This document shows, one piece after another, positions 1-64,000 of a DNA stretch of 64,000 nucleotides (within the stretch, counting starts at the first letter, position 1; each line of letters opens with the position of its first letter). The DNA is taken from positions 1,488,001 through 1,552,000 of the forward strand of contig NZ_CP080524.1 in the NCBI RefSeq assembly GCF_024746795.1, written 5' to 3'. The stretch is from Mesorhizobium sp. AR10. Lineage in GTDB: Bacteria > Pseudomonadota > Alphaproteobacteria > Rhizobiales > Rhizobiaceae. The notes beneath the pieces were generated by a model. That model did not search any database. It saw only the letters and a list, made by a program, of their open reading frames with translations, and had not been told where the DNA came from. A program made the position numbers and the translations under genes.

Positions 1-240
1 GTTTATCTGCGACCAGCAGGAGCGGTGATAGAGATAGTGCGTCAGGCCGACGGCCTTGCCGTCGAGGGTGGCGATGAAGCCTTTCGGCTCGAACTCGCCC
101 GCCGTGAAGAGCCGCTTCCAGGTGACGGCATAGACCTCTTCCGGCAGCTTGGTCTCATAGAAGGTGAGGTAAGCGGTCCATAGGCGCTGCCAGTCGGCAT
201 GGTCGGACTGTGCCAATGGGCGGACAGTGATCTCGGTCAT
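1..240 (-). CDS. GNAT family N-acetyltransferase (partial, C-terminus outside window)
   Basis: The reverse strand opens with ATG at 240 and stays open to base 1, so only the first 80 residues are present. The protein starts MTEITVRPLAQSDHADW, and its next strands (tryptophan-rich helix, then a FIATLDGKAVGLTHY segment) follow the beta1-alpha1-alpha2-beta2-beta3 order of the GCN5-related acetyltransferase fold. The acetyl-CoA binding loop lies beyond the window edge. The substrate cannot be told from this part. It lies downstream of the MoxR ATPase on the same strand but is separated from it by 245 bases of palindromic repeat, so co-transcription is uncertain. Confidence 0.75.
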   Translation of the reverse strand, partial: MTEITVRPLAQSDHADWQRLWTAYLTFYETKLPEEVYAVTWKRLFTAGEFEPKGFIATLDGKAVGLTHYLYHRSCWSQIN

Positions 241-485
241 TTATTTTCCTCCGAAGCTTCGTCCCCGAAGCTGCTCCAGTGGCGGCCTGGCGGCAACGGT
301 CCAGCGAGGGGATAACCGCTGTCCGGCCGGCCGGCCCTTCGCTATGGCTCCCTGCCCTTCGGGCGTTCAGTCCCTTCGAAAAGGTCCACTGGACCTTTCG
401 ATCCGCCCGAAGGCGGACCGGGCCTTCACCGTTCGTCGCCCGAAAAGCCAAATCGTTGGCTTTCGTCCGCTGCGCGGATCGCTCC
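241..485. repeat. Cluster of rhizobial palindromic intergenic repeats
   Basis: No gene is supported here. Around 378-396 an inverted repeat reads AAAGGTCCA-C-TGGACCTTT. It is followed by a GC-rich dyad (CCGCCCGAAGGCGGACC) and near 440-465 by a third dyad (GAAAAGCC...GGCTTTC). Closely spaced dyads of this type are typical of mosaic intergenic elements in rhizobia. They could fold at the 3' end of the MoxR transcript. Confidence 0.6.
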
Positions 486-1325
486 TCACCCCTGCCTTCT
501 CGCCATAAAGGCCAGCCGCTCGAACAGATGCACGTCCTGTTCGTTCTTCAGCAGCGCACCATGAAGCTTGGGCAATGCATTCTTCGGGTCGGCGCGCAGA
601 TCCTCCGGCGCGATGTCGTCGGCGACCAGCAGCCTGATCCAGTCGAGCGCTTCGGAGGTCGAAGGCTTCTTCTTCAGCCCCGGAACATCGCGGATCTCGT
701 AGAACTGGGTGAGTGCCGCGCGCACCAGGCTGTGCTTGATGCCGGGATAGTGGACTTCGACGATTTTGTGCAGTGTCTCGACGTCGGGAAAGCGGATGTA
801 GTGGAAGAAGCATCGGCGCAGGAAAGCGTCCGGCAGCTCCTTTTCATTGTTGGAGGTGATGATGACGATCGGCCTGACCGCGGCGCGAATGGTCTCGCCG
901 GTCTCGTAGACGAAGAACTCCATCCTATCGAGTTCCTGCAGCAGGTCGTTGGGAAATTCGATGTCGGCCTTGTCGATCTCGTCGATCAGAAGCACGACCT
1001 TCTTGCCGGCGGCGAAGGCCTCCCACAGCTTGCCGCGCTTGATGTAGTTCCTGATATCGTTGAATCTGATATCGCCGAGCTGGCTGTCGCGCAGTCGCGA
1101 AACGGCGTCATATTCGTAGAGGCCCTGCTTTGCCCTGGTGGTCGACTTGACGTGCCATTCGATCAGGTCGAGGCCAAGTGCGGCTGCAACCTGCCTTGCA
1201 AGTTCGGTCTTGCCGGTACCCGGCTCGCCCTTGACCAGCAATGGCCGCTCCAGTGCGATCGCCGCGTTGACAGCCACCATCAGATCCTTGTCGGCGACGT
1301 AGGCCGCCGTGCCTTCGAAACGCAT
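486..1325 (-). CDS. MoxR-type AAA+ ATPase
   Basis: A 279-residue single-domain AAA+ ATPase of the MoxR/RavA-like class, cytoplasmic, which normally works as a chaperone with a von Willebrand A-domain partner. Visible motifs are Walker A GEPGTGKT (residues 33-40), Walker B LLIDEID (111-117), a sensor-1 segment IITSNNEKELP (about 154-164) and the DAFLRRCFF arginine region (about 165-173). Length and the KADIEFPNDLLQELDRMEF segment fit the CoxD-like MoxR subgroup. The usual VWA/CoxE-like partner is not adjacent: the next reading frame downstream is a GNAT fragment after a repeat-filled gap. The start ATG at 1325 is the only good one. Confidence 0.88.
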   Translation of the reverse strand: MRFEGTAAYVADKDLMVAVNAAIALERPLLVKGEPGTGKTELARQVAAALGLDLIEWHVKSTTRAKQGLYEYDAVSRLRDSQLGDIRFNDIRNYIKRGKLWEAFAAGKKVVLLIDEIDKADIEFPNDLLQELDRMEFFVYETGETIRAAVRPIVIITSNNEKELPDAFLRRCFFHYIRFPDVETLHKIVEVHYPGIKHSLVRAALTQFYEIRDVPGLKKKPSTSEALDWIRLLVADDIAPEDLRADPKNALPKLHGALLKNEQDVHLFERLAFMARRQG

Positions 1326-1497
1326 TTTTGCTCCCTGGTTACTATGGCAACCGTAAGGAGGCGAACTGGCCAGCGCAAGGCGCGCCGATGTCGCGAGCTC
1401 GGCGTGGGCTCGGGTGGCAGGGTCGTGTTGCGAATAAAGCCGCCTTGCATGCCTGTCTCACTGGCGCTTGGCCGACCATCGGCCTATATTGGGTGTG

Positions 1498-1655
1498 ACG
1501 GTCTGCGCTTCCCGGCAGGAGAACATTTTCCCCGGGGCCTTAATGATCCCTAGGGAGCTGTCCCTGGGAAGACCCGTGGGTTTTCTCATACGGCGCCCAC
1601 CTACTTTGTAGGTTCCCGGGATCGCTCTCTCCACCGGTTGTGTGGATCGTCACTC
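1498..1655 (+). ncRNA. ssrS: 6S RNA (SsrS)
   Basis: The stretch just upstream of the 5-formyl-THF cyclo-ligase gene can fold as a long irregular hairpin. CCGG-ca-GGAGA near 1513-1523 pairs with TCTCC-a-CCGG near 1627-1638, and CCCCGGG near 1530-1536 pairs with the CCCGGGA near 1616. The centre stays open, as in 6S RNA. A CTATAT -10-like element at 1484-1489 would place the 5' end near 1496. Known context: 6S RNA lies upstream of ygfA across proteobacteria, and it binds sigma-70 RNA polymerase in stationary phase. Ends are estimated to within about 15 bases. Confidence 0.75.
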
Positions 1656-1750
1656 AAGGTCAAGCATCCACTGACATTTCGGTGGATCATGCGGTAGAAA
1701 ACGTCGTTCCTGCCCCTCCGTTCAAATCCGACCTTTTCTACCTTGGCTCC

Positions 1751-2335
1751 ATGACCTCTCCAAAAGAACTCAAAAAACACCTCCGCAAGGAAGCACTCGG
1801 CCGCCGCGATGCGCTGGATGCGTTCTGGCGGGTGGAGGCGGCGCTCGAAATGGCCGAGACGGCGCGCGATCATCTAGCGGTCGAGCCGGGCCAGATCGTG
1901 TCCGGCTTCTGGCCGATGCGCTCGGAGGTCGACGTGCGGCCGCTGATGTTCGCCTTGCGCGAGCAAGGGGCAAGGCTTTGCCTGCCGGCCATTCTCGACA
2001 AGAGCACCATCGTCTTTCGCGAACTGGTGCGCGGCGCGCCGATGGTCGAGATGGGCTTCGGCACCGTCGGGCCGCATGAAGAAGCCGAGGTGCTCGATCC
2101 CGCGGTGATGCTGGTGCCGCTCGCCGCCTTCGACGCGCGCGGCCACCGCATCGGATATGGCGCCGGCTATTACGACCGTGCGATCGCCAGGCTGGTGGAC
2201 AAGGGGCAGCCGCCGCGGCTGATCGGCATCGCCTTCGATTGCCAGGAGGTGGCGCTGGTGCCTGACGAGCCGCATGACGTGGTCATTCAGGAAATACTCA
2301 CCGAAAGCGGGTTGCGACGCTTCGATATCCCTTGA
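1751..2335 (+). CDS. ygfA: 5-formyltetrahydrofolate cyclo-ligase
   Basis: A 194-residue cytoplasmic enzyme that converts 5-formyl-THF to 5,10-methenyl-THF using ATP. The family signature GHRIGYGAGYYDR is at residues 131-143, preceded by VMLVPLAAFDA, and the N-terminal basic helix (KELKKHLRKEALGRRDAL) is typical. The frame is open upstream to 1640, but that extension overlaps the 6S RNA region and shows no family similarity, so MTSPKELKK at 1751 is chosen. The 6S RNA/ygfA pairing is the classical arrangement and supports both calls. Confidence 0.93.
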   Translation: MTSPKELKKHLRKEALGRRDALDAFWRVEAALEMAETARDHLAVEPGQIVSGFWPMRSEVDVRPLMFALREQGARLCLPAILDKSTIVFRELVRGAPMVEMGFGTVGPHEEAEVLDPAVMLVPLAAFDARGHRIGYGAGYYDRAIARLVDKGQPPRLIGIAFDCQEVALVPDEPHDVVIQEILTESGLRRFDIP

Positions 2336-2404
2336 AAGATTCCGATCGGCTTAACGCGTTTCTAAGGTCTATCGGACAGTATTTCTGCAATACAATCCGA
2401 GTCG

Positions 2405-2944
2405 ATGGCGGCCATGGCTTTTGTCTTTATGCGTTTCCTCCTGATGCCGTTCGCTCTGATCGCGGTAGTGCTGTTCGCTATGGGGCTGCACATCATCGGA
2501 ACCTCCCTGCATCACAAAATCGCCTGGCATCAGACGGTCGCCACCGTGACGGATGCCAATCCCTACACTGACACGCAGGAGAACGGCCTGACCACAGACG
2601 GCATCAATGTCGCCGTCACCTACATGGTCAACGACGCGCCGATGACCTGGTCCGGAAAGGGAAAAAATATCGGTCTTTACAAGGCGTCCAAAGGCGACAG
2701 GATAGAATTGTACTATGACCCCGCCGATCCATCGAACCTCGATACCGCCGCCATGAAAGGCTGGCGCGGCGGACTGTTGCTGCTTGCCGCGACCGGCGGT
2801 TTCGTCGCCTTCTATGTCTGGTTCTTCTGGCTACGCGGACGGAACCCGCCGTCCACGTCGCCTATGACGCCATCGCCCGTTCGCGGTGCCGGTGCGAGCG
2901 CAAAGCCGTCCGAACAGCAGCGCGCCACTTTCGGCCGGCGTTAG
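2405..2944 (+). CDS. DUF3592-like membrane protein
   Basis: A 179-residue protein with two predicted membrane segments, about residues 8-30 (FMRFLLMPFALIAVVLFAMG) and 119-140 (GGLLLLAATGGFVAFYVWFF). Between them lies a roughly 90-residue soluble domain with the DUF3592 pattern: a variable-sequence beta strand, then DRIELYYDPADPS. The C-terminal tail is Pro/Ser/Arg rich and probably disordered. The function is unknown. It sits between the cyclo-ligase and the YmdB gene on the same strand, 69 bases after the first and 55 before the second, so it may share a transcript with them. An alternative start is the Met at residue 4. Confidence 0.7.
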   Translation: MAAMAFVFMRFLLMPFALIAVVLFAMGLHIIGTSLHHKIAWHQTVATVTDANPYTDTQENGLTTDGINVAVTYMVNDAPMTWSGKGKNIGLYKASKGDRIELYYDPADPSNLDTAAMKGWRGGLLLLAATGGFVAFYVWFFWLRGRNPPSTSPMTPSPVRGAGASAKPSEQQRATFGRR

Positions 2945-2999
2945 AACCAATCGCGGTACCCGCTTGCCTATAGTCCATGGCTCTGGATAGAAGTGGAGC

Positions 3000-3824
3000 A
3001 TGAGACTTCTCTTCCTCGGCGACATGGTTGGCAAATCGGGACGCACAGCGGTGTGGGAACAGCTTCCCGGGCTGATCTCGGACTTCAAACTCGATTTCGT
3101 TGTCGTCAATGGCGAGAACGCCGCCGGCGGTTTCGGCATAACCGAAGAGATCTTTCGCGACACGATTGCGGCCGGCGCCGATGTCGTCACCACCGGCAAC
3201 CATGTCTGGGATCAGCGCGACGCGCTGGTTTTCGCGCCGCGCGAGGAGCGATTCTTGCGCCCGTCCAATTTCCCCAAGGGGACGCCGGGGCGTGGCTCCG
3301 GCGTCTACATCGCCAAAAACGGCGCGCGCGTGCTGGTCGCCAACATCATGGGCCGGGTGTTCATGCATCCCGAACTCGACGATCCGTTCCAGGCCGGCGA
3401 GCGCGAACTGGCGGCCTGCCCGCTCGGCGAGCAGGCCGATGCGGTGGTCATCGACTTCCATGCCGAGGCGACCTCGGAGAAAATGTGCTTTGCGCATTTC
3501 GTCGACGGCCGCGCCAGCCTCGTCGTCGGCACCCACACCCACCAGCCGACAGGCGATCACCAGATCCTCAATGGCGGCACCGGCTATATGTCCGACTCCG
3601 GCATGTGCGGCGACTATGATTCCTCGCTCGGCATGGACAAGGAAGAGCCGCTCAACCGGTTTCTGTCAAAGGTGCCGAAAGGGCGTTTCGAGGCGGCGAC
3701 CGGACCGGCGACATTGTGCGGCGTTGGTGTCGAGATTTCCGACCGTACCGGACTTGCCGAGAAGATCGCGCCGTTTCGCCGCGGGCCACGGCTGGAGGAA
3801 ACGGCACCTTCCTTCTGGTCGTGA
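3000..3824 (+). CDS. YmdB family metallophosphoesterase
   Basis: A 274-residue protein of the TIGR00282/YmdB family, which hydrolyses 2',3'-cyclic nucleotides in characterised members. Metal-binding motifs of the calcineurin-like fold are clear: GDMVGKSGR (7-15), VNGENAAGG (36-44), GNHVWD (66-71), DFHAEATSEK near residue 150 and GTHTHQPTGD near 178. Length matches the family. It starts at the ATG at 3000. Rhizobial genomes often place this gene near the cyclo-ligase, as here. Whether it acts on RNA ends or cyclic nucleotides in this organism cannot be said. Confidence 0.92.
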   Translation: MRLLFLGDMVGKSGRTAVWEQLPGLISDFKLDFVVVNGENAAGGFGITEEIFRDTIAAGADVVTTGNHVWDQRDALVFAPREERFLRPSNFPKGTPGRGSGVYIAKNGARVLVANIMGRVFMHPELDDPFQAGERELAACPLGEQADAVVIDFHAEATSEKMCFAHFVDGRASLVVGTHTHQPTGDHQILNGGTGYMSDSGMCGDYDSSLGMDKEEPLNRFLSKVPKGRFEAATGPATLCGVGVEISDRTGLAEKIAPFRRGPRLEETAPSFWS

Positions 3825-3900
3825 CATTGATATGGGCGCGCGCAGTACCTAACTGCCGGCGACATTGATGTAAATTGATACGCCATCGGGGGACGACGTA

Positions 3901-4668
3901 ATGCAGTTGATCGAGTTTCTGGCGCCTTATTTCGCCTTCGTCTATGACCCGACCGCCTGGGTCGCGTTGCTGACGCTGGTGGTGCTGGAGATCGTTCTCG
4001 GTATCGACAATCTGATCTTCATTTCTATCCTCACCAACAAATTGCCGGAAGCGCAGCGGGCCCGCGCCCGGAAGCTGGGCATCTCGGCGGCGCTGATCAT
4101 GCGGCTGGTGCTGCTTGCCACCATCTCGATCATCGTCCAGCTGACGACGCCGTTGTTCACCGCCTTCGGTCATGGCTTCTCCTGGCGCGACCTGATCCTG
4201 ATCGCCGGCGGCCTGTTCCTTGTCTGGAAAGCGACCAAGGAAATCCACCATACGGTCGACCTCGACGATCATCAGGATTCGATGATGGGCGAGACGCTGC
4301 AGCTTTCGCTGGCCGGCGCCATCTTCCAGATCCTGCTGCTCGACCTCGTCTTCTCGATCGATTCGATCATCACCGCGGTCGGCATGACCGACGAGATCGC
4401 CATCATGTACATCGCGGTGATCGTGGCTGTGAGCGTGATGATGCTGGCGGCCGCGCCGCTAGCCAATTTCATCGCCAAGAACCCGACGATCGTCATGCTG
4501 GCGCTGGGCTTCCTGCTGATGATCGGCATGACGCTGATTGCCGACGGCATGGGTTACCATGTGCCCAAGGGCTACATCTACGCCGCCATGGGTTTTTCGG
4601 CGCTGGTCGAGGGGCTCAACATGCTGACGCGGCGCCGCAAGAAGCCAAAGCCTGGCGGCCGCCACTGA
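3901..4668 (+). CDS. TerC family integral membrane protein
   Basis: A 255-residue, seven-segment inner membrane protein. The two acidic membrane motifs of the family are visible: VLGIDNLIF near residues 29-37 and [11 protein letters not shown] near 148-158. Known family members export metals such as Mn2+, or help with metal loading of exported proteins and tellurite resistance. A central charged loop ([16 protein letters not shown]) separates the two halves. No yybP-ykoY type leader is apparent in the 76 bases upstream, so Mn-riboswitch control is not supported. The protein ends in a basic [12 protein letters not shown] tail. Confidence 0.9.
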
Positions 4669-4912
4669 CCTCGGCATGGCAGCCTGTCGACTCCGCATGA
4701 AAAGCGGCGATCCTGCACGCCCGCAGCGCATACACGGCGCGGCTGGACGAATTGAGCCGATTTATTTATAAGCCGGCCATTCCAACTTGAGCGCCGTGCG
4801 TCCATCCGGACGCATCAGGGACGTTCTAGATTTTGAATTCGAGCATTTGCAGAACGCCGGGTGATTCCGCCTGGCCGCAAGCTGCTCTAGCCGAGAAGAC
4901 GACAGGGGTGCC
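4669..4912. repeat. Intergenic region with a GAGCGCCG palindromic repeat (copy 1)
   Basis: Bases 4787-4835 hold a repeat with the core GAGCGCCGTGCGTCC, four bases, then GGACGCA, ending in GGGACGTTCTA. The second copy is at 21404-21452. The GCGTCC/GGACGC arms form a short hairpin. The rest of this gap shows no gene and must carry the yebC promoter. Confidence 0.6.
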
Positions 4913-5662
4913 ATGGCTGGCCATTCACAGTTCAAGAACATCATGCACCGCAAGGGCCGGCAGGACGCGGTGCGGTCGAAAATGTTTTCCAAGCTGGCGC
5001 GCGAAATCACCGTCGCCGCCAAGAGCGGGACGCCCGATCCATCGATGAACCCGCGCCTGCGCCTTGCCGTGCAGAACGCCAAGGCGGTGTCGATGCCGAA
5101 GGACAACATCCAGCGCGCCATCAACAAGGCCTCGATGGGTGATGCCGAAAACTACGAAGCCGTGCGTTATGAGGGCTATGGTCCAGGTGGCGTCGCCGTC
5201 ATCGTCGAAGCCCTGACCGACAACCGCAACCGTTCGGCCTCGAATGTGCGCGCCGCCTTCACCAAGGCCGGTGGGGCGATGGGCGAAACCGGCTCGGTGT
5301 CGTTCATGTGGGACCGCGCCGGCGAGATCTATTATCCGGCCTCGGCCGGCAGCGCCGAGAAGGTCATGGACGCGGCTATCGAAGCCGGCGCCGACGACGT
5401 GCAGTCCGACGAGGAAGGCCACACGATCTATTGTGCCTTCGAGAATCTCGGCGAGGTGTCGAAGGCGCTGGAAGGCGCGCTCGGCGAGGCGGAATCGGTG
5501 AAGCCGATCTGGAAGCCGCAGACCAACATCGCGGTCGACGAGGAGCGGGCACAGTCGCTGATGAAGCTGGTTGCCACGCTCGAAGACGACGACGACGTGC
5601 AGAGCGTCTACGCCAATTTCGAGGTCGACGACGAGACCATGGCGAAGCTCAGCGCGGCATGA
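4913..5662 (+). CDS. yebC: YebC/PmpR family DNA-binding regulator
   Basis: A 249-residue cytoplasmic protein beginning [18 protein letters not shown], the family hallmark. Further signature segments are [19 protein letters not shown] (about residues 45-63) and [19 protein letters not shown] (about 84-102). Family members act as transcription factors, and recent work on the family also implicates them in relieving ribosome stalling. In many bacteria the gene precedes ruvCAB; here ruvCAB is about 25 kb away and yebC instead overlaps a SelW-like gene by four bases (ATGA), which suggests translational coupling. Confidence 0.95.
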
Positions 5663-5970
5663 GCGGAGAGCCACTGCCCACCATCCGCATCACCTATTGC
5701 ACGCAGTGCCAGTGGTTGTTGCGGGCCGGCTGGATGGCGCAGGAACTGCTCTCCACCTTCGGTACCGATCTGGGCGAGGTCACGCTGGTGCCCGGCACCG
5801 GCGGCATCTTCACCATCAGCTGCAACGACACGCTGGTCTGGGACCGCAAGCGCGACGGCGGCTTTCCTGATGCCGCGAAACTCAAGCAATTGGTCCGCGA
5901 CGTCATCGATCCGGACCGCGATCTCGGCCATGCCGACCGCAAGGGCCATAAATCAAAAGACCCCGCGTAA
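5659..5970 (+). CDS. SelT/SelW/SelH (Rdx) family protein
   Basis: A 103-residue thioredoxin-like protein of the selenoprotein W family. The redox CxxC motif is C14-T-Q-C17 inside [21 protein letters not shown], so the bacterial Cys form is used and no selenocysteine is needed. The segment [31 protein letters not shown] matches the family core. The start overlaps the yebC stop as ATGA at 5659-5662. The stop codon at 5968-5970 lies inside the loop of an intrinsic terminator. The redox partner is unknown. Confidence 0.88.
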
Positions 5971-5990
5971 GCAGCGGGGTCTTTTGCTTT
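5955..5990. terminator. Bidirectional intrinsic terminator
   Basis: A perfect 12-bp stem (AAAAGACCCCGC at 5955-5966, complement at 5974-5985) with a 7-base loop is followed by TTTT in both directions. It ends the yebC-selW transcript and, read on the other strand, the NmrA-DUF1772 transcript that stops at 6003. Confidence 0.9.
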
Positions 5991-6002
5991 CATCGGTCAT
6001 AT

Positions 6003-6482
6003 TCACTGCCACGCGAAAATGAAGCAGCCCAGCGCCACGATGGCGGTGATGGTGCGGACATGGTTCCACATCACCCAGTCCTTGAGATAGGTGGTCCAGA
6101 CAGTGGCGCCGTTTGCGCTGGCCGGATCGACGGCGGCCAATGCATCGTTGAGCGGCACGTTGAAGGCCATGGTGACGATCGGGTTGCCGATGACATAGAT
6201 CAGGGCGCCGGCGAGAAGCCAGAGCGAGCCCGGTTGGCTCCAGCCAATGATAGCGCTGACGGCGAGGACGAGGCAGATCAACCCGGTGCCAAACAGCGCG
6301 GTCATGAACATCGGCGAAATGACGGTGATGTTGATCGAATTCATGGCGGCGATGCCGCCTGCGGCAGGCAGGCGCGCCAGCCCCGACATGATAAAATTGG
6401 AAAATGCGAAGAAAACGCCGCCAACGATGCCCGAGCCAATTGCGGCGACGAAGATGAGGGTGGGGAGAAGTTTCGCGATCAT
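6003..6482 (-). CDS. DUF1772 family membrane protein
   Basis: A 159-residue protein with about four membrane segments (TLIFVAAIGSGIVGGVFFAFS near the N-terminus, ALFGTGLICLVLAVSAIIGW, LWLLAGALIYVIGNPIVTM, and a C-terminal ITAIVALGCFIFA). The conserved pattern NVPLNDALAAVDP...WTTYLKDWVMWNHVRT is that of the DUF1772/anthrone-oxygenase-like family. The start at 6482 is one base after the NmrA stop, so the two are translated from one message; the longer upstream frame lies inside the NmrA gene. The biochemical function is not known. Confidence 0.82.
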   Translation of the reverse strand: MIAKLLPTLIFVAAIGSGIVGGVFFAFSNFIMSGLARLPAAGGIAAMNSINITVISPMFMTALFGTGLICLVLAVSAIIGWSQPGSLWLLAGALIYVIGNPIVTMAFNVPLNDALAAVDPASANGATVWTTYLKDWVMWNHVRTITAIVALGCFIFAWQ

Positions 6483-6483
6483 G

Positions 6484-7317
6484 TCAGTTGCTCCAGATGC
6501 CGGAAGCGGCGGTTTCGGTTGTATAGTCGGAAAAGTCTTTTGGCGCGCGGCCGAGCACACGCTGGACGCCGTCGGTCAGCGCCTCATTGCGGCCGTCGAG
6601 CACCTCGGTAAACAGCTCGTTGAGCAGCCAGGCAAACTCGGCCGGTAGCTCGTGCGCTTCGATCGCGGCGGCGAAGTCGGCATGCGAAATCTGCTTGAAG
6701 CGGATGTTACGGCCAGCGGCCTTGCCGATCTCGGCGATCGCGTCGGCGAAACTCAGCAGCCGCGGTCCGGTCAGTTCATAAAGCTGGCCGACATGCCCTT
6801 GCTGGGTGAGCGCCGTCACGGCGGCGTCGGCGATGTCGTCGGCATCGACGAATGGTTCCCCCACATTGCCGACGGGCAACGCCACCTCGCCTTCGAGCAA
6901 GGGGTCAAGCAGAAAGCTCTCGCTGAAGTTCTGGGCAAACCAGGCACAGCGCAGGATCGTCCAGTCGGCACCGGAGGCCTTCAGCATCTCTTCGGCGCGC
7001 TGGGCCTCCGTTTCGCCGCGTCCCGACAGCAGCACCAGCCGCGCGATGCCGTTTTGCACGGCAAGCTTGGCGAAAGCGCCGACTGCTTCGGCGGCACCAG
7101 GCACGGAAAGATCGGGATAGTAGCTGATGTAGACGGCGCCCACGCCTTGTATTGCCGGCCCCCAGGTCGCGTTGTCTTCCCAGTCGAAAGATGGAGTGCC
7201 GGAGCGCGAGCCGATGCGCACCGGCAGGCCGCGCGCCATCAGCCGCTCGGCGAGGCGGCGGCCGATCTTGCCGGTGCCGCCGAGGATCAATATCGGTTTT
7301 CCTGTCGTGTTGTTCAT
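6484..7317 (-). CDS. NmrA-like NAD(P)-binding oxidoreductase/regulator
   Basis: A 277-residue Rossmann protein of the atypical SDR/NmrA type. The nucleotide-binding motif GGTGKIGRR is at residues 13-21, followed by LVLLSGRGETEAQRAEEMLKASG and the WTILRCAWFAQNFSE segment found in NAD(P)H-binding quinone oxidoreductase-like members. It lacks the Tyr-x3-Lys catalytic pair of classical SDRs. It is co-transcribed with the DUF1772 gene and divergent from a TetR gene, so it is probably under TetR control. The substrate is unknown. Confidence 0.87.
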   Translation of the reverse strand: MNNTTGKPILILGGTGKIGRRLAERLMARGLPVRIGSRSGTPSFDWEDNATWGPAIQGVGAVYISYYPDLSVPGAAEAVGAFAKLAVQNGIARLVLLSGRGETEAQRAEEMLKASGADWTILRCAWFAQNFSESFLLDPLLEGEVALPVGNVGEPFVDADDIADAAVTALTQQGHVGQLYELTGPRLLSFADAIAEIGKAAGRNIRFKQISHADFAAAIEAHELPAEFAWLLNELFTEVLDGRNEALTDGVQRVLGRAPKDFSDYTTETAASGIWSN

Positions 7318-7429
7318 TTCGGTTTCCTCTCGTTAAAAATATGAGTAATCCTCACATTTGCAAAACGTGATAAACCCTCGTATTTTCCGAGTCAAGCCAA
7401 TTTGTTGGCCAAATTTTCAGGAGGCGATC
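7318..7429. promoter_or_regulatory. Divergent promoter region with candidate TetR operators
   Basis: The 112-base gap between NmrA and TetR holds two dyads: ATGAG-taatc-CTCAC near 7341-7356 and AATTTG-TTGGC-CAAATT near 7399-7415. The second lies just before the TetR ribosome-binding site. Either is a plausible operator for autoregulation and for control of the divergent NmrA-DUF1772 pair. Function is inferred from position and symmetry only. Confidence 0.45.
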
Positions 7430-8065
7430 ATGGAAGGCCCCATCGCGCCGGCTAACGAGCAGGTCGCTTCACCCCGCCGGGCGCCGAGCCAGCAACGCAG
7501 CCGCGAGCGGGTCGAGCGGATGCTGGCTGCCGCCTCGGCGCTGATCGCCGAGCAAGGCAGCGACGCCATGCGTATGGGGGAAGTGGCGGAAAGGGCAGGT
7601 GTCTCGATAGGCTCGCTCTACCAGTTCTTCCCCGACAAGCGGGCGATCATCTGGGCACTGGCCGAACGCTACACCGCCGAGAGTCAGGCCTGCATCGCCG
7701 CGGCGCTGGCCGATGTCAGCGACGCCGAAGGCCTGCGGCGGGCATTTTCCGAACTGGTCGATATCTATTACGGACTGTTCCTGGCCGAGCCGGTGATGCG
7801 CGACATCTGGTCGGGCACGCAGGCCGACAAGGCGCTGCGCGAACTCGAACTCGCCGACAGCCGCGCCAATGCCGAATTCCTCACCGCGGTGCTGAAGCGG
7901 CTGCAGCCCGCCGCCGATCCGGTGGCACTGGAAACGACGGCATTTCTCATCTGGCAGATGGGCGAGGCCGCCATGCGGCTGGCGATCTCGGTCGGGCGGC
8001 AGGAAGGCGACGACTTGGTCGCCGCCTACAAGCGCATGGCGCTGCGGGAACTTGTCGGGGCATAG
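7430..8065 (+). CDS. TetR/AcrR family transcriptional regulator
   Basis: A 211-residue regulator. The N-terminal helix-turn-helix occupies about residues 25-70: RVERMLAAASALIAEQGSDAMRMGEVAERAGVS, then IGSLYQFFPDKRAII, the classic TetR recognition helix. The C-terminal domain is mostly helical and would bind an unknown ligand. The start at 7430 follows a strong AGGAGG site; the frame extends upstream to 7358 but that part lacks a ribosome-binding site. It is divergent from the NmrA-DUF1772 operon, its likely target. Confidence 0.92.
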   Translation: MEGPIAPANEQVASPRRAPSQQRSRERVERMLAAASALIAEQGSDAMRMGEVAERAGVSIGSLYQFFPDKRAIIWALAERYTAESQACIAAALADVSDAEGLRRAFSELVDIYYGLFLAEPVMRDIWSGTQADKALRELELADSRANAEFLTAVLKRLQPAADPVALETTAFLIWQMGEAAMRLAISVGRQEGDDLVAAYKRMALRELVGA

Positions 8066-8101
8066 ATCGTACCGGCCTTGCCGCTCACTTGTCCGGACCG
8101 G

Positions 8102-9151
8102 TCAAGGGTGTGCCTGCATCGCGTCGCTCAGCGGCCGATTCTGTTGCCGCCAGGCCTTCGGGCTGAGCCCGGTCGCGCGCAGGAACTCGCGGTTGAAGTT
8201 CGATTTGCTGAGGAAGCCGGCGTCGAACATGATGCGGGTGATCGGCTCATCGCTCGCTGCCAGCAGCCGACAGGCTTCGCCGATGCGCTGGTTGTTGACA
8301 TATTGCGACACGCTCGATCCGTGGATGCGGTTGACGGCCGACGACACTTGCCGTGCCGGCAGGCCGAGCCGTCTGGCGATGCGCCCGAGGTTGAGATCGA
8401 CATCCTTGTAGAGCTCTTTCGACCGCATCAGCGCGTCGACCGCCGCCGCGACGGCGGAGTCTTCGCTGGTTGCCCGTGGCGTGGTTTGCGGCGCCTCCTC
8501 GTCCTCCTCGTCAACAGCGGCGGCTTCGCTGGCGACCGCGGCCGCGCCGCCGAGCAGCAGCAGCGCCAGGACGTTGCCGGCGGCAATCACTGCGCCAGAA
8601 TGAGCGCCGCCGGTCCATTCGAGGTCGAGGCTGATGATGATGTCGGTGACCGGCGACGCCAGGATCGCCAGCGTCGTCACCAGCAGCGCCCGGTAGGACC
8701 GCAAGACACCATCGAGGCGAGATTCGGCAAGACCGTCCGGGCCGGCCAGAGCAAGCCATAGAAGGGCAAGGCCATACGACAGGAAAACGAGCATGATCAC
8801 AGGTCCGACCGGCTCGCGCCAGAAGACCAGCAGCACGGCAACCAGGCAGGCCGGCAACAGATGCGGCCATAGCCGTGTCAGGCGATGTTCCGATCGTTCT
8901 TTCGTCAGGCCACTGAAAGCGACCCAGGCAAGCGGCGCGATCAGCGTCGCCAGCACCGCCTGGAACGGCATGATGGCCCTGAGATCATAACCCCAGCGCA
9001 ATCCGATCAGTACCGACTGCGCGGCATAGGCGGCCATCAGCAGCAGGAAGAAGAAGTTTTCGCGCGGATCGGCTTCGCCGCGCCGGATCATCCGGACGAG
9101 CAGGATGACGAGCAGCAGCGCGACGACGAAGGGCAAGGGGATGAAGATCAT
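8102..9151 (-). CDS. AraC-type regulator with N-terminal membrane domain
   Basis: A 349-residue protein. The first 210 residues hold about seven hydrophobic segments (IPLPFVVALLLVILLV, then FFFLLLMAAYAAQSVLIG, and so on), then an acidic linker (AAAVDEEDEEAPQ). An AraC helix-turn-helix pair fills the last 100 residues: LYKDVDLNLGRIARRLGLPARQVSSAV, then ITRIMFDAGFLSKSNFNREFLRATGLSPKAWR. It is thus a membrane-anchored DNA-binding protein. The start at 9151 is chosen because it begins the first membrane helix; the frame is open to 9292, but that would overlap the divergent promoter. It faces the exported protein at 9311. Confidence 0.85.
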   Translation of the reverse strand: MIFIPLPFVVALLLVILLVRMIRRGEADPRENFFFLLLMAAYAAQSVLIGLRWGYDLRAIMPFQAVLATLIAPLAWVAFSGLTKERSEHRLTRLWPHLLPACLVAVLLVFWREPVGPVIMLVFLSYGLALLWLALAGPDGLAESRLDGVLRSYRALLVTTLAILASPVTDIIISLDLEWTGGAHSGAVIAAGNVLALLLLGGAAAVASEAAAVDEEDEEAPQTTPRATSEDSAVAAAVDALMRSKELYKDVDLNLGRIARRLGLPARQVSSAVNRIHGSSVSQYVNNQRIGEACRLLAASDEPITRIMFDAGFLSKSNFNREFLRATGLSPKAWRQQNRPLSDAMQAHP

Positions 9152-9310
9152 GATCGCAAGTGTGGTTCCGAAGCGGATAGCGACCGACAATGACCTGGAT
9201 TGCGTTCGCGGTCGTCCCGGATCGTGATCAAGGTCGCGAAAATCGACGTTCCAGATCATTTCGACAGCGCACGGTCCAGTCGGGATCGCCACTCATGATC
9301 GGAGACAATA

Positions 9311-10018
9311 ATGAAATCCGCAATTCTCGCCTTGCTGCCATTTGCCAGCATTGCCCTGGCGTCGCCGACGACCGGTGACGCCGGGAAGGCGCTGGATCTC
9401 GCCGGTGTGACCGCCGTCGTCATCACCGGCGAAGCGAGTTCCGTCCGGCTCACCACTTCGACCACCGCACCGTATCATGCGTTGATCAAGAGCCGGCGCG
9501 AAGGCTGGTTTGCAAGCTGGTATTCGAGCTGGTTTGCCAATGACTGCCTGTCGGCCAGCGACATGAAGCGAGAGGCTTCGACCCTCCATATCGACGTCGC
9601 ACCGTCCTCATGGCTGGATCCCTCGGACTGCGTGGTCGAGATCACCGCCAATATCCAACCCGAGAGTTCGGTGTCGATCGACCAGGCGGCGCTGCGCGCC
9701 AACATGACAGGCAATTTCTCCGCCATCGCCATAAATGGCAAGGCGGCCGATGTTTCGCTCGACGGACATGCTTCGACCGTCGATCTCAAGGGCGAGGCGC
9801 TGAAAGTCTATCTCGCCTTCGGGAGCGTCAGGCAGGACGAGAACATTGCGATTACCGGCAAGGCGCTGGATGCCACGCTGTCCTTCGGCCGGCAGGTGCC
9901 GATCAGCTACTCGGTCACGGCGTCGGCGTCGTTCGTCGACAGCTCGATCGCCAACACTGCCGGCGCCAAACCGTCGGTTATCATCAAGGGTGACTTCGTT
10001 CGCGCCACGATCCGCTAA
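9311..10018 (+). CDS. Exported protein of unknown function, DUF4097-like
   Basis: A 235-residue protein with a signal peptide (MKSAILALLPFASIALAS, cleavage near residue 18). The mature part alternates short beta strands with hydrophobic and small residues (NFSAIAINGKAADVSLDGHAS, and similar), which suggests a right-handed beta-helix or DUF4097-type adhesin-like fold. No catalytic motif is seen. A GGAG site precedes the ATG at 9311, and an intrinsic terminator follows directly. It is divergent from the membrane-bound AraC regulator, which may control it. Confidence 0.6.
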   Translation: MKSAILALLPFASIALASPTTGDAGKALDLAGVTAVVITGEASSVRLTTSTTAPYHALIKSRREGWFASWYSSWFANDCLSASDMKREASTLHIDVAPSSWLDPSDCVVEITANIQPESSVSIDQAALRANMTGNFSAIAINGKAADVSLDGHASTVDLKGEALKVYLAFGSVRQDENIAITGKALDATLSFGRQVPISYSVTASASFVDSSIANTAGAKPSVIIKGDFVRATIR

Positions 10019-10020
10019 CA

Positions 10021-10050
10021 AAAAACCCGCCTAAAGGGCGGGTTTTTCTG
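10021..10050. terminator. Bidirectional intrinsic terminator
   Basis: An 11-bp perfect stem (AAAAACCCGCC at 10021-10031, complement 10037-10047) with flanking A and T runs. It sits between two convergent genes (the exported protein and rpmE) and can serve both. Confidence 0.9.
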
Positions 10051-10072
10051 ATCTGCGAAAGGCCGATACGGC

Positions 10073-10294
10073 TTAGAGGCCGAAACCTTCGAAACGCTTC
10101 TTGAACTTCGACAGGCGGCCGCCGCGGTCGAGCAAGGTCTGCTGGCCGCCGGTCCAGGCCGGGTGCGTGGTGGGGTCGATATCGAGGTTCATCGTATCGC
10201 CTTCCTTGCCCCAGGTCGAACGGGTCATGTACTCGGTGCCGTCGGTCATGACGACCTTGATGGTGTGGTAATCGGGATGGATGTCGGTCTTCAT
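10073..10294 (-). CDS. rpmE: 50S ribosomal protein L31
   Basis: A 73-residue ribosomal protein starting [19 protein letters not shown] and ending [10 protein letters not shown], a clear full-length L31. The four zinc-ligand cysteines of the C+ form are absent (there are no cysteines at all), so this is a zinc-independent form with the short alphaproteobacterial insertion [24 protein letters not shown]. It is monocistronic, ending at a bidirectional terminator. A C+ paralog elsewhere in the genome would be needed for zinc-dependent switching; none is in this window. Confidence 0.97.
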
Positions 10295-10509
10295 TGTTCT
10301 AATCCTGGGCTCTGTTCGTGGCTTGTGGCGCGGCGGACGGGCGTGAAGCCTGCGTCGATGCGCCCCTTTTTAAAACTCGAAGCCGCAGCTATTGAGGAGC
10401 CACGGCTTCTAAAACGGTCGGCGAGCCTATACATCAGCCGGAATTGAATCACAAGGCCGCGGCAAGCGCATATTGATGCGCATACCCAAAGGGGCCAGAG
10501 GAAACGGTC

Positions 10510-12312
10510 ATGGCGGACATCAGCGGCGATGCAGACGAGCGCCGGCGCTCGCTCGAGCCGCTGCGGCGCCTGTTTCCCTACATCACCCGCTACCGGAAGA
10601 TGGTCATTGGTGCTGTCGTCTCGCTGGTCGTCGCCGCGGCAACGACGCTGGCGCTGCCGCTCGCCGTGCGGCGCATGATCGACCACGGCTTTTCCGCTTC
10701 CGATTCCAGCTTCATCGCCGAATATTTCGCCATGCTGGTGGTGATGGCCGCCGTGCTCGCCGCGGCGTCGGCCGGCCGCTACTATTTCGTCATCACGCTG
10801 GGCGAGCGTGTCGTTGCCGATATCCGCAGCGATGTGTTCCGCCATGTCACGACGCTGTCGCCGTCCTTCTTCGACACGGCACAGTCAGGCGAGATCGTGT
10901 CGCGGCTCGCCGCCGACACGACGCAGGTGAAATCGGCGGTCGGGGCTACCGCCTCGGTGGCGCTGCGCAACGTCATCCTCGGCCTCGGGGCTGTGGCGAT
11001 GATGGTCGTCACCAGCCCGAAACTGTCAGGGCTGGTCATCGCCGCCATCCCGTTGATCGTGCTGCCGCTGGTCGCCTTCGGCCGCTCGGTGCGACGCAAA
11101 TCGCGGCTGGCGCAGGACACGCTTGCCAATGCGACAGCCTATGCAAGCGAGCAGATCGGCGCGGTGCGCACGCTGCAGGCCTTCACCAACGAAAGATTGG
11201 TCACGGGCCATTTTTCGGCTGCCGTGGAAGCTGCCTTCGAGGCGGCGCGGGCCTCGGTCTTTGCGCGCTCCTTCCTCACCTTCTTCGCCATCTTCATGAT
11301 CTTTTCCTCTGTCGTGGCGGTGCTGTGGTTCGGCTCGCGCGACGTGCTTGTCGGCACGCTGTCGCCGGGCACGCTCGGCCAGTTCCTGCTCTATTCGGTG
11401 TTCGCTGCCGGGGCGCTCGGCGCGCTCTCGGAAGTGTGGGGCGAACTTGCCCAGGCGGCCGGTGCCGCCGAACGGCTGACCGAGATCCTGGCCGAAAAGC
11501 CTGCCATCCAGTCGCCAGCCAACCCCAAGCCGTTGCCGGCAACGGCCAAGGGCGCGATCGGCTTCGAGGGCGTGTCCTTCTCCTATCCGGCCCGGCCCGA
11601 CCGCGCCGCCGTCCATGGCCTGAGTTTTCAGGTCATGCCCGGCGAGACGGTGGCGATCGTCGGTCCCTCAGGCGCCGGCAAGAGCACGGTATTTTCGCTG
11701 ATCCTGCGCTTCTACGATCCCGAGACCGGCAGGATCGTGATCGACGGCGTCGACGTTCGCGAGGCCGATCCCGCTGCAGTACGGGCGCGCATCGCCATCG
11801 TGCCGCAGGATGTCACCATCTTTGCGGCGACCGCGCGCGAAAATATCGGCTTTGGCCGGCCGGGCGCCAGCAAGGCCGAGATCGAAGCAGCGGCCAAGGA
11901 TGCGCTCGCCGACGAATTCATCCTGAAGCTCGAAAAAGGCTATGACAGCCAGGTTGGCGAACGCGGAGTGACGCTGTCCGGCGGCCAGCGCCAGCGCGTG
12001 GCGATCGCTCGTGCCATCCTGCGCGACGCGCCGATCCTGCTGCTCGACGAGGCGACCTCGGCGCTCGATGCCGAAAGCGAGACGCTGGTGCAGACGGCGC
12101 TGGAACGGCTGATGCAGGGTCGCACCACCATCGTCATCGCCCACCGGCTGGCGACGGTGCTGAAGGCCGACCGGATCCTGGTCATGGATGGCGGCCGCAT
12201 CGTCGAGGAAGGCACCCACCAGAGCCTTGTCGCCAAGGGCGGCATCTATGCGCGGCTGGCCAAGCTGCAGTTCGAAACCGGGGCGAGTGCCTTCAGAGGC
12301 GCGGCCGAGTAG
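10510..12312 (+). CDS. ABC exporter, fused permease and ATPase (MsbA-like)
   Basis: A 600-residue half-transporter. Six membrane helices occupy about residues 25-310 and end at a linker rich in Pro (SPANPKPLPATAKG). The ATPase domain has Walker A GPSGAGKST (about 387-395), the signature LSGGQRQR (about 490-497), Walker B ILLLDEATSALD and the switch His in IVIAHRLATV. It resembles the MsbA-related exporter subgroup of alphaproteobacteria and would work as a homodimer; lipid or drug export is likely but the substrate is unproven. It is a single gene facing away from rpmE. Confidence 0.93.
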   Translation: MADISGDADERRRSLEPLRRLFPYITRYRKMVIGAVVSLVVAAATTLALPLAVRRMIDHGFSASDSSFIAEYFAMLVVMAAVLAAASAGRYYFVITLGERVVADIRSDVFRHVTTLSPSFFDTAQSGEIVSRLAADTTQVKSAVGATASVALRNVILGLGAVAMMVVTSPKLSGLVIAAIPLIVLPLVAFGRSVRRKSRLAQDTLANATAYASEQIGAVRTLQAFTNERLVTGHFSAAVEAAFEAARASVFARSFLTFFAIFMIFSSVVAVLWFGSRDVLVGTLSPGTLGQFLLYSVFAAGALGALSEVWGELAQAAGAAERLTEILAEKPAIQSPANPKPLPATAKGAIGFEGVSFSYPARPDRAAVHGLSFQVMPGETVAIVGPSGAGKSTVFSLILRFYDPETGRIVIDGVDVREADPAAVRARIAIVPQDVTIFAATARENIGFGRPGASKAEIEAAAKDALADEFILKLEKGYDSQVGERGVTLSGGQRQRVAIARAILRDAPILLLDEATSALDAESETLVQTALERLMQGRTTIVIAHRLATVLKADRILVMDGGRIVEEGTHQSLVAKGGIYARLAKLQFETGASAFRGAAE

Positions 12313-12405
12313 GCATTTCCAGAGCGGTTTCATCGTTTGCCGCCAGAGGTTTTGCACCGCCCTACGAACAGCTGTGAGCGCGGATCGGGATCGGCATTAA
12401 ATGAA

Positions 12406-13452
12406 CTACTTGGGTACGGTGTAGAACTCGTGAGTGTTCATCTGAGCATTGATCCCCGGCATGCCGTCGGACTGGAAGGAGCCACCGGCGACATGGAACT
12501 CGCTGCCAATGAAACCGGCTACGAAGCCGTGGCGGGCAATCTGCATATGCGGTAGGGTCTGCCACGTGTCGGTTGCGGGATCGTAGGCCTCAAAGGCCCA
12601 GAATGTGCGCTTGCCCGCCGGGTCCTGGTACTCACCACCCGTCACATAGATCTTCCCGCCGTAGGCACTGCCCGACACCCCGCCCCGCGGTGTGGGGGAA
12701 CGGCCTTTGTAGGTCCAGGAATCGGATTTGGAATCGTATTCCTCGACCAGATCGGTGACGTCGCTCTTGGTCACGAAGGGCAGACCAATTCGACCGTCAA
12801 TCGCATAGATCTTCCCACCGACAGCAGCTGCGAGAAAGTGATTGCGGCCGGTCTGCATGGGAGCCCGGCTTGTCCAAGTTCTGGATGCGGGGTCGTAGAC
12901 CTCAACAGTCCTGCCGACGATGTTGGGAACGTCGGCCCAAAGGGGCTCCTTCATGTCGCGGCCATGCTCATGGGCATGCGCGCCGCCGATGACGTAGATT
13001 TTTCCGTCGAGTACCACAGCCGCTGCCGCTCCGCGGGCAGTTGGCATAGGTGGAAGCTTGGACCAGCTGTCGATCTTCGGATCGTATACAAAGGCATCAG
13101 CGGTCGGTTGCCATTCTTTGGTGCCCGGCTCACCGACGAAACCACCGAACACGTAGACTTTGCCGTCAAAAGCCACCGTTGCAGTATGATGGGCCGGCTC
13201 AGGCATTGCCGCTCTCTTCGACCAGATCTTGGTATTTTCGTCATACATCACAACTGTGCCAACGGGCATAACCTCCGGCACGTCGATACCGCCAATGACG
13301 AACCACTGATTGCCTACTACAGCGCTGGAATTCTCGCTCTGAGGCTCTGGCATCGGCGTTCCCATCTGCCACGTGCCCTCCTGGGCGAACGCTGGCGCAA
13401 GATTGAGTGCCAGACCGATCACCGCTGTGGAAACCAGCAATTTCGCCTTCAT
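12406..13452 (-). CDS. Periplasmic kelch-repeat beta-propeller protein
   Basis: A 348-residue secreted protein. The signal peptide MKAKLLVSTAVIGLALNLAPAFA is followed by six kelch blades, each with the G-K-[IV]-Y-[VA]-x-G-G or related pattern (WFVIGGIDV, VYVFGGFVG, IYVIGGAHAH, IYAIDGRIG, IYVTGGEYQD, FHVAGGSFQ). Kelch propellers of this size occur in galactose-oxidase-like and sialate mutarotase-like proteins, but no copper-ligand or catalytic motif is evident. ATG at 13452 has an AGGAG site; the frame upstream runs through the promoter of the divergent LysR gene and is not coding. LysR control is likely. Confidence 0.82.
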   Translation of the reverse strand: MKAKLLVSTAVIGLALNLAPAFAQEGTWQMGTPMPEPQSENSSAVVGNQWFVIGGIDVPEVMPVGTVVMYDENTKIWSKRAAMPEPAHHTATVAFDGKVYVFGGFVGEPGTKEWQPTADAFVYDPKIDSWSKLPPMPTARGAAAAVVLDGKIYVIGGAHAHEHGRDMKEPLWADVPNIVGRTVEVYDPASRTWTSRAPMQTGRNHFLAAAVGGKIYAIDGRIGLPFVTKSDVTDLVEEYDSKSDSWTYKGRSPTPRGGVSGSAYGGKIYVTGGEYQDPAGKRTFWAFEAYDPATDTWQTLPHMQIARHGFVAGFIGSEFHVAGGSFQSDGMPGINAQMNTHEFYTVPK

Positions 13453-13714
13453 CGGGAGCTCCTCGGTTGCGGTTAGCGTCGACCTGGAATTGCCTGAGCG
13501 CCTTCGTCTCGCAACGGGAGGTAACTGAACGTATGAACAATGAGAATTATCGATTACGGAATGGACCCTTTGGACTCGCCAAACAATGCTAACCTCGCCA
13601 GCCCGGAGCTCCCTTGGCAGAAAGCTCGGCCTGCCACGCTGCACCGGTCGGGAAATAGAAGCTTGAGCATGTACCGAACCGTCAATCGACGGCAGGACCC
13701 AGCGAGGAGGACAA
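13453..13714. promoter_or_regulatory. Divergent control region between the kelch and LysR genes
   Basis: These 262 bases lie between two gene starts that point away from each other. The A+T-rich part (about 13530-13565) is the best place for promoters. LysR proteins normally bind T-N11-A dyads in such gaps; I cannot single out one site with confidence. Confidence 0.35.
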
Positions 13715-14659
13715 ATGCACAAGCCAGAACTGCGGGAGCTCATCGCCTTCGCGGAAGCAGCTCGGCACTTGAACTTTACCAAGGCCGCCGCCGCATTGGG
13801 GGTGTCGCTACCCAGCTTCAGCCAAACACTGAGGGGTCTGGAAGAGAAGCTCGGCGTGAGACTGCTCACGCGAACCACCCGTAGCGTGTCGTTGACCGCG
13901 GCGGGCGAAGAGCTTCTTGTCAATATAGGCCCGATATTGAGCGGACTGGACAGTGTCCTCGATGGATTGAACAAGTTCCGCAACGCTACGGGCGGACGAC
14001 TGAGAATTCTAGGTTCACGGACTGCAACAACCGTCCTGATAGCCCCTCTTATCGGACGCTTTCTTACAAAGCACCCCGAAATCGAGCTCGAAATCCTCGT
14101 CGATGATCTTCACCTTGATCTCGTGGAACACCGCATCGATGCGGGAGTTCAGGTCGGAGAACGCATCGAGAAGGATATGATCGCCGTTCGGATCGCCGAC
14201 CCCTTCAACGAAGTTCTTCTTGCTGCGAAAGATTACCTGGTGGCCCATGGCGAGCCCAGCGAGCCGAGCGCACTCGTGGATCATTGGTGCGTTCGCCTTC
14301 GATCCCCGTGGGACGGCACAATCCAACCCTGGACCCTGCAGAAGGGGGCTGAGAAGGCCGAACCCGCTGCCGGCATGCACGTCGTGGCCAACGATCTTCG
14401 TGCGGTTGCCAGTGCAATTGCCGGAGGCGCCGGAATCGGCTTGGTGCCAACCGTTCTTTTGCAAGATGAGCTGCGGTCGGGGCGCGTCGTGACCGTCCTC
14501 GATGGGTGGGGTTCCCAGATCTCCGGGATTTACTTGTACTATCCCAGCCGCCGACAGATTCCCGCAGCCCTTGCTGCCCTCATAACATTCATGAAGCAGA
14601 ACAAACCCGCACCGATATCTGCCTGCAACGAGAAGGCCACAGACGCAGCAGAATCTTAG
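13715..14659 (+). CDS. LysR family transcriptional regulator
   Basis: A 314-residue regulator with the LysR winged helix in residues 1-62 (ELIAFAEAARHLNFTKAAAALG, then SLPSFSQTLRGLEEKLGVRL and TRTTRSVSLTAAG). The periplasmic-binding-like effector domain follows from about residue 90. The start at 13715 follows a GAGGAGG site. It is divergent from the kelch gene and convergent with a gene pair at 14.7-16.0 kb, all encoding exported proteins, so it is the probable local regulator. The tail (KPAPISACNEKATDAAES) is unusual for the family. Confidence 0.93.
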   Translation: MHKPELRELIAFAEAARHLNFTKAAAALGVSLPSFSQTLRGLEEKLGVRLLTRTTRSVSLTAAGEELLVNIGPILSGLDSVLDGLNKFRNATGGRLRILGSRTATTVLIAPLIGRFLTKHPEIELEILVDDLHLDLVEHRIDAGVQVGERIEKDMIAVRIADPFNEVLLAAKDYLVAHGEPSEPSALVDHWCVRLRSPWDGTIQPWTLQKGAEKAEPAAGMHVVANDLRAVASAIAGGAGIGLVPTVLLQDELRSGRVVTVLDGWGSQISGIYLYYPSRRQIPAALAALITFMKQNKPAPISACNEKATDAAES

Positions 14660-14710
14660 AAGGCAGCGGCAGCCTTTTGGGGGGCCGCCGCCCTCCAAAG
14701 AAAATGCAGC

Positions 14711-15478
14711 TCAGGGCTGCGGAACAAAGATGTCGCGGGAATAGACAGGCAACGATACGACCGAGACAAGGCTCTCGCTGCCGTCGAACAGCGCGGTCAA
14801 CTTTCCACCTTCGGCCTTCAGGGACAGGCTGCGGAGATGGTTTGCGTCGCCGGACTTCACAACGTCAGCGGCCTCATTGTAGCGATAGATGCGCGAGAAT
14901 TCTGGCTTGAGCTGCGAGTAGACGTGACTGTCGCCCTTCTCCAGGGTCACCGGGCCACGTTCGAATTCCGTTTGCAGTGAGACCTTCTCACCGCCACCTT
15001 CGAAATTCCAGGTCTCGCTCACCGTCGTCGGGCCCGAGCTATAGTGAACCCCACGATTGATCTCGTCGTTGGCCGTTTCGGCAATGCCGTAAGGACCGGC
15101 TCCACCGCGCGAAAGGCCATCGAACAACATCAGCACGTTCTCACTGCTTCCCGTCTTGTGAACAGGGATGCCGAAAAGCACATAGCGGTACGGAGCCCCG
15201 ACGGTACCCTTGGGATCCACCGCATAAAGCTGATCCACAAATTCAATCTGGAGGTTGGCGCCGGCGGAAGGTGCTGTCGTAAACGGGCTGAGTTCCCAGC
15301 CCGCTGGCAGGAACTTGGAGAGCTCAACCGTCGAAGCCTTGTAGTAGAGAATCGTGCGGACATCGGAATTGCTTCCGCTGTAAAGCTCGGCCGCGTTTGC
15401 AAGCGAAGGCAATGCAAGCGCAACGGTGAGCGCGGCGGCCGCGGCAAGACGGCTGCCCAGCGATTTGAGATTCATCAT
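14711..15478 (-). CDS. Exported protein of unknown function (possibly acetoacetate decarboxylase-like fold)
   Basis: A 255-residue protein with a signal peptide (LAAAAALTVALALPSLANA). The mature part includes YKASTVELSKFLPAGWELSPF, a Gly-rich stretch near DGLSRGGAGPYGIAETANDE and a C-terminal VVSLPVYSRDIFVP. The order of segments (a leading K-x-L-LPxGW element, a central enclosed barrel, a final strand) recalls the acetoacetate-decarboxylase-like fold, but the catalytic lysine region cannot be identified, so this is only a suggestion. Start at 15478 has AAAGGAACC upstream; a second ATG follows at once. It is 56 bases downstream of the HbpS-like gene, in the same operon. Confidence 0.6.
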   Translation of the reverse strand: MMNLKSLGSRLAAAAALTVALALPSLANAAELYSGSNSDVRTILYYKASTVELSKFLPAGWELSPFTTAPSAGANLQIEFVDQLYAVDPKGTVGAPYRYVLFGIPVHKTGSSENVLMLFDGLSRGGAGPYGIAETANDEINRGVHYSSGPTTVSETWNFEGGGEKVSLQTEFERGPVTLEKGDSHVYSQLKPEFSRIYRYNEAADVVKSGDANHLRSLSLKAEGGKLTALFDGSESLVSVVSLPVYSRDIFVPQP

Positions 15479-15534
15479 TTCAATGGTTCCTTTGGAAGTA
15501 CGGCAGCTCCGTCCGGAGCCGTCGCTAACGAGGA

Positions 15535-16014
15535 TCAAAAGCCGGCAAGGCCGGCCTTGGCGCACTGCTCGTCCTGTGCGCCCGTGCCGCCACTAGCCGA
15601 GATCGCACCGATGATCTTGCCGTCCTTCATGACCGGAATGCCGCCAGGCGCTGCGATGACGTGATCCATGTTCAGCATGAACGGGCCCATCTTGGCCGTA
15701 ACATCGAAGAAGTCGCGTGTCGGACGCTTGTAGACGGCTGCCGAAGTTGCCTTGTCCAAGGCGATCTGGGCGCTCGCCACCTCGGTGTTATCTGCCTTTT
15801 CGTAGTAGACGAGGGCGCCGTGCGTATCGACGACGGCGACGGCCATGAGCCACTTGTTGGCAGCGCATTCCTTTACAGCGCCGGCGGCAACCTGCTTGGC
15901 CTCCGACAGAGTGATGTCGGGACCATAAACATCGGCGTCGCCGGCAAATGCGGAGGTGGTAACCGAGAGAAAGCCAATGGCTGCAGCGGTGGCGGCCCAT
16001 TTTGACATAGACAT
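15535..16014 (-). CDS. Exported HbpS/GlcG-like (DUF336) protein
   Basis: A 159-residue protein with a signal peptide ending SVTTSAFAGDA. The rest matches the GlcG/HbpS family: LSEAKQVAAGAVKECAANKW, AVAVVDTHGALVYYEKAD, ASAQIALDKATSA, and the terminal GGIPVMKDGKIIGAISASGGTGAQDEQCAKAGL. Characterised members bind haem or act as accessory proteins in oxidative stress and glycolate metabolism. It is the first gene of a two-gene operon with the unknown exported protein. Which ligand it binds here is unknown. Confidence 0.87.
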   Translation of the reverse strand: MSMSKWAATAAAIGFLSVTTSAFAGDADVYGPDITLSEAKQVAAGAVKECAANKWLMAVAVVDTHGALVYYEKADNTEVASAQIALDKATSAAVYKRPTRDFFDVTAKMGPFMLNMDHVIAAPGGIPVMKDGKIIGAISASGGTGAQDEQCAKAGLAGF

Positions 16015-16511
16015 GTTTGAACCTTTCGTTGGTCATGCGACCTTGTTTCGTCGAGACGAAGCGAAGGTCGCTGCCGCCTCACGAGAAGACCATGCGGGCG
16101 CTCATCAATCCTTGGTGGATTTGAGAGTGGGTGCCGTTGGTTGCTGGACAGGGATATGTCTGCCCGTCTCGCGAATGAATGACGAATTCCGAAATGGAGT
16201 ATTTGGGGATGTGAAAGAATGGGCTTGTACGGACAATAGCCAAGTCCGTTCGGCCATATGGCGCCCGAAATTTACGCTGTGCTGTCTCTAGCTAACGGGC
16301 TCAGTTTGCTTCGCTGGAGGCGAGAAGCAAGGCCTTGTCCTTGCAGTCACCGGAGCAACTGGCAATCACGTTACTGGGGCAGCGGGGATGTAGGAGCCGC
16401 GGCCCATCGACAGGCCGACTTAGCGAATGGTGTCCTAGCCTAGACCAGCCGCATCGCCTCGATCATCCGGACTTCCGGCTCGGCGTATCTGGTGAACTCG
16501 CCATGGCCGTT
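16015..16511. other. 497-base stretch without a supported gene
   Basis: It carries the promoter side of the HbpS-like gene and the 3' side of the carboxypeptidase gene. Around 16313-16396 one forward frame reads VLAVTGATGNHVTGAAGM then stop, faintly like the start of an NmrA-type Rossmann fold, but it is too short to call a gene. No palindromic repeat of the rhizobial type is evident. It may be decayed sequence. Confidence 0.4.
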
Positions 16512-17996
16512 TCATCCGCCATAGCGCTGCTTCAGGTGATTGACGAAATAGGTGGCATTGAGCTTCTCGCCGGTGGCGCGTTCGAGCAGATCCGGCGTCG
16601 ACCAGCGCGAACCTTGGGACCAGACCCGTTCGCGGCGCCAGTCGTTGATTGCCGCAAAATCGCCCCTTGCCAGGTCGCCCTCGGCGGAAGGGTACTCCCG
16701 CATCAGCGCCGACCATTGCTGCGCCGCCATCATGGCGCCCAGCGCATAGGAGGGGAAATAGCCGAAGGCGGCACCCGGCCAGTGCCCGTCCTGCATCGGT
16801 CCGTCAGCCGGGTTGTCGATGGTGGACAGGCCAAGGTATTCACGCATCTTGGCGTCCCAGGCCTCGGGCAGGTCTGCCACTTCCAGCCGCCCGGAGACCA
16901 GCTCCTGTTCAAGTTCGTAGCGCAGGATGACGTGCAGCGGATAGGTGACCTCGTCGGCGTCGATGCGGATCAGGCCGCGTTCGACCCGGTGCACATGCGG
17001 CAGGATGTCGTCGATCGACCAGGCCTCGCCGAGATGCCTTTCGACCACCGGCAGTGCCCAGCGCCAGAAGGCCGGGTTGCGGCCGAGTTGCTTTTCTACG
17101 AACAGGCTCTGGCTTTCATGCACCGCCATGCCGCGCGCCTTGCCCAGCGGCCAATGCGCCCAAGCCTCCGGCAGGTTCTGCTCGTATAGCGCATGGCCGG
17201 TCTCGTGCAGCACGCCCATCAACGCCGACAGGAAATCCGTGGTCTTGTAGCGGGTGGTGATGCGCACGTCGCTTGGCACGCCGCCGCAGAAGGGATGATG
17301 CGACACCGACAGCGAGCCATGGGTGAGGTCGAAGCCGACCGCTGCCATCATGGCGAGGCCAAGCTCGCGCTGTTTGTCGATCGCATAGCGGCCCGAAAGC
17401 GGTTTTAGCGGGCGCTTGCCGAGCCGCGCCTCCTGCACGGCCAGCGCTTCCGGCACAAAACCTCTGAGGAAAGTCTTCAGCTCAACAAATACCGGCGTGA
17501 TGTCGGCTGTGCGGTTGCCGGGATCATATTGCTCCATCAGCGCGTCGTAGGGGTCGAGGCCGAGTACGTCGGCGCGGAGTGCCGCTTCCTCGCGCACCAG
17601 CGCTACCACGCCTTCAAGCGCCGGCAGGAAACCCGCCCAGTCGTTCTTTGCGCGCAGATCGCGCCAGAGCTGTTCGGAGCGCATGCGCGCCGTCGTCTGC
17701 CGCTCGACGAACTCAACCGGCAGGCAGGTCATGTTGGTGTATTGGCGGCGGAATTCCCTGACGGCTGCCTGTTGCTCCTCGTTCAGCGTTTCCTGCTCGG
17801 CCGCCGCGATCCAATCGGCAATCTCCGGCGCCGTCGCCCGGGCGTGATGCATGCCGGCAAGAGCCGACATCGCTTCGGCGCGCTTCTCGCCGCCGCCCAC
17901 AGCCATATGGGTCGCCTCGTCGGCGCCAAGGATGGCGAGCGCATGCTCCAGCGCTTCGAGCTTGTGGCCGAGGTCATCGAGTTTTTGAAAGGACAT
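16512..17996 (-). CDS. Carboxypeptidase, peptidase family M32
   Basis: A 494-residue cytoplasmic metallocarboxypeptidase of the Taq/Pfu family. The zinc motif HETGH is at residues 264-268 (HETGHALYEQN), preceded by the family signature HPFCGGVPSDVRITTRY and followed by GMAVHESQSLFVE with the third ligand Glu. Length is typical. Start ATG at 17996 begins MSFQKLDDLGHKLEAL; the frame extends upstream to 18251 but that segment opposes the DUF1304 promoter and has no family similarity. It removes C-terminal residues from short peptides in known members. Confidence 0.94.
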   Translation of the reverse strand: MSFQKLDDLGHKLEALEHALAILGADEATHMAVGGGEKRAEAMSALAGMHHARATAPEIADWIAAAEQETLNEEQQAAVREFRRQYTNMTCLPVEFVERQTTARMRSEQLWRDLRAKNDWAGFLPALEGVVALVREEAALRADVLGLDPYDALMEQYDPGNRTADITPVFVELKTFLRGFVPEALAVQEARLGKRPLKPLSGRYAIDKQRELGLAMMAAVGFDLTHGSLSVSHHPFCGGVPSDVRITTRYKTTDFLSALMGVLHETGHALYEQNLPEAWAHWPLGKARGMAVHESQSLFVEKQLGRNPAFWRWALPVVERHLGEAWSIDDILPHVHRVERGLIRIDADEVTYPLHVILRYELEQELVSGRLEVADLPEAWDAKMREYLGLSTIDNPADGPMQDGHWPGAAFGYFPSYALGAMMAAQQWSALMREYPSAEGDLARGDFAAINDWRRERVWSQGSRWSTPDLLERATGEKLNATYFVNHLKQRYGG

Positions 17997-18158
17997 GACG
18001 GGTTCCGAATCGGACGGCGGGAAAAGATACCAATGCGCAAGCATTGGCAACCCTGAAGCCCATGTCTGCCGTTGGTTTGGTGCGATGCACCTTGCGGAGG
18101 TGACGGCGGGCGTGGAATGCTGGCCGGCGGCAAAGGACCGCGATGCAGGGGAGACAAG

Positions 18159-18512
18159 ATGGTCGGCAACATTCTGGTCGGGCTGGTGGCCCTGATCCAC
18201 CTTTACATCGTCTATCTCGAAATGGTGCTGTGGGATACGCCGCGCGGCCACAAGGCATTCAGCCTGACGCCGGAATTCGCCAGCGCGTCGAAAGTGCTTG
18301 CCGCCAATCAGGGGCTTTACAACGGCTTTCTCGCCGCCGGCCTGATCTGGGGCCTTTATCTCGGCGAGGCCGGCTTCCAGATCAAAGTCTTCTTTCTGCT
18401 TTGCGTCGCCATTGCAGGCCTCTACGGCGCGGCGACGGTCGGCAGGAAGATCCTGTTCATCCAGACCGTGCCGTCCGTCCTGGCGCTGATCGTGCTCTGG
18501 CTTGGCTGGTGA
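18159..18512 (+). CDS. DUF1304 family membrane protein
   Basis: A 117-residue protein with four membrane helices (VGNILVGLVALIHLYIVYLEM at the start, NGFLAAGLIWGLYLG, IKVFFLLCVAIAGLYGAATV and VPSVLALIVLWLGW at the end). Motifs HLYIVYLEMVLW and NQGLYNGFLAAGL are those of the DUF1304 family. Function is unknown. The start at 18159 follows a GGGGAGA site; earlier in-frame Met has no such site. It is divergent from the carboxypeptidase. Confidence 0.85.
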   Translation: MVGNILVGLVALIHLYIVYLEMVLWDTPRGHKAFSLTPEFASASKVLAANQGLYNGFLAAGLIWGLYLGEAGFQIKVFFLLCVAIAGLYGAATVGRKILFIQTVPSVLALIVLWLGW

Positions 18513-18580
18513 AAAAGACGCCCTGGGGGACGGAGTTCCCTTGGGCGCCAGGTGCTCAGTCCCTTCCTCTGGTCAGGTGA

Positions 18581-19006
18581 TCAGCCGTTCGGATAGTGCC
18601 CGCCGTCGGCGCCGTCGCCCATCAAGAAGCTGGTGCCGGTGTCAACCCGGAGCGCCTGGTCGACATTGTCGAGCCGTCGCATCAAATCGTGATACTGCGT
18701 TGCGGGTATCCTGCCATGATCCGCGGCGGCCGTTTTTGTCGCTGCCTTGCTGATATGGGCGGCGCGCATGTGCAGCCTTTGCGCCTCGGCCGGCGTAATC
18801 GTTTTCTCCTGCCTTGCGTCGGTGATGCCTTCGTCGACACCCTTCACCTGTTCGATCAGGCTGGTGACGCGCGGACCCGTGAAGTCGGTCGGCGCAGACT
18901 CATCAAGGGCGCCCTTGTGGTGTCCGGCGGCGCAGGCGCCGGCGAGCGGAACGGCGATGAGCAGTGCGGTGAGGCTTGCAGTCCTGAGAGTGTTCAAAGA
19001 GCGCAT
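18581..19006 (-). CDS. Small exported protein of unknown function
   Basis: A 141-residue protein with an N-terminal signal (LTALLIAVPLAGACAAG) that may be a weak lipobox (AGAC), so it could be a periplasmic protein or lipoprotein. The mature part is helical and charged: VTSLIEQVKGVDEGITDARQ, then AAHISKAATKTAA and MRRLDNVDQALRVDTG. No family is recognised with confidence. It is flanked by short gaps and reads toward the DUF1304 gene end. Gene status is supported by the clean signal peptide and codon bias. Confidence 0.6.
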   Translation of the reverse strand: MRSLNTLRTASLTALLIAVPLAGACAAGHHKGALDESAPTDFTGPRVTSLIEQVKGVDEGITDARQEKTITPAEAQRLHMRAAHISKAATKTAAADHGRIPATQYHDLMRRLDNVDQALRVDTGTSFLMGDGADGGHYPNG

Positions 19007-19247
19007 GGTTGCGTCCTCCTCTTATTGGGGAAGGCGGCGACTATCTCGTCGGTCTTCCGGCCACGGGCCGTCCGGTTCCGTCGCGTCGCGATGATGGGAG
19101 ACATCGCCGGCGGTTCTCGGCCCATGGCGGACGCTAGGAGCGTGCCGTGGCGAAGTGTAATTAAAAAAAGATAATCTTTTCAGGCCTTGTCGACCTCATA
19201 TTCGTGCCCTAGCGCCGAGCCGGCTGAACAAATTGGCGTGATCTGCA

Positions 19248-20279
19248 TCACCGTTCGGTGAGCTTCAGCTCGATGCGGCGGTTCTTGTTGCGCGCCTCTT
19301 CGGTGTCGGCGGGATCGAGCGGCTGAAATTCGCCGAAGCCGGCAGCGACCAGCCGGTTGGCCGGCACGCCGTTCTCGATCAGGAACTTCACCACCGAGGT
19401 CGAGCGTGCCGTCGACAATTCCCAGTTGTCGCGGTAGCGGCCGGCACCGGACAGCGGCTTGTTGTCGGTGTGGCCATCGACGCGCAGCACCCAGTTGATC
19501 TCCGGCGGGATCTCCTTCTGCAATTCGATGATGGCGTCGGCGAGCTTCTTCATCTCGACCTTGCCGGCATCGTTGATCACTTCGGAGCCGGTGGGGAAAA
19601 GCACCTCCGATTGGAAGACGAAACGGTCGCCGACAATGCGGATGTTCTCGCGGTCGGCGAGGATCTCGCGCAAGCGCCCGAAGAAGTCGGACCGGTAGCG
19701 GTTCAGCTCCTGCACGCGTTGCGCCAGCGCGACGTTGAGGCGACGGCCGAGATCGGCGATCTTGGTGTTGGAGTCGCGGTCGCGGGTTTCCGAGACGTCG
19801 AGTGCATCCTCGAGCGCGCCGATCTGCTTGCGCAGTGCGGCGATCTGCTGGTTGAGGATTTCGACCTGGCTCAGCGCCTGCTGGCTGATCTGGCGCTGGC
19901 CTTCGAGTTCGCCGCTCAGCGCCGTGGCGCGCTGGTTGGCCGCGTCGCCGGCACCGGCGCCTTGTGCCAGCAATTGTTCGAGCCGGCTCTTTTCGGCTTC
20001 CGACGCCGACAGCGACGCCTGCAGATTGGCGAGCGAATCTTCCTTGTCCTGCGTCGTCGAGCGTTCCAGCGCCAGAAGCTGGGTCAGTTCGTTGATCTGC
20101 GAGTTGAGGCGGTTGAGCACCGTGTCCTTGCCGGAGATTTCGCGACCGAGCAGGAATTGCGCCAGCACGAAGACCGTGAGCAGGAACATGATAGCCAGGA
20201 GCAGCGTCGACAGCGCATCGACGAAGCCTGGCCAGTAGTCGATGCGGCGATCGGTGCGCCGGCCCCTGGCGAGAGCCAT
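19248..20279 (-). CDS. Membrane-anchored coiled-coil protein with C-terminal OmpA/MotB domain
   Basis: A 343-residue protein with one N-terminal membrane helix (WPGFVDALSTLLLAIMFLLTVFVLAQFLLG). A long coiled coil follows, about residues 55-190 (heptad-rich SQINELTQLLALERS ... QQIAALRKQIGALEDAL). A peptidoglycan-binding OmpA-like domain closes it, with VDGHTDNKPLSG near residue 270 and the ARNKNRRIELKL ending. The Asp in the membrane helix (GFVDALST) sits where MotB and ZorB proteins have their proton-channel Asp. It starts one base after the stop of the MotA-like gene, so the two form one complex. Confidence 0.9.
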   Translation of the reverse strand: MALARGRRTDRRIDYWPGFVDALSTLLLAIMFLLTVFVLAQFLLGREISGKDTVLNRLNSQINELTQLLALERSTTQDKEDSLANLQASLSASEAEKSRLEQLLAQGAGAGDAANQRATALSGELEGQRQISQQALSQVEILNQQIAALRKQIGALEDALDVSETRDRDSNTKIADLGRRLNVALAQRVQELNRYRSDFFGRLREILADRENIRIVGDRFVFQSEVLFPTGSEVINDAGKVEMKKLADAIIELQKEIPPEINWVLRVDGHTDNKPLSGAGRYRDNWELSTARSTSVVKFLIENGVPANRLVAAGFGEFQPLDPADTEEARNKNRRIELKLTER

Positions 20280-20280
20280 G

Positions 20281-21306
20281 CTAGTGGACTCCCTGCTTCT
20301 TCAGCGCGTCGGCGATCTTCTCCAGCGTGCTGCGCATCGCCTTCTGCTCGTCGGACTGCGCTTCGACCCAGTCGCGCATAATCTGTTGTTCGGAGCGCAT
20401 GTTCTTGACCAGGCCCGAAATGCCGTCGGCCAGATTGGCCATGGCTGTGGCGACGCGCGGATTGGAGCCGCCGCCGTTTTCCTGCATGCTGCGCAGCCTT
20501 TCGGACAAGACGCGGATCTCGTCGGAGGACTCGGTCTTGGCCGCATCGGAGACGACGATGTCGTGCGACAGGTCGGTGACCGAGGACAGCCAGTTTTCGA
20601 GTTCGGTGTAGAAGCGCGTCTGGGCACGGCCGGCCTGCAGGTCAAGGAAGCCGAGCACCAGCGAGCCCGAGAGGCCGAACAGCGAGGATGAGAAGGCTGT
20701 GCCCATGCCGGCCAACGGCGCCGAAAGCCCCTGTTTCAGGGAATCGAGCACCGCGGCGGCATCGCCCGTGCCGGGATCGAGCGAATTGATGGTTTCGCGG
20801 ATCGAGCCGATCGTGTTGAGCAGGCCCCAGAAGGTGCCGAGCAGGCCCAGGAACACCAGGAGCCCGACGAGGTAGCGCGAGGTGTCGCGGCTTTCGTCGA
20901 GGCGGGTGGCAATCGAATCAAGCATGGTGCGCATCGAGGTCGTCGAGAAGGCTATCGACGCCGAGCGGCCGATCATTGCCTTCATCGGCGCCAGCAGTAT
21001 CGGTTCGGTGGTTTCGGAGCCGGCACGGAAGGAGTTGACCCAGCGCACTTCGCGAAACAGGCGTCCGACCTGGGCGAAGGCAAGCAGGATGCCGATCACC
21101 AGCACGCCGACGATCAGGCCGTTGAGGCCGGGGTTGGTGACGAAGGCGCTCGATATCTGGCGTGTCAGGATGGCGGCGATGAAGGCGACGATGACCAGGA
21201 AGATCACCATGGTCAACAGAAAGACCTGCGGGCTCGACAGTTTGTGCGGGTCGTAAATCAGGACGTCGGAACGCCTGCCCACACCGAAATATCTGAGAAA
21301 AGCCAT
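20281..21306 (-). CDS. MotA/TolQ/ExbB-like proton channel subunit
   Basis: A 341-residue inner membrane protein. Two leading helices (SPQVFLLTMVIFLVIVAFIAAIL, LNGLIVGVLVIGILLAFAQV) are followed by a cytoplasmic section and a helix pair (YLVGLLVFLGLLGTFWGLLNTIG and LAGMGTAFSSSLFGLSGSLVLGF), the classic MotA/TolQ channel motifs. The C-terminal third is a helical tail (RVLSERLRSMQENGG ... MRDWVEAQSDEQKA). ATG at 21306 is preferred; the longer frame begins at a TTG at 21375. With the next gene it makes a stator-like pair separate from flagellar genes. No ZorC/ZorD or flagellar genes lie nearby. Confidence 0.88.
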   Translation of the reverse strand: MAFLRYFGVGRRSDVLIYDPHKLSSPQVFLLTMVIFLVIVAFIAAILTRQISSAFVTNPGLNGLIVGVLVIGILLAFAQVGRLFREVRWVNSFRAGSETTEPILLAPMKAMIGRSASIAFSTTSMRTMLDSIATRLDESRDTSRYLVGLLVFLGLLGTFWGLLNTIGSIRETINSLDPGTGDAAAVLDSLKQGLSAPLAGMGTAFSSSLFGLSGSLVLGFLDLQAGRAQTRFYTELENWLSSVTDLSHDIVVSDAAKTESSDEIRVLSERLRSMQENGGGSNPRVATAMANLADGISGLVKNMRSEQQIMRDWVEAQSDEQKAMRSTLEKIADALKKQGVH

Positions 21307-21403
21307 CCGTGCCCCGTTTCCGATGCCGCTGCCGTCGATCAAGTAATTCGCGACTCTAAACGGAATTGTGACCAAATTGAATGGCGCTTGGCAATATTGC
21401 CAC

Positions 21404-21455
21404 TGGAGCGCCGCGCGTCCGACTGGACGCGCAAAGGACGCTCTAACACTCTAAA
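21404..21455. repeat. GAGCGCCG palindromic repeat (copy 2)
   Basis: Same repeat family as at 4787-4835: GAGCGCCGCGCGTCC, four bases, GGACGCG, then AGGACGCTCTA. Most differences lie in the loop and near the right end. It sits in the gap between the MotA-like gene and the hemolysin III gene. Confidence 0.65.
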
Positions 21456-21513
21456 ATCCGGTTCGGCAGATGATCTTGTCCGCAACCTTTCGGTTCCCGG
21501 GTCACATGCTGCG

Positions 21514-22206
21514 TCAAAGCCGGTTGATGACCAGGCAATCGACCATTGCGGCAAGATGCAGGCCGGCGCCAGTGACGACAAAGCCGTGCCACAGTGCATT
21601 GTGGAAGCGCAGGCCCTTCCAGGCGAAGAAGATGACACCGCAGGAATAGACGATGCCGCCGGCAACGATGAGTGCGATCGATGTCGTCGGCAATGTCGCG
21701 ACGAGCGGCTTGACCAGAACGATGCCGCTCCAGCCGATGGCGAGATAGAAGACGATCGCCAGCCGGTCGAAGCGGCCAGGAAGAAACACTTTTATGGCGA
21801 TGCCGATCACTGCCGCGGTCCAGACAAGGACAATCATCGAGACGGCCAGCGGCGAGGTGTCGAGCTGGGCAAGGAAAGGCGTGTAGGTCGCGGCGATCAA
21901 CAGATAGATCGCGGCATGGTCGAAGCGCCTCAGGATCCACTTTGCCGGTGACGACACCGGCCACAGATTATAGGCCAGCGATACCGACAGCACGGTGAGC
22001 AGCGAAACCACGTAGAAGGCGGCAGCGATATATTCGCCGGGGCCGGCATGGAACGCGGCCAGCGCCAGCAGCGCCGAGCCAGCTGATATCGCCAGCACGA
22101 TGCCAACCGCATGGACGATGCCGTCGGCGATCATCTCGGCGCGCGAATAGTGCCAGCGACCCACAAACGGGATTTCGATCTGCAATTCGGGCCGGCTGTT
22201 GATCAT
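21514..22206 (-). CDS. Hemolysin III (PAQR/YqfA) family membrane protein
   Basis: A 230-residue protein with seven membrane segments. Family motifs seen are the early MIADGIVHAVGIVLAISAG (His near the first helix), RRFDHAAIYLLIAATYTPF near residues 92-110 and the C-terminal NALWHGFVVTGAGLHLAA. These conserved Ser/His/Asp residues form the presumed zinc site in the PAQR superfamily. Despite the family name, cytolytic activity is not established for most members. Single gene between the MotA-like pair and the inositol monophosphatase. Confidence 0.92.
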   Translation of the reverse strand: MINSRPELQIEIPFVGRWHYSRAEMIADGIVHAVGIVLAISAGSALLALAAFHAGPGEYIAAAFYVVSLLTVLSVSLAYNLWPVSSPAKWILRRFDHAAIYLLIAATYTPFLAQLDTSPLAVSMIVLVWTAAVIGIAIKVFLPGRFDRLAIVFYLAIGWSGIVLVKPLVATLPTTSIALIVAGGIVYSCGVIFFAWKGLRFHNALWHGFVVTGAGLHLAAMVDCLVINRL

Positions 22207-22313
22207 CGAGGGTCCTGCATATCACCCATATCTGGGCAGTCGCCGGACAGTATTTCAAGCTTTGGTTGCGGTTTTGCGACTGCGGCGCATCAGCGCGCGC
22301 CGGCCTAGTGGTA

Positions 22314-23114
22314 TCAGCGCGGCGTGACCGGCTTCTTCACGGTCTTCAACAGCGCACGGTGAATGACCTCGTTGCCGGCGATGACGGAGCCGCCTTCCAG
22401 CATGTCCTGACCGCCGTCCATGTCGGAGACAAAGCCGCCCGCTTCGCGGATCAACAAGATGCCGGCGGCGACATCCCAGGCCGACAGGCCGACTTCCCAG
22501 AACCCGTCCATGCGGCCGGCGGCGACGTAAGCGAGATCGAGCGAGGCAGAGCCCATTCGGCGGATGCCGGAAACCTCGGCCATCACGTTGCGCAGCTCGA
22601 CAAGGAAATTGCCGTGCTGGCCGTGCCCGAGATGCGGCACGCCGCAGCCAATCACCGTGTCGACCAGCTTGGTACGGCCGGCGACGCGCAGCCGGCGATC
22701 GTTCATGAAGGCGCCGCCGCCGCGTTCGGCGGTGTAGAGCTCGTCCATCGCCGGATTGTAGATGACGCCGGCGACGATCTGGCCCTGGCGCTCCAGCGCG
22801 ATCGAGATGGCAAAGAGCGGAATGCCGTGCAGGAAGTTTGTGGTGCCGTCGAGCGGATCGACGATCCAGCGGTGCTGGCCGTCGTCGCCTTCGATGACGC
22901 CGCGCTCCTCCATCAGGAAGGCATAGCCTGGCCGCGCCTTCGACAATTCGGCAAACAGGATGTCCTCGGCCTTGCGGTCGGCCTGGCTGACATAGTCACC
23001 CGGCCCCTTCATCGAGACCTGCAGGTTCTGCACTTCGCCGAAGTCGCGCGACAGCGAACGGCCGGCCTTCATGGCGGCCTGAACCATGACGTTTAGAAGT
23101 GCGGAGCGTGCCAT
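22314..23114 (-). CDS. suhB: Inositol-1-monophosphatase family protein
   Basis: A 266-residue Mg-dependent phosphatase. Metal-binding motifs are all present: MEERGVIEGDD (Glu-rich loop), the hallmark WIVDPLDGTTNFLHGIPLF and late WEVGLSAWDVAAGILLIREAGG. It starts MARSALLNVMVQAAMKAGRSL at 23114; the upstream extension to 23183 runs into an intergenic repeat and is rejected. It lies downstream of efp on the same strand, with a 46-base palindromic repeat between. It may act on inositol or glycerol phosphates, and SuhB in E. coli also aids rRNA antitermination. Confidence 0.92.
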   Translation of the reverse strand: MARSALLNVMVQAAMKAGRSLSRDFGEVQNLQVSMKGPGDYVSQADRKAEDILFAELSKARPGYAFLMEERGVIEGDDGQHRWIVDPLDGTTNFLHGIPLFAISIALERQGQIVAGVIYNPAMDELYTAERGGGAFMNDRRLRVAGRTKLVDTVIGCGVPHLGHGQHGNFLVELRNVMAEVSGIRRMGSASLDLAYVAAGRMDGFWEVGLSAWDVAAGILLIREAGGFVSDMDGGQDMLEGGSVIAGNEVIHRALLKTVKKPVTPR

Positions 23115-23154
23115 CGTGCTTCTTCCTGCTGCTGCGCTTTGAGCTCTGTCTCGA

Positions 23155-23200
23155 GCATGTCGGTGGCCCAAAACCGGGGCCACTTTTGGGCGACATGCAT
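23155..23200. repeat. 46-base palindromic repeat GCATGTCG...CGACATGC (copy 1)
   Basis: Ends in GCATGTCG and CGACATGC, with inner arms CCCAAAA and TTTTGGG. A copy matching at 42 of 46 positions is at 41724-41769. It touches the efp stop codon (23200-23202) and fills the gap before the inositol monophosphatase gene. As RNA it would fold into a strong hairpin at the 3' end of the efp reading frame. Confidence 0.8.
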
Positions 23201-23766
23201 CAGTCGGCGCGGCGCACGTAAGTGATTTCGTTGGTATCGACGATGATGCGCTCGCCAGAGCCGATGAAGGGCGGCACCAGCACGCGGATGCCGTTTTCCA
23301 GTATCGCCGGCTTGTAGGACGAGGCCGCCGTCTGACCCTTCACCACCGGGTCAGCCTCGGTGATGGCCAGCGTCACCTGGTCGGGAAGCGAAATGCCGAT
23401 CGGCCTTTCGTCATAGAGCTGGACGGTTACCATCATGCCGTCCTGGAGGAAGGCGGCACGGTCGCCGACGAACTCTTTTTGCAGTTCGAGCTGCTCGTAG
23501 CTCTCGGTGTCCATGAACACCAGTGCGTCGCCCTGCTCGTACAGAAAGGAGAAATCCTTCATCTCCAGACGGATCTGCTCGACGGTCTCGGCCGAGCGGA
23601 AGCGCTCGTTGAGCTTGGTGCCGTTGATCAGGTTCTTCAGTTCGACCTGGTTGTAGGCGCCGCCCTTGCCGGGCTTGACGGTGTTGGTCCTGACCGCCAC
23701 CCAAAGGCCGCCATCATGCTCGATGACGTTGCCGGGACGGATTTCGTTGCCATTGATCTTGGCCAT
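23200..23766 (-). CDS. efp: Translation elongation factor P
   Basis: A 188-residue factor that helps ribosomes through proline stretches. It starts [22 protein letters not shown] and contains the loop [12 protein letters not shown] with the Lys at the position modified by EpmA in relatives. The ending [11 protein letters not shown] is also typical. The start is the ATG at 23766; residues in the longer frame upstream are not conserved. Three KOW/OB-type domains fit the length. Its neighbours (inositol monophosphatase, Sel1 protein, ThiE-like) are the usual rhizobial set. Confidence 0.97.
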
Positions 23767-23936
23767 GATGATTTTGATCCGGAATGAGATGTTCGCCGCT
23801 GCGAATTTCGGCCTCCAAGACCACAAATCACCCAAAGAGGCAAGGGAGCGAGGCAAGAGGGGCCGAACGACGGCAAGGCCAATTCCTCGTTGATATCCAC
23901 CCGCGTTGCTGCCGGATGTTCAGTGTCCGGGGCGGT

Positions 23937-24983
23937 TTACGGCAGGCGGTTCGCCTTCTGCAGCGCCTGCTTGGTCTGGTCGTCGGTCAGGCCCTGCAGA
24001 AAATCGTCCATCTGCGGATCGATAAGCCCGGCGCGGCGGGCGACGATGTACCAGGCGCCGGCCAGGATCAGATCCGGGTCGGTGCCGATGCCGCCCATAT
24101 AGAGCTTGGCGAGGCGATTCTGGGCGGCGACATTGCCGCCCTCGGCAGCCTGTTTCATCCAGCCAAAGCCGGATTTCAGGTCGCGCGGGCCGCCACGTCC
24201 CTCAATCATCCAGGCGGCAAGATCGATTTGCGCGGTGTCGTAATTCTGCCTTGCGGCCTGCGCCAGCAGGCGGCGGGCCTGGGCGTCGTCGCGCGGCTTG
24301 CCGCCGGCGCCATTGGCATAGATCTGCGCCATCGCATACTGCGCATCGGCAAGCCCGGTGGCGGCGGCGCGCTCGTAGTAGGAGACGGCCTTGGCGATGC
24401 CGGCGTCACCAGGGTCCTGCGCGACCAGCAGCTGCGCGAAATTGAACTGCGCCAGCCGGTTGCCGGCCTCGGCGGCCGCCTGCATCAGCGCATAGGCCTC
24501 CTTCTCGTCCTTCTTGACGTAGCGGCCGTCGAGCAGCATCAGCGCATACTGGAATTGCGATTCCGGAATGCCCTGTTCGGCGGCAAGCGCGTACCATTTC
24601 GCGGCCCCTGCCGCGTTGAGCGGTACACCGAGCCCGCGTGACAGTATCTCGGCCACCAGGGTCTGCGCCACCGGGTCGCCGTTTTCCGCGCGGATCAGCG
24701 CGAGGTTGTAGGCCGTCTTGTAGAGGCCGCGTTGAAAGGCGCCGTAGGCGGGGTCCGACGGCTTGGCGCCGAAACGGTCGGGATTGATGGCGTCGGCCGA
24801 CGGCAGCGGTGCGGGCTCGGCGGTGGTGGCGGGCTGCGGCAGCGGCTTTTCGATCGGCTTGTCGGTATGCACGCCGGTGTCTGGCTTTGGCTGCGGCAGC
24901 GGAACTGTCTGCGCGGCGGTGGCGGCGCCTTGCATCACCAAGGCTGCAACGAGAGCCCAAAGAGGAAGCACTGGCGACGGCAC
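23937..24983 (-). CDS. Exported Sel1/TPR repeat protein
   Basis: A 348-residue protein with a signal peptide (LPLWALVAALVMQGAATAAQ), a proline-rich linker (PLPQPKPDTGVHTDKPIEKP) and about six Sel1-type repeats, for example AAKWYALAAEQGIPESQFQYAL and AVSYYERAAATGLADAQYAMAQIY. Such repeats scaffold protein contacts in the periplasm. I choose GTG at 24983: it directly follows the ThiE-like stop at 24985, has GAGGAC upstream and opens on the signal peptide; no ATG lies between. It is co-transcribed with the ThiE-like gene. Confidence 0.83.
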   Translation of the reverse strand: MPSPVLPLWALVAALVMQGAATAAQTVPLPQPKPDTGVHTDKPIEKPLPQPATTAEPAPLPSADAINPDRFGAKPSDPAYGAFQRGLYKTAYNLALIRAENGDPVAQTLVAEILSRGLGVPLNAAGAAKWYALAAEQGIPESQFQYALMLLDGRYVKKDEKEAYALMQAAAEAGNRLAQFNFAQLLVAQDPGDAGIAKAVSYYERAAATGLADAQYAMAQIYANGAGGKPRDDAQARRLLAQAARQNYDTAQIDLAAWMIEGRGGPRDLKSGFGWMKQAAEGGNVAAQNRLAKLYMGGIGTDPDLILAGAWYIVARRAGLIDPQMDDFLQGLTDDQTKQALQKANRLP

Positions 24984-24984
24984 G

Positions 24985-25632
24985 TCAGTCCTCGAAACGC
25001 GGTGCGGTTTCGTCGAGCAGCGCATTGGCGCTACCCACCGCCGTCTTCGGATCGACGCCATCGGCGAAGACGGCGCTGGACAGTGCCACGAATTCGGCAC
25101 CGGTGGCGGCGACCGCTTCCACCGAGGCGAGGTCGGAGCCGGCCATGACGATGCACGGGATCTGGATCACGTCCGCCCACCATTGCCCAAGCGACAGGTT
25201 GCGGGGGTGCGGCTCCGGCTTGTTGTCGTAGCCGAAGCGGCCGAAGAAAATGTAGTCGGGCCGCGTCTCGCCGAGCTCCAGCGCATCGTCGCGGGTCTTG
25301 GCGCCGCCTGTGCCGACCATCATCTTGGCTTGGAAGTGTTCGATCGTCTCGGCGAGCTCGACCTTGCCGACCTCGACATGGATGCCGTCGGCCTGGACGC
25401 GGCCGGCAATGCGGGTATCGCCGGCAATGATGACAGCGACACCGGCGGCCTGCGCCAGCGGCACGATTTGTTCGGCGAAGGCCTGGAAGGAGGCCTCGTC
25501 CATGCCGTTCTCGGGCAGGATCAGCGACGCAACGTCGCCGCCCTCGAAGGCTGCGCCGATGCGTTGCACCGATGCGCCTGGCGGCGCGATCAGCACGATG
25601 CGGCAGCGGTTGGGTGGTGTTGCGTCATTCAT
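24985..25632 (-). CDS. Divergent ThiE/TenI-like protein
   Basis: A 215-residue TIM-barrel protein related to thiamine phosphate synthase. Family-like segments are ADGIHVEVGKVELAETIEHF, MVGTGGAKTRDDALELG, RPDYIFFGRFGYDN and ATGAEFVALSSAVF. However, ThiE residues that bind the pyrimidine diphosphate (a Q-x-R-x-K motif and IND) are not present: the matching stretch reads AVIIAGDTRIA. It may be a TenI-like or otherwise repurposed member. It starts at ATG 25632 and is followed by the Sel1-repeat gene. A true thiE elsewhere would settle its role. Confidence 0.7.
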   Translation of the reverse strand: MNDATPPNRCRIVLIAPPGASVQRIGAAFEGGDVASLILPENGMDEASFQAFAEQIVPLAQAAGVAVIIAGDTRIAGRVQADGIHVEVGKVELAETIEHFQAKMMVGTGGAKTRDDALELGETRPDYIFFGRFGYDNKPEPHPRNLSLGQWWADVIQIPCIVMAGSDLASVEAVAATGAEFVALSSAVFADGVDPKTAVGSANALLDETAPRFED

Positions 25633-25810
25633 TGGTTTCGATCCCGGTTTTCGCCTATGCCGGGCGAAGATGGTTGGATTGCGGCATAGAGCAAAGAGCC
25701 CGCCTTGAACAGGCGGGCAGGCAGGATCGCGATTTGGCCGTCGAACAGCGGAAAACAACTCTACCTGGATTGTCTCGATATCGGCTGGCGAACGATCACG
25801 GCGGGGTGAC

Positions 25811-26716
25811 TCACTTGATTGCTTGCGAACCCTCGATCGACGGCTTCGCCCTCCATAGCGTCCAGCCGAGATTCATGCCGGCGGCGGCGATCAGGATGGC
25901 GGCGGCGCCGGCGATCTGGGTCGGGTGCAGCCGATGGCCGAAGGCAATGACATCGACCAGGATCGCGACCACGGGGTAGATGAAGGACAGCGACCCCTGC
26001 AGATGCGTCGGCAGCTTCTGGATGGCGCCATACATCAAAATGTACATGAAGCCGGTATGGACGATGCCGAGCGTCGCCAGCATGCTCCAGCTCCAGGCAT
26101 CGGTGGGAAGCTGGGAAAGATTGGCAAACGGCGCGAGCACGACGACGCCGACGCAAACTTGGATGAGAGCGATCAGCTGCGGCGGTGTGCCCTTGAGCTT
26201 CTTGGTGACGATGGCGGCGACGGCCCAGAAGAAAGCCGCTACCAGCGCCATCACGATGCCGGTAAAGTAATCGGTGCCGACGTCACCTGCGTCAGGCGTG
26301 GCCTGCACGATCAGCACCATGCCGGCGAAGGCGATGCCAAGCCAGGTCAGCTTTGTCAGCGTCAACCGTTCGCCGAAGAAAAAAGCGCCGAAGCCGACCA
26401 GCATTAAGGGCTGGGTGTTGTAGACCGCGGTGGCAATCGAGATCGAGGCGCGGGAAAACGAACTGAACAGCAGCAGCCAGTTGATGACGATGGCAGCGCC
26501 GCCAAGAGCGGCGATGCCGATGATGCGCAGCGACAACCTGCCACGCAGCAACCCAAGGGCTGCACAGATGACCAGCAGCGTTATCGCACCGAAGGCGCAG
26601 CGCCAGAACACGACGTCCATGATGGGCTGGCCGGAGAGCACGACGAACCAGCCGATCGTACCCAGGATCGCCATTGCGGCGGACATCTCGATCGTGCCGC
26701 GTACCGTGTTGTCCAT
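25811..26716 (-). CDS. EamA/DMT family transporter
   Basis: A 301-residue inner membrane protein with ten helices arranged as two EamA repeats (about residues 10-138 and 150-285). Segments such as WRCAFGAITLLVICAALGLL, AVYNTQPLMLVGFGAFFFGERL and GSLSFIYPVVAILVDVIAFG are typical of the drug/metabolite exporter family. The start at 26716 is preceded by GGAGG; the longer frame begins 10 residues earlier. It is divergent from an Lrp/AsnC regulator, an arrangement often seen for amino acid exporters, so it may export an amino acid. Confidence 0.9.
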   Translation of the reverse strand: MDNTVRGTIEMSAAMAILGTIGWFVVLSGQPIMDVVFWRCAFGAITLLVICAALGLLRGRLSLRIIGIAALGGAAIVINWLLLFSSFSRASISIATAVYNTQPLMLVGFGAFFFGERLTLTKLTWLGIAFAGMVLIVQATPDAGDVGTDYFTGIVMALVAAFFWAVAAIVTKKLKGTPPQLIALIQVCVGVVVLAPFANLSQLPTDAWSWSMLATLGIVHTGFMYILMYGAIQKLPTHLQGSLSFIYPVVAILVDVIAFGHRLHPTQIAGAAAILIAAAGMNLGWTLWRAKPSIEGSQAIK

Positions 26717-26848
26717 CAGAGACCTCCAAAGCCATTGATGCTTCATAATCTCATGTTGGATTGGCGCTTTCCACGGAATGTAAAAGGAGATATACGATAA
26801 CAGCCTAATTATCTAAGGTGCATCCTGCTTTCACCTAAGGAATGCAAA
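26717..26848. promoter_or_regulatory. Divergent promoter region between EamA transporter and Lrp regulator
   Basis: A 132-base A+T-rich gap, unusually so for this window (for example 26780-26815), fits an Lrp-type binding region with promoters for both genes. I cannot place exact boxes. Confidence 0.4.
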
Positions 26849-27301
26849 ATGCTGGATGAGCTGGACCGACGTCTTCTGGATATCCTGGTCAGGGATTCGC
26901 GAACCTCGCTGAAGGACCTGGCGCAGCAGGTCGGGCTGTCGTCGCCGAGTGTCTCGGAACGGCTTCGACGTCTCGAGGATCGCGGCGTTATCAGGGCCTT
27001 CACCATCGAGATCGACCCGCAAGCGCTCGGCTACTCCTTGCAGGCGATCGTTCGCATCCGGCCCTTGCCTGGCAAGCTGCATATCGTTCAGAAGCTGATC
27101 GAGGAGATCCCGGAGTTTGGCGAATGCGACAAGGTCACCGGCGATGACTGTTTCGTCGCCCGCCTTTTTGTGCGCTCGATCGGCGACCTTGACGGGATTC
27201 TCGATCGTATCGCCGACAAGGCCGAAACCAGCACCGCGATTATCAAGGCGCAGCCGATCCGGCGGCGGCCGCCACCGCTCGGCCCCATGCCAAACATGTG
27301 A
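26849..27301 (+). CDS. Lrp/AsnC family transcriptional regulator
   Basis: A 150-residue regulator: winged helix in residues 1-60 (MLDELDRRLLDILVRDSRTS, then LKDLAQQVGLSSPSVSERLRRLEDRGVIRAF) and a RAM ligand domain in 65-145 with CDKVTGDDCFVARLFV, the usual motif preceding the effector site. It is divergent from the EamA exporter, its likely target. The C-terminal tail RRRPPPLGPMPNM is basic and proline-rich. The next gene, TauE/SafE, begins 95 bases later. Confidence 0.95.
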   Translation: MLDELDRRLLDILVRDSRTSLKDLAQQVGLSSPSVSERLRRLEDRGVIRAFTIEIDPQALGYSLQAIVRIRPLPGKLHIVQKLIEEIPEFGECDKVTGDDCFVARLFVRSIGDLDGILDRIADKAETSTAIIKAQPIRRRPPPLGPMPNM

Positions 27302-27396
27302 CCGGTGCCGGCGCGCTGCCGCCATTTTTGCAGTCGCGGCGGGATTGTTTCTCGGCTATTCCAGAATTCACGCCTTTCCCTCCAGCTTCCCCTTCC

Positions 27397-28167
27397 ATGA
27401 CAGGTCTGCTCGCCGATCCCTGGTTTTATGCCGCCGCCATTCCGGCGGTCATTCTTGTCGGCCTGTCGAAAGGCGGCTTCGGCGGAGCCGTCGGCTTTGT
27501 CGGCGTGCCCTTGATGGCGCTGACCATGCCGCCGGTGCAGGCGGCCGCTATTCTGCTGCCGATTCTGTGCCTGATGGACATCGTCTCTGTGTGGACATGG
27601 TGGGGCGTCTACGACCGCAAGATGCTGGTCGACATGATGCCGGGCGCCGTGATCGGCATCGGTCTTGGCTGGCTGACGGCGGCGCTCGTTACCGAGGAGA
27701 TGGTGCGGCTGATCGTCGGCGCGGTCGCCCTGATCTTCGTGCTGCGCTGGCTTTATCTGCAGTTTCGCCACGGCGCCGACCATGCGGTGGCGCCCAACCG
27801 CGTCGCTGCCGCCATCTGGGGGGCGGTCGCCGGCTTCACCAGCTTCGTCGCCCATGTCGGCGGCCCACCCTTCCAGGTCTATGCGCTGCCGATACGGCTC
27901 GATCCGAAAGTGCTGTCGGGTACCGCGGCGATCTTCTTCGCCGCCACCAACGCGCTGAAGCTCGTGCCCTATTTCGCGCTCGGCCAGTTCGACACCGCCA
28001 ATCTGACCGCATCGGTGGTGCTGGTGCCACTGGCGCCGCTCTCGACCATCGCCGGCGCCTGGCTGGTGCGGCGGATGCGGCCGGAACTGTTCTACCCCTT
28101 CACCTATGCGACCGTGGCGGTCGTCGCGGTCAAACTTCTGTGGGACGGGATCGCCGGCCTTCTTTAG
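27397..28167 (+). CDS. TauE/SafE (TSUP) family membrane transporter
   Basis: A 256-residue protein with about eight membrane helices. The family motif GLSKGGFGGAVGFVGVPLMAL lies near residues 18-38, and the mid-protein GGPPFQVYALPIRLDP near 150 is the second family signature. Members export sulfite, sulfoacetate and similar anions. The start ATG at 27397 begins the first membrane segment; the frame is also open from a GTG at 27298 overlapping the Lrp stop. Substrate is unknown. Confidence 0.88.
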   Translation: MTGLLADPWFYAAAIPAVILVGLSKGGFGGAVGFVGVPLMALTMPPVQAAAILLPILCLMDIVSVWTWWGVYDRKMLVDMMPGAVIGIGLGWLTAALVTEEMVRLIVGAVALIFVLRWLYLQFRHGADHAVAPNRVAAAIWGAVAGFTSFVAHVGGPPFQVYALPIRLDPKVLSGTAAIFFAATNALKLVPYFALGQFDTANLTASVVLVPLAPLSTIAGAWLVRRMRPELFYPFTYATVAVVAVKLLWDGIAGLL

Positions 28168-28204
28168 AGCCTGATCCATCCCGATGGATCGGATGTTTTC
28201 GGGG
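28168..28204. repeat. Short dyad after TauE/SafE
   Basis: GATCCATC-CC-GATGGATC forms a perfect 8-bp hairpin near 28173-28190, followed by GGATGTTTTC. It may act as a weak terminator or be a rhizobial intergenic palindrome. Confidence 0.5.
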
Positions 28205-28243
28205 TCTAGACGGTGACAGCGTTGGGGCCCGTCACCTGCTTGT

Positions 28244-28795
28244 TCACGCGTGGGCTGGCGCCATCCGCCGTGCGCCGCCAAATGCCATGGCGACACCGGC
28301 CGCCAGCACCGCCACCATAGCGCCAAGGATGGCGACATCGTCCAGGGTCGGCTTCAGCACCATGTCGGCCACCACCACCAACATCACCGCATAGTCGATC
28401 TTGCCGAAGGCGAGCATGCGCCGCGCAAGATCCATGGCGGCCGGGCTGATCCCCTCTTTCTCGACCAGGGCGAGCATCTTGTCGGCGGTTGGCTTGAACA
28501 CAACTGTGCCGGTCAAGAAGGCAGCCGCAAAGCCCAAAAGGGCGATGACGATCCACAGGTTGGAAAAGCCGATCCAGAACCAGGCCATGACCAGGCCGAA
28601 AAGCAGCGTCAGCATCGACATCGGCGCGAACAGCCTGTTGCCCAGCTGGGCCACGGTGCGCATGATGAACATCACATTTTCGCGATTGCCGGCTCGATCG
28701 GCGAGCACGCCTAGCAGCATCAGCGTGAAGCCGCCGCCGACCCAGATGGTCGCCGTAACAATGTGCAGAAACTTGACGATCGAGTACCAGTCCAC
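28244..28795 (-). CDS. DUF2269-like integral membrane protein
   Basis: A 183-residue protein with five membrane segments, beginning VDWYSIVKFLHIVTATIWVGGG, a haem-protein-like His (FLHIVTATIWVGG) early in helix 1 as in DUF2269/CopD-related families. Later segments are FAPMSMLTLLFGLVMAWFWIG, WIVIALLGFAAAFLTGTVVF and the tail VAILGAMVAVLAAGVAMAF. A GTG start at 28795 is chosen: AGGGG precedes it, and codons upstream in this frame do not look coding. Function is unknown. Confidence 0.75.
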   Translation of the reverse strand: MDWYSIVKFLHIVTATIWVGGGFTLMLLGVLADRAGNRENVMFIMRTVAQLGNRLFAPMSMLTLLFGLVMAWFWIGFSNLWIVIALLGFAAAFLTGTVVFKPTADKMLALVEKEGISPAAMDLARRMLAFGKIDYAVMLVVVADMVLKPTLDDVAILGAMVAVLAAGVAMAFGGARRMAPAHA

Positions 28796-29054
28796 GGTTA
28801 TTCCCCTGGATGTCTTGATGATTGCAGACGGTGCAAGATCGCTCCGCCTCGTTTTGAGGAATGGGCGTTTAGCGTGGTGCCTGTTTCGGAACGATGTCGC
28901 GCGCAAGGCCGGTTTGTTTCGTCGTTGCGCAGCGCAGCCGCAATACCGACGGTGTGGAAGGCCTGAGCGGGCCCCTGATGCGATCCTGAAAGGTCGGTCG
29001 GCTGTGCTGTTACGGCACAGAAGGGAAGCGCTCGATCGAAAAATATCGATGCCG

Positions 29055-29069
29055 TTAAGGCTTCATTAA
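29055..29069 (+). promoter_or_regulatory. CtrA-type box upstream of the orphan sRNA
   Basis: TTAA-GGCTTCA-TTAA is an exact TTAA-N7-TTAA. A TACTAT -10-like element follows at 29084-29089, 14 bases later. This is the spacing at CtrA-activated promoters, where the box replaces the -35 element. The predicted start is near 29096. Confidence 0.6.
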
Positions 29070-29093
29070 GCTTTACAGGCGTTTACTATGGCC

Positions 29094-29192
29094 ATCCAGT
29101 TATCTGGATTCTTACCGAGTGGTTGGAGCCACTTCGTTTGACGCCTCCCTGTTAAACTCCTGAGAGCCGCCTTATCCGCGGCTCTTTTTTTG
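29094..29192 (+). ncRNA. Orphan trans-acting sRNA candidate
   Basis: About 99 nt with three hairpins. The first is ATCCAG-TTAT-CTGGAT (29094-29109). The second is GAGTGG-TTGGAG-CCACTT (29117-29134). The third is the terminator AGAGCCGC/GCGGCTCT (29163-29185) followed by seven T. The single-stranded part between hairpins 2 and 3 carries CU-rich segments (CCTCCCTG and CTCCTG) that could pair with Shine-Dalgarno sites. No protein gene ends nearby on this strand: the last is at 28167. Structure and CU motifs resemble rhizobial sRNA families with anti-SD loops (for example the alpha-r14/suhB type, from memory). Start is estimated. Confidence 0.7.
29163..29192 (+). terminator. Intrinsic terminator of the orphan sRNA
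   Basis: Eight-bp stem AGAGCCGC/GCGGCTCT with a 7-base loop and a run of seven T (29185-29191). Confidence 0.88.
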
Positions 29193-29226
29193 TCCGCGTT
29201 TCCCTAGGGCGTCCGGAACAGCGCCG

Positions 29227-29241
29227 TTAACCGTTTGTTAA
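29227..29241 (+). promoter_or_regulatory. CtrA-type box upstream of DUF1465
   Basis: TTAA-CCGTTTG-TTAA, an exact TTAA-N7-TTAA, 115 bases before the DUF1465 start and 35 bases after the sRNA terminator. Confidence 0.5.
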
Positions 29242-29355
29242 ACATGTGCTTGCCTTCGCCGGTGACGAAGCGCATTTTCAAAGCTCAGTCGTTTAGGGTG
29301 CGGGCGTGACGGTGATGAAGCCGAATCAGCCAGCGGGTATTGCAGGGGCGTATCG

Positions 29356-29883
29356 ATGAACGAGCCTTCGAAGGGCGCGAAAACCATTAAACTGGCGGAA
29401 CGCCGGGTTTTCTCCCAATCCTTCAAGCCGCTTTACCAGGAAGGCATGGGGCTGGTCGAGCAGGCGGCCGAATATCTCGACGGCAAGGGCCGGGCCGAGG
29501 CCAAGAAGCTGTCCAGGCTGGCGGCGACGCTCTATGCGGCCGAGTCGATGCGGCTTACCACGAGGCTGATGCAGGTCGCCTCCTGGCTGCTTTTGCAGCG
29601 GGCCGCGAATTCCGGCGAGATGACCCGCGACCAGGTCGCTTCGGAAAAGTCCAAGGTGCGTCTCGACACCGCTTCCGCGCATGACGAAGCGGCCGGCTGG
29701 GCCGAATTGCCCAAGGATTTCCTCGACCTCGTCACCCGCTCGTTGCGGCTGCAGGCGCTGGTGCGCCGCATGGACGAGGAAATCTACGGCGGCGCCATGG
29801 TCGACACGCCGCCCGCGGCCCGCCGCGTCAATCCGGTTTCCGACCAGATCACGCTGCTAAACACGGCTTTCGCCCGCGGCTGA
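29356..29883 (+). CDS. DUF1465 family protein
   Basis: A 175-residue cytoplasmic, helical protein conserved in alphaproteobacteria. Visible conserved parts are LAERRVFSQSFKPLYQEGMGLVEQAA, AEAKKLSRLAATLYAAESMRLTTRLMQVASWLLLQRA and the tail VNPVSDQITLLNTAFARG. No enzyme motif is present, and the biochemical role is unknown. A CtrA-type box at 29227-29241 suggests cell-cycle-dependent transcription. ruvC follows 190 bases later after a palindromic repeat. Confidence 0.85.
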   Translation: MNEPSKGAKTIKLAERRVFSQSFKPLYQEGMGLVEQAAEYLDGKGRAEAKKLSRLAATLYAAESMRLTTRLMQVASWLLLQRAANSGEMTRDQVASEKSKVRLDTASAHDEAAGWAELPKDFLDLVTRSLRLQALVRRMDEEIYGGAMVDTPPAARRVNPVSDQITLLNTAFARG

Positions 29884-29904
29884 CGGCCTGCTTGATAATT
29901 CTAC

Positions 29905-29990
29905 TCTGACGGACATCGCCTTTCTGCGCTTCCGGTGCTCACGTACTCAAGTACGCTCCGCTCCGGTTCTCGAAAACCACGCCATCAAGC
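29905..29990. repeat. Palindromic intergenic repeat before ruvC
   Basis: Centred on CGTACT-ca-AGTACG, with flanking CTTCCGG and CTCCGG segments. A common rhizobial intergenic type; no gene is present here. Confidence 0.55.
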
Positions 29991-30073
29991 AGCCTGCACA
30001 CCGTTGCGGTGGGTTGTTTCTGGTTTGTTCACATTTCACTGGCATCGCTGTCCGCCGGAGGTAGACTTGGCGG

Positions 30074-30583
30074 ATGGGGGAAGCGATTCGCATAATCGGC
30101 ATCGATCCGGGGCTCAGGCGCACCGGCTGGGGCATCGTCGAGAGCCTCGGCAACTCGCTGCGCTTCGTCGCCTCCGGTACCGTGCGTTCCGACGACAAGG
30201 CGGCGTTGGCGACGCGCCTTTGCCAATTACATGACGGGCTCACCGAGATCCTGCATGCGGCCATGCCGCACGAGGCTGCGGTCGAGCAGACCTTCGTCAA
30301 CAAGGACGCAGCAGCGACGCTGAAACTCGGCCAGGCGCGCGGCATCGCCATGCTGGTTCCGGCGCGCGCGGGTTTGCTGGTTGCCGAATATGCGCCCAAC
30401 GCCATCAAGAAGGCGGTGATCGGAGTCGGCCATGGCGACAAGAAACAGATCCATATGATGGTGAGGGTGTTGATGCCGAAGGCGACTTTCGACACCGACG
30501 ATGCCGCCGACGCGCTGGCCATCGCCATCTGCCATGCGCATCACCGGCAGAGCGTCGCCTACCGGATGGCAGCGCTGGCATGA
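30074..30583 (+). CDS. ruvC: Holliday junction endonuclease RuvC
   Basis: A 169-residue nuclease that resolves Holliday junctions as a homodimer with RuvAB. The RNase H-like acidic active site is clear: D11 in [15 protein letters not shown]71 in [12 protein letters not shown], and the C-terminal pair in [16 protein letters not shown] (D143 and D146). GQARG and the basic [15 protein letters not shown] segment are also family marks. First gene of a ruvC-ruvA-ruvB operon; ruvA starts 27 bases later. Confidence 0.97.
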
Positions 30584-30610
30584 GGGGTCACGCATGATCG
30601 GCAAGCCCAA

Positions 30611-31231
30611 ATGATCGGCAAACTCAGGGGTACACTGGACGAAATCGACGAGGATTTCTGCATCGTCGACGTGCATGGCGTCGGCTATGTCGCTTATTGC
30701 TCGGTCCGCACGCTGGCGGCTCTGCCGGCGCCCGGCGAGGCGGTGGTGCTGTTCATCGAGACCTATGTGCGCGAGGACATGCTGCGGCTCTACGGATTCC
30801 AGTCGGTGCTGGAGCGCGAGTGGTTCCGACTGCTGATGAGCAATGTGCAGGGCGTCGGCGCCAAGGTGGCGCTGGCCATCCTGTCGACGCTGGCGCCGGC
30901 CGATCTCGCCAATGCCATCGCGCTACGCGACATAGCGATGGTCAGCCGCGCACCGGGCGTCGGCAAGAAGGTGGCCGAGCGCATCGTCACCGAATTGAAG
31001 AACAAGGCGCCGGCATATGCCGGTTCTGCCTCCGGCACCATCGGCCTGAAGCAGGAGCTCGGCGAAGGCGTGGCGCCGGCGCCGATCACCGACGCCGTCT
31101 CGGCGCTGGTCAATCTCGGCTATTCGCGCGACACCGCCGCCAATGCGGTGGCGGCGGCGCTGAAGACCGCCGGTGAAGACGCGGATGCGTCGAAGCTGAT
31201 CCGCTTCGGCCTGAAGGAGCTGGCGCGGTGA
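30611..31231 (+). CDS. ruvA: Holliday junction branch migration protein RuvA
   Basis: A 206-residue protein that binds four-way junctions and targets RuvB to them. The OB-fold domain I ([26 protein letters not shown]) comes first. Domain II contains the helix-hairpin-helix pairs ([18 protein letters not shown] and [16 protein letters not shown]). The flexible linker near residues 135-150 leads to C-terminal domain III ([20 protein letters not shown]), which contacts RuvB. Lies between ruvC and ruvB. Confidence 0.97.
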
Positions 31232-31274
31232 GGCGTCGCTTGTCCCGTTCCCTCCCCTGTGCAAGGAAGGCGGC

Positions 31275-32312
31275 ATGAGCCTTTCGCCCCGACTGATTGC
31301 GCCCGACAAGCGTGGCGAGGACGCCGAGCAGACCTTGCGGCCGCAAACGCTTGACGATTTCGTCGGCCAGGCGGCGGTGCGGGCCAATCTCAAGGTCTTC
31401 ATCGAGGCCGCCAAGGGGCGCAGCGAGGCGCTCGACCATGTGCTGTTCGTCGGGCCGCCCGGCCTAGGCAAGACGACGCTGGCGCAGATCATGGCGCGCG
31501 AGCTCGGCGTCAATTTCCGCTCGACCTCCGGTCCGGTCATCGCCAAGGCCGGCGATCTCGCGGCACTCCTCACCAATCTCGAAGACCGTGACGTGCTGTT
31601 CATCGACGAGATCCACCGGCTCAATCCGGCGGTGGAGGAAATCCTCTATCCGGCGATGGAGGATTTCCAGCTCGACCTGATCATCGGCGAGGGACCGGCG
31701 GCACGCTCGGTCAAGATCGACCTCGCCCGCTTTACGCTGGTCGCCGCCACCACCCGCCTTGGCCTCCTGACCAACCCGCTGCGCGACCGCTTCGGCATTC
31801 CGGTGCGGCTCAATTTCTATTCGGTCGAGGAACTGGAGCAGATCGTGCGGCGCGGCGCGCGCATCCTTGCCATGCCGCTCGGCGACGATGGCGCGCTGGA
31901 GATTGCGCGCCGGGCGCGCGGCACGCCGCGCATCGCCGGCCGGCTGCTGCGCCGCGTGCGCGATTTCGCCAGCGTGGCCGGTGACGGGCATGTCGACAGA
32001 CAGATCGCCGATGAGGCACTGACGCGGCTGGAGGTCGATGCGCTCGGCCTCGACGCGCTCGACCGGCGCTACCTCTCCATGATCGCGCGGAACTTTGGCG
32101 GCGGGCCGGTCGGTATCGAGACGATCGCGGCGGGGCTTTCCGAGCCGCGCGACGCCATCGAGGACATTATCGAGCCCTATCTGATCCAGCAGGGTTTCAT
32201 CCAGCGCACGCCGCGCGGCCGCGTGCTGACGGCCAATGCCTGGCGGCATCTCGGCCTCGATGCGCCGAAGGATCTGGCGCAGCAGCAGATCAGCCTGTTC
32301 CAGGAAGAATAG
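31275..32312 (+). CDS. ruvB: Holliday junction helicase RuvB
   Basis: A 345-residue AAA+ motor. Walker [10 protein letters not shown] is at about residues 60-68, Walker [10 protein letters not shown] follows near 111-119, and the sensor/arginine finger region GATTR-like [18 protein letters not shown] is near 157-174. The C-terminal winged helix ([23 protein letters not shown]) binds DNA. It forms the hexamer driving branch migration on RuvA-bound junctions. Last gene of ruvCAB; the next gene starts 129 bases later. Confidence 0.98.
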
Positions 32313-32441
32313 CGACCAGCTCTGCCGGCTTCGTTGCTGCGCAAAATCTCCTCATCCTGGTCGGCTTGCCGGCGCATTTGCGGATTTTAACGAGGCTTCG
32401 CGCTGTGGGACAGTCGGTCCCAACAACCGCCGGAGCTGACC

Positions 32442-33344
32442 TTGATCACCAGACGTGGTTTCCTGCGCTTCATCGGTAGCTCGTTTCTATCGGCCGTGTC
32501 GCTCAGTGCCTATGCGGTCGGCATCGAGCCGATGCTGTTGACGCATGTGAAGCGCTATTCCCTGACGCCACCACATTGGCCGGTGGGTTTGCGGCTGCGC
32601 GTCGTTGCGCTTGCCGACATCCATGCCTGCCGTCCCTGGATGACGCCTGAGCGGATCGCTTCGCTTGTCGAGCAGGCGAACGCATTGCAGCCGGATCTGA
32701 TTGTCCTGCTTGGCGACTACGCAGCCGGTACCCGCCTGGTCTCGGACTGGGTCGATGCGTCGGAATGGGCTCCGGCTCTGTCCGGCCTCAAGGCGCCGCT
32801 CGGCGTGTGGTCGATCCTTGGCAATCACGACTGGTGGGATGATCGTTCCGCGCAGCAGGCCGGGGCCGGGCCGACGATAGCGCGCATTGCGCTCGAGCGT
32901 GCCGGCATCCCGGTGCTGGAGAACGATGTCGTACGCCTGGAAAAGGACGGACATGGCTTCTGGCTGGCCGGACTTGCGGACCAGCTCGCATTGCGACCGG
33001 GCTGGGGCCGCACCCGATTCAAGGGATTGGATGATCTCCGTGGCACCCTTGCGAAGGTGAACGACCGGTCTCCAGTCATCCTGCTCGCGCATGAGCCGGA
33101 CATATTCCCGAAGGTGCCGTGGCAGGTTTCGTTGACCCTGTCCGGCCACACCCATGGCGGACAAGTGCGGCTGTTCGGTTATTCACCGGTCGTGCCATCC
33201 CGGTTCGGTAACCGCTATGCCTATGGCCATATCGTCGAGCACGATCGCAACCTGATCGTCTCCGGCGGTCTGGGCTTTAGCATCCTGCCGGTGCGTTTTG
33301 GTATGCGCCCGGAAATCGTGTCGATTGATCTTGGCTCGCCCTAA
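32442..33344 (+). CDS. Tat-exported metallophosphoesterase (YaeI/YkuE-like)
   Basis: A 300-residue calcineurin-like phosphoesterase. The N-terminus carries a twin-arginine signal (TRRGFLRFIGSSFLSAVSLS), so it is folded before export. Metal motifs are ADIHACRPWM, LLGDYAAG, LGNHDWWDD and SGHTHGGQVRLF, in the usual order. A TTG start at 32442 is used: CGGAG lies 8 bases upstream and it is the only start that keeps the Tat motif. Relatives hydrolyse UDP-diacylglucosamine or cyclic nucleotides; the substrate here is unproven. Confidence 0.88.
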   Translation: MITRRGFLRFIGSSFLSAVSLSAYAVGIEPMLLTHVKRYSLTPPHWPVGLRLRVVALADIHACRPWMTPERIASLVEQANALQPDLIVLLGDYAAGTRLVSDWVDASEWAPALSGLKAPLGVWSILGNHDWWDDRSAQQAGAGPTIARIALERAGIPVLENDVVRLEKDGHGFWLAGLADQLALRPGWGRTRFKGLDDLRGTLAKVNDRSPVILLAHEPDIFPKVPWQVSLTLSGHTHGGQVRLFGYSPVVPSRFGNRYAYGHIVEHDRNLIVSGGLGFSILPVRFGMRPEIVSIDLGSP

Positions 33345-33350
33345 ACGCCC

Positions 33351-34601
33351 TCAAGGCAGTGACTTGATCGCTTCCATCACGGCGGGTTCGGCTTTTTCAC
33401 CATCGAAGGCGTCGACGATGCCGAAGGCGCCGCCATAGCTCCATACCGACCATGAGAAGCCGTGCGCCTCGGCACGCGCGATCATATCCTTGACATAGGC
33501 GGCCCGATATTCGGCCGGCATCACATAGGAATCGCCGTATTCCTGGCGGATCATGCCGAACTCGCCCAGTGTGATGTTTTCCGGCTTGATGCCGTTGGTC
33601 TTCGCCCAGGTCTCGACCGTGTCGAACGGGGCATCCATCACGCCGAGCAGTTTGTCGGGGCTGTCCATGCTGGCCACCTGCTCGTCGAGATAGGCGAGCA
33701 GGCCGCTCTGCCGCAACCATGGCGCCTCGGCCTTGATCCTGGCGCGGATGGTGTCGAGCGTTACATTGAGTTGAGCCCGCGGCACTCCCGTCAGCGGATA
33801 GGGCAGACCGGTCACGTAGGGGATGAAATCGCCGGCCCAGGTCGCGCCCTGGTGGGTGAGCAGGAATGGATCATAGGAATGGAAGGTCCAGATGATGTTG
33901 TCATCCGGGATGGTCTTGGGGTCGACCTTCGCCAGTGAGGCTGCGTTGGAATAGCAGGCGCCGGTCAGGATCAGCGTCAGCTTGGTGGCGGAGGAGCGCG
34001 CCGCCGCAAACAGTTTTTGCTGGCGATCCGGCCACAGGCCGGTGCCGTCGGTGTCGCAATCGACGATCGGCTCGTTCATCGGCTCGAAGGCGATTTGGCC
34101 CGGATCTTCCGTAGCAAGCGTGTGCGCCATCTTGCGCACCACCTCGACATAGGCATCGAAAATAGACGGATCGTCCATCACCTCACCCATGCCGATCTTG
34201 CGGCTGCCGCCGGCCGGGATCAGGTGCATGTCGACGATCACTTTCAACCCGGCGCGGTTGATCATGCGCACCGAGTCCAGCACGCTGGCATAGAGGTCGT
34301 CACGCAGCGCTAGTGTCTGGTCGGAGAGGAAAGGCGACGGGTCGACCGGCATGCGCAGGAAGTCAAAACCGGCGTTTTTTAGTGCCTTGAGGTCGTTGTC
34401 GTTGAGAAATTTACGCCATTCGGGATAGGGCAGGATGGCCTGCCGGTCGCCCCATTTGTCCTCGCCAGGCCAGGTCGTCCATTGGTCGAGATTGAGGCCG
34501 CGCTTCATCGAAAAGCTTGCCGCGTTCCCGGGCAGCGCCGATGCTGCCAGCACAAGCAGCGCCGCCATCGAGGTCTTGATCATCGCCGTCAACAGTGCCA
34601 T
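33351..34601 (-). CDS. Secreted glycoside hydrolase family 5 (cellulase-like)
   Basis: A 416-residue enzyme with a signal peptide (MIKTSMAALLVLAASALPGNA). It keeps the GH5 pattern: KRGLNLDQW at the start, FLRMPVDPSPF near residue 81, the acid/base Glu177 in AFEPMNEP, the WTFHSYDPF strand, and the nucleophile Glu near 344 in ITLGEFGM. ATG at 34601 has an AGGA site; the frame upstream begins at a TTG inside the divergent ybgC promoter. It may act on beta-glucans or cellulose, with the cell envelope or plant wall as targets. Confidence 0.88.
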   Translation of the reverse strand: MALLTAMIKTSMAALLVLAASALPGNAASFSMKRGLNLDQWTTWPGEDKWGDRQAILPYPEWRKFLNDNDLKALKNAGFDFLRMPVDPSPFLSDQTLALRDDLYASVLDSVRMINRAGLKVIVDMHLIPAGGSRKIGMGEVMDDPSIFDAYVEVVRKMAHTLATEDPGQIAFEPMNEPIVDCDTDGTGLWPDRQQKLFAAARSSATKLTLILTGACYSNAASLAKVDPKTIPDDNIIWTFHSYDPFLLTHQGATWAGDFIPYVTGLPYPLTGVPRAQLNVTLDTIRARIKAEAPWLRQSGLLAYLDEQVASMDSPDKLLGVMDAPFDTVETWAKTNGIKPENITLGEFGMIRQEYGDSYVMPAEYRAAYVKDMIARAEAHGFSWSVWSYGGAFGIVDAFDGEKAEPAVMEAIKSLP

Positions 34602-34722
34602 CCGGTTCCTGCGCCAAGCTGGTGCGTGCCGCCCAAAAGTGCGGGATAACGACGCGCACAGAAAAACACCCAAAAGCGCGACGCGTTTTAGGTGCCCGGT
34701 CAGGCCCAAAAAGGAAAGCGCA

Positions 34723-35196
34723 ATGGACGATCATGGTGAATCAGCGACGCTCTCTGCCGGGCTTTCCGGCGCGCTGACGGAATTCGGCCACCGGCTGATG
34801 GCGCGGGTCTACTATGCCGACACCGATTTCTCCGGCGTTGTCTACCATGCGCGCTATCTCGAATTCTTCGAGCGCGGCCGTTCCGACTACCTTCGGCTGA
34901 CCGGCGTCCATCACACCGAGCTTGCCGATGGCAAGCACGGCGAAAAGATAGTCTGGGTGGTGCGGCGCATGGAGATCGATTTCCGTGGCCCGGCCCGCAT
35001 CGACGATATCCTGACCATTGACACGCGCACCGACGACATTTCCGGCGCCCGCATCTTCATGGCCCAGCAGTTGAAGCGCGGCGATGAAGTGCTGGTCGAA
35101 GCGCGGGTCGAGGCGGCGATCATCGGCGAGAACGGCCGGCCGCGCCGCTTCCCCAGGGACTGGGTGGCAGCGTTCATGCCCAAGGCAAGCAGCTAA
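34723..35196 (+). CDS. ybgC: Tol-Pal-associated acyl-CoA thioesterase YbgC
   Basis: A 157-residue hotdog-fold thioesterase. The motif YYADTDFSGVVYHARYLEFFERGR (around residues 28-50) includes the catalytic Asp and is diagnostic of YbgC/4-hydroxybenzoyl-CoA thioesterases. It acts in the cytoplasm, and in E. coli interacts with phospholipid synthesis. AAGGAAAG precedes the ATG at 34723. It opens the Tol-Pal locus, though a 313-base gap separates it from tolQ. Confidence 0.93.
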   Translation: MDDHGESATLSAGLSGALTEFGHRLMARVYYADTDFSGVVYHARYLEFFERGRSDYLRLTGVHHTELADGKHGEKIVWVVRRMEIDFRGPARIDDILTIDTRTDDISGARIFMAQQLKRGDEVLVEARVEAAIIGENGRPRRFPRDWVAAFMPKASS

Positions 35197-35509
35197 GAAT
35201 TCTGCCGCCAGCGATCCGGGCACCACTTTTTCGCTGTGCCCTGCGGAGCGCAATGACGATTGCCGGCGAGCGCCCGGGCGCGGCAATGCGCCGCGCCTTA
35301 TTTCCTAACCCATCCTTAACCATAACGGTTCATGAAGAGATTGGTGAAGATTGGAAGAATCCAAGCGCCTTCCTTTCACCAACATTTGCCCCGAAAAGGC
35401 CGCCATCGGTGCATTTGGGGTTAATCCGCGAGCTTTTTGCGCAAACGGACACAAGGGATGCCCATGGGCCAGCCGCCAGCCACGCCCGGAAAATCTTAAG
35501 GACGTAACC
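35197..35509. other. 313-base region between ybgC and tolQ with tolQ promoter
   Basis: No gene is supported. A near-consensus CtrA site lies at 35305-35323 and the tolQ ribosome-binding site AAGGA at 35496-35502. The remainder shows no repeat. Confidence 0.5.
35305..35323 (+). promoter_or_regulatory. Near-consensus CtrA box upstream of tolQ
   Basis: CTAA-CCCATCC-TTAACCAT: spacing is exactly seven bases, with one mismatch in the left half, and the right half is the TTAACCAT variant. It lies 187 bases upstream of tolQ. Confidence 0.4.
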
Positions 35510-36220
35510 ATGGAAAATATCGCACTCGCCGAACCGGGCGCGCATTTATCGATTTGGGCCCTGTTCATGCAGGCCGGCTGGGTCGTCAAGCTCGTCATGA
35601 TAGGGCTGCTCTGCGCCTCGATCTGGACCTGGGCGATCATCGTCGACAAGCTCGTCGCCTACGCCCGCATGCGGCTCGCCCTCAATCGCTTCGAACAGGT
35701 GTTCTGGTCGGGACAGTCGCTGGAGGAGCTTTACCGCACACTCGCCGACCGCAAGACCACCGGCATGGGCGCGATCTTCGTCGCTGCCATGCGCGAATGG
35801 AAGAAGAGCTTCGAGAAGGGCGCCAAATCGCCGCTCGGGCTGCAGAACCGCATCGACAAGGCGATGGATCTGGCACTGACCCGCGAGATGGAACGGCTGG
35901 AAGGGCGGCTTGGTTTTCTCGCCACCACTGGCTCGGCCGCGCCATTCATCGGTCTGTTCGGCACCGTGATCGGTATCATGACGTCGTTCCAGGCGATTGC
36001 CGCGTCCAAGAACACCAGCCTGTCGGTGGTCGCACCCGGCATTGCCGAAGCGCTGCTGGCGACGGCCATCGGCCTCCTCGCCGCCATTCCTGCCGTCATC
36101 GCCTACAACAAGCTGTCGTCCGATGCGAATAAGATCGCGATGCGCATGGAGGGGTTCTCCGACGAGTTCTCCGCCATACTCTCGCGCCAAATCGATGAAA
36201 AAGTCGCACAGAAGGCCTGA
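35510..36220 (+). CDS. tolQ: Tol-Pal proton channel subunit TolQ
   Basis: A 236-residue inner membrane protein with three helices: WVVKLVMIGLLCASIWTWAIIVDKL, ATTGSAAPFIGLFGTVIGIMTSF and EALLATAIGLLAAIPAVIAYNKL. The TGSAAPFIGLFGTV and LLATAIGLLAAIPA motifs are those of TolQ/ExbB. With TolR it forms the proton-driven stator that energises TolA. The frame extends upstream to 35351, but ATG at 35510 has a good AAGGA site and matches family starts. tolR begins 12 bases later. Confidence 0.96.
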   Translation: MENIALAEPGAHLSIWALFMQAGWVVKLVMIGLLCASIWTWAIIVDKLVAYARMRLALNRFEQVFWSGQSLEELYRTLADRKTTGMGAIFVAAMREWKKSFEKGAKSPLGLQNRIDKAMDLALTREMERLEGRLGFLATTGSAAPFIGLFGTVIGIMTSFQAIAASKNTSLSVVAPGIAEALLATAIGLLAAIPAVIAYNKLSSDANKIAMRMEGFSDEFSAILSRQIDEKVAQKA

Positions 36221-36231
36221 GGAGTAGCTAG

Positions 36232-36684
36232 ATGGGTATGTCCGTAGGCATTGCTGGACGCGGCGGGCGCGGCCACAGGCGGCGCGGCCGCCACCACGCG
36301 CTGATGTCGGAGATCAACGTCACGCCGATGGTCGACGTGATGCTGGTGCTGCTGATCATCTTCATGGTCGCTGCACCCTTGCTGACGGTCGGCGTGCCGA
36401 TCGACCTGCCGGATACGCAGGCCAAGGCGATGAACGCCGACACGCAGCCGATCACCGTCTCCATCAACTCTGCCGGCCAGATCTATCTGCAGGAAACCGA
36501 AATCCCGATCGACGAACTGGTGGCCAAGCTGCAGGCGATCTCGAAGACCGGCTATGACGAGCGCATTTTCATCCGCGGCGACAAGGCCACGGACTATGGC
36601 ACAGCCATGAAGGTGATGGCCCGCATCTCGGCCGCTGGGTACAAGAATATCGGCCTCGTCTCGCTGCAGGAACAGGATCAGTAG
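36232..36684 (+). CDS. tolR: Tol-Pal stator subunit TolR
   Basis: A 150-residue single-pass protein. The membrane helix MVDVMLVLLIIFMVAAPLL carries the proton-binding Asp (ITPMVD-type, here NVTPMVDVMLVLL), and the periplasmic domain ends in GYKNIGLVSLQEQ. The Arg/Gly/His-rich N-terminus (GRGGRGHRRRGRRHHALMSE) is unusually basic, as in several alphaproteobacteria. It partners with TolQ and TolA. tolA starts seven bases after its stop. Confidence 0.95.
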   Translation: MGMSVGIAGRGGRGHRRRGRHHALMSEINVTPMVDVMLVLLIIFMVAAPLLTVGVPIDLPDTQAKAMNADTQPITVSINSAGQIYLQETEIPIDELVAKLQAISKTGYDERIFIRGDKATDYGTAMKVMARISAAGYKNIGLVSLQEQDQ

Positions 36685-36691
36685 ACGCAAG

Positions 36692-37849
36692 ATGAGAACC
36701 GGCCTCACCACATCGGTGATCTTGCATGCAGCGGCGATTGCCTTCGGGCTGTTCACGCTGACGGGGCCGACTGCGCTTCCAGCATCCGATGTCGAGTCGC
36801 TGGCGGTCGAGATCATCCCGATGGAGGCCACCGCCCAAGTTCTGCAGGGCGACAAGAAGGCCGTCGTGCATGAAAAGCCGGCACCACTACCGACCCAGCG
36901 CCCGGATATCGTGCCCGACGCCCAGAAGGTCGGCGAGAACAGTGTCGACACCGACAAGCCGATAACGCCGGAAGCCAAGCCCAAGCCGGTGGATACCACC
37001 TCTGCGCCGCCGCCTGCGCCGACACCGATCGAGAAGCCGAAGACCGAGGACGTGCCGAAGCCGAAGGAGCAGCCGAAACCGATTCCTGCGACCGAGGTGA
37101 CCCCGGTTCCGCAGCCGAAGGAAGAGGTGAAGCCGGAGCCGGTCAAGCAGCCGGATCCCAAGCCGACACCGGCCAAGGAGCCGACACCGGCTCCGCCGCA
37201 GGAGACGACCGCCGCGATCGAGCCGACGCCCGAGGTCAAGCCGGATGCCGTGGCGGAAGCGATTGCGAAGGAGCCGCCCGCCGAGGCGACGCAGCTTCCG
37301 GATTCCGCGCCTGCGCCGCAAGCCCGGCCGAAGCCGCAGCCCGCCCAGGCCGAAAGCGCCAAGGCGCCGGACCGCAAGGACGCCGACAAGCCGGTCAAGG
37401 AAGCCTCATCCAAGCCGAAATCGGCCGACAAGCAGTTCAACGCCGACGAGATTTCCGCCCTTCTCGACAAGCAGAAGCCATCTGGCGGCGGCGCCAAGCG
37501 CTCGACCCAGCAGGCATCGCTTGGCGCCGACAAGGACCAGGGCCAGAAATTGTCGAGGACGGAGATGGGAGTTTTGGAGGATCAGCTTGGCGGTTGTTGG
37601 ACCCTTCCGGTGGGGGTCGAGGGTTCGGAGAATTTCGTCGCTGTGATCCGGTTCAATCTCAATGCCTCCGGCAAGCTGGACGGCCGCCCGTCGGTCGAAA
37701 CATCGAGCGGAAACCGCCAGTTCGACGAAAGTGCCGTGCGTGCGGTCCAGAAATGCGATGTTTCCGGCCTGCAGGTTCCCGCCGGCAAACAAGACATCTG
37801 GGCCGACGTCCGGGTCACTTTCGATCCGAGGGAGATGCTTGGCCTCTAG
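36692..37849 (+). CDS. tolA: Tol-Pal energy transducer TolA
   Basis: A 385-residue protein spanning the periplasm. The N-terminal helix ([19 protein letters not shown]) anchors it, then about 250 residues of Pro/Lys/Glu-rich repeats ([17 protein letters not shown], and similar) form an extended arm. The folded C-terminal domain (about residues 295-385) has the TonB/TolA pattern [21 protein letters not shown] ... [16 protein letters not shown]. It contacts TolB and Pal at the outer membrane. Not the coiled-coil Ala-rich arm of enterobacteria but the proline-rich alphaproteobacterial type. Confidence 0.9.
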
Positions 37850-37889
37850 GCCTGGCCCTCACAGAACCATTGAAGAGAAGCGAGAAGAT

Positions 37890-39200
37890 ATGAAATCCAT
37901 CCTCAAGCCACTCCTGATGATCACCGCGATGGCGTTGGGTATGACTGCTGCCGCCACCTTGCCGGCGATGGCGCTTGTCGAGCTCAACGTCAACAAGGGC
38001 AATGTCGAGCCATTGCCTATTGCCATCACCGATTTTCAGGGCGGAGATGCGCTTGGCGCCCAGATCTCCGAGATCGTCAGCGCCGATCTGAAACGCTCCG
38101 GCCTGTTCGCGCCGATCGACAAGAGCGCCTTCATCGAGAAAATCGCGAACCCGGATGCGACGCCTCGCTTCGACGACTGGAAGGTGATCAACGCGCAGGC
38201 GCTGGTGACCGGCAGCGTCGGCAAGGAGGCCGACGGCCGCATCCGCGCCCAATACCGGCTGTGGGATACCTTTGCCGGCCAGCAGATGTCCGGTGAGCAG
38301 TTCTTCGCTAATGACGCCAACACAAGGCGTGTCGCCCACATCATAGCCGACGCCATCTATGAGCGGCTGACCGGCGAAAAAGGCTATTTCGACACACGCG
38401 TCGTCTTCATCGACGAATTGGGCGCCAAGAACGCGCGCAGGAAGCGCCTCGCCATCATGGACCAGGACGGCGCCAACGTGCGCTATCTGTCGGACGGCAA
38501 GTCGATCGTGTTGACCCCGCGTTTCTCGCCGAACCGGCAGGAAATCACCTACATGTCCTATGAAAGCGGCCAGCCGCGGGTCTATCTCCTGCAGATCGAG
38601 ACCGGGCAGCGCGAACTGGTCGGCAATTTTCCCGGCATGACCTTTGCGCCGCGCTTCTCGCCCGATGGCCAGAAGGTGATCATGAGCCTGCTGCGCGACG
38701 ACGGCAATTCCAACATCTTCGCCATGGATCTGCGAAGCCGCTCGACGACCAGGCTGACCAATTCGACCGCCATCGATACCTCGCCGTCCTATTCGCCGGA
38801 TGGCAGCCAGGTGGTGTTCACCTCCGACCGCGGCGGTCGGGCGCAGATCTATGTGATGGGCGCCGACGGTTCGGGACAGAACCGCATCTCCTTCGGCGAC
38901 GGCGTCTATTCGACGCCGGTGTGGTCGCCACGCGGCGATCTCATCGCCTTCACCAAGCAGACCGGCGGCGAATTCCAGATCGGCGTCATGAAGACCGACG
39001 GCTCGGGCGAGCGTATCCTGTCCACGGGCTTCCAGCAGGAGGGACCGACCTGGGCGCCCAACGGCCGGGTGCTGATGTTCTTCCGCGATTCTGCCGGCGG
39101 GCCGAAACTGGTTTCGGTCGATCTCACCGGGCGCAACGAACAGCCGATCCCGACGGCGAACTTCGCTTCCGATCCGGCCTGGTCGCCGCTGCTGGAATAA
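37890..39200 (+). CDS. tolB: Tol-Pal periplasmic beta-propeller TolB
   Basis: A 436-residue periplasmic protein. The signal peptide ([21 protein letters not shown]) is followed by an N-terminal alpha/beta domain ([22 protein letters not shown]). A six-bladed beta-propeller with repeated SPD/SPN motifs follows ([60 protein letters not shown], and so on). It binds Pal. ATG at 37890 has a GAGAAG site; the upstream frame overlaps tolA. In most genomes pal follows within tens of bases; here a cassette separates them. Confidence 0.96.
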
Positions 39201-39205
39201 AGAGA

Positions 39206-39240
39206 GGAATTGGAGAAATGACGAATTGAACAATTGAGGA
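39206..39240 (+). repeat. Left inverted repeat of the IVS-like cassette
   Basis: Begins GGAATTGGAGAAATGAC, six bases after the tolB stop. Pairs with 39626-39660 (27 of 35 matching; three of the eight mismatches would be G-U pairs in RNA). Confidence 0.75.
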
Positions 39241-39241
39241 G

Positions 39242-39759
39242 ATGGAAAGACAGGAAGCTATATTAGGCGAGCGAGGGACTTAGAGGTCTGTAAGCGCGCT
39301 TATGCGGTTTCTCTCGAAATCCACAGCGCCACGCTTGCGTTTCCGAAAATCGAGCAATACGCGCTGGCCGATCAATTGCGACGCTCCAGCAAGGGGATTT
39401 GCGCTAATTTGGCTGAGGGATTTGCCAAGCAGACCCATTCCAAGGCCGAATTCGCGCGGTTCATTTCAATGGCCATGGGGTCATGCAGTGAAGTTGAGAC
39501 ATGGATCTCGTACGCGTTCGACCTCAAATACATCACACAGCCGCAATTCGACGAGTGGCAGCAAATCCTACGCCCATATCTACGGAATGCTGGTGAATCT
39601 CAGAGAAAGGCTGGGGTGACCTCTTTCTCCAGTTCTTCAATTCCTCAATTCCTCAATTCCCCCTTTTTCCATGTTTCGGCCGTATTTCCGCCCATGGTCC
39701 CCGCACATTGTGGCCATCGGTCAATGAGGTTGCGGACGGCAGCCGAAACCAAATCTTAA
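39242..39759 (+). pseudogene. Four-helix-bundle protein (TIGR02436, IVP/S23 family), 5' frameshift
   Basis: In one forward frame residues from SYIRRARDLEVCKRA through ALADQLRRSSKGICANLAEGF to MGSCSEVETWISYAFDL read as a complete four-helix-bundle protein of the 23S intervening-sequence family. That frame has no start codon: it runs back to a stop at 39235-39237. An ATG with a GAGGAG site at 39242 lies one frame away and reads MERQEAILGERGT then stop. One added base near 39254-39258 would join them. So the gene has lost a base, or uses an unusual start. The frame also runs on through the right repeat to 39759. Confidence 0.72.
39626..39660 (-). repeat. Right inverted repeat of the IVS-like cassette
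   Basis: Complement of the left repeat, containing a tandem triplication of the 8-base unit CAATTCCT (third copy ends in C) at 39638-39661. Confidence 0.75.
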
Positions 39760-39841
39760 CCGTGTTTGTTGAATGCCGGTTAACCCAAACGTGGTTACTG
39801 GGTGATCAATGAAATCACTCGAAATGCGAAGGAGAGGCGGC

Positions 39842-40348
39842 ATGGGCCGTATCGCAACACTTACCAGAAACCCGGTGATGATCGCGCTGATCGCGATGCT
39901 CGCCATCACCGGTTGCGCCTCGAAGAAGACCCCGAACAGCGCCGCCGATCTTGGCCTCAACGGCGCCGGGGCGGCAACGCCGGGCTCAGCGCAGGACTTC
40001 ACCGTCAACATCGGCGACCGTATCTTCTTCGACACGGACTCGACCTCGATCCGCGCCGACGCGCAGACGACGCTTTCGCGCCAGGCGACGTGGCTGAACC
40101 AGTACAGACAGTATGCCATCGTCATCGAAGGTCATGCCGACGAACGCGGCACGCGTGAATACAATCTGGCCCTCGGCGCCCGCCGCGCCGCCGCCACCCG
40201 CGACTTCCTTGTCGCGAAAGGTGTTTCCGCCCAGCGCCTGAAGACCATTTCCTACGGTAAGGAGCGTCCGGTCGCGGTTTGCGACGACATCTCCTGCTGG
40301 TCGCAGAATCGCCGCGCCGTCACCACCCTCAGCGGCGCCGGTTCCTGA
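39842..40348 (+). CDS. pal: Peptidoglycan-associated lipoprotein Pal
   Basis: A 168-residue outer-membrane lipoprotein. The signal ends at the lipobox ITGC (LIAMLAITGCASKK), and the OmpA-like domain carries FDTDSTSIRADAQTTL, IEGHADERGTREYNLALGARRA and the final WSQNRRAV. It binds peptidoglycan and TolB. ATG at 39842 with GGAGAGGCGG upstream is preferred to the one at 39809. Two TTAAC half-sites lie upstream (39756 and 39780), so pal may have its own promoter after the inserted cassette. Confidence 0.95.
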   Translation: MGRIATLTRNPVMIALIAMLAITGCASKKTPNSAADLGLNGAGAATPGSAQDFTVNIGDRIFFDTDSTSIRADAQTTLSRQATWLNQYRQYAIVIEGHADERGTREYNLALGARRAAATRDFLVAKGVSAQRLKTISYGKERPVAVCDDISCWSQNRRAVTTLSGAGS

Positions 40349-40352
40349 GTGC

Positions 40353-40453
40353 ATGACCCCGAAAATCGGCTTCGATTTTCGGAAAGGATCATGCGCCAGA
40401 TCAAAGAGCTTCAGCGTCCTTTGGGTGTTCTAAAGAACGCGCGGCGCTGAAGT
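40353..40453. repeat. 100-base rhizobial intergenic element with CGAAAATCG dyad
   Basis: Begins GCATGACCCCGAAAATCGG, contains the dyad CCGAAAATCG/CGATTTTCGG and then GGATCATGCG, ending in a GAAGCGCTG-like CTTCAGCG...CGCTGAAG pair. This compound layout is common in intergenic regions of Mesorhizobium and relatives. It lies directly after pal. Confidence 0.6.
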
Positions 40454-40480
40454 CGGCAAAAATACAACACCTCTATGTGA

Positions 40481-40507
40481 AAGGCGGCTAAAAGGCCGCC
40501 TTTTTCA
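40481..40507 (+). terminator. Intrinsic terminator after pal
   Basis: Stem AAGGCGGC/GCCGCCTT (40481-40488, 40495-40502) with loop and five T. It lies 133 bases after pal and 125 before cpoB, so it should end the tol-pal transcript and leave cpoB under its own promoter. Confidence 0.8.
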
Positions 40508-40631
40508 TATCTGGCCCATCGAAACAAAATTTGGCCGAAGTCTCACGTCCTGCTAAGAGCCGAGGGTGCCTGCTCGGTCTACGCGACCGGAAAGGCGCAG
40601 AGCAGACAACGAATTTCACGGCGAGAGGCAC

Positions 40632-41714
40632 ATGCATTTCAGATCGGTCTTGAGCGGCACGCTTGCGCTGCTGCTCGTATCAAGCGTCGCCGCTCCGGCT
40701 AGCAGCACCGGGCAACCAGCAGAGAGCGGCTTTTCCTTCCATCTCCCCAACCTCGGCATTTTCGGTGAAAAGAAGAAGCCGGATCAGCAACAGATCGCGC
40801 AGCAGTCGGATGGCGCCACCACCACGGCGCTGGAGGAACAGCTGCGGCAGATGAACGGGAAGATCGAGGAGCTCAACTTCCAGGTGCTGCAGATGCAGGA
40901 GCAGATCCGCAAGCAGCAGGAAGACAATGAGTTCCGCTTCCAGCAGTTGGAAGGCGGTTCGCAGGGCGCGCAGCAGCCGCCGGCACAGAAGAAGTCGGAC
41001 ACCACGACGAATACCGACAACAGCGTCGCCGAGGCGCCGGCGACGCAAGCGCCGGCCGATGCTGGCACACCGCCCGCCGGCGGCCAGAGCGTCGAGGATG
41101 TCATCATCGAATCGCCCACGGGCGATCCCGGCACCACGGTGCCGGGCACTCCGCCGAAGACGTTCGGCACCATCACCGTCGACAAGAACGGCAACGTGAT
41201 CGACGCCGGCGGCAACACCCAGTCAACCGCGCCGGCGGCGGAGACTGCCGCTCCCGCGGCAGAGGCCCCGGCTGCGGGCACCAAGCCCGGCAAGCCAGAC
41301 GGCACGGCGGTCGCGGCACTGCCCTCCACCAACAACCCGGAAGAGCTCTACCGCAATTCCTATCAGTTCATCCTGTCGGGCGACTACGGTACTGCCGAGC
41401 AGGGTTTTCGCGATCACATCGCCCGCTTCCCCAAGGACGCCAAGGCGGCGGACGCGCATTACTGGCTGGGTGAATCGCTGCTCGGCCAGCAGAAATACCG
41501 CGACGCGGCCGAGACCTTCCTCGCTGCCAGCAAGGACTATCCAAAGGCCAAGAAGGCCCCCGACATGCTGCTGAAGCTCGGTGTGTCGCTGGTCGGATTG
41601 AAACAACGCGATGTCGCCTGCGCCACTTTCAGCGAGATCGGCAAGCGCTATCCCGACATTTCCGGCGCGCTCAAGGAACGCGTCAAGCAGGAAAGGGCGC
41701 TCGCGGCGTGCTAG
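40632..41714 (+). CDS. cpoB: Cell division coordinator CpoB (YbgF)
   Basis: A 360-residue periplasmic protein. The signal peptide (LSGTLALLLVSSVAAPASS) is followed by a trimerising coiled coil (about residues 60-105, LEEQLRQMNGKIEELNFQVLQMQEQI). A long Ala/Pro/Thr linker leads to C-terminal TPR repeats from residue 235 (NPEELYRNSYQFILSGDYGTAEQGF, HYWLGESLLGQQKYRDAAETF). It links Tol-Pal to peptidoglycan synthesis in E. coli. The ATG at 40632 has a GAGAGG site. An intrinsic terminator upstream separates it from pal. Confidence 0.93.
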   Translation: MHFRSVLSGTLALLLVSSVAAPASSTGQPAESGFSFHLPNLGIFGEKKKPDQQQIAQQSDGATTTALEEQLRQMNGKIEELNFQVLQMQEQIRKQQEDNEFRFQQLEGGSQGAQQPPAQKKSDTTTNTDNSVAEAPATQAPADAGTPPAGGQSVEDVIIESPTGDPGTTVPGTPPKTFGTITVDKNGNVIDAGGNTQSTAPAAETAAPAAEAPAAGTKPGKPDGTAVAALPSTNNPEELYRNSYQFILSGDYGTAEQGFRDHIARFPKDAKAADAHYWLGESLLGQQKYRDAAETFLAASKDYPKAKKAPDMLLKLGVSLVGLKQRDVACATFSEIGKRYPDISGALKERVKQERALAAC

Positions 41715-41723
41715 TCCTTTCTT

Positions 41724-41769
41724 GCATGTCGTTGCCCCAAAACCGGGACCCCTTTTGGGCGACATGCAT
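41724..41769. repeat. 46-base palindromic repeat GCATGTCG...CGACATGC (copy 2)
   Basis: Matches copy 1 at 23155-23200 in 42 of 46 positions. It fills nearly the whole gap between cpoB and tilS and ends two bases before the tilS ATG, leaving no separate ribosome-binding site. Confidence 0.8.
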
Positions 41770-41771
41770 TG

Positions 41772-43139
41772 ATGCTCGACACCGAGCCTGACCTTTCGGA
41801 TTTTTCGCAGATCGACTTTACCAGCGGCGCTGTAGCAGCCGTGTCCGGCGGCAGCGACTCGACCGCCCTTCTCCTTCTCCTCAAAGATCATCTCGACCGT
41901 ACCGCGCCGGCGACGAAGCTGCTGGCGGTGACGATCGATCACGCCTTGCGGCCGGGTTCGGCAGCAGAGGCGGAGGCGGTGGCCAAGCTTTGCGCCGAGC
42001 GCGGCATCGCGCATCGCACCCTGGTCTGGTCCGCGCGCAAGCCGTCGGCCGGCCTGCCTGCCGCGGCGCGCGAGGCGCGCTACCGGCTGCTGGCCGAGGC
42101 TGCACAGGCGGAAGGCATCGGCCTAATCCTGACCGGCCACACCGCCGACGACCAGGCCGAGACCGTGCTGATGCGGCACACGCGGGATGAGGGCAGAGGG
42201 CTCGTCGAAATGGCGGGACGAGGCCTTGCCGGCATGGCGCCTGCCACCTTGTACGATTGGCGGATCTGGATCGTGCGGCCGTTGCTCGGCGTGCGGCGCG
42301 GGGCGCTGCGCGAAGTCCTGCTGCGCCGACATGTCGGCTGGGCCGAGGATCCGACCAATGCCGACAAGCGTTTTGAACGGCCACGCATCCGCGCAGCACT
42401 TGCCGAAGACAATGGTGCAAAGCGCGGGGACGACGCGATGGCGATGGCAGCCCGTGCCGCCACCGAGCGGGAGCAGCTTGGGCACCGCGCTGCCGCCCTG
42501 ATCGGCAGCTTTGCCAGCCGGCCAAGCCCCGGCCTCGTCCGCCTCGATCCCGGCTTTGCGGCATCCGGCGACGCCCCAACTGCCGTCTACGCCTTGCGCA
42601 TCCTGCTGGCCGCTATCGGCGGCGTCTCCTTTCTGCCGGACCAGGCCCGCAGCGAAGCGCTTTTCAACCGGATGGGGGCCGGGCCGCTTTGCGCCACATT
42701 GTCGCGGACGGTGGTCGATGCGCGGCGAGCCGGCATCTTCCTGCACCGTGAATCCCGCGACCTGCCTGCTGTGCCGGCGGCAGGGACTGTCCTGTGGGAC
42801 GGCCGCCGGCGGATCACATTGGGCGACACTTCAGGTGTATTTTTGATTGCGCCACTGGGGGCGGCTGGCGCCGCCCGGCGGGCAGTTGCCGAAGACGGCA
42901 CGCCGCCAAGCCTTGTCCGTGCCGCCCTTGCTGCCGAGCCGGCGCTGTGGCGCGAGCACGAATGCCTTGGTTTTCCGGGGGACAGTGGCGCGCCGGCGGC
43001 AATCGCGGCATGCCCGGCCGTTGCGCCCTTCGCCCGCTTCCTGCCGTCCTTCGATCTGGCGCCGGCCAACGCTGTCGCCGGGTTGATCGGCGCGCCGCCT
43101 GTCCCAGCCCTGCCTTCCAGCCGCCACAGTGCCGGTTGA
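41772..43139 (+). CDS. tilS: tRNA(Ile)-lysidine synthetase TilS
   Basis: A 455-residue ATP-dependent enzyme making lysidine-34 in the CAU-anticodon isoleucine tRNA. The PP-loop SGGSDSTALLLLL is at about residues 24-36, and later motifs DHALRPGS, LTGHTADDQAETVLMRHTRDEG and RPLLGVRRGALR are all family signatures. The C-terminal third is divergent, as is usual in alphaproteobacteria. Upstream is a 46-base palindrome ending two bases before the start, so no normal Shine-Dalgarno site is visible. An alternative TTG start is at 41769. Confidence 0.93.
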   Translation: MLDTEPDLSDFSQIDFTSGAVAAVSGGSDSTALLLLLKDHLDRTAPATKLLAVTIDHALRPGSAAEAEAVAKLCAERGIAHRTLVWSARKPSAGLPAAAREARYRLLAEAAQAEGIGLILTGHTADDQAETVLMRHTRDEGRGLVEMAGRGLAGMAPATLYDWRIWIVRPLLGVRRGALREVLLRRHVGWAEDPTNADKRFERPRIRAALAEDNGAKRGDDAMAMAARAATEREQLGHRAAALIGSFASRPSPGLVRLDPGFAASGDAPTAVYALRILLAAIGGVSFLPDQARSEALFNRMGAGPLCATLSRTVVDARRAGIFLHRESRDLPAVPAAGTVLWDGRRRITLGDTSGVFLIAPLGAAGAARRAVAEDGTPPSLVRAALAAEPALWREHECLGFPGDSGAPAAIAACPAVAPFARFLPSFDLAPANAVAGLIGAPPVPALPSSRHSAG

Positions 43140-43260
43140 TCATGGGCGAAAGCTTAACCCAGACGTGCTGTTATGCTTGGCAAGGGGGAGCGCTCTCCCT
43201 ATGTTAGGCGCAAGCTTCCTCTCATCATGTGTCCGGCTGCGGACGCCAACGGGACAATAG

Positions 43261-45189
43261 ATGAATCCGAACTATCGCAACCTCGCGCTCTGGGCGATCA
43301 TAGCGGTCCTGCTCATCGCCCTCTTCAACCTGTTCCAGACGCCGCAGACGCGTGGAGCCTCGACCGAGGTCGCCTATTCGCAGTTCCTGCAGGATGTCGC
43401 GGCGGGCCGGGTCAAGACGGTGACGATCGCGGGCGCCCGCATTTCCGGTACGTATACGGACAGCTCCGCCGGCTTCCAGACCTATTCGCCTGGCGATCCG
43501 TCGCTGGTTTCGCGACTCCAGGACAAGAACGTCACCATCAATGCGCGTCCTGAATCCGACGGATCCAACTCGCTGTTTGGCTATCTCATCTCCTGGCTGC
43601 CGATGATCCTGATCCTTGGCGTCTGGATATTCTTCATGCGCCAGATGCAGTCGGGCTCCGGTCGCGCCATGGGTTTCGGCAAGTCGAAGGCCAAGCTTTT
43701 GACCGAAGCGCATGGCCGCGTCACCTTCCAGGATGTCGCCGGTGTCGACGAAGCCAAGGAAGATCTGGAAGAGATCGTCGAGTTCCTGCGCGACCCGCAA
43801 AAGTTCCAGCGCCTCGGCGGCAAGATTCCGCGCGGCGTGCTGCTGGTCGGCCCTCCCGGCACCGGCAAGACGTTGCTTGCCCGTTCGGTCGCCGGCGAGG
43901 CCAACGTGCCGTTCTTCACCATTTCCGGCTCTGACTTCGTCGAGATGTTCGTCGGTGTCGGCGCGAGCCGCGTCCGCGACATGTTCGACCAGGCCAAGAA
44001 GAATGCGCCCTGCATCATCTTCATCGACGAAATCGATGCGGTCGGCCGCCATCGCGGCGCAGGCCTCGGCGGCGGCAATGACGAACGCGAGCAGACGCTG
44101 AACCAGTTGCTGGTCGAGATGGACGGTTTCGAATCCAACGAGAGCATCATCCTGATCGCCGCCACCAACCGGCCTGACGTGCTCGACCCGGCGCTGCTGC
44201 GTCCGGGCCGCTTCGATCGCCAGGTGGTGGTGCCGAACCCCGACATCGTCGGCCGCGAGAAGATCCTGAAGGTGCATGTGCGCAACGTGCCGCTGGCGCC
44301 TAATGTCGACCTCAAGGTGATCGCACGCGGCACGCCGGGCTTTTCCGGCGCCGACCTGATGAACCTCGTCAACGAATCCGCCCTTATGGCGGCGCGGCGC
44401 AACAAGCGTCTCGTCACCATGGCCGAATTCGAGGACGCCAAGGACAAGATCATGATGGGCGCCGAGCGCCGCTCGTCGGCGATGACCCAGGCCGAGAAGG
44501 AACTCACCGCCTATCACGAGGCCGGTCACGCCATCCTGGCGCTGAACGTGCCGTCGGCCGATCCGCTGCACAAGGCGACGATCATCCCGCGCGGCCGGGC
44601 GCTGGGCATGGTCATGCAGTTGCCGGAAGGCGACCGCTACTCGATGAGCTACAAATACATGATCTCGCGCCTCGCCATCATGATGGGCGGCCGCGTCGCC
44701 GAGGAGTTCAAGTTCGGCAAGGAGAACATTACGTCGGGCGCCTCCTCGGACATCGAGCAGGCGACCAAGCTGGCGCGCGCCATGGTCACGCGCTGGGGCT
44801 TCTCCGACAAGCTCGGCCACGTCGCCTATGGCGACAACCAGGAAGAAGTGTTCCTCGGCCACTCGGTGGCGCGCACGCAGAACGTCTCGGAAGAGACGGC
44901 GCAGATCATCGACGCCGAAGTGCGCCGGCTGATCGACGAGGCCTATTCGACGGCGAGGACCATCCTGACCAAGAAGAAGAAGGAATGGATCGCGCTGGCG
45001 CAAGGGTTGCTCGAATACGAGACGCTGTCGGGCGAGGAGATCAAGCAGCTGATCGCCGGCCACAAGCCCGCCCGCGACCTCGGCGACGACACGCCGCCAA
45101 GCCGCGGTTCGGCCGTGCCGAAGTCCGGCAGCCGCCGCAAGAAGGGTCCTGAGCCCGAAGGTGGCATGGAGCCTCAGCCGTCAAGCTAG
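43261..45189 (+). CDS. ftsH: ATP-dependent zinc metalloprotease FtsH
   Basis: A 642-residue inner membrane protease. Two membrane helices (residues about 10-27 and 107-127) flank a periplasmic domain. The AAA+ module has Walker A GPPGTGKT (about 198-205), Walker [16 protein letters not shown] and the [16 protein letters not shown]. The zinc motif HEAGH is near residue 419. It degrades misfolded membrane proteins and regulatory proteins. It follows tilS, the usual order, by 121 bases, and ends with a strong terminator. Confidence 0.98.
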
Positions 45190-45212
45190 GTCCAGCCAGG
45201 AGACTGATTTGG

Positions 45213-45247
45213 AAAACGCCGCGGCTTTGCCGCGGCGTTTTGTTTTT
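45213..45247 (+). terminator. Intrinsic terminator of ftsH
   Basis: Perfect 12-bp stem AAAACGCCGCGG (45213-45224, complement 45230-45241) with a CTTTG loop, then GTTTTT. Confidence 0.92.
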
Positions 45248-45360
45248 CGGGCGCGAGACGTTTGCATCCGGGCAGCCGTTGCACCCCTTCTCTTGACTCC
45301 CCTCACAGTCCGTATTGAGTGAATTTAGTCGGCTGTCGTCGGGCCGCGTGGGAGGTGATC

Positions 45361-46290
45361 ATGGGCAAGAAGGATAAGCAGGCCAGAAATGCACCGGTCG
45401 AAGGCGACGTCCATCTCGACGCCGTTGAGGGCGAGGCAAAGGAAGCAGCCTGGACATTGCCGAACGGTGATGCCGGCGTGGGCAAGAAAAAGAAGAAGAA
45501 AGCCAAGCACGCCAAGATCGGAAAATCCTACCGTTATGTCGACGAACTGGTCCGGCTGCAATTCGAACTGATCAAGTTGCAGGACTGGGTGCAGAAGGAA
45601 GGATTGAAGGTCGTCGTGATCTTTGAAGGCCGCGACGCGGCTGGCAAGGGCGGTGTCATCAAGCGCATCACCGAAAGCCTCAATCCACGCGTCTGCCGTG
45701 TCGTGGCACTGGGCACGCCGACTGAACGCGAACGCAGCCAATGGTATTTCCAGCGCTACGTGTCGCACCTGCCCGGCAAGGGCGAGATCGTGCTGTTCGA
45801 CCGTTCCTGGTACAACCGCGCCGGTGTCGAGCGCGTCATGGGCTTCTGCACCGACGACGAATGCAGCGAGTTCCTGCGCTCCTGCCCGCTGTTCGAGGAG
45901 ATGCTGATCAAGTCCGGTATCATCCTGATCAAATACTGGTTCTCGGTCAGCGACGACGAACAGGAACGCCGCTTCAAGGAGCGTATCGACAATCCGATCA
46001 AGCGCTGGAAGCTGTCACCCATGGACCTCAAGTCGCGCGAACACTGGGTCGAGTATTCGCGGGCCAAGGACCTGATGCAGAAATTCACCGACACCGATCA
46101 GTCGCCGTGGAACATCGTAGATGCCGACAACAAGAAGAAGGCAAGGCTCAATTGCATCAGTCATCTGCTGACGCGGATTCCGTACAAGGAAATCCGCCCG
46201 GCAAAGATAAAGCTGAGCCCGCGTCAGAAAGACGACGGCTATGTCCGTCCGCCCAAGACCAGCCAGCACTGGGTACCGACCGTCTATTGA
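45361..46290 (+). CDS. ppk2: Polyphosphate kinase 2
   Basis: A 309-residue kinase using polyphosphate to phosphorylate nucleoside diphosphates (or the reverse). The core has Walker A GRDAAGKGG near residues 96-104, Walker B LFDRSWYNRAGVERVMGF and the lid FKERIDNPIKRWKLSPMD; the ending SQHWVPTVY is typical. The N-terminus is extended with charged and Lys-rich sequence (KKKKKKAKHAKIGKSYRY). ATG at 45361 has GGGAGG; the frame also opens at 45319. It is monocistronic between two terminators. Confidence 0.95.
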   Translation: MGKKDKQARNAPVEGDVHLDAVEGEAKEAAWTLPNGDAGVGKKKKKKAKHAKIGKSYRYVDELVRLQFELIKLQDWVQKEGLKVVVIFEGRDAAGKGGVIKRITESLNPRVCRVVALGTPTERERSQWYFQRYVSHLPGKGEIVLFDRSWYNRAGVERVMGFCTDDECSEFLRSCPLFEEMLIKSGIILIKYWFSVSDDEQERRFKERIDNPIKRWKLSPMDLKSREHWVEYSRAKDLMQKFTDTDQSPWNIVDADNKKKARLNCISHLLTRIPYKEIRPAKIKLSPRQKDDGYVRPPKTSQHWVPTVY

Positions 46291-46307
46291 GACTTCAGCG
46301 CAAACAA

Positions 46308-46337
46308 GAACCCCGCGGACCAGGTCCGCGGGGTTCC
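46308..46337. terminator. Hairpin between convergent ppk2 and the exported repeat protein
   Basis: A near-complete dyad AACCCCGCGGACC-a-GGTCCGCGGGGTT (46309-46335). T runs on either side are weak, so efficient termination is likely but not certain. Confidence 0.6.
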
Positions 46338-46360
46338 TGATAGGTTCGAAGCTTGCGAAA

Positions 46361-47069
46361 TCAGCTCTTCAGCTTGGCATTGCAGAGACTGTAGAAGCCG
46401 CCGCCCTTCTGGATCCACTTGAGGCCGCCCAGCGTATCGGCGTCCTTGTTGGCATAGTACAGTTCGAGGCAAGTGTGCATGCGGCCCTTGGCCGGGGTCT
46501 CGCTGGCAAATTTCTTCGAGATCGCTGTCGGGAACTTTACGCCTTTGGGGGCGGCCACTGACGGCTTCTCGGGGTCGCTGGTATAGGTTGCCTCATCGGC
46601 AGCCGGAACGGTGTCGTCGTCGGATGCGGAGGCGCCGCACTCGCTCTTGCGGAAATCATTCCACTTCTTGCCGCCCGCCCGCGGCGCATTCGGTCTTGCG
46701 GAAGTCGTTCCACTTCACGCCGTTCAGCGTGCCGGCAGCTTTTGCAGCCTGATATTTGGCGCTGCATTCCTTCGCCGTCAGACCCGGCGCCGCATCGGTG
46801 GCGGCAGCCTTGGTGTCGGGCTTGGCAGCGTCGGTGGCCTTCGCCGTCTTCTTGGCCGGTTTGGTGTCCGTCGTGGTGGTAGCGCTGGCCTCGGTGCCGC
46901 ATTCGGCCTTGCGGTACTGATTCCAGGTCTGCCCGTTGAGCGTCCCCGCATCCTTGGCCGCGTTGTACTTGGTGCTGCACTCGGCCATGGTCAGCGCATT
47001 GGCAGGCGCTGCCAGAAACAAGGTCACGACGGCAAAGCCCGTCAAAGTTGCAAGTCGATGGATGAGCAT
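46361..47069 (-). pseudogene. Exported Cys-repeat protein, interrupted by a frameshift
   Basis: The reverse strand encodes a signal peptide (LATLTGFAVVTLFLAAPANA) then two units of the pattern C-S-x-KY-x-AAK-x-AGTLNG-x-W-N-x-[YF]RK-x-EC. The frame stops at 46656 (VE then TGA). In the next frame the sequence goes on as KKWNDFRKSECGASASDD ... KGVKFPTAISKKFASETPAKG and ends CNAKLKS at 46361. The shift lies in the GC tract 46671-46685 (GCCGCCCGCCCGCGGC on the forward strand), where one base too many, or a lost repeat, would explain it. Function is unknown. Confidence 0.72.
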
Positions 47070-47444
47070 GGCGTTTCTCCGTTGCTGCCGCCCATTGATG
47101 TCCCTTGCAAATCAATAACTCTCAACGATCGGCTGCGCCAGATGCTAACTGGCGTGGATGCAGCCAGAAAGTGCATTCCTCCCGATGGGGTGATGAGATT
47201 GTTGCCCGCCCTTGCTGCCAACGAGGCGCGCCTTGACGGATGCAACTGCGCCGAGCAGCTGCCATAATTGGTTCTTGCCGTATGACAGGATCGTCGTGAT
47301 AGGCTGTCGAATCACTTGAATTGCCCGGAGAAATGATTTTCTACGGATTGGTAACATATGATCATGCATTGTGATGATTAGAAGCATCCCAATTTGTGGC
47401 ATTGATACTGCGTAGAAGAAACGGGCAGGGACTCTGGTAAAAGC
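47070..47444. other. 375-base gap with the glmM promoter side
   Basis: No supported gene or repeat. The right part (47330-47420) is A+T-rich and likely carries the glmM promoter; the left part holds the promoter of the exported repeat protein. Confidence 0.5.
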
Positions 47445-48797
<1,353 letters not shown>

Positions 48798-48822
48798 TCC
48801 CAGGCGCATCACCCCGAACCCG

Positions 48823-48852
48823 AAAGCCCGCCTCATGGCGGGCTTTGCCTTT
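48823..48852 (+). terminator. Intrinsic terminator of glmM
   Basis: A 10-bp stem AAAGCCCGCC (48823-48832, complement 48837-48846) with a TCAT loop, followed by G then a short T-rich run. Confidence 0.85.
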
Positions 48853-48931
48853 CCGGTCGAACGCAATCCGCACTGCAGCCAGGCAGCGTTCTCTCGCTAG
48901 AATTGTATGGATTCGTGGTTAATCGACACGG

Positions 48932-48946
48932 TTAAACGCCTTTTAA
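48932..48946 (+). promoter_or_regulatory. CtrA-type box upstream of the first outer-membrane protein
   Basis: TTAA-ACGCCTT-TTAA, an exact TTAA-N7-TTAA followed by CC, 82 bases before the ATG at 49028. A further TTAA lies at 48919-48922. Confidence 0.55.
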
Positions 48947-49027
48947 CCTTTGCAATTCATTATCCACAACTGAGGTCAATCACATTCGGGCGGACACGAC
49001 GTTCCGAGGTTCTCAGGGGTGACAAGT

Positions 49028-49876
49028 ATGTTCAATACAGCAAGAAAGGCCCTCTTTGCCGCGCTGCTCGCGGGAATGGCCGGACCGGTATTCGCCGCCG
49101 ATTTCATAGAGCCGCCCGTGGTCGAGCAGGCCCCGCCGCCGGTCGCCTACGAGCAGCCGGCCGATTTTGGTGGGTGGTACATTCGCGGCGATATCGACTA
49201 TCACTGGTCGAAGTTCGGTGGCGCCGATTACACCACCTACAATGCAGCGCCGCCCCAGATTCCCGGCAGCTTCGACAGCGGGTCGCTGAAGAGCGCCTTC
49301 TCGGCCGGTGCCGGCGTCGGTTACCAGATCAACCAGTATTTCCGCACCGATCTGACCGCCGACTGGATGTCCAGCTCGGATTTCCGTGGCTCGACCAGCG
49401 GCTTCTGCGGCGCTCCGCCAGTTGCCTGTACCTCGAGCGACACCTCGTCCTATTCGGCAATGCTGCTGCTGGCCAACGCCTATATCGATATCGGCAAATG
49501 GCACGGCGTTACGCCCTATGTCGGCGCTGGTATCGGCGGCGCCTGGGTCAAGTGGGATACGCTGCACAACACCGATCTCGACGGCGAGTTCGAACATCGC
49601 GGCGGAAAGAACTGGCGCTTTGCCTACGCTCTCATGGCCGGCGCGTCCTACTGCCTGACCGATCGGGTCAAGCTCGATCTCGGCTATCGCTACAGCCACA
49701 TCAACGGCGGCAAGATGTTCGAGTATGCCTCGGACAGCAACGTCGGTCCGGGCTATGACAAAGGCATCGACGTCCATGAAGTGCGCGGCGGCCTGCGCTA
49801 CCAGTTCGGCAGATCGGACTGTGCCCCCGCTCCGGAGCCCTATGTGCCCGAGCCGGAACCGGTCTACACGAAGTAG
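49028..49876 (+). CDS. Outer-membrane beta-barrel protein (Omp25/RopB-like), copy 1
   Basis: A 282-residue protein. The signal peptide ends ALLAGMAGPVFAAD, followed by a short Pro/Val linker (EPPVVEQAPPPVAYEQP). An eight-strand barrel follows, with GWYIRGDIDYHWSKFGG first, LTPYVGAGIGGAW mid-way, VKLDLGYRYSHING late and a final VHEVRGGLRYQFG strand. Then comes an acidic PEPEPVYTK-type tail. The ATG at 49028 has AGGGG upstream; the GTG at 49019 is alternative. It shares layout with the gene at 50085 and both carry a CtrA-type box upstream. Confidence 0.85.
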   Translation: MFNTARKALFAALLAGMAGPVFAADFIEPPVVEQAPPPVAYEQPADFGGWYIRGDIDYHWSKFGGADYTTYNAAPPQIPGSFDSGSLKSAFSAGAGVGYQINQYFRTDLTADWMSSSDFRGSTSGFCGAPPVACTSSDTSSYSAMLLLANAYIDIGKWHGVTPYVGAGIGGAWVKWDTLHNTDLDGEFEHRGGKNWRFAYALMAGASYCLTDRVKLDLGYRYSHINGGKMFEYASDSNVGPGYDKGIDVHEVRGGLRYQFGRSDCAPAPEPYVPEPEPVYTK

Positions 49877-49900
49877 CACTTCGAAATCCTGGAGTTCGCG

Positions 49901-49930
49901 AACCGCCCGGCTCTTGCCGGGCGGTTTTCG
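49901..49930 (+). terminator. Intrinsic terminator of outer-membrane protein 1
   Basis: Stem AACCGCCCGG (49901-49910, complement 49917-49926) with TTTT. Confidence 0.88.
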
Positions 49931-50000
49931 TTTGAGCGGTCTATTTTCCAATCCGCAGGCGGAAACCTATCGAAATCAATTCGGTAACTTCCCGTTATCC

Positions 50001-50015
50001 TTAACCGGCACTTAA
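50001..50015 (+). promoter_or_regulatory. CtrA-type box upstream of the second outer-membrane protein
   Basis: TTAA-CCGGCAC-TTAA followed by CC, an exact TTAA-N7-TTAA, 70 bases before the ATG at 50085. A third TTAA lies at 50025-50028. Confidence 0.55.
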
Positions 50016-50084
50016 CCACTATGGTTAACAATGCTCTGAAACGGCGCTTGCGATTGATGGCGCCAATTTCGGGAGCCGGGGACC

Positions 50085-50945
50085 ATGACAGTCAAAATGC
50101 GTATAGCACTGGCGCTTGCCGCAATCGTCCTTATGCCACTGACGCCCGTGCTGGCGGCCGACTACGATCCGCCGATCTATGTCGACCAGGCGCCGGACTA
50201 TGTGCCGGTCGAAGTCGGCTCGGGGTGGTATTTGCGCGGCGACGTCGGCTACGCGTTCAGCCATCCGTTCGAGCATGCGGAAACGGTGACCGGCCCGTTT
50301 GACAGCCTTAGCGATGAGAGCAGCCTTTTCACAGGCAGCATCGGTATGGGGTATCATATCAACGACTATCTTCGAGTCGAACTCAACGGCGGGATACTTC
50401 CAACCGACAAATTCGGCGAACATGCGAGGCTGGCAGCCACTTGCGACGGCACGACACTCGAGTCCGACATCTTCGGCAACATCAATTCCATCCCGGATTC
50501 ACAGCCGTGCGATCTCTCCAACAATGCTTCCAACAAGGGTTACAGCGTCATGGCCAACGGCTATGTCGACCTCGGCACCTATGTTGGGTTCACTCCGTAT
50601 GTTGGCGGTGGGGTCGGTGTCGCATACAACAAATATTACAGGAGCATCGGCGCCCGCGATTGCGTCGAAGTACCGGTCAATTCAGCCGGCACTGGAGGGT
50701 TCTTCTGTAACGACCCTGCGGGATATGAAGGTGAAACCGACACCGAGGGCCAATTCAGCCTCGCTTATTCGATCGGTGCAGGGTTTTCCTATCAGGTCAC
50801 CAAGAATGTTTCCGTCGACCTGGGCTACGAGTACTTCTCGGCCCCGGGCGCCAAATTTGTCGCCTATGACGGCGGCGCCTTCAACATCCGCAAGGGTGTC
50901 GACTACCAGACGGTCAAGCTGGGGGTACGCTACGATCTCTGGTAG
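50085..50945 (+). CDS. Outer-membrane beta-barrel protein (Omp25/RopB-like), copy 2
   Basis: A 286-residue paralog of the gene at 49028. The signal ends MPLTPVLAADY, followed by DPPIYVDQAPDYVPVEVG and strands beginning GWYLRGDVGYAFSHPF; later segments are VGFTPYVGGGVGVAYNK and VSVDLGYEYFSAPGA. The last strand is VKLGVRYDLW with the aromatic C-terminal residue required for barrel assembly. Unlike copy 1, it has no Pro-rich tail. Two Cys pairs in loops (near residues 118 and 137, and 192 and 205) may form disulfides. Confidence 0.85.
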   Translation: MTVKMRIALALAAIVLMPLTPVLAADYDPPIYVDQAPDYVPVEVGSGWYLRGDVGYAFSHPFEHAETVTGPFDSLSDESSLFTGSIGMGYHINDYLRVELNGGILPTDKFGEHARLAATCDGTTLESDIFGNINSIPDSQPCDLSNNASNKGYSVMANGYVDLGTYVGFTPYVGGGVGVAYNKYYRSIGARDCVEVPVNSAGTGGFFCNDPAGYEGETDTEGQFSLAYSIGAGFSYQVTKNVSVDLGYEYFSAPGAKFVAYDGGAFNIRKGVDYQTVKLGVRYDLW

Positions 50946-50966
50946 GTTTGCTGAAGCCAATCAGCG

Positions 50967-50996
50967 CGGCGGGCCTTCGGGTCCGCCGTTTGCTTT
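50967..50996 (+). terminator. Intrinsic terminator of outer-membrane protein 2
   Basis: Stem CGGCGGGCC (50967-50975) with GGTCCGCCG (50980-50988), loop TTCG, then TTTGCTTTT. Confidence 0.8.
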
Positions 50997-51030
50997 TAGC
51001 CAGGCATTTTTGCTGCAGCAGATCAAACCG

Positions 51031-51078
51031 CTACAGCGTCTATTGCGCATCCAAAAGGATGTGCTGCGCTGTAGTATC
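51031..51078. repeat. CTACAGCG palindromic repeat
   Basis: CTACAGCG ... GCGCATCC-AAAA-GGATGTGC ... CGCTGTAG forms a nested dyad. Typical rhizobial intergenic palindrome. Confidence 0.65.
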
Positions 51079-51129
51079 CTGCCAGCGACAAAAACTTTCC
51101 TCTTGACGCCTGAAGCCTGAAAGAATATC

Positions 51130-51176
51130 GCCGTCCGTGGGCCACCCCTCCCCAACGAGGGGCCACTATCTGGAAG
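51130..51176 (+). ncRNA. serC leader RNA motif (candidate)
   Basis: GTGGGCCACCCCTCCCC-AACG-AGGGGCCAC forms a hairpin from 51137 to 51166, ending 22 bases before the serC ATG. A conserved hairpin upstream of serC is known in alphaproteobacteria as the serC RNA motif. Position and a G/C stem match, but consensus bases were recalled from memory rather than compared. Confidence 0.5.
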
Positions 51177-51187
51177 GATAGACCACG

Positions 51188-52363
51188 ATGACGACGCATA
51201 CGAAGCCCGAATTCCGCCCGGCAAACCCCAATTTTTCCTCAGGTCCCTGCGCAAAGCGCCCCGGCTGGTCGGTCGAGGCACTGAAAGATGCTGCGCTTGG
51301 GCGCTCCCACCGCGCCAAGATCGGCAAGACCAAGCTCGAACAGGCGATCGAGCTGACGCGGGAGATTCTCCAGGTTCCGCCAGATTACCGCATCGGCATC
51401 GTGCCAGCGTCGGACACCGGCGCGGTCGAAATGGCGCTGTGGTCGCTGCTCGGTGCCCGCGGCGTCGACATGGTCGCATGGGAGAGTTTTGGCTCCGGCT
51501 GGGTCGCCGACGTGGTCAAGCAGTTGAAGCTCGCCGACGTGCGCAGGATCGAGGCCGACTACGGCGAACTGCCCGACCTGACGAAAATCGATTTCGACCG
51601 CGACGTGGTCTTCACCTGGAACGGCACCACTTCGGGTGTGCGCGTGCCGAATGGCGATTTCATCCCGGCCGGGCGCAAGGGACTGACCATCTGCGACGCA
51701 ACGTCGGCGGCCTTCGCGCAAAAGCTCGATTTCGAAAAACTCGATGTCGTCACCTTCTCCTGGCAGAAGGTGCTGGGCGGCGAGGGCGCGCATGGTATGC
51801 TGATCCTCAGCCCACGCGCTGTCGAACGGCTGGAAACCTATAAGCCGGCCTGGCCGCTGCCGAAAATCTTCCGGCTGACCTCGGGCGGCAAGCTGATCGA
51901 GGGCATCTTTAGGGGTGAGACCATCAACACGCCGTCGATGCTGTGCGTCGAGGACTATCTCGATGCGCTTGCCTGGGCGGAGTCGATCGGCGGCCTCGAG
52001 GCGCTGGTCGCCCGCGCCGACGGCAATGCCGCCGTTCTCGACGGTTTTGTCCGCAAATCCTCGTGGCTCGGCCATCTCGCCGTCGAACCGGCGACGCGAT
52101 CGAACACCTCGGTCTGCCTTTCCTTCACCGACCCGGCTGTCGCAGCGCTCGATGCCGAGGGGCAGGCGGCGTTCGCCAAGGGTCTGGTCTCGGCGCTCGA
52201 TAAGGAAGGCGTCGCCTATGACATCGGTGCCTATCGCGACGCGCCGCCCGGCCTGCGCATCTGGTGCGGCGCGACGGTCGAGACCGCCGACCTCGAAGCG
52301 CTGCTGCCCTGGCTCGACTGGGCGTTTGCGACGCAGAAGGCGTCGCTCAAGGCTGCGGCTTAG
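51188..52363 (+). CDS. serC: Phosphoserine aminotransferase SerC
   Basis: A 391-residue PLP enzyme making 3-phosphoserine from 3-phosphohydroxypyruvate. The start is [19 protein letters not shown], the family N-terminus. The PLP-binding Lys is in [18 protein letters not shown] around residue 195, and [22 protein letters not shown] is a later signature. It forms an operon with serA, 174 bases downstream, despite a large palindromic repeat between them. Length and sequence fit the alphaproteobacterial TIGR01365 form. Confidence 0.96.
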
Positions 52364-52516
52364 TCCCTCCCCCTTGAGGGGAGGGTGGCCCGAAGGGCCG
52401 GGTGGGGTCCTCTCCACTTGGCTCAAAGTCCCACCGAAAGAAGATTGGCCGTGTCCGGCCGCACCGACCCCACCCCGGCGCTTCGCGCCGACCTTCCCTC
52501 AAGGGGGAGGGACGTT
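52364..52516. repeat. 150-base inverted repeat between serC and serA
   Basis: The left arm (52364-52413: CCCTCCCCCTTGAGGGG..., then CCCGAAGGGCCGGGTGGGGTC) is matched by a right arm around 52466-52512 reading GACCCCACCCCGGCGCTTCGC and ending CTCAAGGGGGAGGG. About 50 bases lie between. It belongs to a repeat type often found in rhizobial intergenic regions and would fold into a large stem in the serC-serA message. Confidence 0.75.
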
Positions 52517-52536
52517 AATCGCAAAGGATCACGCCA

Positions 52537-54135
52537 ATGCCCCGCGTTCTCGTCTCAGACAAGCTTTCCCCCACCGCCGTGCAGATATTCAAGGATCGTG
52601 GCGTCGAGGTCGACTATTTGCCCGATCTCGGCAAGGACAAGGAGAAGCTGCTCGAAGTCATCGGCCAGTATGACGGCCTCGCCATCCGCTCGGCGACCAA
52701 GGTCACCGAAAAGCTGATCAACGCCGCCACCAATCTGAAGGTCGTCGGCCGCGCCGGCATCGGCGTCGACAATGTCGATATCCCGGCGGCGAGCCGCAAG
52801 GGTATCATCGTCATGAACACGCCGTTCGGCAATTCGATCACCACCGCCGAGCATGCGGTGGCCATGATCTTCGCGCTGGCCCGCCAGATTCCAGAAGCCA
52901 ATGCCTCGACCCATGCCGGCAAGTGGGAAAAGAACCGCTTCATGGGTATCGAGATCACCGGCAAGACGCTTGGCATCATCGGCTGCGGCAATATCGGCTC
53001 GATCGTCGCCACGCGCGGCGTCGGGCTGAAGATGCATGTTGTCGCTTTCGACCCGTTCCTATCGGACAGCCGCGCCGAGGAACTCGGCGTCGACAAGGTC
53101 GAACTCGACGAGCTGTTCGCCCGTGCCGACTTCATCACTCTGCACACGCCGCTGACCGACAAGACGCGCAACATCATCGACGCCGCGGCAATCGCCAAGA
53201 TGAAGACCGGCGTGCGCATCATCAACTGTGCGCGCGGCGGGCTGGTCGTCGAGGCCGACCTGATCGCGGCGCTGAAGAGCGGCAAGGTTGCAGGCGCCGG
53301 CATTGATGTGTTCGAAGTCGAGCCGGCGGACAAGAATGAACTGTTCGGCATGGAAAACGTCGTCGCCACACCGCATCTCGGCGCTTCGACCACCGAGGCG
53401 CAAGAAAATGTCGCGCTGCAGGTCGCCGAGCAGATGGCCGACTATCTGATCAAGGGCGCCGTTTCCAACGCAATCAACATGCCGTCGATCACCGCCGAGG
53501 AAGCGCCGCGGCTAAAACCTTTCGTCAAGCTGGCCGAAGTGCTCGGCGCCTTTGTCGGCCAGGTCACCGAAGACCCGATCAAGGAGGTCGAGATCCTGTT
53601 CGACGGCTCGACCGCGACAATGAACACGCGCGCGCTGATCAGCGCCACCCTCGCCGGGCTGATCCGGCCGCAGGTCTCCGACGTCAACATGGTATCGGCG
53701 CCGATCATGGTGAAGGAGCGCGGCATCATCGTCGCCGAGGTCAAGCGCGACAAGTCGGGTGTGTTCGACGGTTACATCAAGCTGACGGTCAAGACCGAGC
53801 ACAAGACCCGCTCGATCGCAGGCACATGCTTCTCCGATGGCAAGCCGCGTTTCATCCAGATCAAGGGCATCAATCTCGACGCCGAGGTCGGCCAGCATAT
53901 GCTCTACACGACCAATGCCGACGCGCCGGGCATCATCGGCCTGCTCGGCACGGTCTGCGGCGAGAACGGCGTCAACATCGCCAACTTCCAACTCGGCCGC
54001 AACCGGCCTGGCGGCGACGCGATCGCGCTGCTCTATCTCGATGCGCCGTTCCCGGAAAAGGTGCTGGAACAGGTGCGGGCGCACAAGTCGATCGATTCGG
54101 CCAAGAGGCTGCAGTTCGACGTCGGCGGGATCTGA
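52537..54135 (+). CDS. serA: D-3-phosphoglycerate dehydrogenase SerA
   Basis: A 532-residue long-form enzyme catalysing the first step of serine synthesis. Substrate and NAD domains are visible (RVLVSDKLSPTAVQIFKDRG; Rossmann GIIGCGNIGSIVATRGVG near residue 150; the active-site set LHTPLTDKTRNIIDA, NCARGGLVVE and TPHLGASTTEAQENVA). The intervening ASB domain and a C-terminal ACT domain (NADAPGIIGLLGTVCGENGVNIANFQLGR) follow, so serine feedback is possible. It forms an operon with serC. Confidence 0.97.
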   Translation: MPRVLVSDKLSPTAVQIFKDRGVEVDYLPDLGKDKEKLLEVIGQYDGLAIRSATKVTEKLINAATNLKVVGRAGIGVDNVDIPAASRKGIIVMNTPFGNSITTAEHAVAMIFALARQIPEANASTHAGKWEKNRFMGIEITGKTLGIIGCGNIGSIVATRGVGLKMHVVAFDPFLSDSRAEELGVDKVELDELFARADFITLHTPLTDKTRNIIDAAAIAKMKTGVRIINCARGGLVVEADLIAALKSGKVAGAGIDVFEVEPADKNELFGMENVVATPHLGASTTEAQENVALQVAEQMADYLIKGAVSNAINMPSITAEEAPRLKPFVKLAEVLGAFVGQVTEDPIKEVEILFDGSTATMNTRALISATLAGLIRPQVSDVNMVSAPIMVKERGIIVAEVKRDKSGVFDGYIKLTVKTEHKTRSIAGTCFSDGKPRFIQIKGINLDAEVGQHMLYTTNADAPGIIGLLGTVCGENGVNIANFQLGRNRPGGDAIALLYLDAPFPEKVLEQVRAHKSIDSAKRLQFDVGGI

Positions 54136-54179
54136 GCCAGGCCTACAAAAACCGACCCCACCTTTCGCTAACGCGGGAC

Positions 54180-55139
54180 CTAAGGATTGAATGGCGCGGC
54201 CTGGTCCGCGCCTTTCTGTTTTTCGGGGCTTATGTTCCCGCTGTTTGACGGCCTCGCCGCCTTGCGCCCGCTGTATTCGGCCAGCCCGATCCCGCCCAGC
54301 ACCAGCACGAGCGCCAGTGCCTGATAGAGCTGGAACTTCTCACCGACGAGCACCACCGACAGCAGCGTGCCGAAGATCGGCACAAGATTGATGAACAGGC
54401 CAGCCCGGTTGGCGCCTATCAGCTCGTTGCCTCTGATATAGAAGATTTGCGAGACGATCGAGACGCCGACGGCGGTATAGATCGCGACCGCCCAGCCGCG
54501 TCCGTCGGGAAGGGTGACCTTGCCTGCGGCCATTTCCCAGAGGAAAAAGGGTACCGATGTGACGAGTGCCGCAATCGACAGCGTCAGCATCAGGCTCTGC
54601 CAGCGGATGGCCGGCTTCAGCCGCAACCCCACCGAATAGAAGCTATAACAAAGCACCGCCACCAGCATGATGGCATCGCCGAAGTTGAGATCCAGCTTCA
54701 GAAGCTGGCGCAGATCGCCATGGCTGGCGGTGAGGACGACGCCGACGATCGTCAGTACGACACCGACGATCTGCACCCGGTTCACACGCAGGCGAAACAG
54801 CACGAAATTGGCGACGATGATGACGATTGGTATCGCCGCCTGCTCGATCGAGACGTTGATGGCGGTGGTGTAGTTGAGCGCCACGTAGAAGATCACGTTG
54901 AAGACGGTGAAGCCGCAGGCGCCGAGCCCGCCAAGCAGCATCCAGTGCCGGCGCACCACCGGCCAGTCTTCGCGCAGCGTTCGCCAGCCGATCGGCAGCA
55001 TGATCAAAACCGCCAGAACCCAGCGCAGGAAGACCAGCGTCATCGGCGAAATGTGATCGACCGCCAGCTTGCCGGCGACCGAGTTGCCGCCCCACAGCAA
55101 GGTGGTCACCAGCAGGAATATGTAAGCGCTTCGATGCAT
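54180..55139 (-). CDS. EamA/DMT family transporter
   Basis: A 319-residue protein with ten membrane helices and two EamA domains (about 5-137 and 150-285). Segments AYIFLLVTTLLWGGNSVAGKLAVD, YTTAINVSIEQAAIPIVIIV and LIGANRAGLFINLVPIFGTLLSVVLVGE are characteristic of DMT permeases. The C-terminus (GRKAARPSNSGNISPEKQKGADQAAP) is long and polar. It is unrelated in position to serA (convergent) and purA (divergent). Substrate unknown. Confidence 0.92.
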   Translation of the reverse strand: MHRSAYIFLLVTTLLWGGNSVAGKLAVDHISPMTLVFLRWVLAVLIMLPIGWRTLREDWPVVRRHWMLLGGLGACGFTVFNVIFYVALNYTTAINVSIEQAAIPIVIIVANFVLFRLRVNRVQIVGVVLTIVGVVLTASHGDLRQLLKLDLNFGDAIMLVAVLCYSFYSVGLRLKPAIRWQSLMLTLSIAALVTSVPFFLWEMAAGKVTLPDGRGWAVAIYTAVGVSIVSQIFYIRGNELIGANRAGLFINLVPIFGTLLSVVLVGEKFQLYQALALVLVLGGIGLAEYSGRKAARPSNSGNISPEKQKGADQAAPFNP

Positions 55140-55355
55140 GGCGAAATTCCGACCGGGCAGAGATTGCGTCGTGGTTCATTGCCGGCCTATTGCGGCGGCT
55201 CGGCCAAGTAAATGATGTCAAAGCTGAAAATTGTTGTGCCTCAAGGCGTTTTCGGCGGCAAAGAATGGTCGCACTCGCCGGGTCTTGACGTTATAGAGGC
55301 CTGTCGTTTCGAACCGTCTTCAAGCCGCCACGGCGGCGTTCAAGGGAATAGAAAT

Positions 55356-56654
55356 ATGGCCAATGTGGTGGTCGTCGGCTCGCAATGGGGCGACGAGGGC
55401 AAGGGCAAGATCGTCGACTGGCTGTCGGAACGCGCCGACGTCGTCGTGCGCTTCCAGGGCGGCCACAATGCCGGCCATACGCTGGTCGTCGATGGCAAGG
55501 TCTACAAATTGTCGCTGCTGCCGTCCGGTGTGGTGCGGCAAGGCAAGCTGTCGATCATCGGCAATGGCGTCGTCTTCGATCCGCACGCCTTCGTCGCGGA
55601 GGTGGCGAAACTGAAGGCGCAAGGCGTCGAGGTGACACCAGAGCGCCTGAAAATAGCCGAAAACACCGCGCTTATCCTGTCGCTGCACCGGGAGCTGGAT
55701 GGATTCCGCGAGGACGCCGCCTCCAATTCCGGGACGAAGATTGGCACGACCCGTCGCGGCATCGGCCCCGCCTATGAAGACAAGGTGGGCCGGCGCGCGG
55801 TCAGGGTGATGGATTTGGCGGATTTGGAAACGCTGCCCTTGAAGGTTGACAGGCTGCTGACGCACCACAATGCGCTGCGTCGCGGGCTTGGTCATGCGGA
55901 GGTGGCACATGCGACGATCATGCATGAGCTGACCTCGGTCGCCGATGAGATTCTGCCCTATATGGACCGCGTCTGGAAAATCCTTGACGACAAGCGCCGC
56001 GCCGGTGAGCGCATCCTGTTCGAGGGTGCGCAAGGCACGTTGCTCGACATCGACCACGGCACCTATCCGTTCGTCACCTCGTCCAACACCGTCGCCGGTC
56101 AGGCGGCGCCCGGTTCCGGTGTCGGCCCTGGTGCCATCAGCTATGTGCTCGGCATCACCAAGGCCTATACGACGCGCGTCGGCGAAGGTCCGTTCCCGAC
56201 CGAGCAGGACAACGAGGTCGGCGAGTTCCTCGGCACGCGCGGCCACGAATTCGGCACCGTCACCGGCAGAAAGCGGCGCTGCGGCTGGTTCGATGCGGTG
56301 CTGGTGCGCCAGGCCGTCGCCGTAAACGGCATCAACGGCATCGCGCTGACCAAGCTCGACGTGCTCGATGGCCTCGACGAGATCAGGGTCTGCACCGGCT
56401 ACCGCCTCGACGGCGAAGCGATCGATTATCTGCCGGCCAGCCAGGGTGCGCAGGCACGGGTCGAGCCGGTCTACGAGACGCTGGAGGGGTGGAAAGGCAC
56501 CACCGCCGGCGCCAGAAGCTGGAACGATCTGCCGGCCCAGGCCGTCAAATATGTCCGTTACATTGAGGAGCTGATCGGCGCGCCGGTCGCGCTCCTGTCC
56601 ACGAGCCCGGAACGGGACGACACGATACTTGTGACCGATCCGTTTCAAGACTAG
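55356..56654 (+). CDS. purA: Adenylosuccinate synthetase PurA
   Basis: A 432-residue GTP-dependent enzyme of AMP synthesis. Signature [21 protein letters not shown] opens the protein, followed by [33 protein letters not shown] and [14 protein letters not shown] [11 protein letters not shown]. The GTP-site motif [17 protein letters not shown] lies near residue 300. The frame extends upstream to 55212, but ATG at 55356 is the conserved start and has AAGGGA upstream. Followed 74 bases later by the Ala/Pro-rich protein. Confidence 0.97.
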
Positions 56655-56728
56655 TTTCTCAGCCTTTCCGGGCACCACGGCTGATTTGCGGGGGCCGGCC
56701 CAGAAACAAAATGCAGGTCAACTGAAGC

Positions 56729-58363
56729 ATGGCAGATTTTGTCGCTGTTCTGAAAAAGACGATCGACGGTCTCGGCGAAACGACGCCTGAGGTGCGCGCC
56801 AGAGTCTATGACAAGGCCCGCTCGACGATCGCGGGCAAGCTCGCTGCCATCACGCCGCCGCCGCCGCCATCGGTCGCCGACCGCCAGAAGCGCGCGCTGG
56901 AAGACGCCATCTTAAGCGTTGAGCGGGACTACGCCAAAAGCGTGCCGGCATCCGATCCGCTTGCGGAACTGGAACACATCTTCTCCTCAATTGACCGCAA
57001 CAAGAACCAGTCCAGCCACACCAAGCCGCCGGTGAAAACCGAGCCGGCATTGCAGCCGGCTCCTGCTGCCAAGGCCGAACCGAACTGGCAAAAAGCGTCG
57101 CAAGCGCCGTCGCCTTTCGACCCTGCCGACAACCGTCTTCCGGACTTCGACGCAGCGCGGAACGACAAGGGCGATGTCTTTGCCAATGACGGCGATCCGG
57201 GTGCCGATACTTTCCAGCGCCTGCGCCCGGCCGAGCGCAAACGCAGCTATGGCGGGCTGATTGCCGCCGTTGGGGCGTTGCTGGTGGTTGCCGGCGGCGG
57301 CTACGGCATCTGGCTGAACAAGGATGCGTTCAGTGCGATGTTCGGTCTCGGCGGAGACAAAGTCGCCACCACCGAACCATTGGTGAAACCGGCCCCGGCC
57401 AAACCGGCGGCCGATGCCGCGGCACCGGCCGCGGCAGTCACCGCCGAGGGAACGAAATTCACCCAGCGCCTGACGCCTGAGGGTGGCGAGGTCGATCCCG
57501 GTCCCGCGGCCGGGCAAAGCGGTATTGGCGAGGGCGAATCCGTCGCCGCGCTGACCACGCCGCCGCCGGCCGCTCCTGCGCCAGCCACGCCGGCTGCGCC
57601 TGCCGGGGATGCTGCGGCCACGACTGCTGTACCGGGCACCGCGCCTGTAACGCCGCCCGCTGACACGGCTGCGCCCGCCACACCGGGTGCCGCACCTGCA
57701 ACGCCACCTGCCGAGGGCGCCGCACCGGCTGCGCCGGCCGACGCTGCAGCGCCGGCCGCTGGCGCTGCACCGGCCGCGCCAACGGCAGCACCTGCCGAAA
57801 CGACGCTGCCGGTCGGCCAGAAGGCGATCTTCTACGAAGAGCGCACCAGTACCGCTCAAGGCTCGGCCGAACCCGGCAGTATCGTCTGGTCGCTGGTGCA
57901 GGAATCGCCTGGCGGCGATCTACCGCCGGAGCCGGCGATCCGCGCCGAAGCGACCATTCCCGGCAAGGACATCCAGTTGCGCATGACCATCCGCCGCAAC
58001 ACCGACCAGACCTTGCCGGCCAGCCATATCATCGAGATGATCTTCCTGACGCCCGAGGGCTTCGACGGCGGCGGTGTCGACAACATCCTGCGCGTCGCCA
58101 TGAAGAGCTCGGAACAGGATGCCGGCAGCCCGCTGATCGGCATTCCGGCCAAGATCGCCGATGGCTTTTTTCTGGTCGCGCTCAACGACACCAAGGCGGA
58201 TGAAGACGCCAATCTGACCCTGCTCAGGGGGCAGGATTGGATCGACGTGCCGGTCGTCTACAAGACGGGACGGCGGGCGTTGCTGACCATGGAAAAAGGC
58301 ATTCCCGGCGAGAAGGTGTTCGACGAGGCGCTGAAAGCCTGGCAGGCGAAGACGGCGGGCTGA
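56729..58363 (+). CDS. Ala/Pro-rich single-pass membrane protein, unknown function
   Basis: A 544-residue protein in four parts. First comes a conserved helical N-terminal domain (residues 1-75, FVAVLKKTIDGLGETTPEVRARVYDKA). Then a charged linker, one membrane helix (about 173-191, YGGLIAAVGALLVVAGGGYGIW) and about 140 residues of Ala/Pro/Thr repeats. A folded periplasmic C-terminal domain of about 180 residues (from VGQKAIFYEERTSTAQGS) ends it. It sits next to purA in rhizobia. No catalytic motif is visible; the layout, cytoplasmic head plus envelope-spanning stalk and folded tail, suggests a sensor or envelope adaptor. Confidence 0.75.
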   Translation: MADFVAVLKKTIDGLGETTPEVRARVYDKARSTIAGKLAAITPPPPPSVADRQKRALEDAILSVERDYAKSVPASDPLAELEHIFSSIDRNKNQSSHTKPPVKTEPALQPAPAAKAEPNWQKASQAPSPFDPADNRLPDFDAARNDKGDVFANDGDPGADTFQRLRPAERKRSYGGLIAAVGALLVVAGGGYGIWLNKDAFSAMFGLGGDKVATTEPLVKPAPAKPAADAAAPAAAVTAEGTKFTQRLTPEGGEVDPGPAAGQSGIGEGESVAALTTPPPAAPAPATPAAPAGDAAATTAVPGTAPVTPPADTAAPATPGAAPATPPAEGAAPAAPADAAAPAAGAAPAAPTAAPAETTLPVGQKAIFYEERTSTAQGSAEPGSIVWSLVQESPGGDLPPEPAIRAEATIPGKDIQLRMTIRRNTDQTLPASHIIEMIFLTPEGFDGGGVDNILRVAMKSSEQDAGSPLIGIPAKIADGFFLVALNDTKADEDANLTLLRGQDWIDVPVVYKTGRRALLTMEKGIPGEKVFDEALKAWQAKTAG

Positions 58364-58517
58364 GGCAGGCTCGGCCCGAAGGTCCCGACAGCTCAGAAGC
58401 CTGGAACAGCATGTCGAGTGCTGATCGCGGCGTTCGCGCAGCCTGCTGGGCGACATGGGCGAAATTGCCGTCAGGTGCTATACTCGCGGAAACGGCCGGT
58501 CGAAATCGGGCACGGCG

Positions 58518-59456
58518 ATGACCAGTGCGACGATCAATCTTCGTGAGCTGGGCGAAACCGTTCTCCTGACGGATGGCGGCCTCGAAACGTCGCTTGTTTT
58601 CCTTGATGGGCTCGATCTGCCGTTCTTTGCCGCTTTTCCCCTGCTTGCAACGGAGGAAGGCAAAGAGAGGCTCGGCCGCTATTTTCGCCAGTACCTGGAT
58701 ATCGCCGAACAGCGCGGCGTCGGCTTCGTGCTTGACACGCCGACATGGCGCGCCAATCCCGACTGGGGCGGGAAGCTCGGCTACTCGGATAAGGCGCTGT
58801 CGGCCGCAAACCGGCACGCTGTCTCGTGGGCACGGGCGCTCGGTGCGCCCTACGCGGCGCGCGGGATGGTCGTCCTTGTGGATGGGGTGGTCGGGCCGCG
58901 CGGGGATGGCTACCGGGTCGATGCGATCATGACGACGGCCGAAGCTGAAAACTACCACATCAACCAGATCAAGGCGTTCCGCGATGCCGGCGCCGATATG
59001 GTCAGCGCTATCACCATGACCTATTCGCACGAGGCGGCCGGGATAGCCTGCGCCGCCATGGCATCGGGCCTTCAGTCGGTGATTTCCTTCACCGTCGAGA
59101 CGAATGGACTCCTGCCTTCCGGCGAGAGCCTGAAAGATGCCATCGAAACCGTTGACGACGAAACCGACGGCGCACCGGCCTATTTCATGATCAACTGCGC
59201 GCATCCCAGCCATTTCGACGCCGTCCTTGCCAGCGGCGGAGGCTGGGTGGGCCGCATTCGCGGCGTGCGCGCCAACGCGTCCGCCAAGAGCCATGCCGAG
59301 CTTGACGCGGCGACCGAGCTCGATCCGGGCGATCCGGTCGACCTCGGCCGGCGCTATCGCGCGATGCGCGACCGTTTCGGCCACATCGGCGTGCTCGGCG
59401 GCTGCTGCGGTACGGATGCAAGGCACATTGCCGCGATCTGCGATGCCTGCCTGTGA
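58518..59456 (+). CDS. Homocysteine S-methyltransferase family protein
   Basis: A 312-residue TIM-barrel enzyme. The three zinc cysteines of the family are present: INCAHP near residue 223 and the C-terminal GGCCGTDARHI near 296. The N-terminus VLLTDGGLETSLVFLDG is also typical of MmuM/BhmT-like enzymes. It would move a methyl group from a donor (S-methylmethionine or betaine-like) to homocysteine or a related thiol. ATG at 58518 is chosen over the longer frame, which lacks family sequence. Its 3' neighbour (ABC-F) is convergent. Confidence 0.9.
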   Translation: MTSATINLRELGETVLLTDGGLETSLVFLDGLDLPFFAAFPLLATEEGKERLGRYFRQYLDIAEQRGVGFVLDTPTWRANPDWGGKLGYSDKALSAANRHAVSWARALGAPYAARGMVVLVDGVVGPRGDGYRVDAIMTTAEAENYHINQIKAFRDAGADMVSAITMTYSHEAAGIACAAMASGLQSVISFTVETNGLLPSGESLKDAIETVDDETDGAPAYFMINCAHPSHFDAVLASGGGWVGRIRGVRANASAKSHAELDAATELDPGDPVDLGRRYRAMRDRFGHIGVLGGCCGTDARHIAAICDACL

Positions 59457-59483
59457 CAGGTGGCTATTCAGAGAAGTTAGAAC

Positions 59484-61304
59484 TTACCCTTCCATCTCCT
59501 CGCGCAGCATCTCCAGTTCCAGCCATTCCTCTTCGAGGGTGGCCAGAGTGGCGCGCTCCTTGTCGAGCGCGGCGATGGTCTTCTGGAACGAGGCGGGATC
59601 GCGCTCGTAGTAGGCGGGGTCGGCGATGTTGTTCTCCAATCGCGAGATCGAAGCGGTCACCGCTTCGATCTTCTTCGGCAGCGATTCCAATGCAAATTTC
59701 TGCTTGAACGACAGCTTTTTCGCCGGGCCCTTCGGCGCAGCCGTTTCGATCTTGCTTGGTGCCACCGTTTCGCCGGTCTCGGCCTTCGCCCGCGCCTTGC
59801 GGTCGTCGAGCCTGGTGCCGCCGCGCTGTGCCAGCATGTCGGAATAACCACCGGCATATTCGATCCAGCGGCCATCGCCGTCCGGCGCGATCAGGCTGGT
59901 GACGGTGCGGTCGAGGAAATCGCGGTCATGGCTGACCAGAATAGCGGTGCCGGCGAAACCGGCGACCAGTTCCTGCAGCAGTTCAAGCGTCTCCATGTCG
60001 AGATCATTGGTCGGCTCATCGAGCACCAGCAGATTTGCCGGCCGTGCCAGCACGCGGGCCAGCAGCAGGCGGGCCCGCTCGCCGCCCGAAAGCTCGCGCA
60101 CCGGCGTGCGCGCCTGTTCCGGCTTGAACAGGAAATCCTTCATGTAGGAGACGACGTGGCGCTGCTCGCCATTGATGACGAGGTTCTCGCCGCGCCCGTC
60201 GGTGAGATACTGCGCCAGCGTCTCCTGCGGGTCGACGGCTTCGCGCTTCTGGTCGAGCGTGGCGATCTCCAGATTGGTGCCGAGCCGCACCGAACCGACG
60301 TCCGGCTTCATCTCGCCGGTCAGCATCTTCAACAGCGTCGTCTTGCCGGCGCCGTTCGGCCCGACCAGGCCGACGCGGTCGCCGCGCTGGATGCGGGTCG
60401 AGAATGCCCTGACCACGGTGAGGTCGCCAAAGCTCTTCTCGATGTTCCTGGCCTCGATCACCAGCTTGCCGGATTCGGCGGCGTCGCTGGCCACCATGGT
60501 TGCAGCACCTTCGGCGCCGCGATGGCCACGAAAACGCTGGCGCATGGTCTGTAGTTCGCCGAGCCGGCGCATATTGCGCTTGCGCCTCGCCGTCACGCCA
60601 TAGCGCAGCCAGTGCTCCTCGCGCACGATCTGGCGGCCGAGCTTGTGCTGCTCGCGCTCTTCTTCCTCCAGCACCGTGTCGCGCCATTCCTCGAAATGAG
60701 CAAAACCCTTGTCCAGTCTGCGGGTCTGGCCGCGGTCGAGCCAGATGGTGGCGCGCGACACACGCTCGAGGAAACGGCGGTCGTGCGAGATGACGACCAG
60801 CGCCGAAGAGGTGCGGGCAAGCTCCTCTTCCAGCCATTCGATCACCGACAGATCGAGATGGTTGGTCGGCTCATCGAGGAGAAGGATATCGGGCTCCGGA
60901 GCCATGACGCGGGCAAGGGCGGCGCGCCGAGCCTCGCCGCCGGAGAGATCGTTCGGCCGTTCCTCGCCGGACAGGCCGAGGTGCTCCATCAGATAGGTGG
61001 CGCGGTAGGGATCGTCGGCGGGTCCGAGCCCGGCCTCGATATAGGCGCGGACGCTGGTGAAATCGTCCATGTCGGGCACTTGCGGCAGGTAGCGCACGGT
61101 CGCCGAAGGCTGGCGGAACAGCTCGCCGTCCTGCGGCTCGATCAACCCGGCGGCGATCTTCAGCAGCGTCGACTTGCCCGAGCCGTTGCGGCCGACCAAG
61201 GCGATCTTGTCGCCTGCCGAAGCGGTCAAGGCAGCGCCGTCGAGCAGTGGGGTGCCGCCGAAGGTCAGTTTTATCCCGTCAAGATTGAGAAGTGGCGGCG
61301 CCAT
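59484..61304 (-). CDS. ABC-F ATPase (Uup-like)
   Basis: A 606-residue duplicated ATPase without membrane segments. Two ABC cassettes are seen: first Walker A GRNGSGKST and LSGGEARRAALARVMAPEPDILLLDEPTNHLD, second GPNGAGKTT and LSGGERARLLLARVLARPANLLVLDEPTNDLD, joined by a charged linker (EEEEREQHKLGRQIVREE). A C-terminal coiled-coil extension (residues about 520-606) is the Uup/DNA-binding type. Members act on ribosomes or DNA structures. It starts one base after the thiamine pyrophosphokinase stop. Confidence 0.94.
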   Translation of the reverse strand: MAPPLLNLDGIKLTFGGTPLLDGAALTASAGDKIALVGRNGSGKSTLLKIAAGLIEPQDGELFRQPSATVRYLPQVPDMDDFTSVRAYIEAGLGPADDPYRATYLMEHLGLSGEERPNDLSGGEARRAALARVMAPEPDILLLDEPTNHLDLSVIEWLEEELARTSSALVVISHDRRFLERVSRATIWLDRGQTRRLDKGFAHFEEWRDTVLEEEEREQHKLGRQIVREEHWLRYGVTARRKRNMRRLGELQTMRQRFRGHRGAEGAATMVASDAAESGKLVIEARNIEKSFGDLTVVRAFSTRIQRGDRVGLVGPNGAGKTTLLKMLTGEMKPDVGSVRLGTNLEIATLDQKREAVDPQETLAQYLTDGRGENLVINGEQRHVVSYMKDFLFKPEQARTPVRELSGGERARLLLARVLARPANLLVLDEPTNDLDMETLELLQELVAGFAGTAILVSHDRDFLDRTVTSLIAPDGDGRWIEYAGGYSDMLAQRGGTRLDDRKARAKAETGETVAPSKIETAAPKGPAKKLSFKQKFALESLPKKIEAVTASISRLENNIADPAYYERDPASFQKTIAALDKERATLATLEEEWLELEMLREEMEG

Positions 61305-61305
61305 G

Positions 61306-61950
61306 TCAGCTTTCAGGTAGCGGAAAAGGATGGGCGAGCAGCAGGGCGCGGCCGTGGCCGAGCGCAATTTCGAGCCGGCCCTTGACCTCGTTGGAAATGG
61401 TCAGCGACGAACCGAACGCGACCTCGACATGGGTCAGCGGCCATTTGGCGCCAGAAACGGTCAGGCCGGAAAGATCGGAGAAGCCGAGGATCGAAAACAG
61501 CGTGCCGTCGGCATAGGAGAAACCGGCCTTTCCGGGCAGCAAGGGGATGCCTTCCTGCGCGCCGCTGGTCAACAGCACTTTCGTGCCGCTTTCCGCCAGT
61601 CGAACGCTGAGCGCCAGATGCAGGAAGGCATGGTCGGCGCGCTTGCCGCCGAAGGCGCCGGCAAGCACCAGGCTGGTCGCGCCGCGCTCGAGTGCGGCGG
61701 CGATGGCCAATTCGCCGTCGGTCTGGTCTTTTTCCGGCGGAAACACGTGACGCGGCACAGCGGCCAGATCGGCCGGCAGGTCCGCCGGCACGGAATCGAA
61801 ATCGCCGACCCAGAGTTCCGGCATCACGCCCAGCATCCGCGCATGGCCGATGCCGGCGTCGGCAGCAACGATGCGTGTGCCCTCGACCTGACGATCGAGC
61901 AGCGGCGTGCGGATGAGATCGCCGCCAAGCAGGATGGTGAATGTGCTCAT
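61306..61950 (-). CDS. Thiamine pyrophosphokinase
   Basis: A 214-residue enzyme making thiamine pyrophosphate from thiamine and ATP. The catalytic core [28 protein letters not shown] and the [21 protein letters not shown] segment (Asp/Gln/Thr/Asp cluster) are the family signatures; the C-terminal beta half follows. It is divergent from the TPP riboswitch-controlled thiBP transporter, so uptake and activation of thiamine are adjacent. It is the first gene of an operon with the ABC-F ATPase. Confidence 0.92.
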
Positions 61951-62059
61951 ATCTCGTGGCCCTTACCAGCCCTGCCTGCGAAACGGAAGCTGCGCTTTCA
62001 GCACCCGGCAAACTTCCGCTTGCACGACACATCGGCCGGGCCTATGTGTCGAAATGCTC

Positions 62060-62157
62060 TAACGGGGTGCCGGACGCAATCTTCGCGGACCGGCTGAGAG
62101 GCAAATCTGCCAACCCGCTGAACCTGATCCGGTTTGTACCGGCGGAGGGATTAGACG
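62060..62157 (+). promoter_or_regulatory. TPP riboswitch (THI element)
   Basis: The conserved core runs in order: ACGGGGTGCC near 62062-62071, CTGAGAGG near 62094-62101, ACCCGCTGAACCTGATCCGG near 62113-62132 and GGCGGAGGGATTAGA near 62141-62155. It lies 54 bases upstream of the thiB start, so TPP binding should lower expression of the transporter. Confidence 0.96.
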
Positions 62158-62210
62158 TTTCGGACAGCCCGACGCCTCAATTCCTTTCAATGCGAACGAA
62201 GGAGGCGCCG

Positions 62211-63209
62211 ATGCGCACGCTTTTTTACTCCCTTATCTCAGCAGTAGTCCTCGCCACGTCCGGGCCGGCATCCGCCCAGGAAAAACTCACCGTCTACACC
62301 TATGAGAGCTTCACCGCCGAGTGGGGTCCTGGCCCACAGGTCAAGAAGGCGTTCGAGGCCGAATGCGGCTGCACGCTCGACTTCGTCTCGGTCGCCGACG
62401 GCGTGGCGCTGCTCAACCGCGTCAAGCTGGAGGGAGCCGCGACCAAGGCCGACATCGTGCTTGGCCTCGACACCAATCTCACCGCCGAAGCCAGGGCCAC
62501 CGGCCTGTTTTCGCCGCATGGCACCGTGTCTGATGTCAACGTGCCCGGCGGTTGGAGCGACGATATTTTCGTGCCGTTCGACTATGGCTATTTCGCCGTC
62601 GTCTACGACACCGAAAAGCTGAAGACGCCGCCGAAGAGCCTCAAGGAATTGGTCGAGGGCAATGCTGACGAGAAGATCGTCATCCAGGATCCGCGCACCT
62701 CGACGCCGGGCCTCGGCCTGCTTTTGTGGGTGAAGTCGGTCTATGGCGACAAGGCGCCGGAAGCCTGGGCCAAGTTGAGGGCAAAAGTGCTGACCGTGAC
62801 GCCGGGCTGGAGCGAGGCCTATGGGCTGTTCACCAAAGGCGAGGCACCCATGGTGCTGTCCTACACGACGTCGCCGGCCTACCACATGATTGCCGAGAAC
62901 ACCGAGCGCTACCAGGCGGCGTCCTTCGAGGAAGGCGAATACCTGCAGATCGAGGTTGCCGGCATCACCAGCACGGGCGCCAAGAACCCGCTGGCGGAAA
63001 AGTTCCTGGCCTTCATGACCGGGCCGAGGTTCCAGAATGTCATTCCGGAGACCAACTGGATGTTCCCGGCCGGGAAAACCGACAAGCCGCTCAACCCGGC
63101 CTTCGACAAACTGGTCAGGCCGACCAAGACCTTGCTGTTCAGCCCTGAGGAGGTCGCCACCAACCGCAAGGCCTGGGTCGACGAATGGCTGGCGGTGATG
63201 AGCGAGTAG
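62211..63209 (+). CDS. thiB: Thiamine/TPP ABC transporter substrate-binding protein ThiB
   Basis: A 332-residue periplasmic binding protein. The signal peptide ([20 protein letters not shown]) is followed by [23 protein letters not shown], the ThiB start, and [11 protein letters not shown] near the C-terminus. It captures thiamine and its phosphates for ThiPQ. The frame is open upstream to 61941 through the riboswitch; ATG at 62211 with AGGAGGC upstream is the true start. thiP begins nine bases after its stop. Confidence 0.95.
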
Positions 63210-63217
63210 GAGCGGGG

Positions 63218-64000
63218 ATGCCGACGCGTTCGACCGATCCCCGCGTCACCGCCGGCATCATCGCGCTTGCGGCAATCGCGCTGCTGATCGGCGGGGCGTT
63301 CGCCGGTCTCATCCTCGAAGGCACGCGCGACCTGTCTGGTGCTGTGTCGGCCTTCGATCCCTATCTCTTCCGCATTGCCCGCTTCACGCTATGGCAAGCT
63401 TTGCTGTCGACGCTGTTCTCGGTCGTCCCGGCGCTGTTCGTCGCGCGCGCCCTGTCGCGGCATCCGCGCTTCTTCGGCCGGGGCTTTATCCTGCAGCTGT
63501 TCGCCGTACCGCTGGCTTTGCCGGCCATCGTCGCAGCACTCGGCATTCTGGCGCTCTACGGCCGTGCCGGCTATTTCGCGGGTATGTTCGGCGCACTAGG
63601 CGGCCAGAGCTGGCCAGGCATCTATGGCCTGTCCGGCATCCTGGTCGCGCATGTCTTCTTCAATCTGCCACTGGCAACGCGGCTGTTCCTTGAGGCGCTG
63701 GGGACCGTGCCGACCGATCAGTGGCGGCTGGCGAGCCAGCTTGGCATGGGGGCCAGGCCGGCCTTTCGGCTGATCGAATGGCCGACGCTGCGCGCAGCCT
63801 TGCCGGGCATCGCCGGGCTTGTCTTCATGCTCTGCATCACCTCCTTCACCATCGTGCTGACGCTGGGCGGCGGGCCGGCCGCGACGACACTGGAGGTTGC
63901 CATCTACCAGGCGCTGCGTTTCGATTTCGACCCGGCGCGGGCGGTGACATTGACGCTGCTGCAGATCGCGCTGACCTTCGCCGTGGTGCTGGCCTTGATG
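63218..64000 (+). CDS. thiP: Thiamine/TPP ABC transporter permease ThiP (partial, runs off the window)
   Basis: The first 261 residues of an inner membrane permease. It has a membrane segment near residue 15 (TAGIIALAAIALLIGGAFAGL) and the first BPD_transp region (FTLWQALLSTLFSVVPALFVARAL ... LFAVPLALPAIVAALGIL). The permease EAA-like loop comes next (DQWRLASQLGMGARPAFRLIEWPTLR). ThiP normally has about 540 residues, being a fusion of two permease units, so only half is here. The start at 63218 follows GAGCGGGG. thiQ would be expected downstream. Confidence 0.92.
   Translation, partial: MPTRSTDPRVTAGIIALAAIALLIGGAFAGLILEGTRDLSGAVSAFDPYLFRIARFTLWQALLSTLFSVVPALFVARALSRHPRFFGRGFILQLFAVPLALPAIVAALGILALYGRAGYFAGMFGALGGQSWPGIYGLSGILVAHVFFNLPLATRLFLEALGTVPTDQWRLASQLGMGARPAFRLIEWPTLRAALPGIAGLVFMLCITSFTIVLTLGGGPAATTLEVAIYQALRFDFDPARAVTLTLLQIALTFAVVLALM

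Follow-up and report, generated by a model that had tools for sequence, protein, structure and literature searches.

The spacer between tolB and pal in Mesorhizobium sp. AR10 contains a cassette (39204-39668 of the window, the 64,000-nucleotide stretch of DNA analyzed here) in which a four-helix-bundle (4HB) gene of the 23S_rRNA_IVP family stands between inverted arrays of a degenerate 8-mer. We propose, with a probability of roughly 55%, that array hairpins form a dispersed family, that the cassette is one of its members with a gene, now decayed, and that the 4HB protein would help this family to spread or persist. Judged by its anatomy, this family resembles the REPIN/RAYT system.

Structure of the tolB-pal cassette

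The upstream neighbor tolB (37890..39200, forward strand; PF04052, E 3.2e-33) ends with the stop codon 39198-39200, and the left array begins only a few bases after it. The downstream neighbor pal occupies 39809..40348 on the same strand (PF00691, E 1.2e-21). The initial annotation described a cassette interrupting the tol-pal operon; it does lie between tolB and pal, but since it is placed behind the tolB stop codon, no coding unit is cut.

The left arm (39204..39241, forward strand), delineated by sequence and repeat comparison, is purine-rich and consists of degenerate tandem GAGGAATT-like 8-mers; positions 39205-39228 follow the 8-mer pattern with three mismatches, and the 3' end of the arm, GAGGAG, adjoins the ATG at 39242. 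The right arm (39625..39660, forward strand) is built of tandem CAATTCCT-type 8-mers, the reverse complement of the left-arm unit. The tandem repeat previously noticed in the right end was confirmed by TRF as 3.5 copies of TTCCTCAA at 39633-39660, the only array in the window with a unit below 9 bases and a TRF score of at least 40. The left arm is more degenerate, its tandem-array score (6) being lower than the control value of 14.18. Immediately 3' of the right arm is a T-run (39664..39668, forward strand), located at the place of the T-tract of the compact terminator in many relatives with an empty spacer.

The inverted repeats of the window copy align over 38 nt at 76% (39199-39236/39630-39667), with further alignments of 43 nt at 74% and 30 nt at 80%. 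The flank score of this copy (L002) is 39 in the inverted and 19 in the direct orientation, the 99th percentile of 483 control windows of the same geometry being 25.18. In the RNA minimum free energy (MFE) fold of 39201-39672 (-158.7 kcal/mol) the arms are paired, 29 of the 60 nt on the left-arm side pairing with the other arm; the z-score is -3.18, and none of 100 shuffled sequences folds equally well. The 35-base end repeats of the initial annotation are thus real as inverted repeats, but they are not plain repeats, as both ends are arrays of 8-mers.

This pairing is consistent with an RNA-level explanation, raised in the initial annotation, by which pairing of the arms within the tolB transcript creates a stem from which RNase III removes the 4HB segment, as in 23S rRNA, the DNA element being mainly a passenger. 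RNase III might cut the cassette stem: in the 23S rRNA intervening sequence (IVS) of Coxiella burnetii, tandem heptamers lie upstream of the ORF, and the IVS is reported to be cut by RNase III with a site at the first heptamer repeat (PMC4990558). On the other side, the same arrays occur without the gene at many sites, and the protein matters, as is seen from the purifying selection on its intact copies. We regard the RNA-level explanation as unlikely.

In the region 3' of pal we observed a palindromic stretch, CCGAAAATCGGCTTCGATTTTCGG (40359-40382), which may be a dispersed rhizobial repeat. A segment 3' of pal (40337-40436) weakly matches the Brucella sRNA family BASRCI27 (22.8 bits, gathering score 59.8, E 0.026). 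The Rfam scan of 39000-40600 yielded three weak matches, none of them reaching the gathering score.

The four-helix-bundle gene

Delimited according to intact relatives, the 4HB gene extends from the ATG at 39242 to the stop codon 39617-39619 (39242..39619, forward strand). It matches PF05635 with an E-value of 3.4e-29 (101.6 bits, cut-off 33.8) and the four helix bundle protein model TIGR02436 with an E-value of 3.8e-26 (91.4 bits, cut-off 24), the latter match covering model positions 1-92 of 109 in a single open frame (39286..39564, forward strand). The earlier assignment to the 23S rRNA intervening-sequence protein family is therefore correct; the gene itself is not intact. Compared with eight relatives, it has one base fewer at 39247..39256 (forward strand), a place that depends on the alignment, and one base extra at about 39560..39563 (forward strand), while the tolB-pal proteins of intact relatives have 125 amino acids. 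These two 1-nt frameshifts suggest that the window copy is probably a pseudogene, unless they are sequencing errors. A second 4HB gene in the same genome (L001) has an open frame and arms of its own.

Among the 50 tolB-pal copies found in the genus, 31 are intact by length and motif and 19 are not. The median dN/dS (Nei-Gojobori) is 0.098 for intact tolB-pal copies (30 sequences, 339 pairs) and 0.078 for copies at the ACD-HIBDH junction (103 pairs of 15 sequences, all of one length, out of 25). Here and below, the junction names nuoC, nuoD, ACD, HIBDH, GS and oxidase are based on recognized protein motifs, not on annotation. Intact copies are under purifying selection, with dN/dS of about 0.1; hence the 4HB protein mattered, though single copies decay, as in the window.

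Inverted arrays at other 4HB loci

The survey of 4HB loci, defined as the best-scoring matches of each search, included 31 loci from the genus, 52 from the family and phylum, and 78 from named genomes; L023, L239 and L253 were left out of the initial 164 because their flanks were short or masked. The inverted match of the 150-nt flanks was compared with the 99th percentile of the 483 control windows of the same geometry. It exceeded this threshold in 126 of the 161 loci, namely in 40 of 52 family and phylum loci, 55 of 78 named-genome loci, and all 31 genus loci, which are largely orthologs of a few sites and not independent. In the direct orientation only 15 of the 161 did so. The 35 loci that failed the test include three from named genomes (L267, L307 and L230), and some flanks of these three appear by eye to carry arrays of the same orientation. 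The named-genome loci that passed include, by record title, loci from Bacteroidota, Patescibacteria, Planctomycetes, Chloroflexi, Clostridia and Elusimicrobia, as well as from Desulfosarcina, Thiobacillus and a Methanophagales archaeon, many of these genomes being MAGs.

Tandem arrays are clear in both flanks of 45 loci, with periods 7/7 in 40, 8/8 in three, and other values in two. Arms are also predicted to pair: at least 12 arm nucleotides are paired in the MFE structures of 104 of 130 loci, as compared with 69 of 250 control windows, and the median for 44 tolB-pal elements is 38.5 of 70 nt. Left arrays are G-rich, with a skew above zero in 27 of 27 genus arrays, 24 of 24 family and phylum arrays and 87% of 38 named-genome arrays; right arrays are C-rich, the respective skew being above zero in 0% of 31, 3% of 38 and 14% of 42. 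In 59 of 74 measured loci the array starts between -12 and +14 nt from the upstream stop codon, the upstream gene being taken as the longest open frame. Both neighbors are on the strand of the 4HB gene in 56 of 73 named-genome, 20 of 31 genus, and 29 of 52 family and phylum loci, as judged from open frames only, which are noisy in GC-rich genomes. A search of the 4HB loci for nine short 23S motifs found none.

The sequence of the unit varies while the two arms of a locus agree with each other. At the nuoC-nuoD junction (29 loci) arms of the same locus have a median match of 42 and swapped arms one of 20; a sample of 40 other loci gave 31 and 15. The nuoC-nuoD unit differs between species, being of the GTGAATG, GCGAATA, GTAGTGA or TCGTCGG type, and both arms follow the change. 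Likewise, 8-mers make up both arms of most copies at the GS-ox junction, where the sister group uses 7-mers on both sides. Variant units do not follow a mirrored order in the two arms (16 cases for, 12 against and 15 ties among 43), so the arms appear to be coupled at the level of the unit, and exact inverted copying of one arm into the other is unsupported. The unit GTGAATG at nuoC-nuoD suggested an origin from the target itself, from the stop codon and the start of the next gene; this idea was dropped because similar units recur at unrelated junctions.

Array hairpins without the gene

The 8-mer pattern, with the tolB-pal cassette arms included, was found in 95 of 146 genus genomes, and its reversed control gave no match in all 146; a 7-mer pattern likewise occurs in 95 of 146. 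Of 34 array loci fetched from outside the tolB-pal spacers and the 4HB loci, 32 show an inverted partner at least one unit long and 25 have at least two units on each side. The arms of these hairpins are separated by no more than 79 nt, which leaves no room for a 4HB gene. Such gene-less hairpins recur at the same junctions across several species, and the genome of strain AR10 has one of the window's unit, at C2:1845939-1846056.

The arrays also persist in the absence of the gene, a point against the reading that we propose: array matches are present in 18 of 28 genomes without a 4HB match (maximum 33), and of the 64 genomes whose tolB-pal spacer is empty, 28 have 8-mer matches. The median array count is 13 in genomes with and 4 in genomes without a 4HB match, a difference that is confounded by kinship and includes the cassette arms. 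By tolB-pal state, the median numbers of 8-mer matches are 8 with the gene, 2 with remnants and 0 with neither, with the same confounding by kinship and own arms. Outside the family, Xanthomonas and Pseudoxanthomonas genomes with a 4HB gene have 186 and 111 matches to GGGRNYC arrays (control 0), and one 4HB gene from each of these two genera has arms of this known heptamer type. The initial annotation missed the gene-less copies, along with the broken gene and the short tandem arms that vary from site to site.

Occupied, remnant and empty sites

The tolB gene was identified in 145 of 146 genus genomes, and 144 tolB-pal spacers, including that of the window, were readable; one genome was left out for want of a tolB match and another (L069, G116), in which tolB is present, for want of a pal match within the about 1.2 kb fetched downstream. 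Of 74 initial tblastn calls of the 4HB gene, 24 were spurious matches in short spacers and were reclassified by length and score. The resulting counts are 50 spacers with the gene, 30 with array remnants only, and 64 with neither; they are estimates, as a remnant call means at least two near-matches. In a tree built from the tolB and pal segments on either side of the spacer, which is a short tree, the root state is empty, and the states change 27 times, compared with a mean of 47 and a minimum of 40 in 200 label shuffles. Two 785-nt spacers (L046 and L060) contain a complete 4HB gene with arms followed by a partial second 4HB gene and a second right arm.

The nuoC-nuoD junction was surveyed in the best 30 of 118 matched genomes. 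Its 29 readable junctions comprise 17 empty spacers, one with arms only, seven with a cassette, and four with other inserts. Empty spacers are up to 57 nt long, one being an overlap, and the junction of strain AR10 (L311) is empty. The arms-only form (L331) is a 179-nt spacer with GGCAGTC arrays and no gene. The other inserts, in four family genomes (L316, L323, L319, L330), have no 4HB match there, and this junction seems to be generally tolerant of insertions.

In the 4HB protein tree, 15 tolB-pal copies (of the 31 intact) form a clade with the window copy (support 1.0), the 25 ACD-HIBDH copies form one clade (0.88), and seven GS-ox copies group with L195 (0.80). Copies from other junctions are nested inside clades, namely L023 (0.973), the pair L199/L190 (0.972) and L195 (0.933). 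Grouping by junction points to mostly vertical residence of the tolB-pal, ACD-HIBDH and GS-ox copies, with some moves likely.

Comparison of relatives thus establishes, at the sequence level, the presence or absence of the cassette at the tolB-pal site. The search proposed in the initial annotation, for copies elsewhere and for vacant tolB-pal junctions, found both (copies at other junctions; 64 of 144 spacers empty), and the pattern it named as contradicting mobility, a ubiquitous tolB-pal cassette with no other copies and chance-level repeats, did not occur. Mobility is accordingly upheld by comparison only, through copies at other junctions, sites without the cassette, and gene-less copies; no transposition event was seen in the compared sites, and a target duplication, as a MITE would have at its ends, is not established, inspection of empty and filled nuoC-nuoD and tolB-pal sites by eye revealing no clear one.

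A simple pattern for a compact terminator matches 55 of the 64 empty spacers within their initial 115 nt, although some of these matches look spurious; it was found in 8 of 30 remnant spacers and, after the right arm, in none of 48 gene-bearing spacers longer than 500 nt, the searched stretches differing between these classes. These counts are compatible with non-mobile arrays: hairpins of terminators or 3' ends would lengthen where they stand, through slippage and template switching, and the 4HB gene would be a separate passenger entering their loops. The unmirrored unit order and the recurrence of gene-less hairpins at the same junctions in several species also agree with growth in place. 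However, it does not explain why unrelated sites in one genus share an 8-mer or a 7-mer, and at nuoC-nuoD the cassette is either present as a whole or absent, the spacers without it being at most 57 nt long. We consider growth in place rather improbable.

Purifying selection on intact copies could also be expected of a host gene that serves the tol-pal envelope system. Such a gene is rejected as the main reading and is very unlikely, because its presence is patchy (it is missing from 94 of 144 spacers and not intact in 19 of 50) and the same family occurs at unrelated junctions.

Relation to known systems

The kinship to the design of rRNA intervening sequences proposed in the initial annotation is supported. 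As in the 23S rRNA IVSs with an S23p/IVP ORF, a gene of the same protein family is enclosed by pairing ends, and as in Coxiella, short-repeat arrays adjoin an ORF that is reported to be decaying in some strains there (PMC4990558). The cassette has the complementary ends forming a long stem that characterize an IVS and the 23S_rRNA_IVP-family ORF found in a subset of IVSs, although disrupted in the window. Unlike an IVS, it is situated between the protein genes tolB and pal, not inside an rRNA gene. It also differs from the IVSs described in PMC4990558 by inverted arrays on both sides and dispersed gene-less copies, and from the Coxiella IVS by 31 of 50 tolB-pal ORFs being intact and under selection. 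The 4HB protein is related to XCC0516 (E 7.5e-12), reported as a pentamer (PMC4990558). It has a distant similarity to Avd of diversity-generating retroelements (DGRs), described as homologous to PF05635 in PMC10053308; the window gene scores 20.2 bits against NCBIfam DivGenRetAVD, far under the curated cut-off of 80.

Intergenic heptamers, GGGNATC in Xanthomonas and GGGGA(T/C)T in Nostoc, conserved in position and variable in length, have been described without a known role in Xanthomonas; convergent pairs number 70 and 75 in two Xanthomonas genomes and are few in Nostoc (PMC4692102). The arrays studied here are similar in being mostly heptameric and in forming convergent pairs. The terms "four helix", "S23" and "intervening" are absent from the main text of that paper (PMC4692102). 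Among the matches listed for the open-licence part of PubMed Central, without preprints, no title or abstract beginning links inverted heptamer arrays to free-standing 4HB genes; judged from that literature, the link may be new.

Dispersed extragenic inverted doublets that form hairpins and have an associated gene are likewise found in the REPIN/RAYT system, and such doublets occur at 32 of the 34 array loci; here the arms are tandem 7-8-mer arrays with a changing unit, a difference from REPINs (PMC3116915), and the 4HB protein, unlike RAYT, has no known catalytic domain. This resemblance (PMC3116915) might suggest that a RAYT or IS200-type Y1 transposase moves the arrays as REPs and that the 4HB gene is incidental, an explanation to which we assign hardly any likelihood. 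The search for Y1_Tnp gave no match in the genome of strain AR10, which disfavors RAYT as the mover, and matches in 25 of 146 genus genomes, compared with 95 of 146 that have arrays of the one or of the other unit, the number being the same for both.

Proposed mechanism

In the array-hairpin reading that we prefer, a family member has a short center between convergent arrays that share one unit of 7 or 8 bases, and in a few members this center holds a 4HB (IVP-family) gene. Most gene-bearing members begin where the upstream gene has its stop codon, a position in which they would do little harm and are probably transcribed with that gene. The two arms can pair as RNA or as single-stranded DNA. 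The tolB cassette occupies the place at which most relatives lacking it have a terminator hairpin, and its right arm runs into the T-run. The 4HB protein, a relative of XCC0516 and distantly of Avd, would be made from the transcript and would bind paired arrays in cis and in trans; this binding could help the family to spread or persist, an arrangement that would resemble a RAYT gene with its REPINs, and the protein may even drive the spread and keep the arms matched. The rRNA IVS is probably a relative of the cassette, one that would have been caught in an rRNA helix; this rRNA link draws on published descriptions.

More tentatively, and at somewhat less than even odds, we suggest a two-part system extending across phyla, in which convergent arrays of drifting, arm-matched 7-8-mers act together with a 4HB protein encoded in the loop of a few members, a system analogous to REPIN/RAYT but lacking a known transposase. 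If true, it would explain the heptamer repeats of Xanthomonas and perhaps those of cyanobacteria, and the rRNA IVS would be a member that ended up in rRNA. Genes of the 4HB/IVP kind are frequent but have no explanation so far, and heptamer arrays are a separate puzzle in several groups; linking the two would give both a testable role. The function of the IVS protein could then be tested in harmless soil bacteria, where naturally occupied, gene-less and empty sites would serve as controls.
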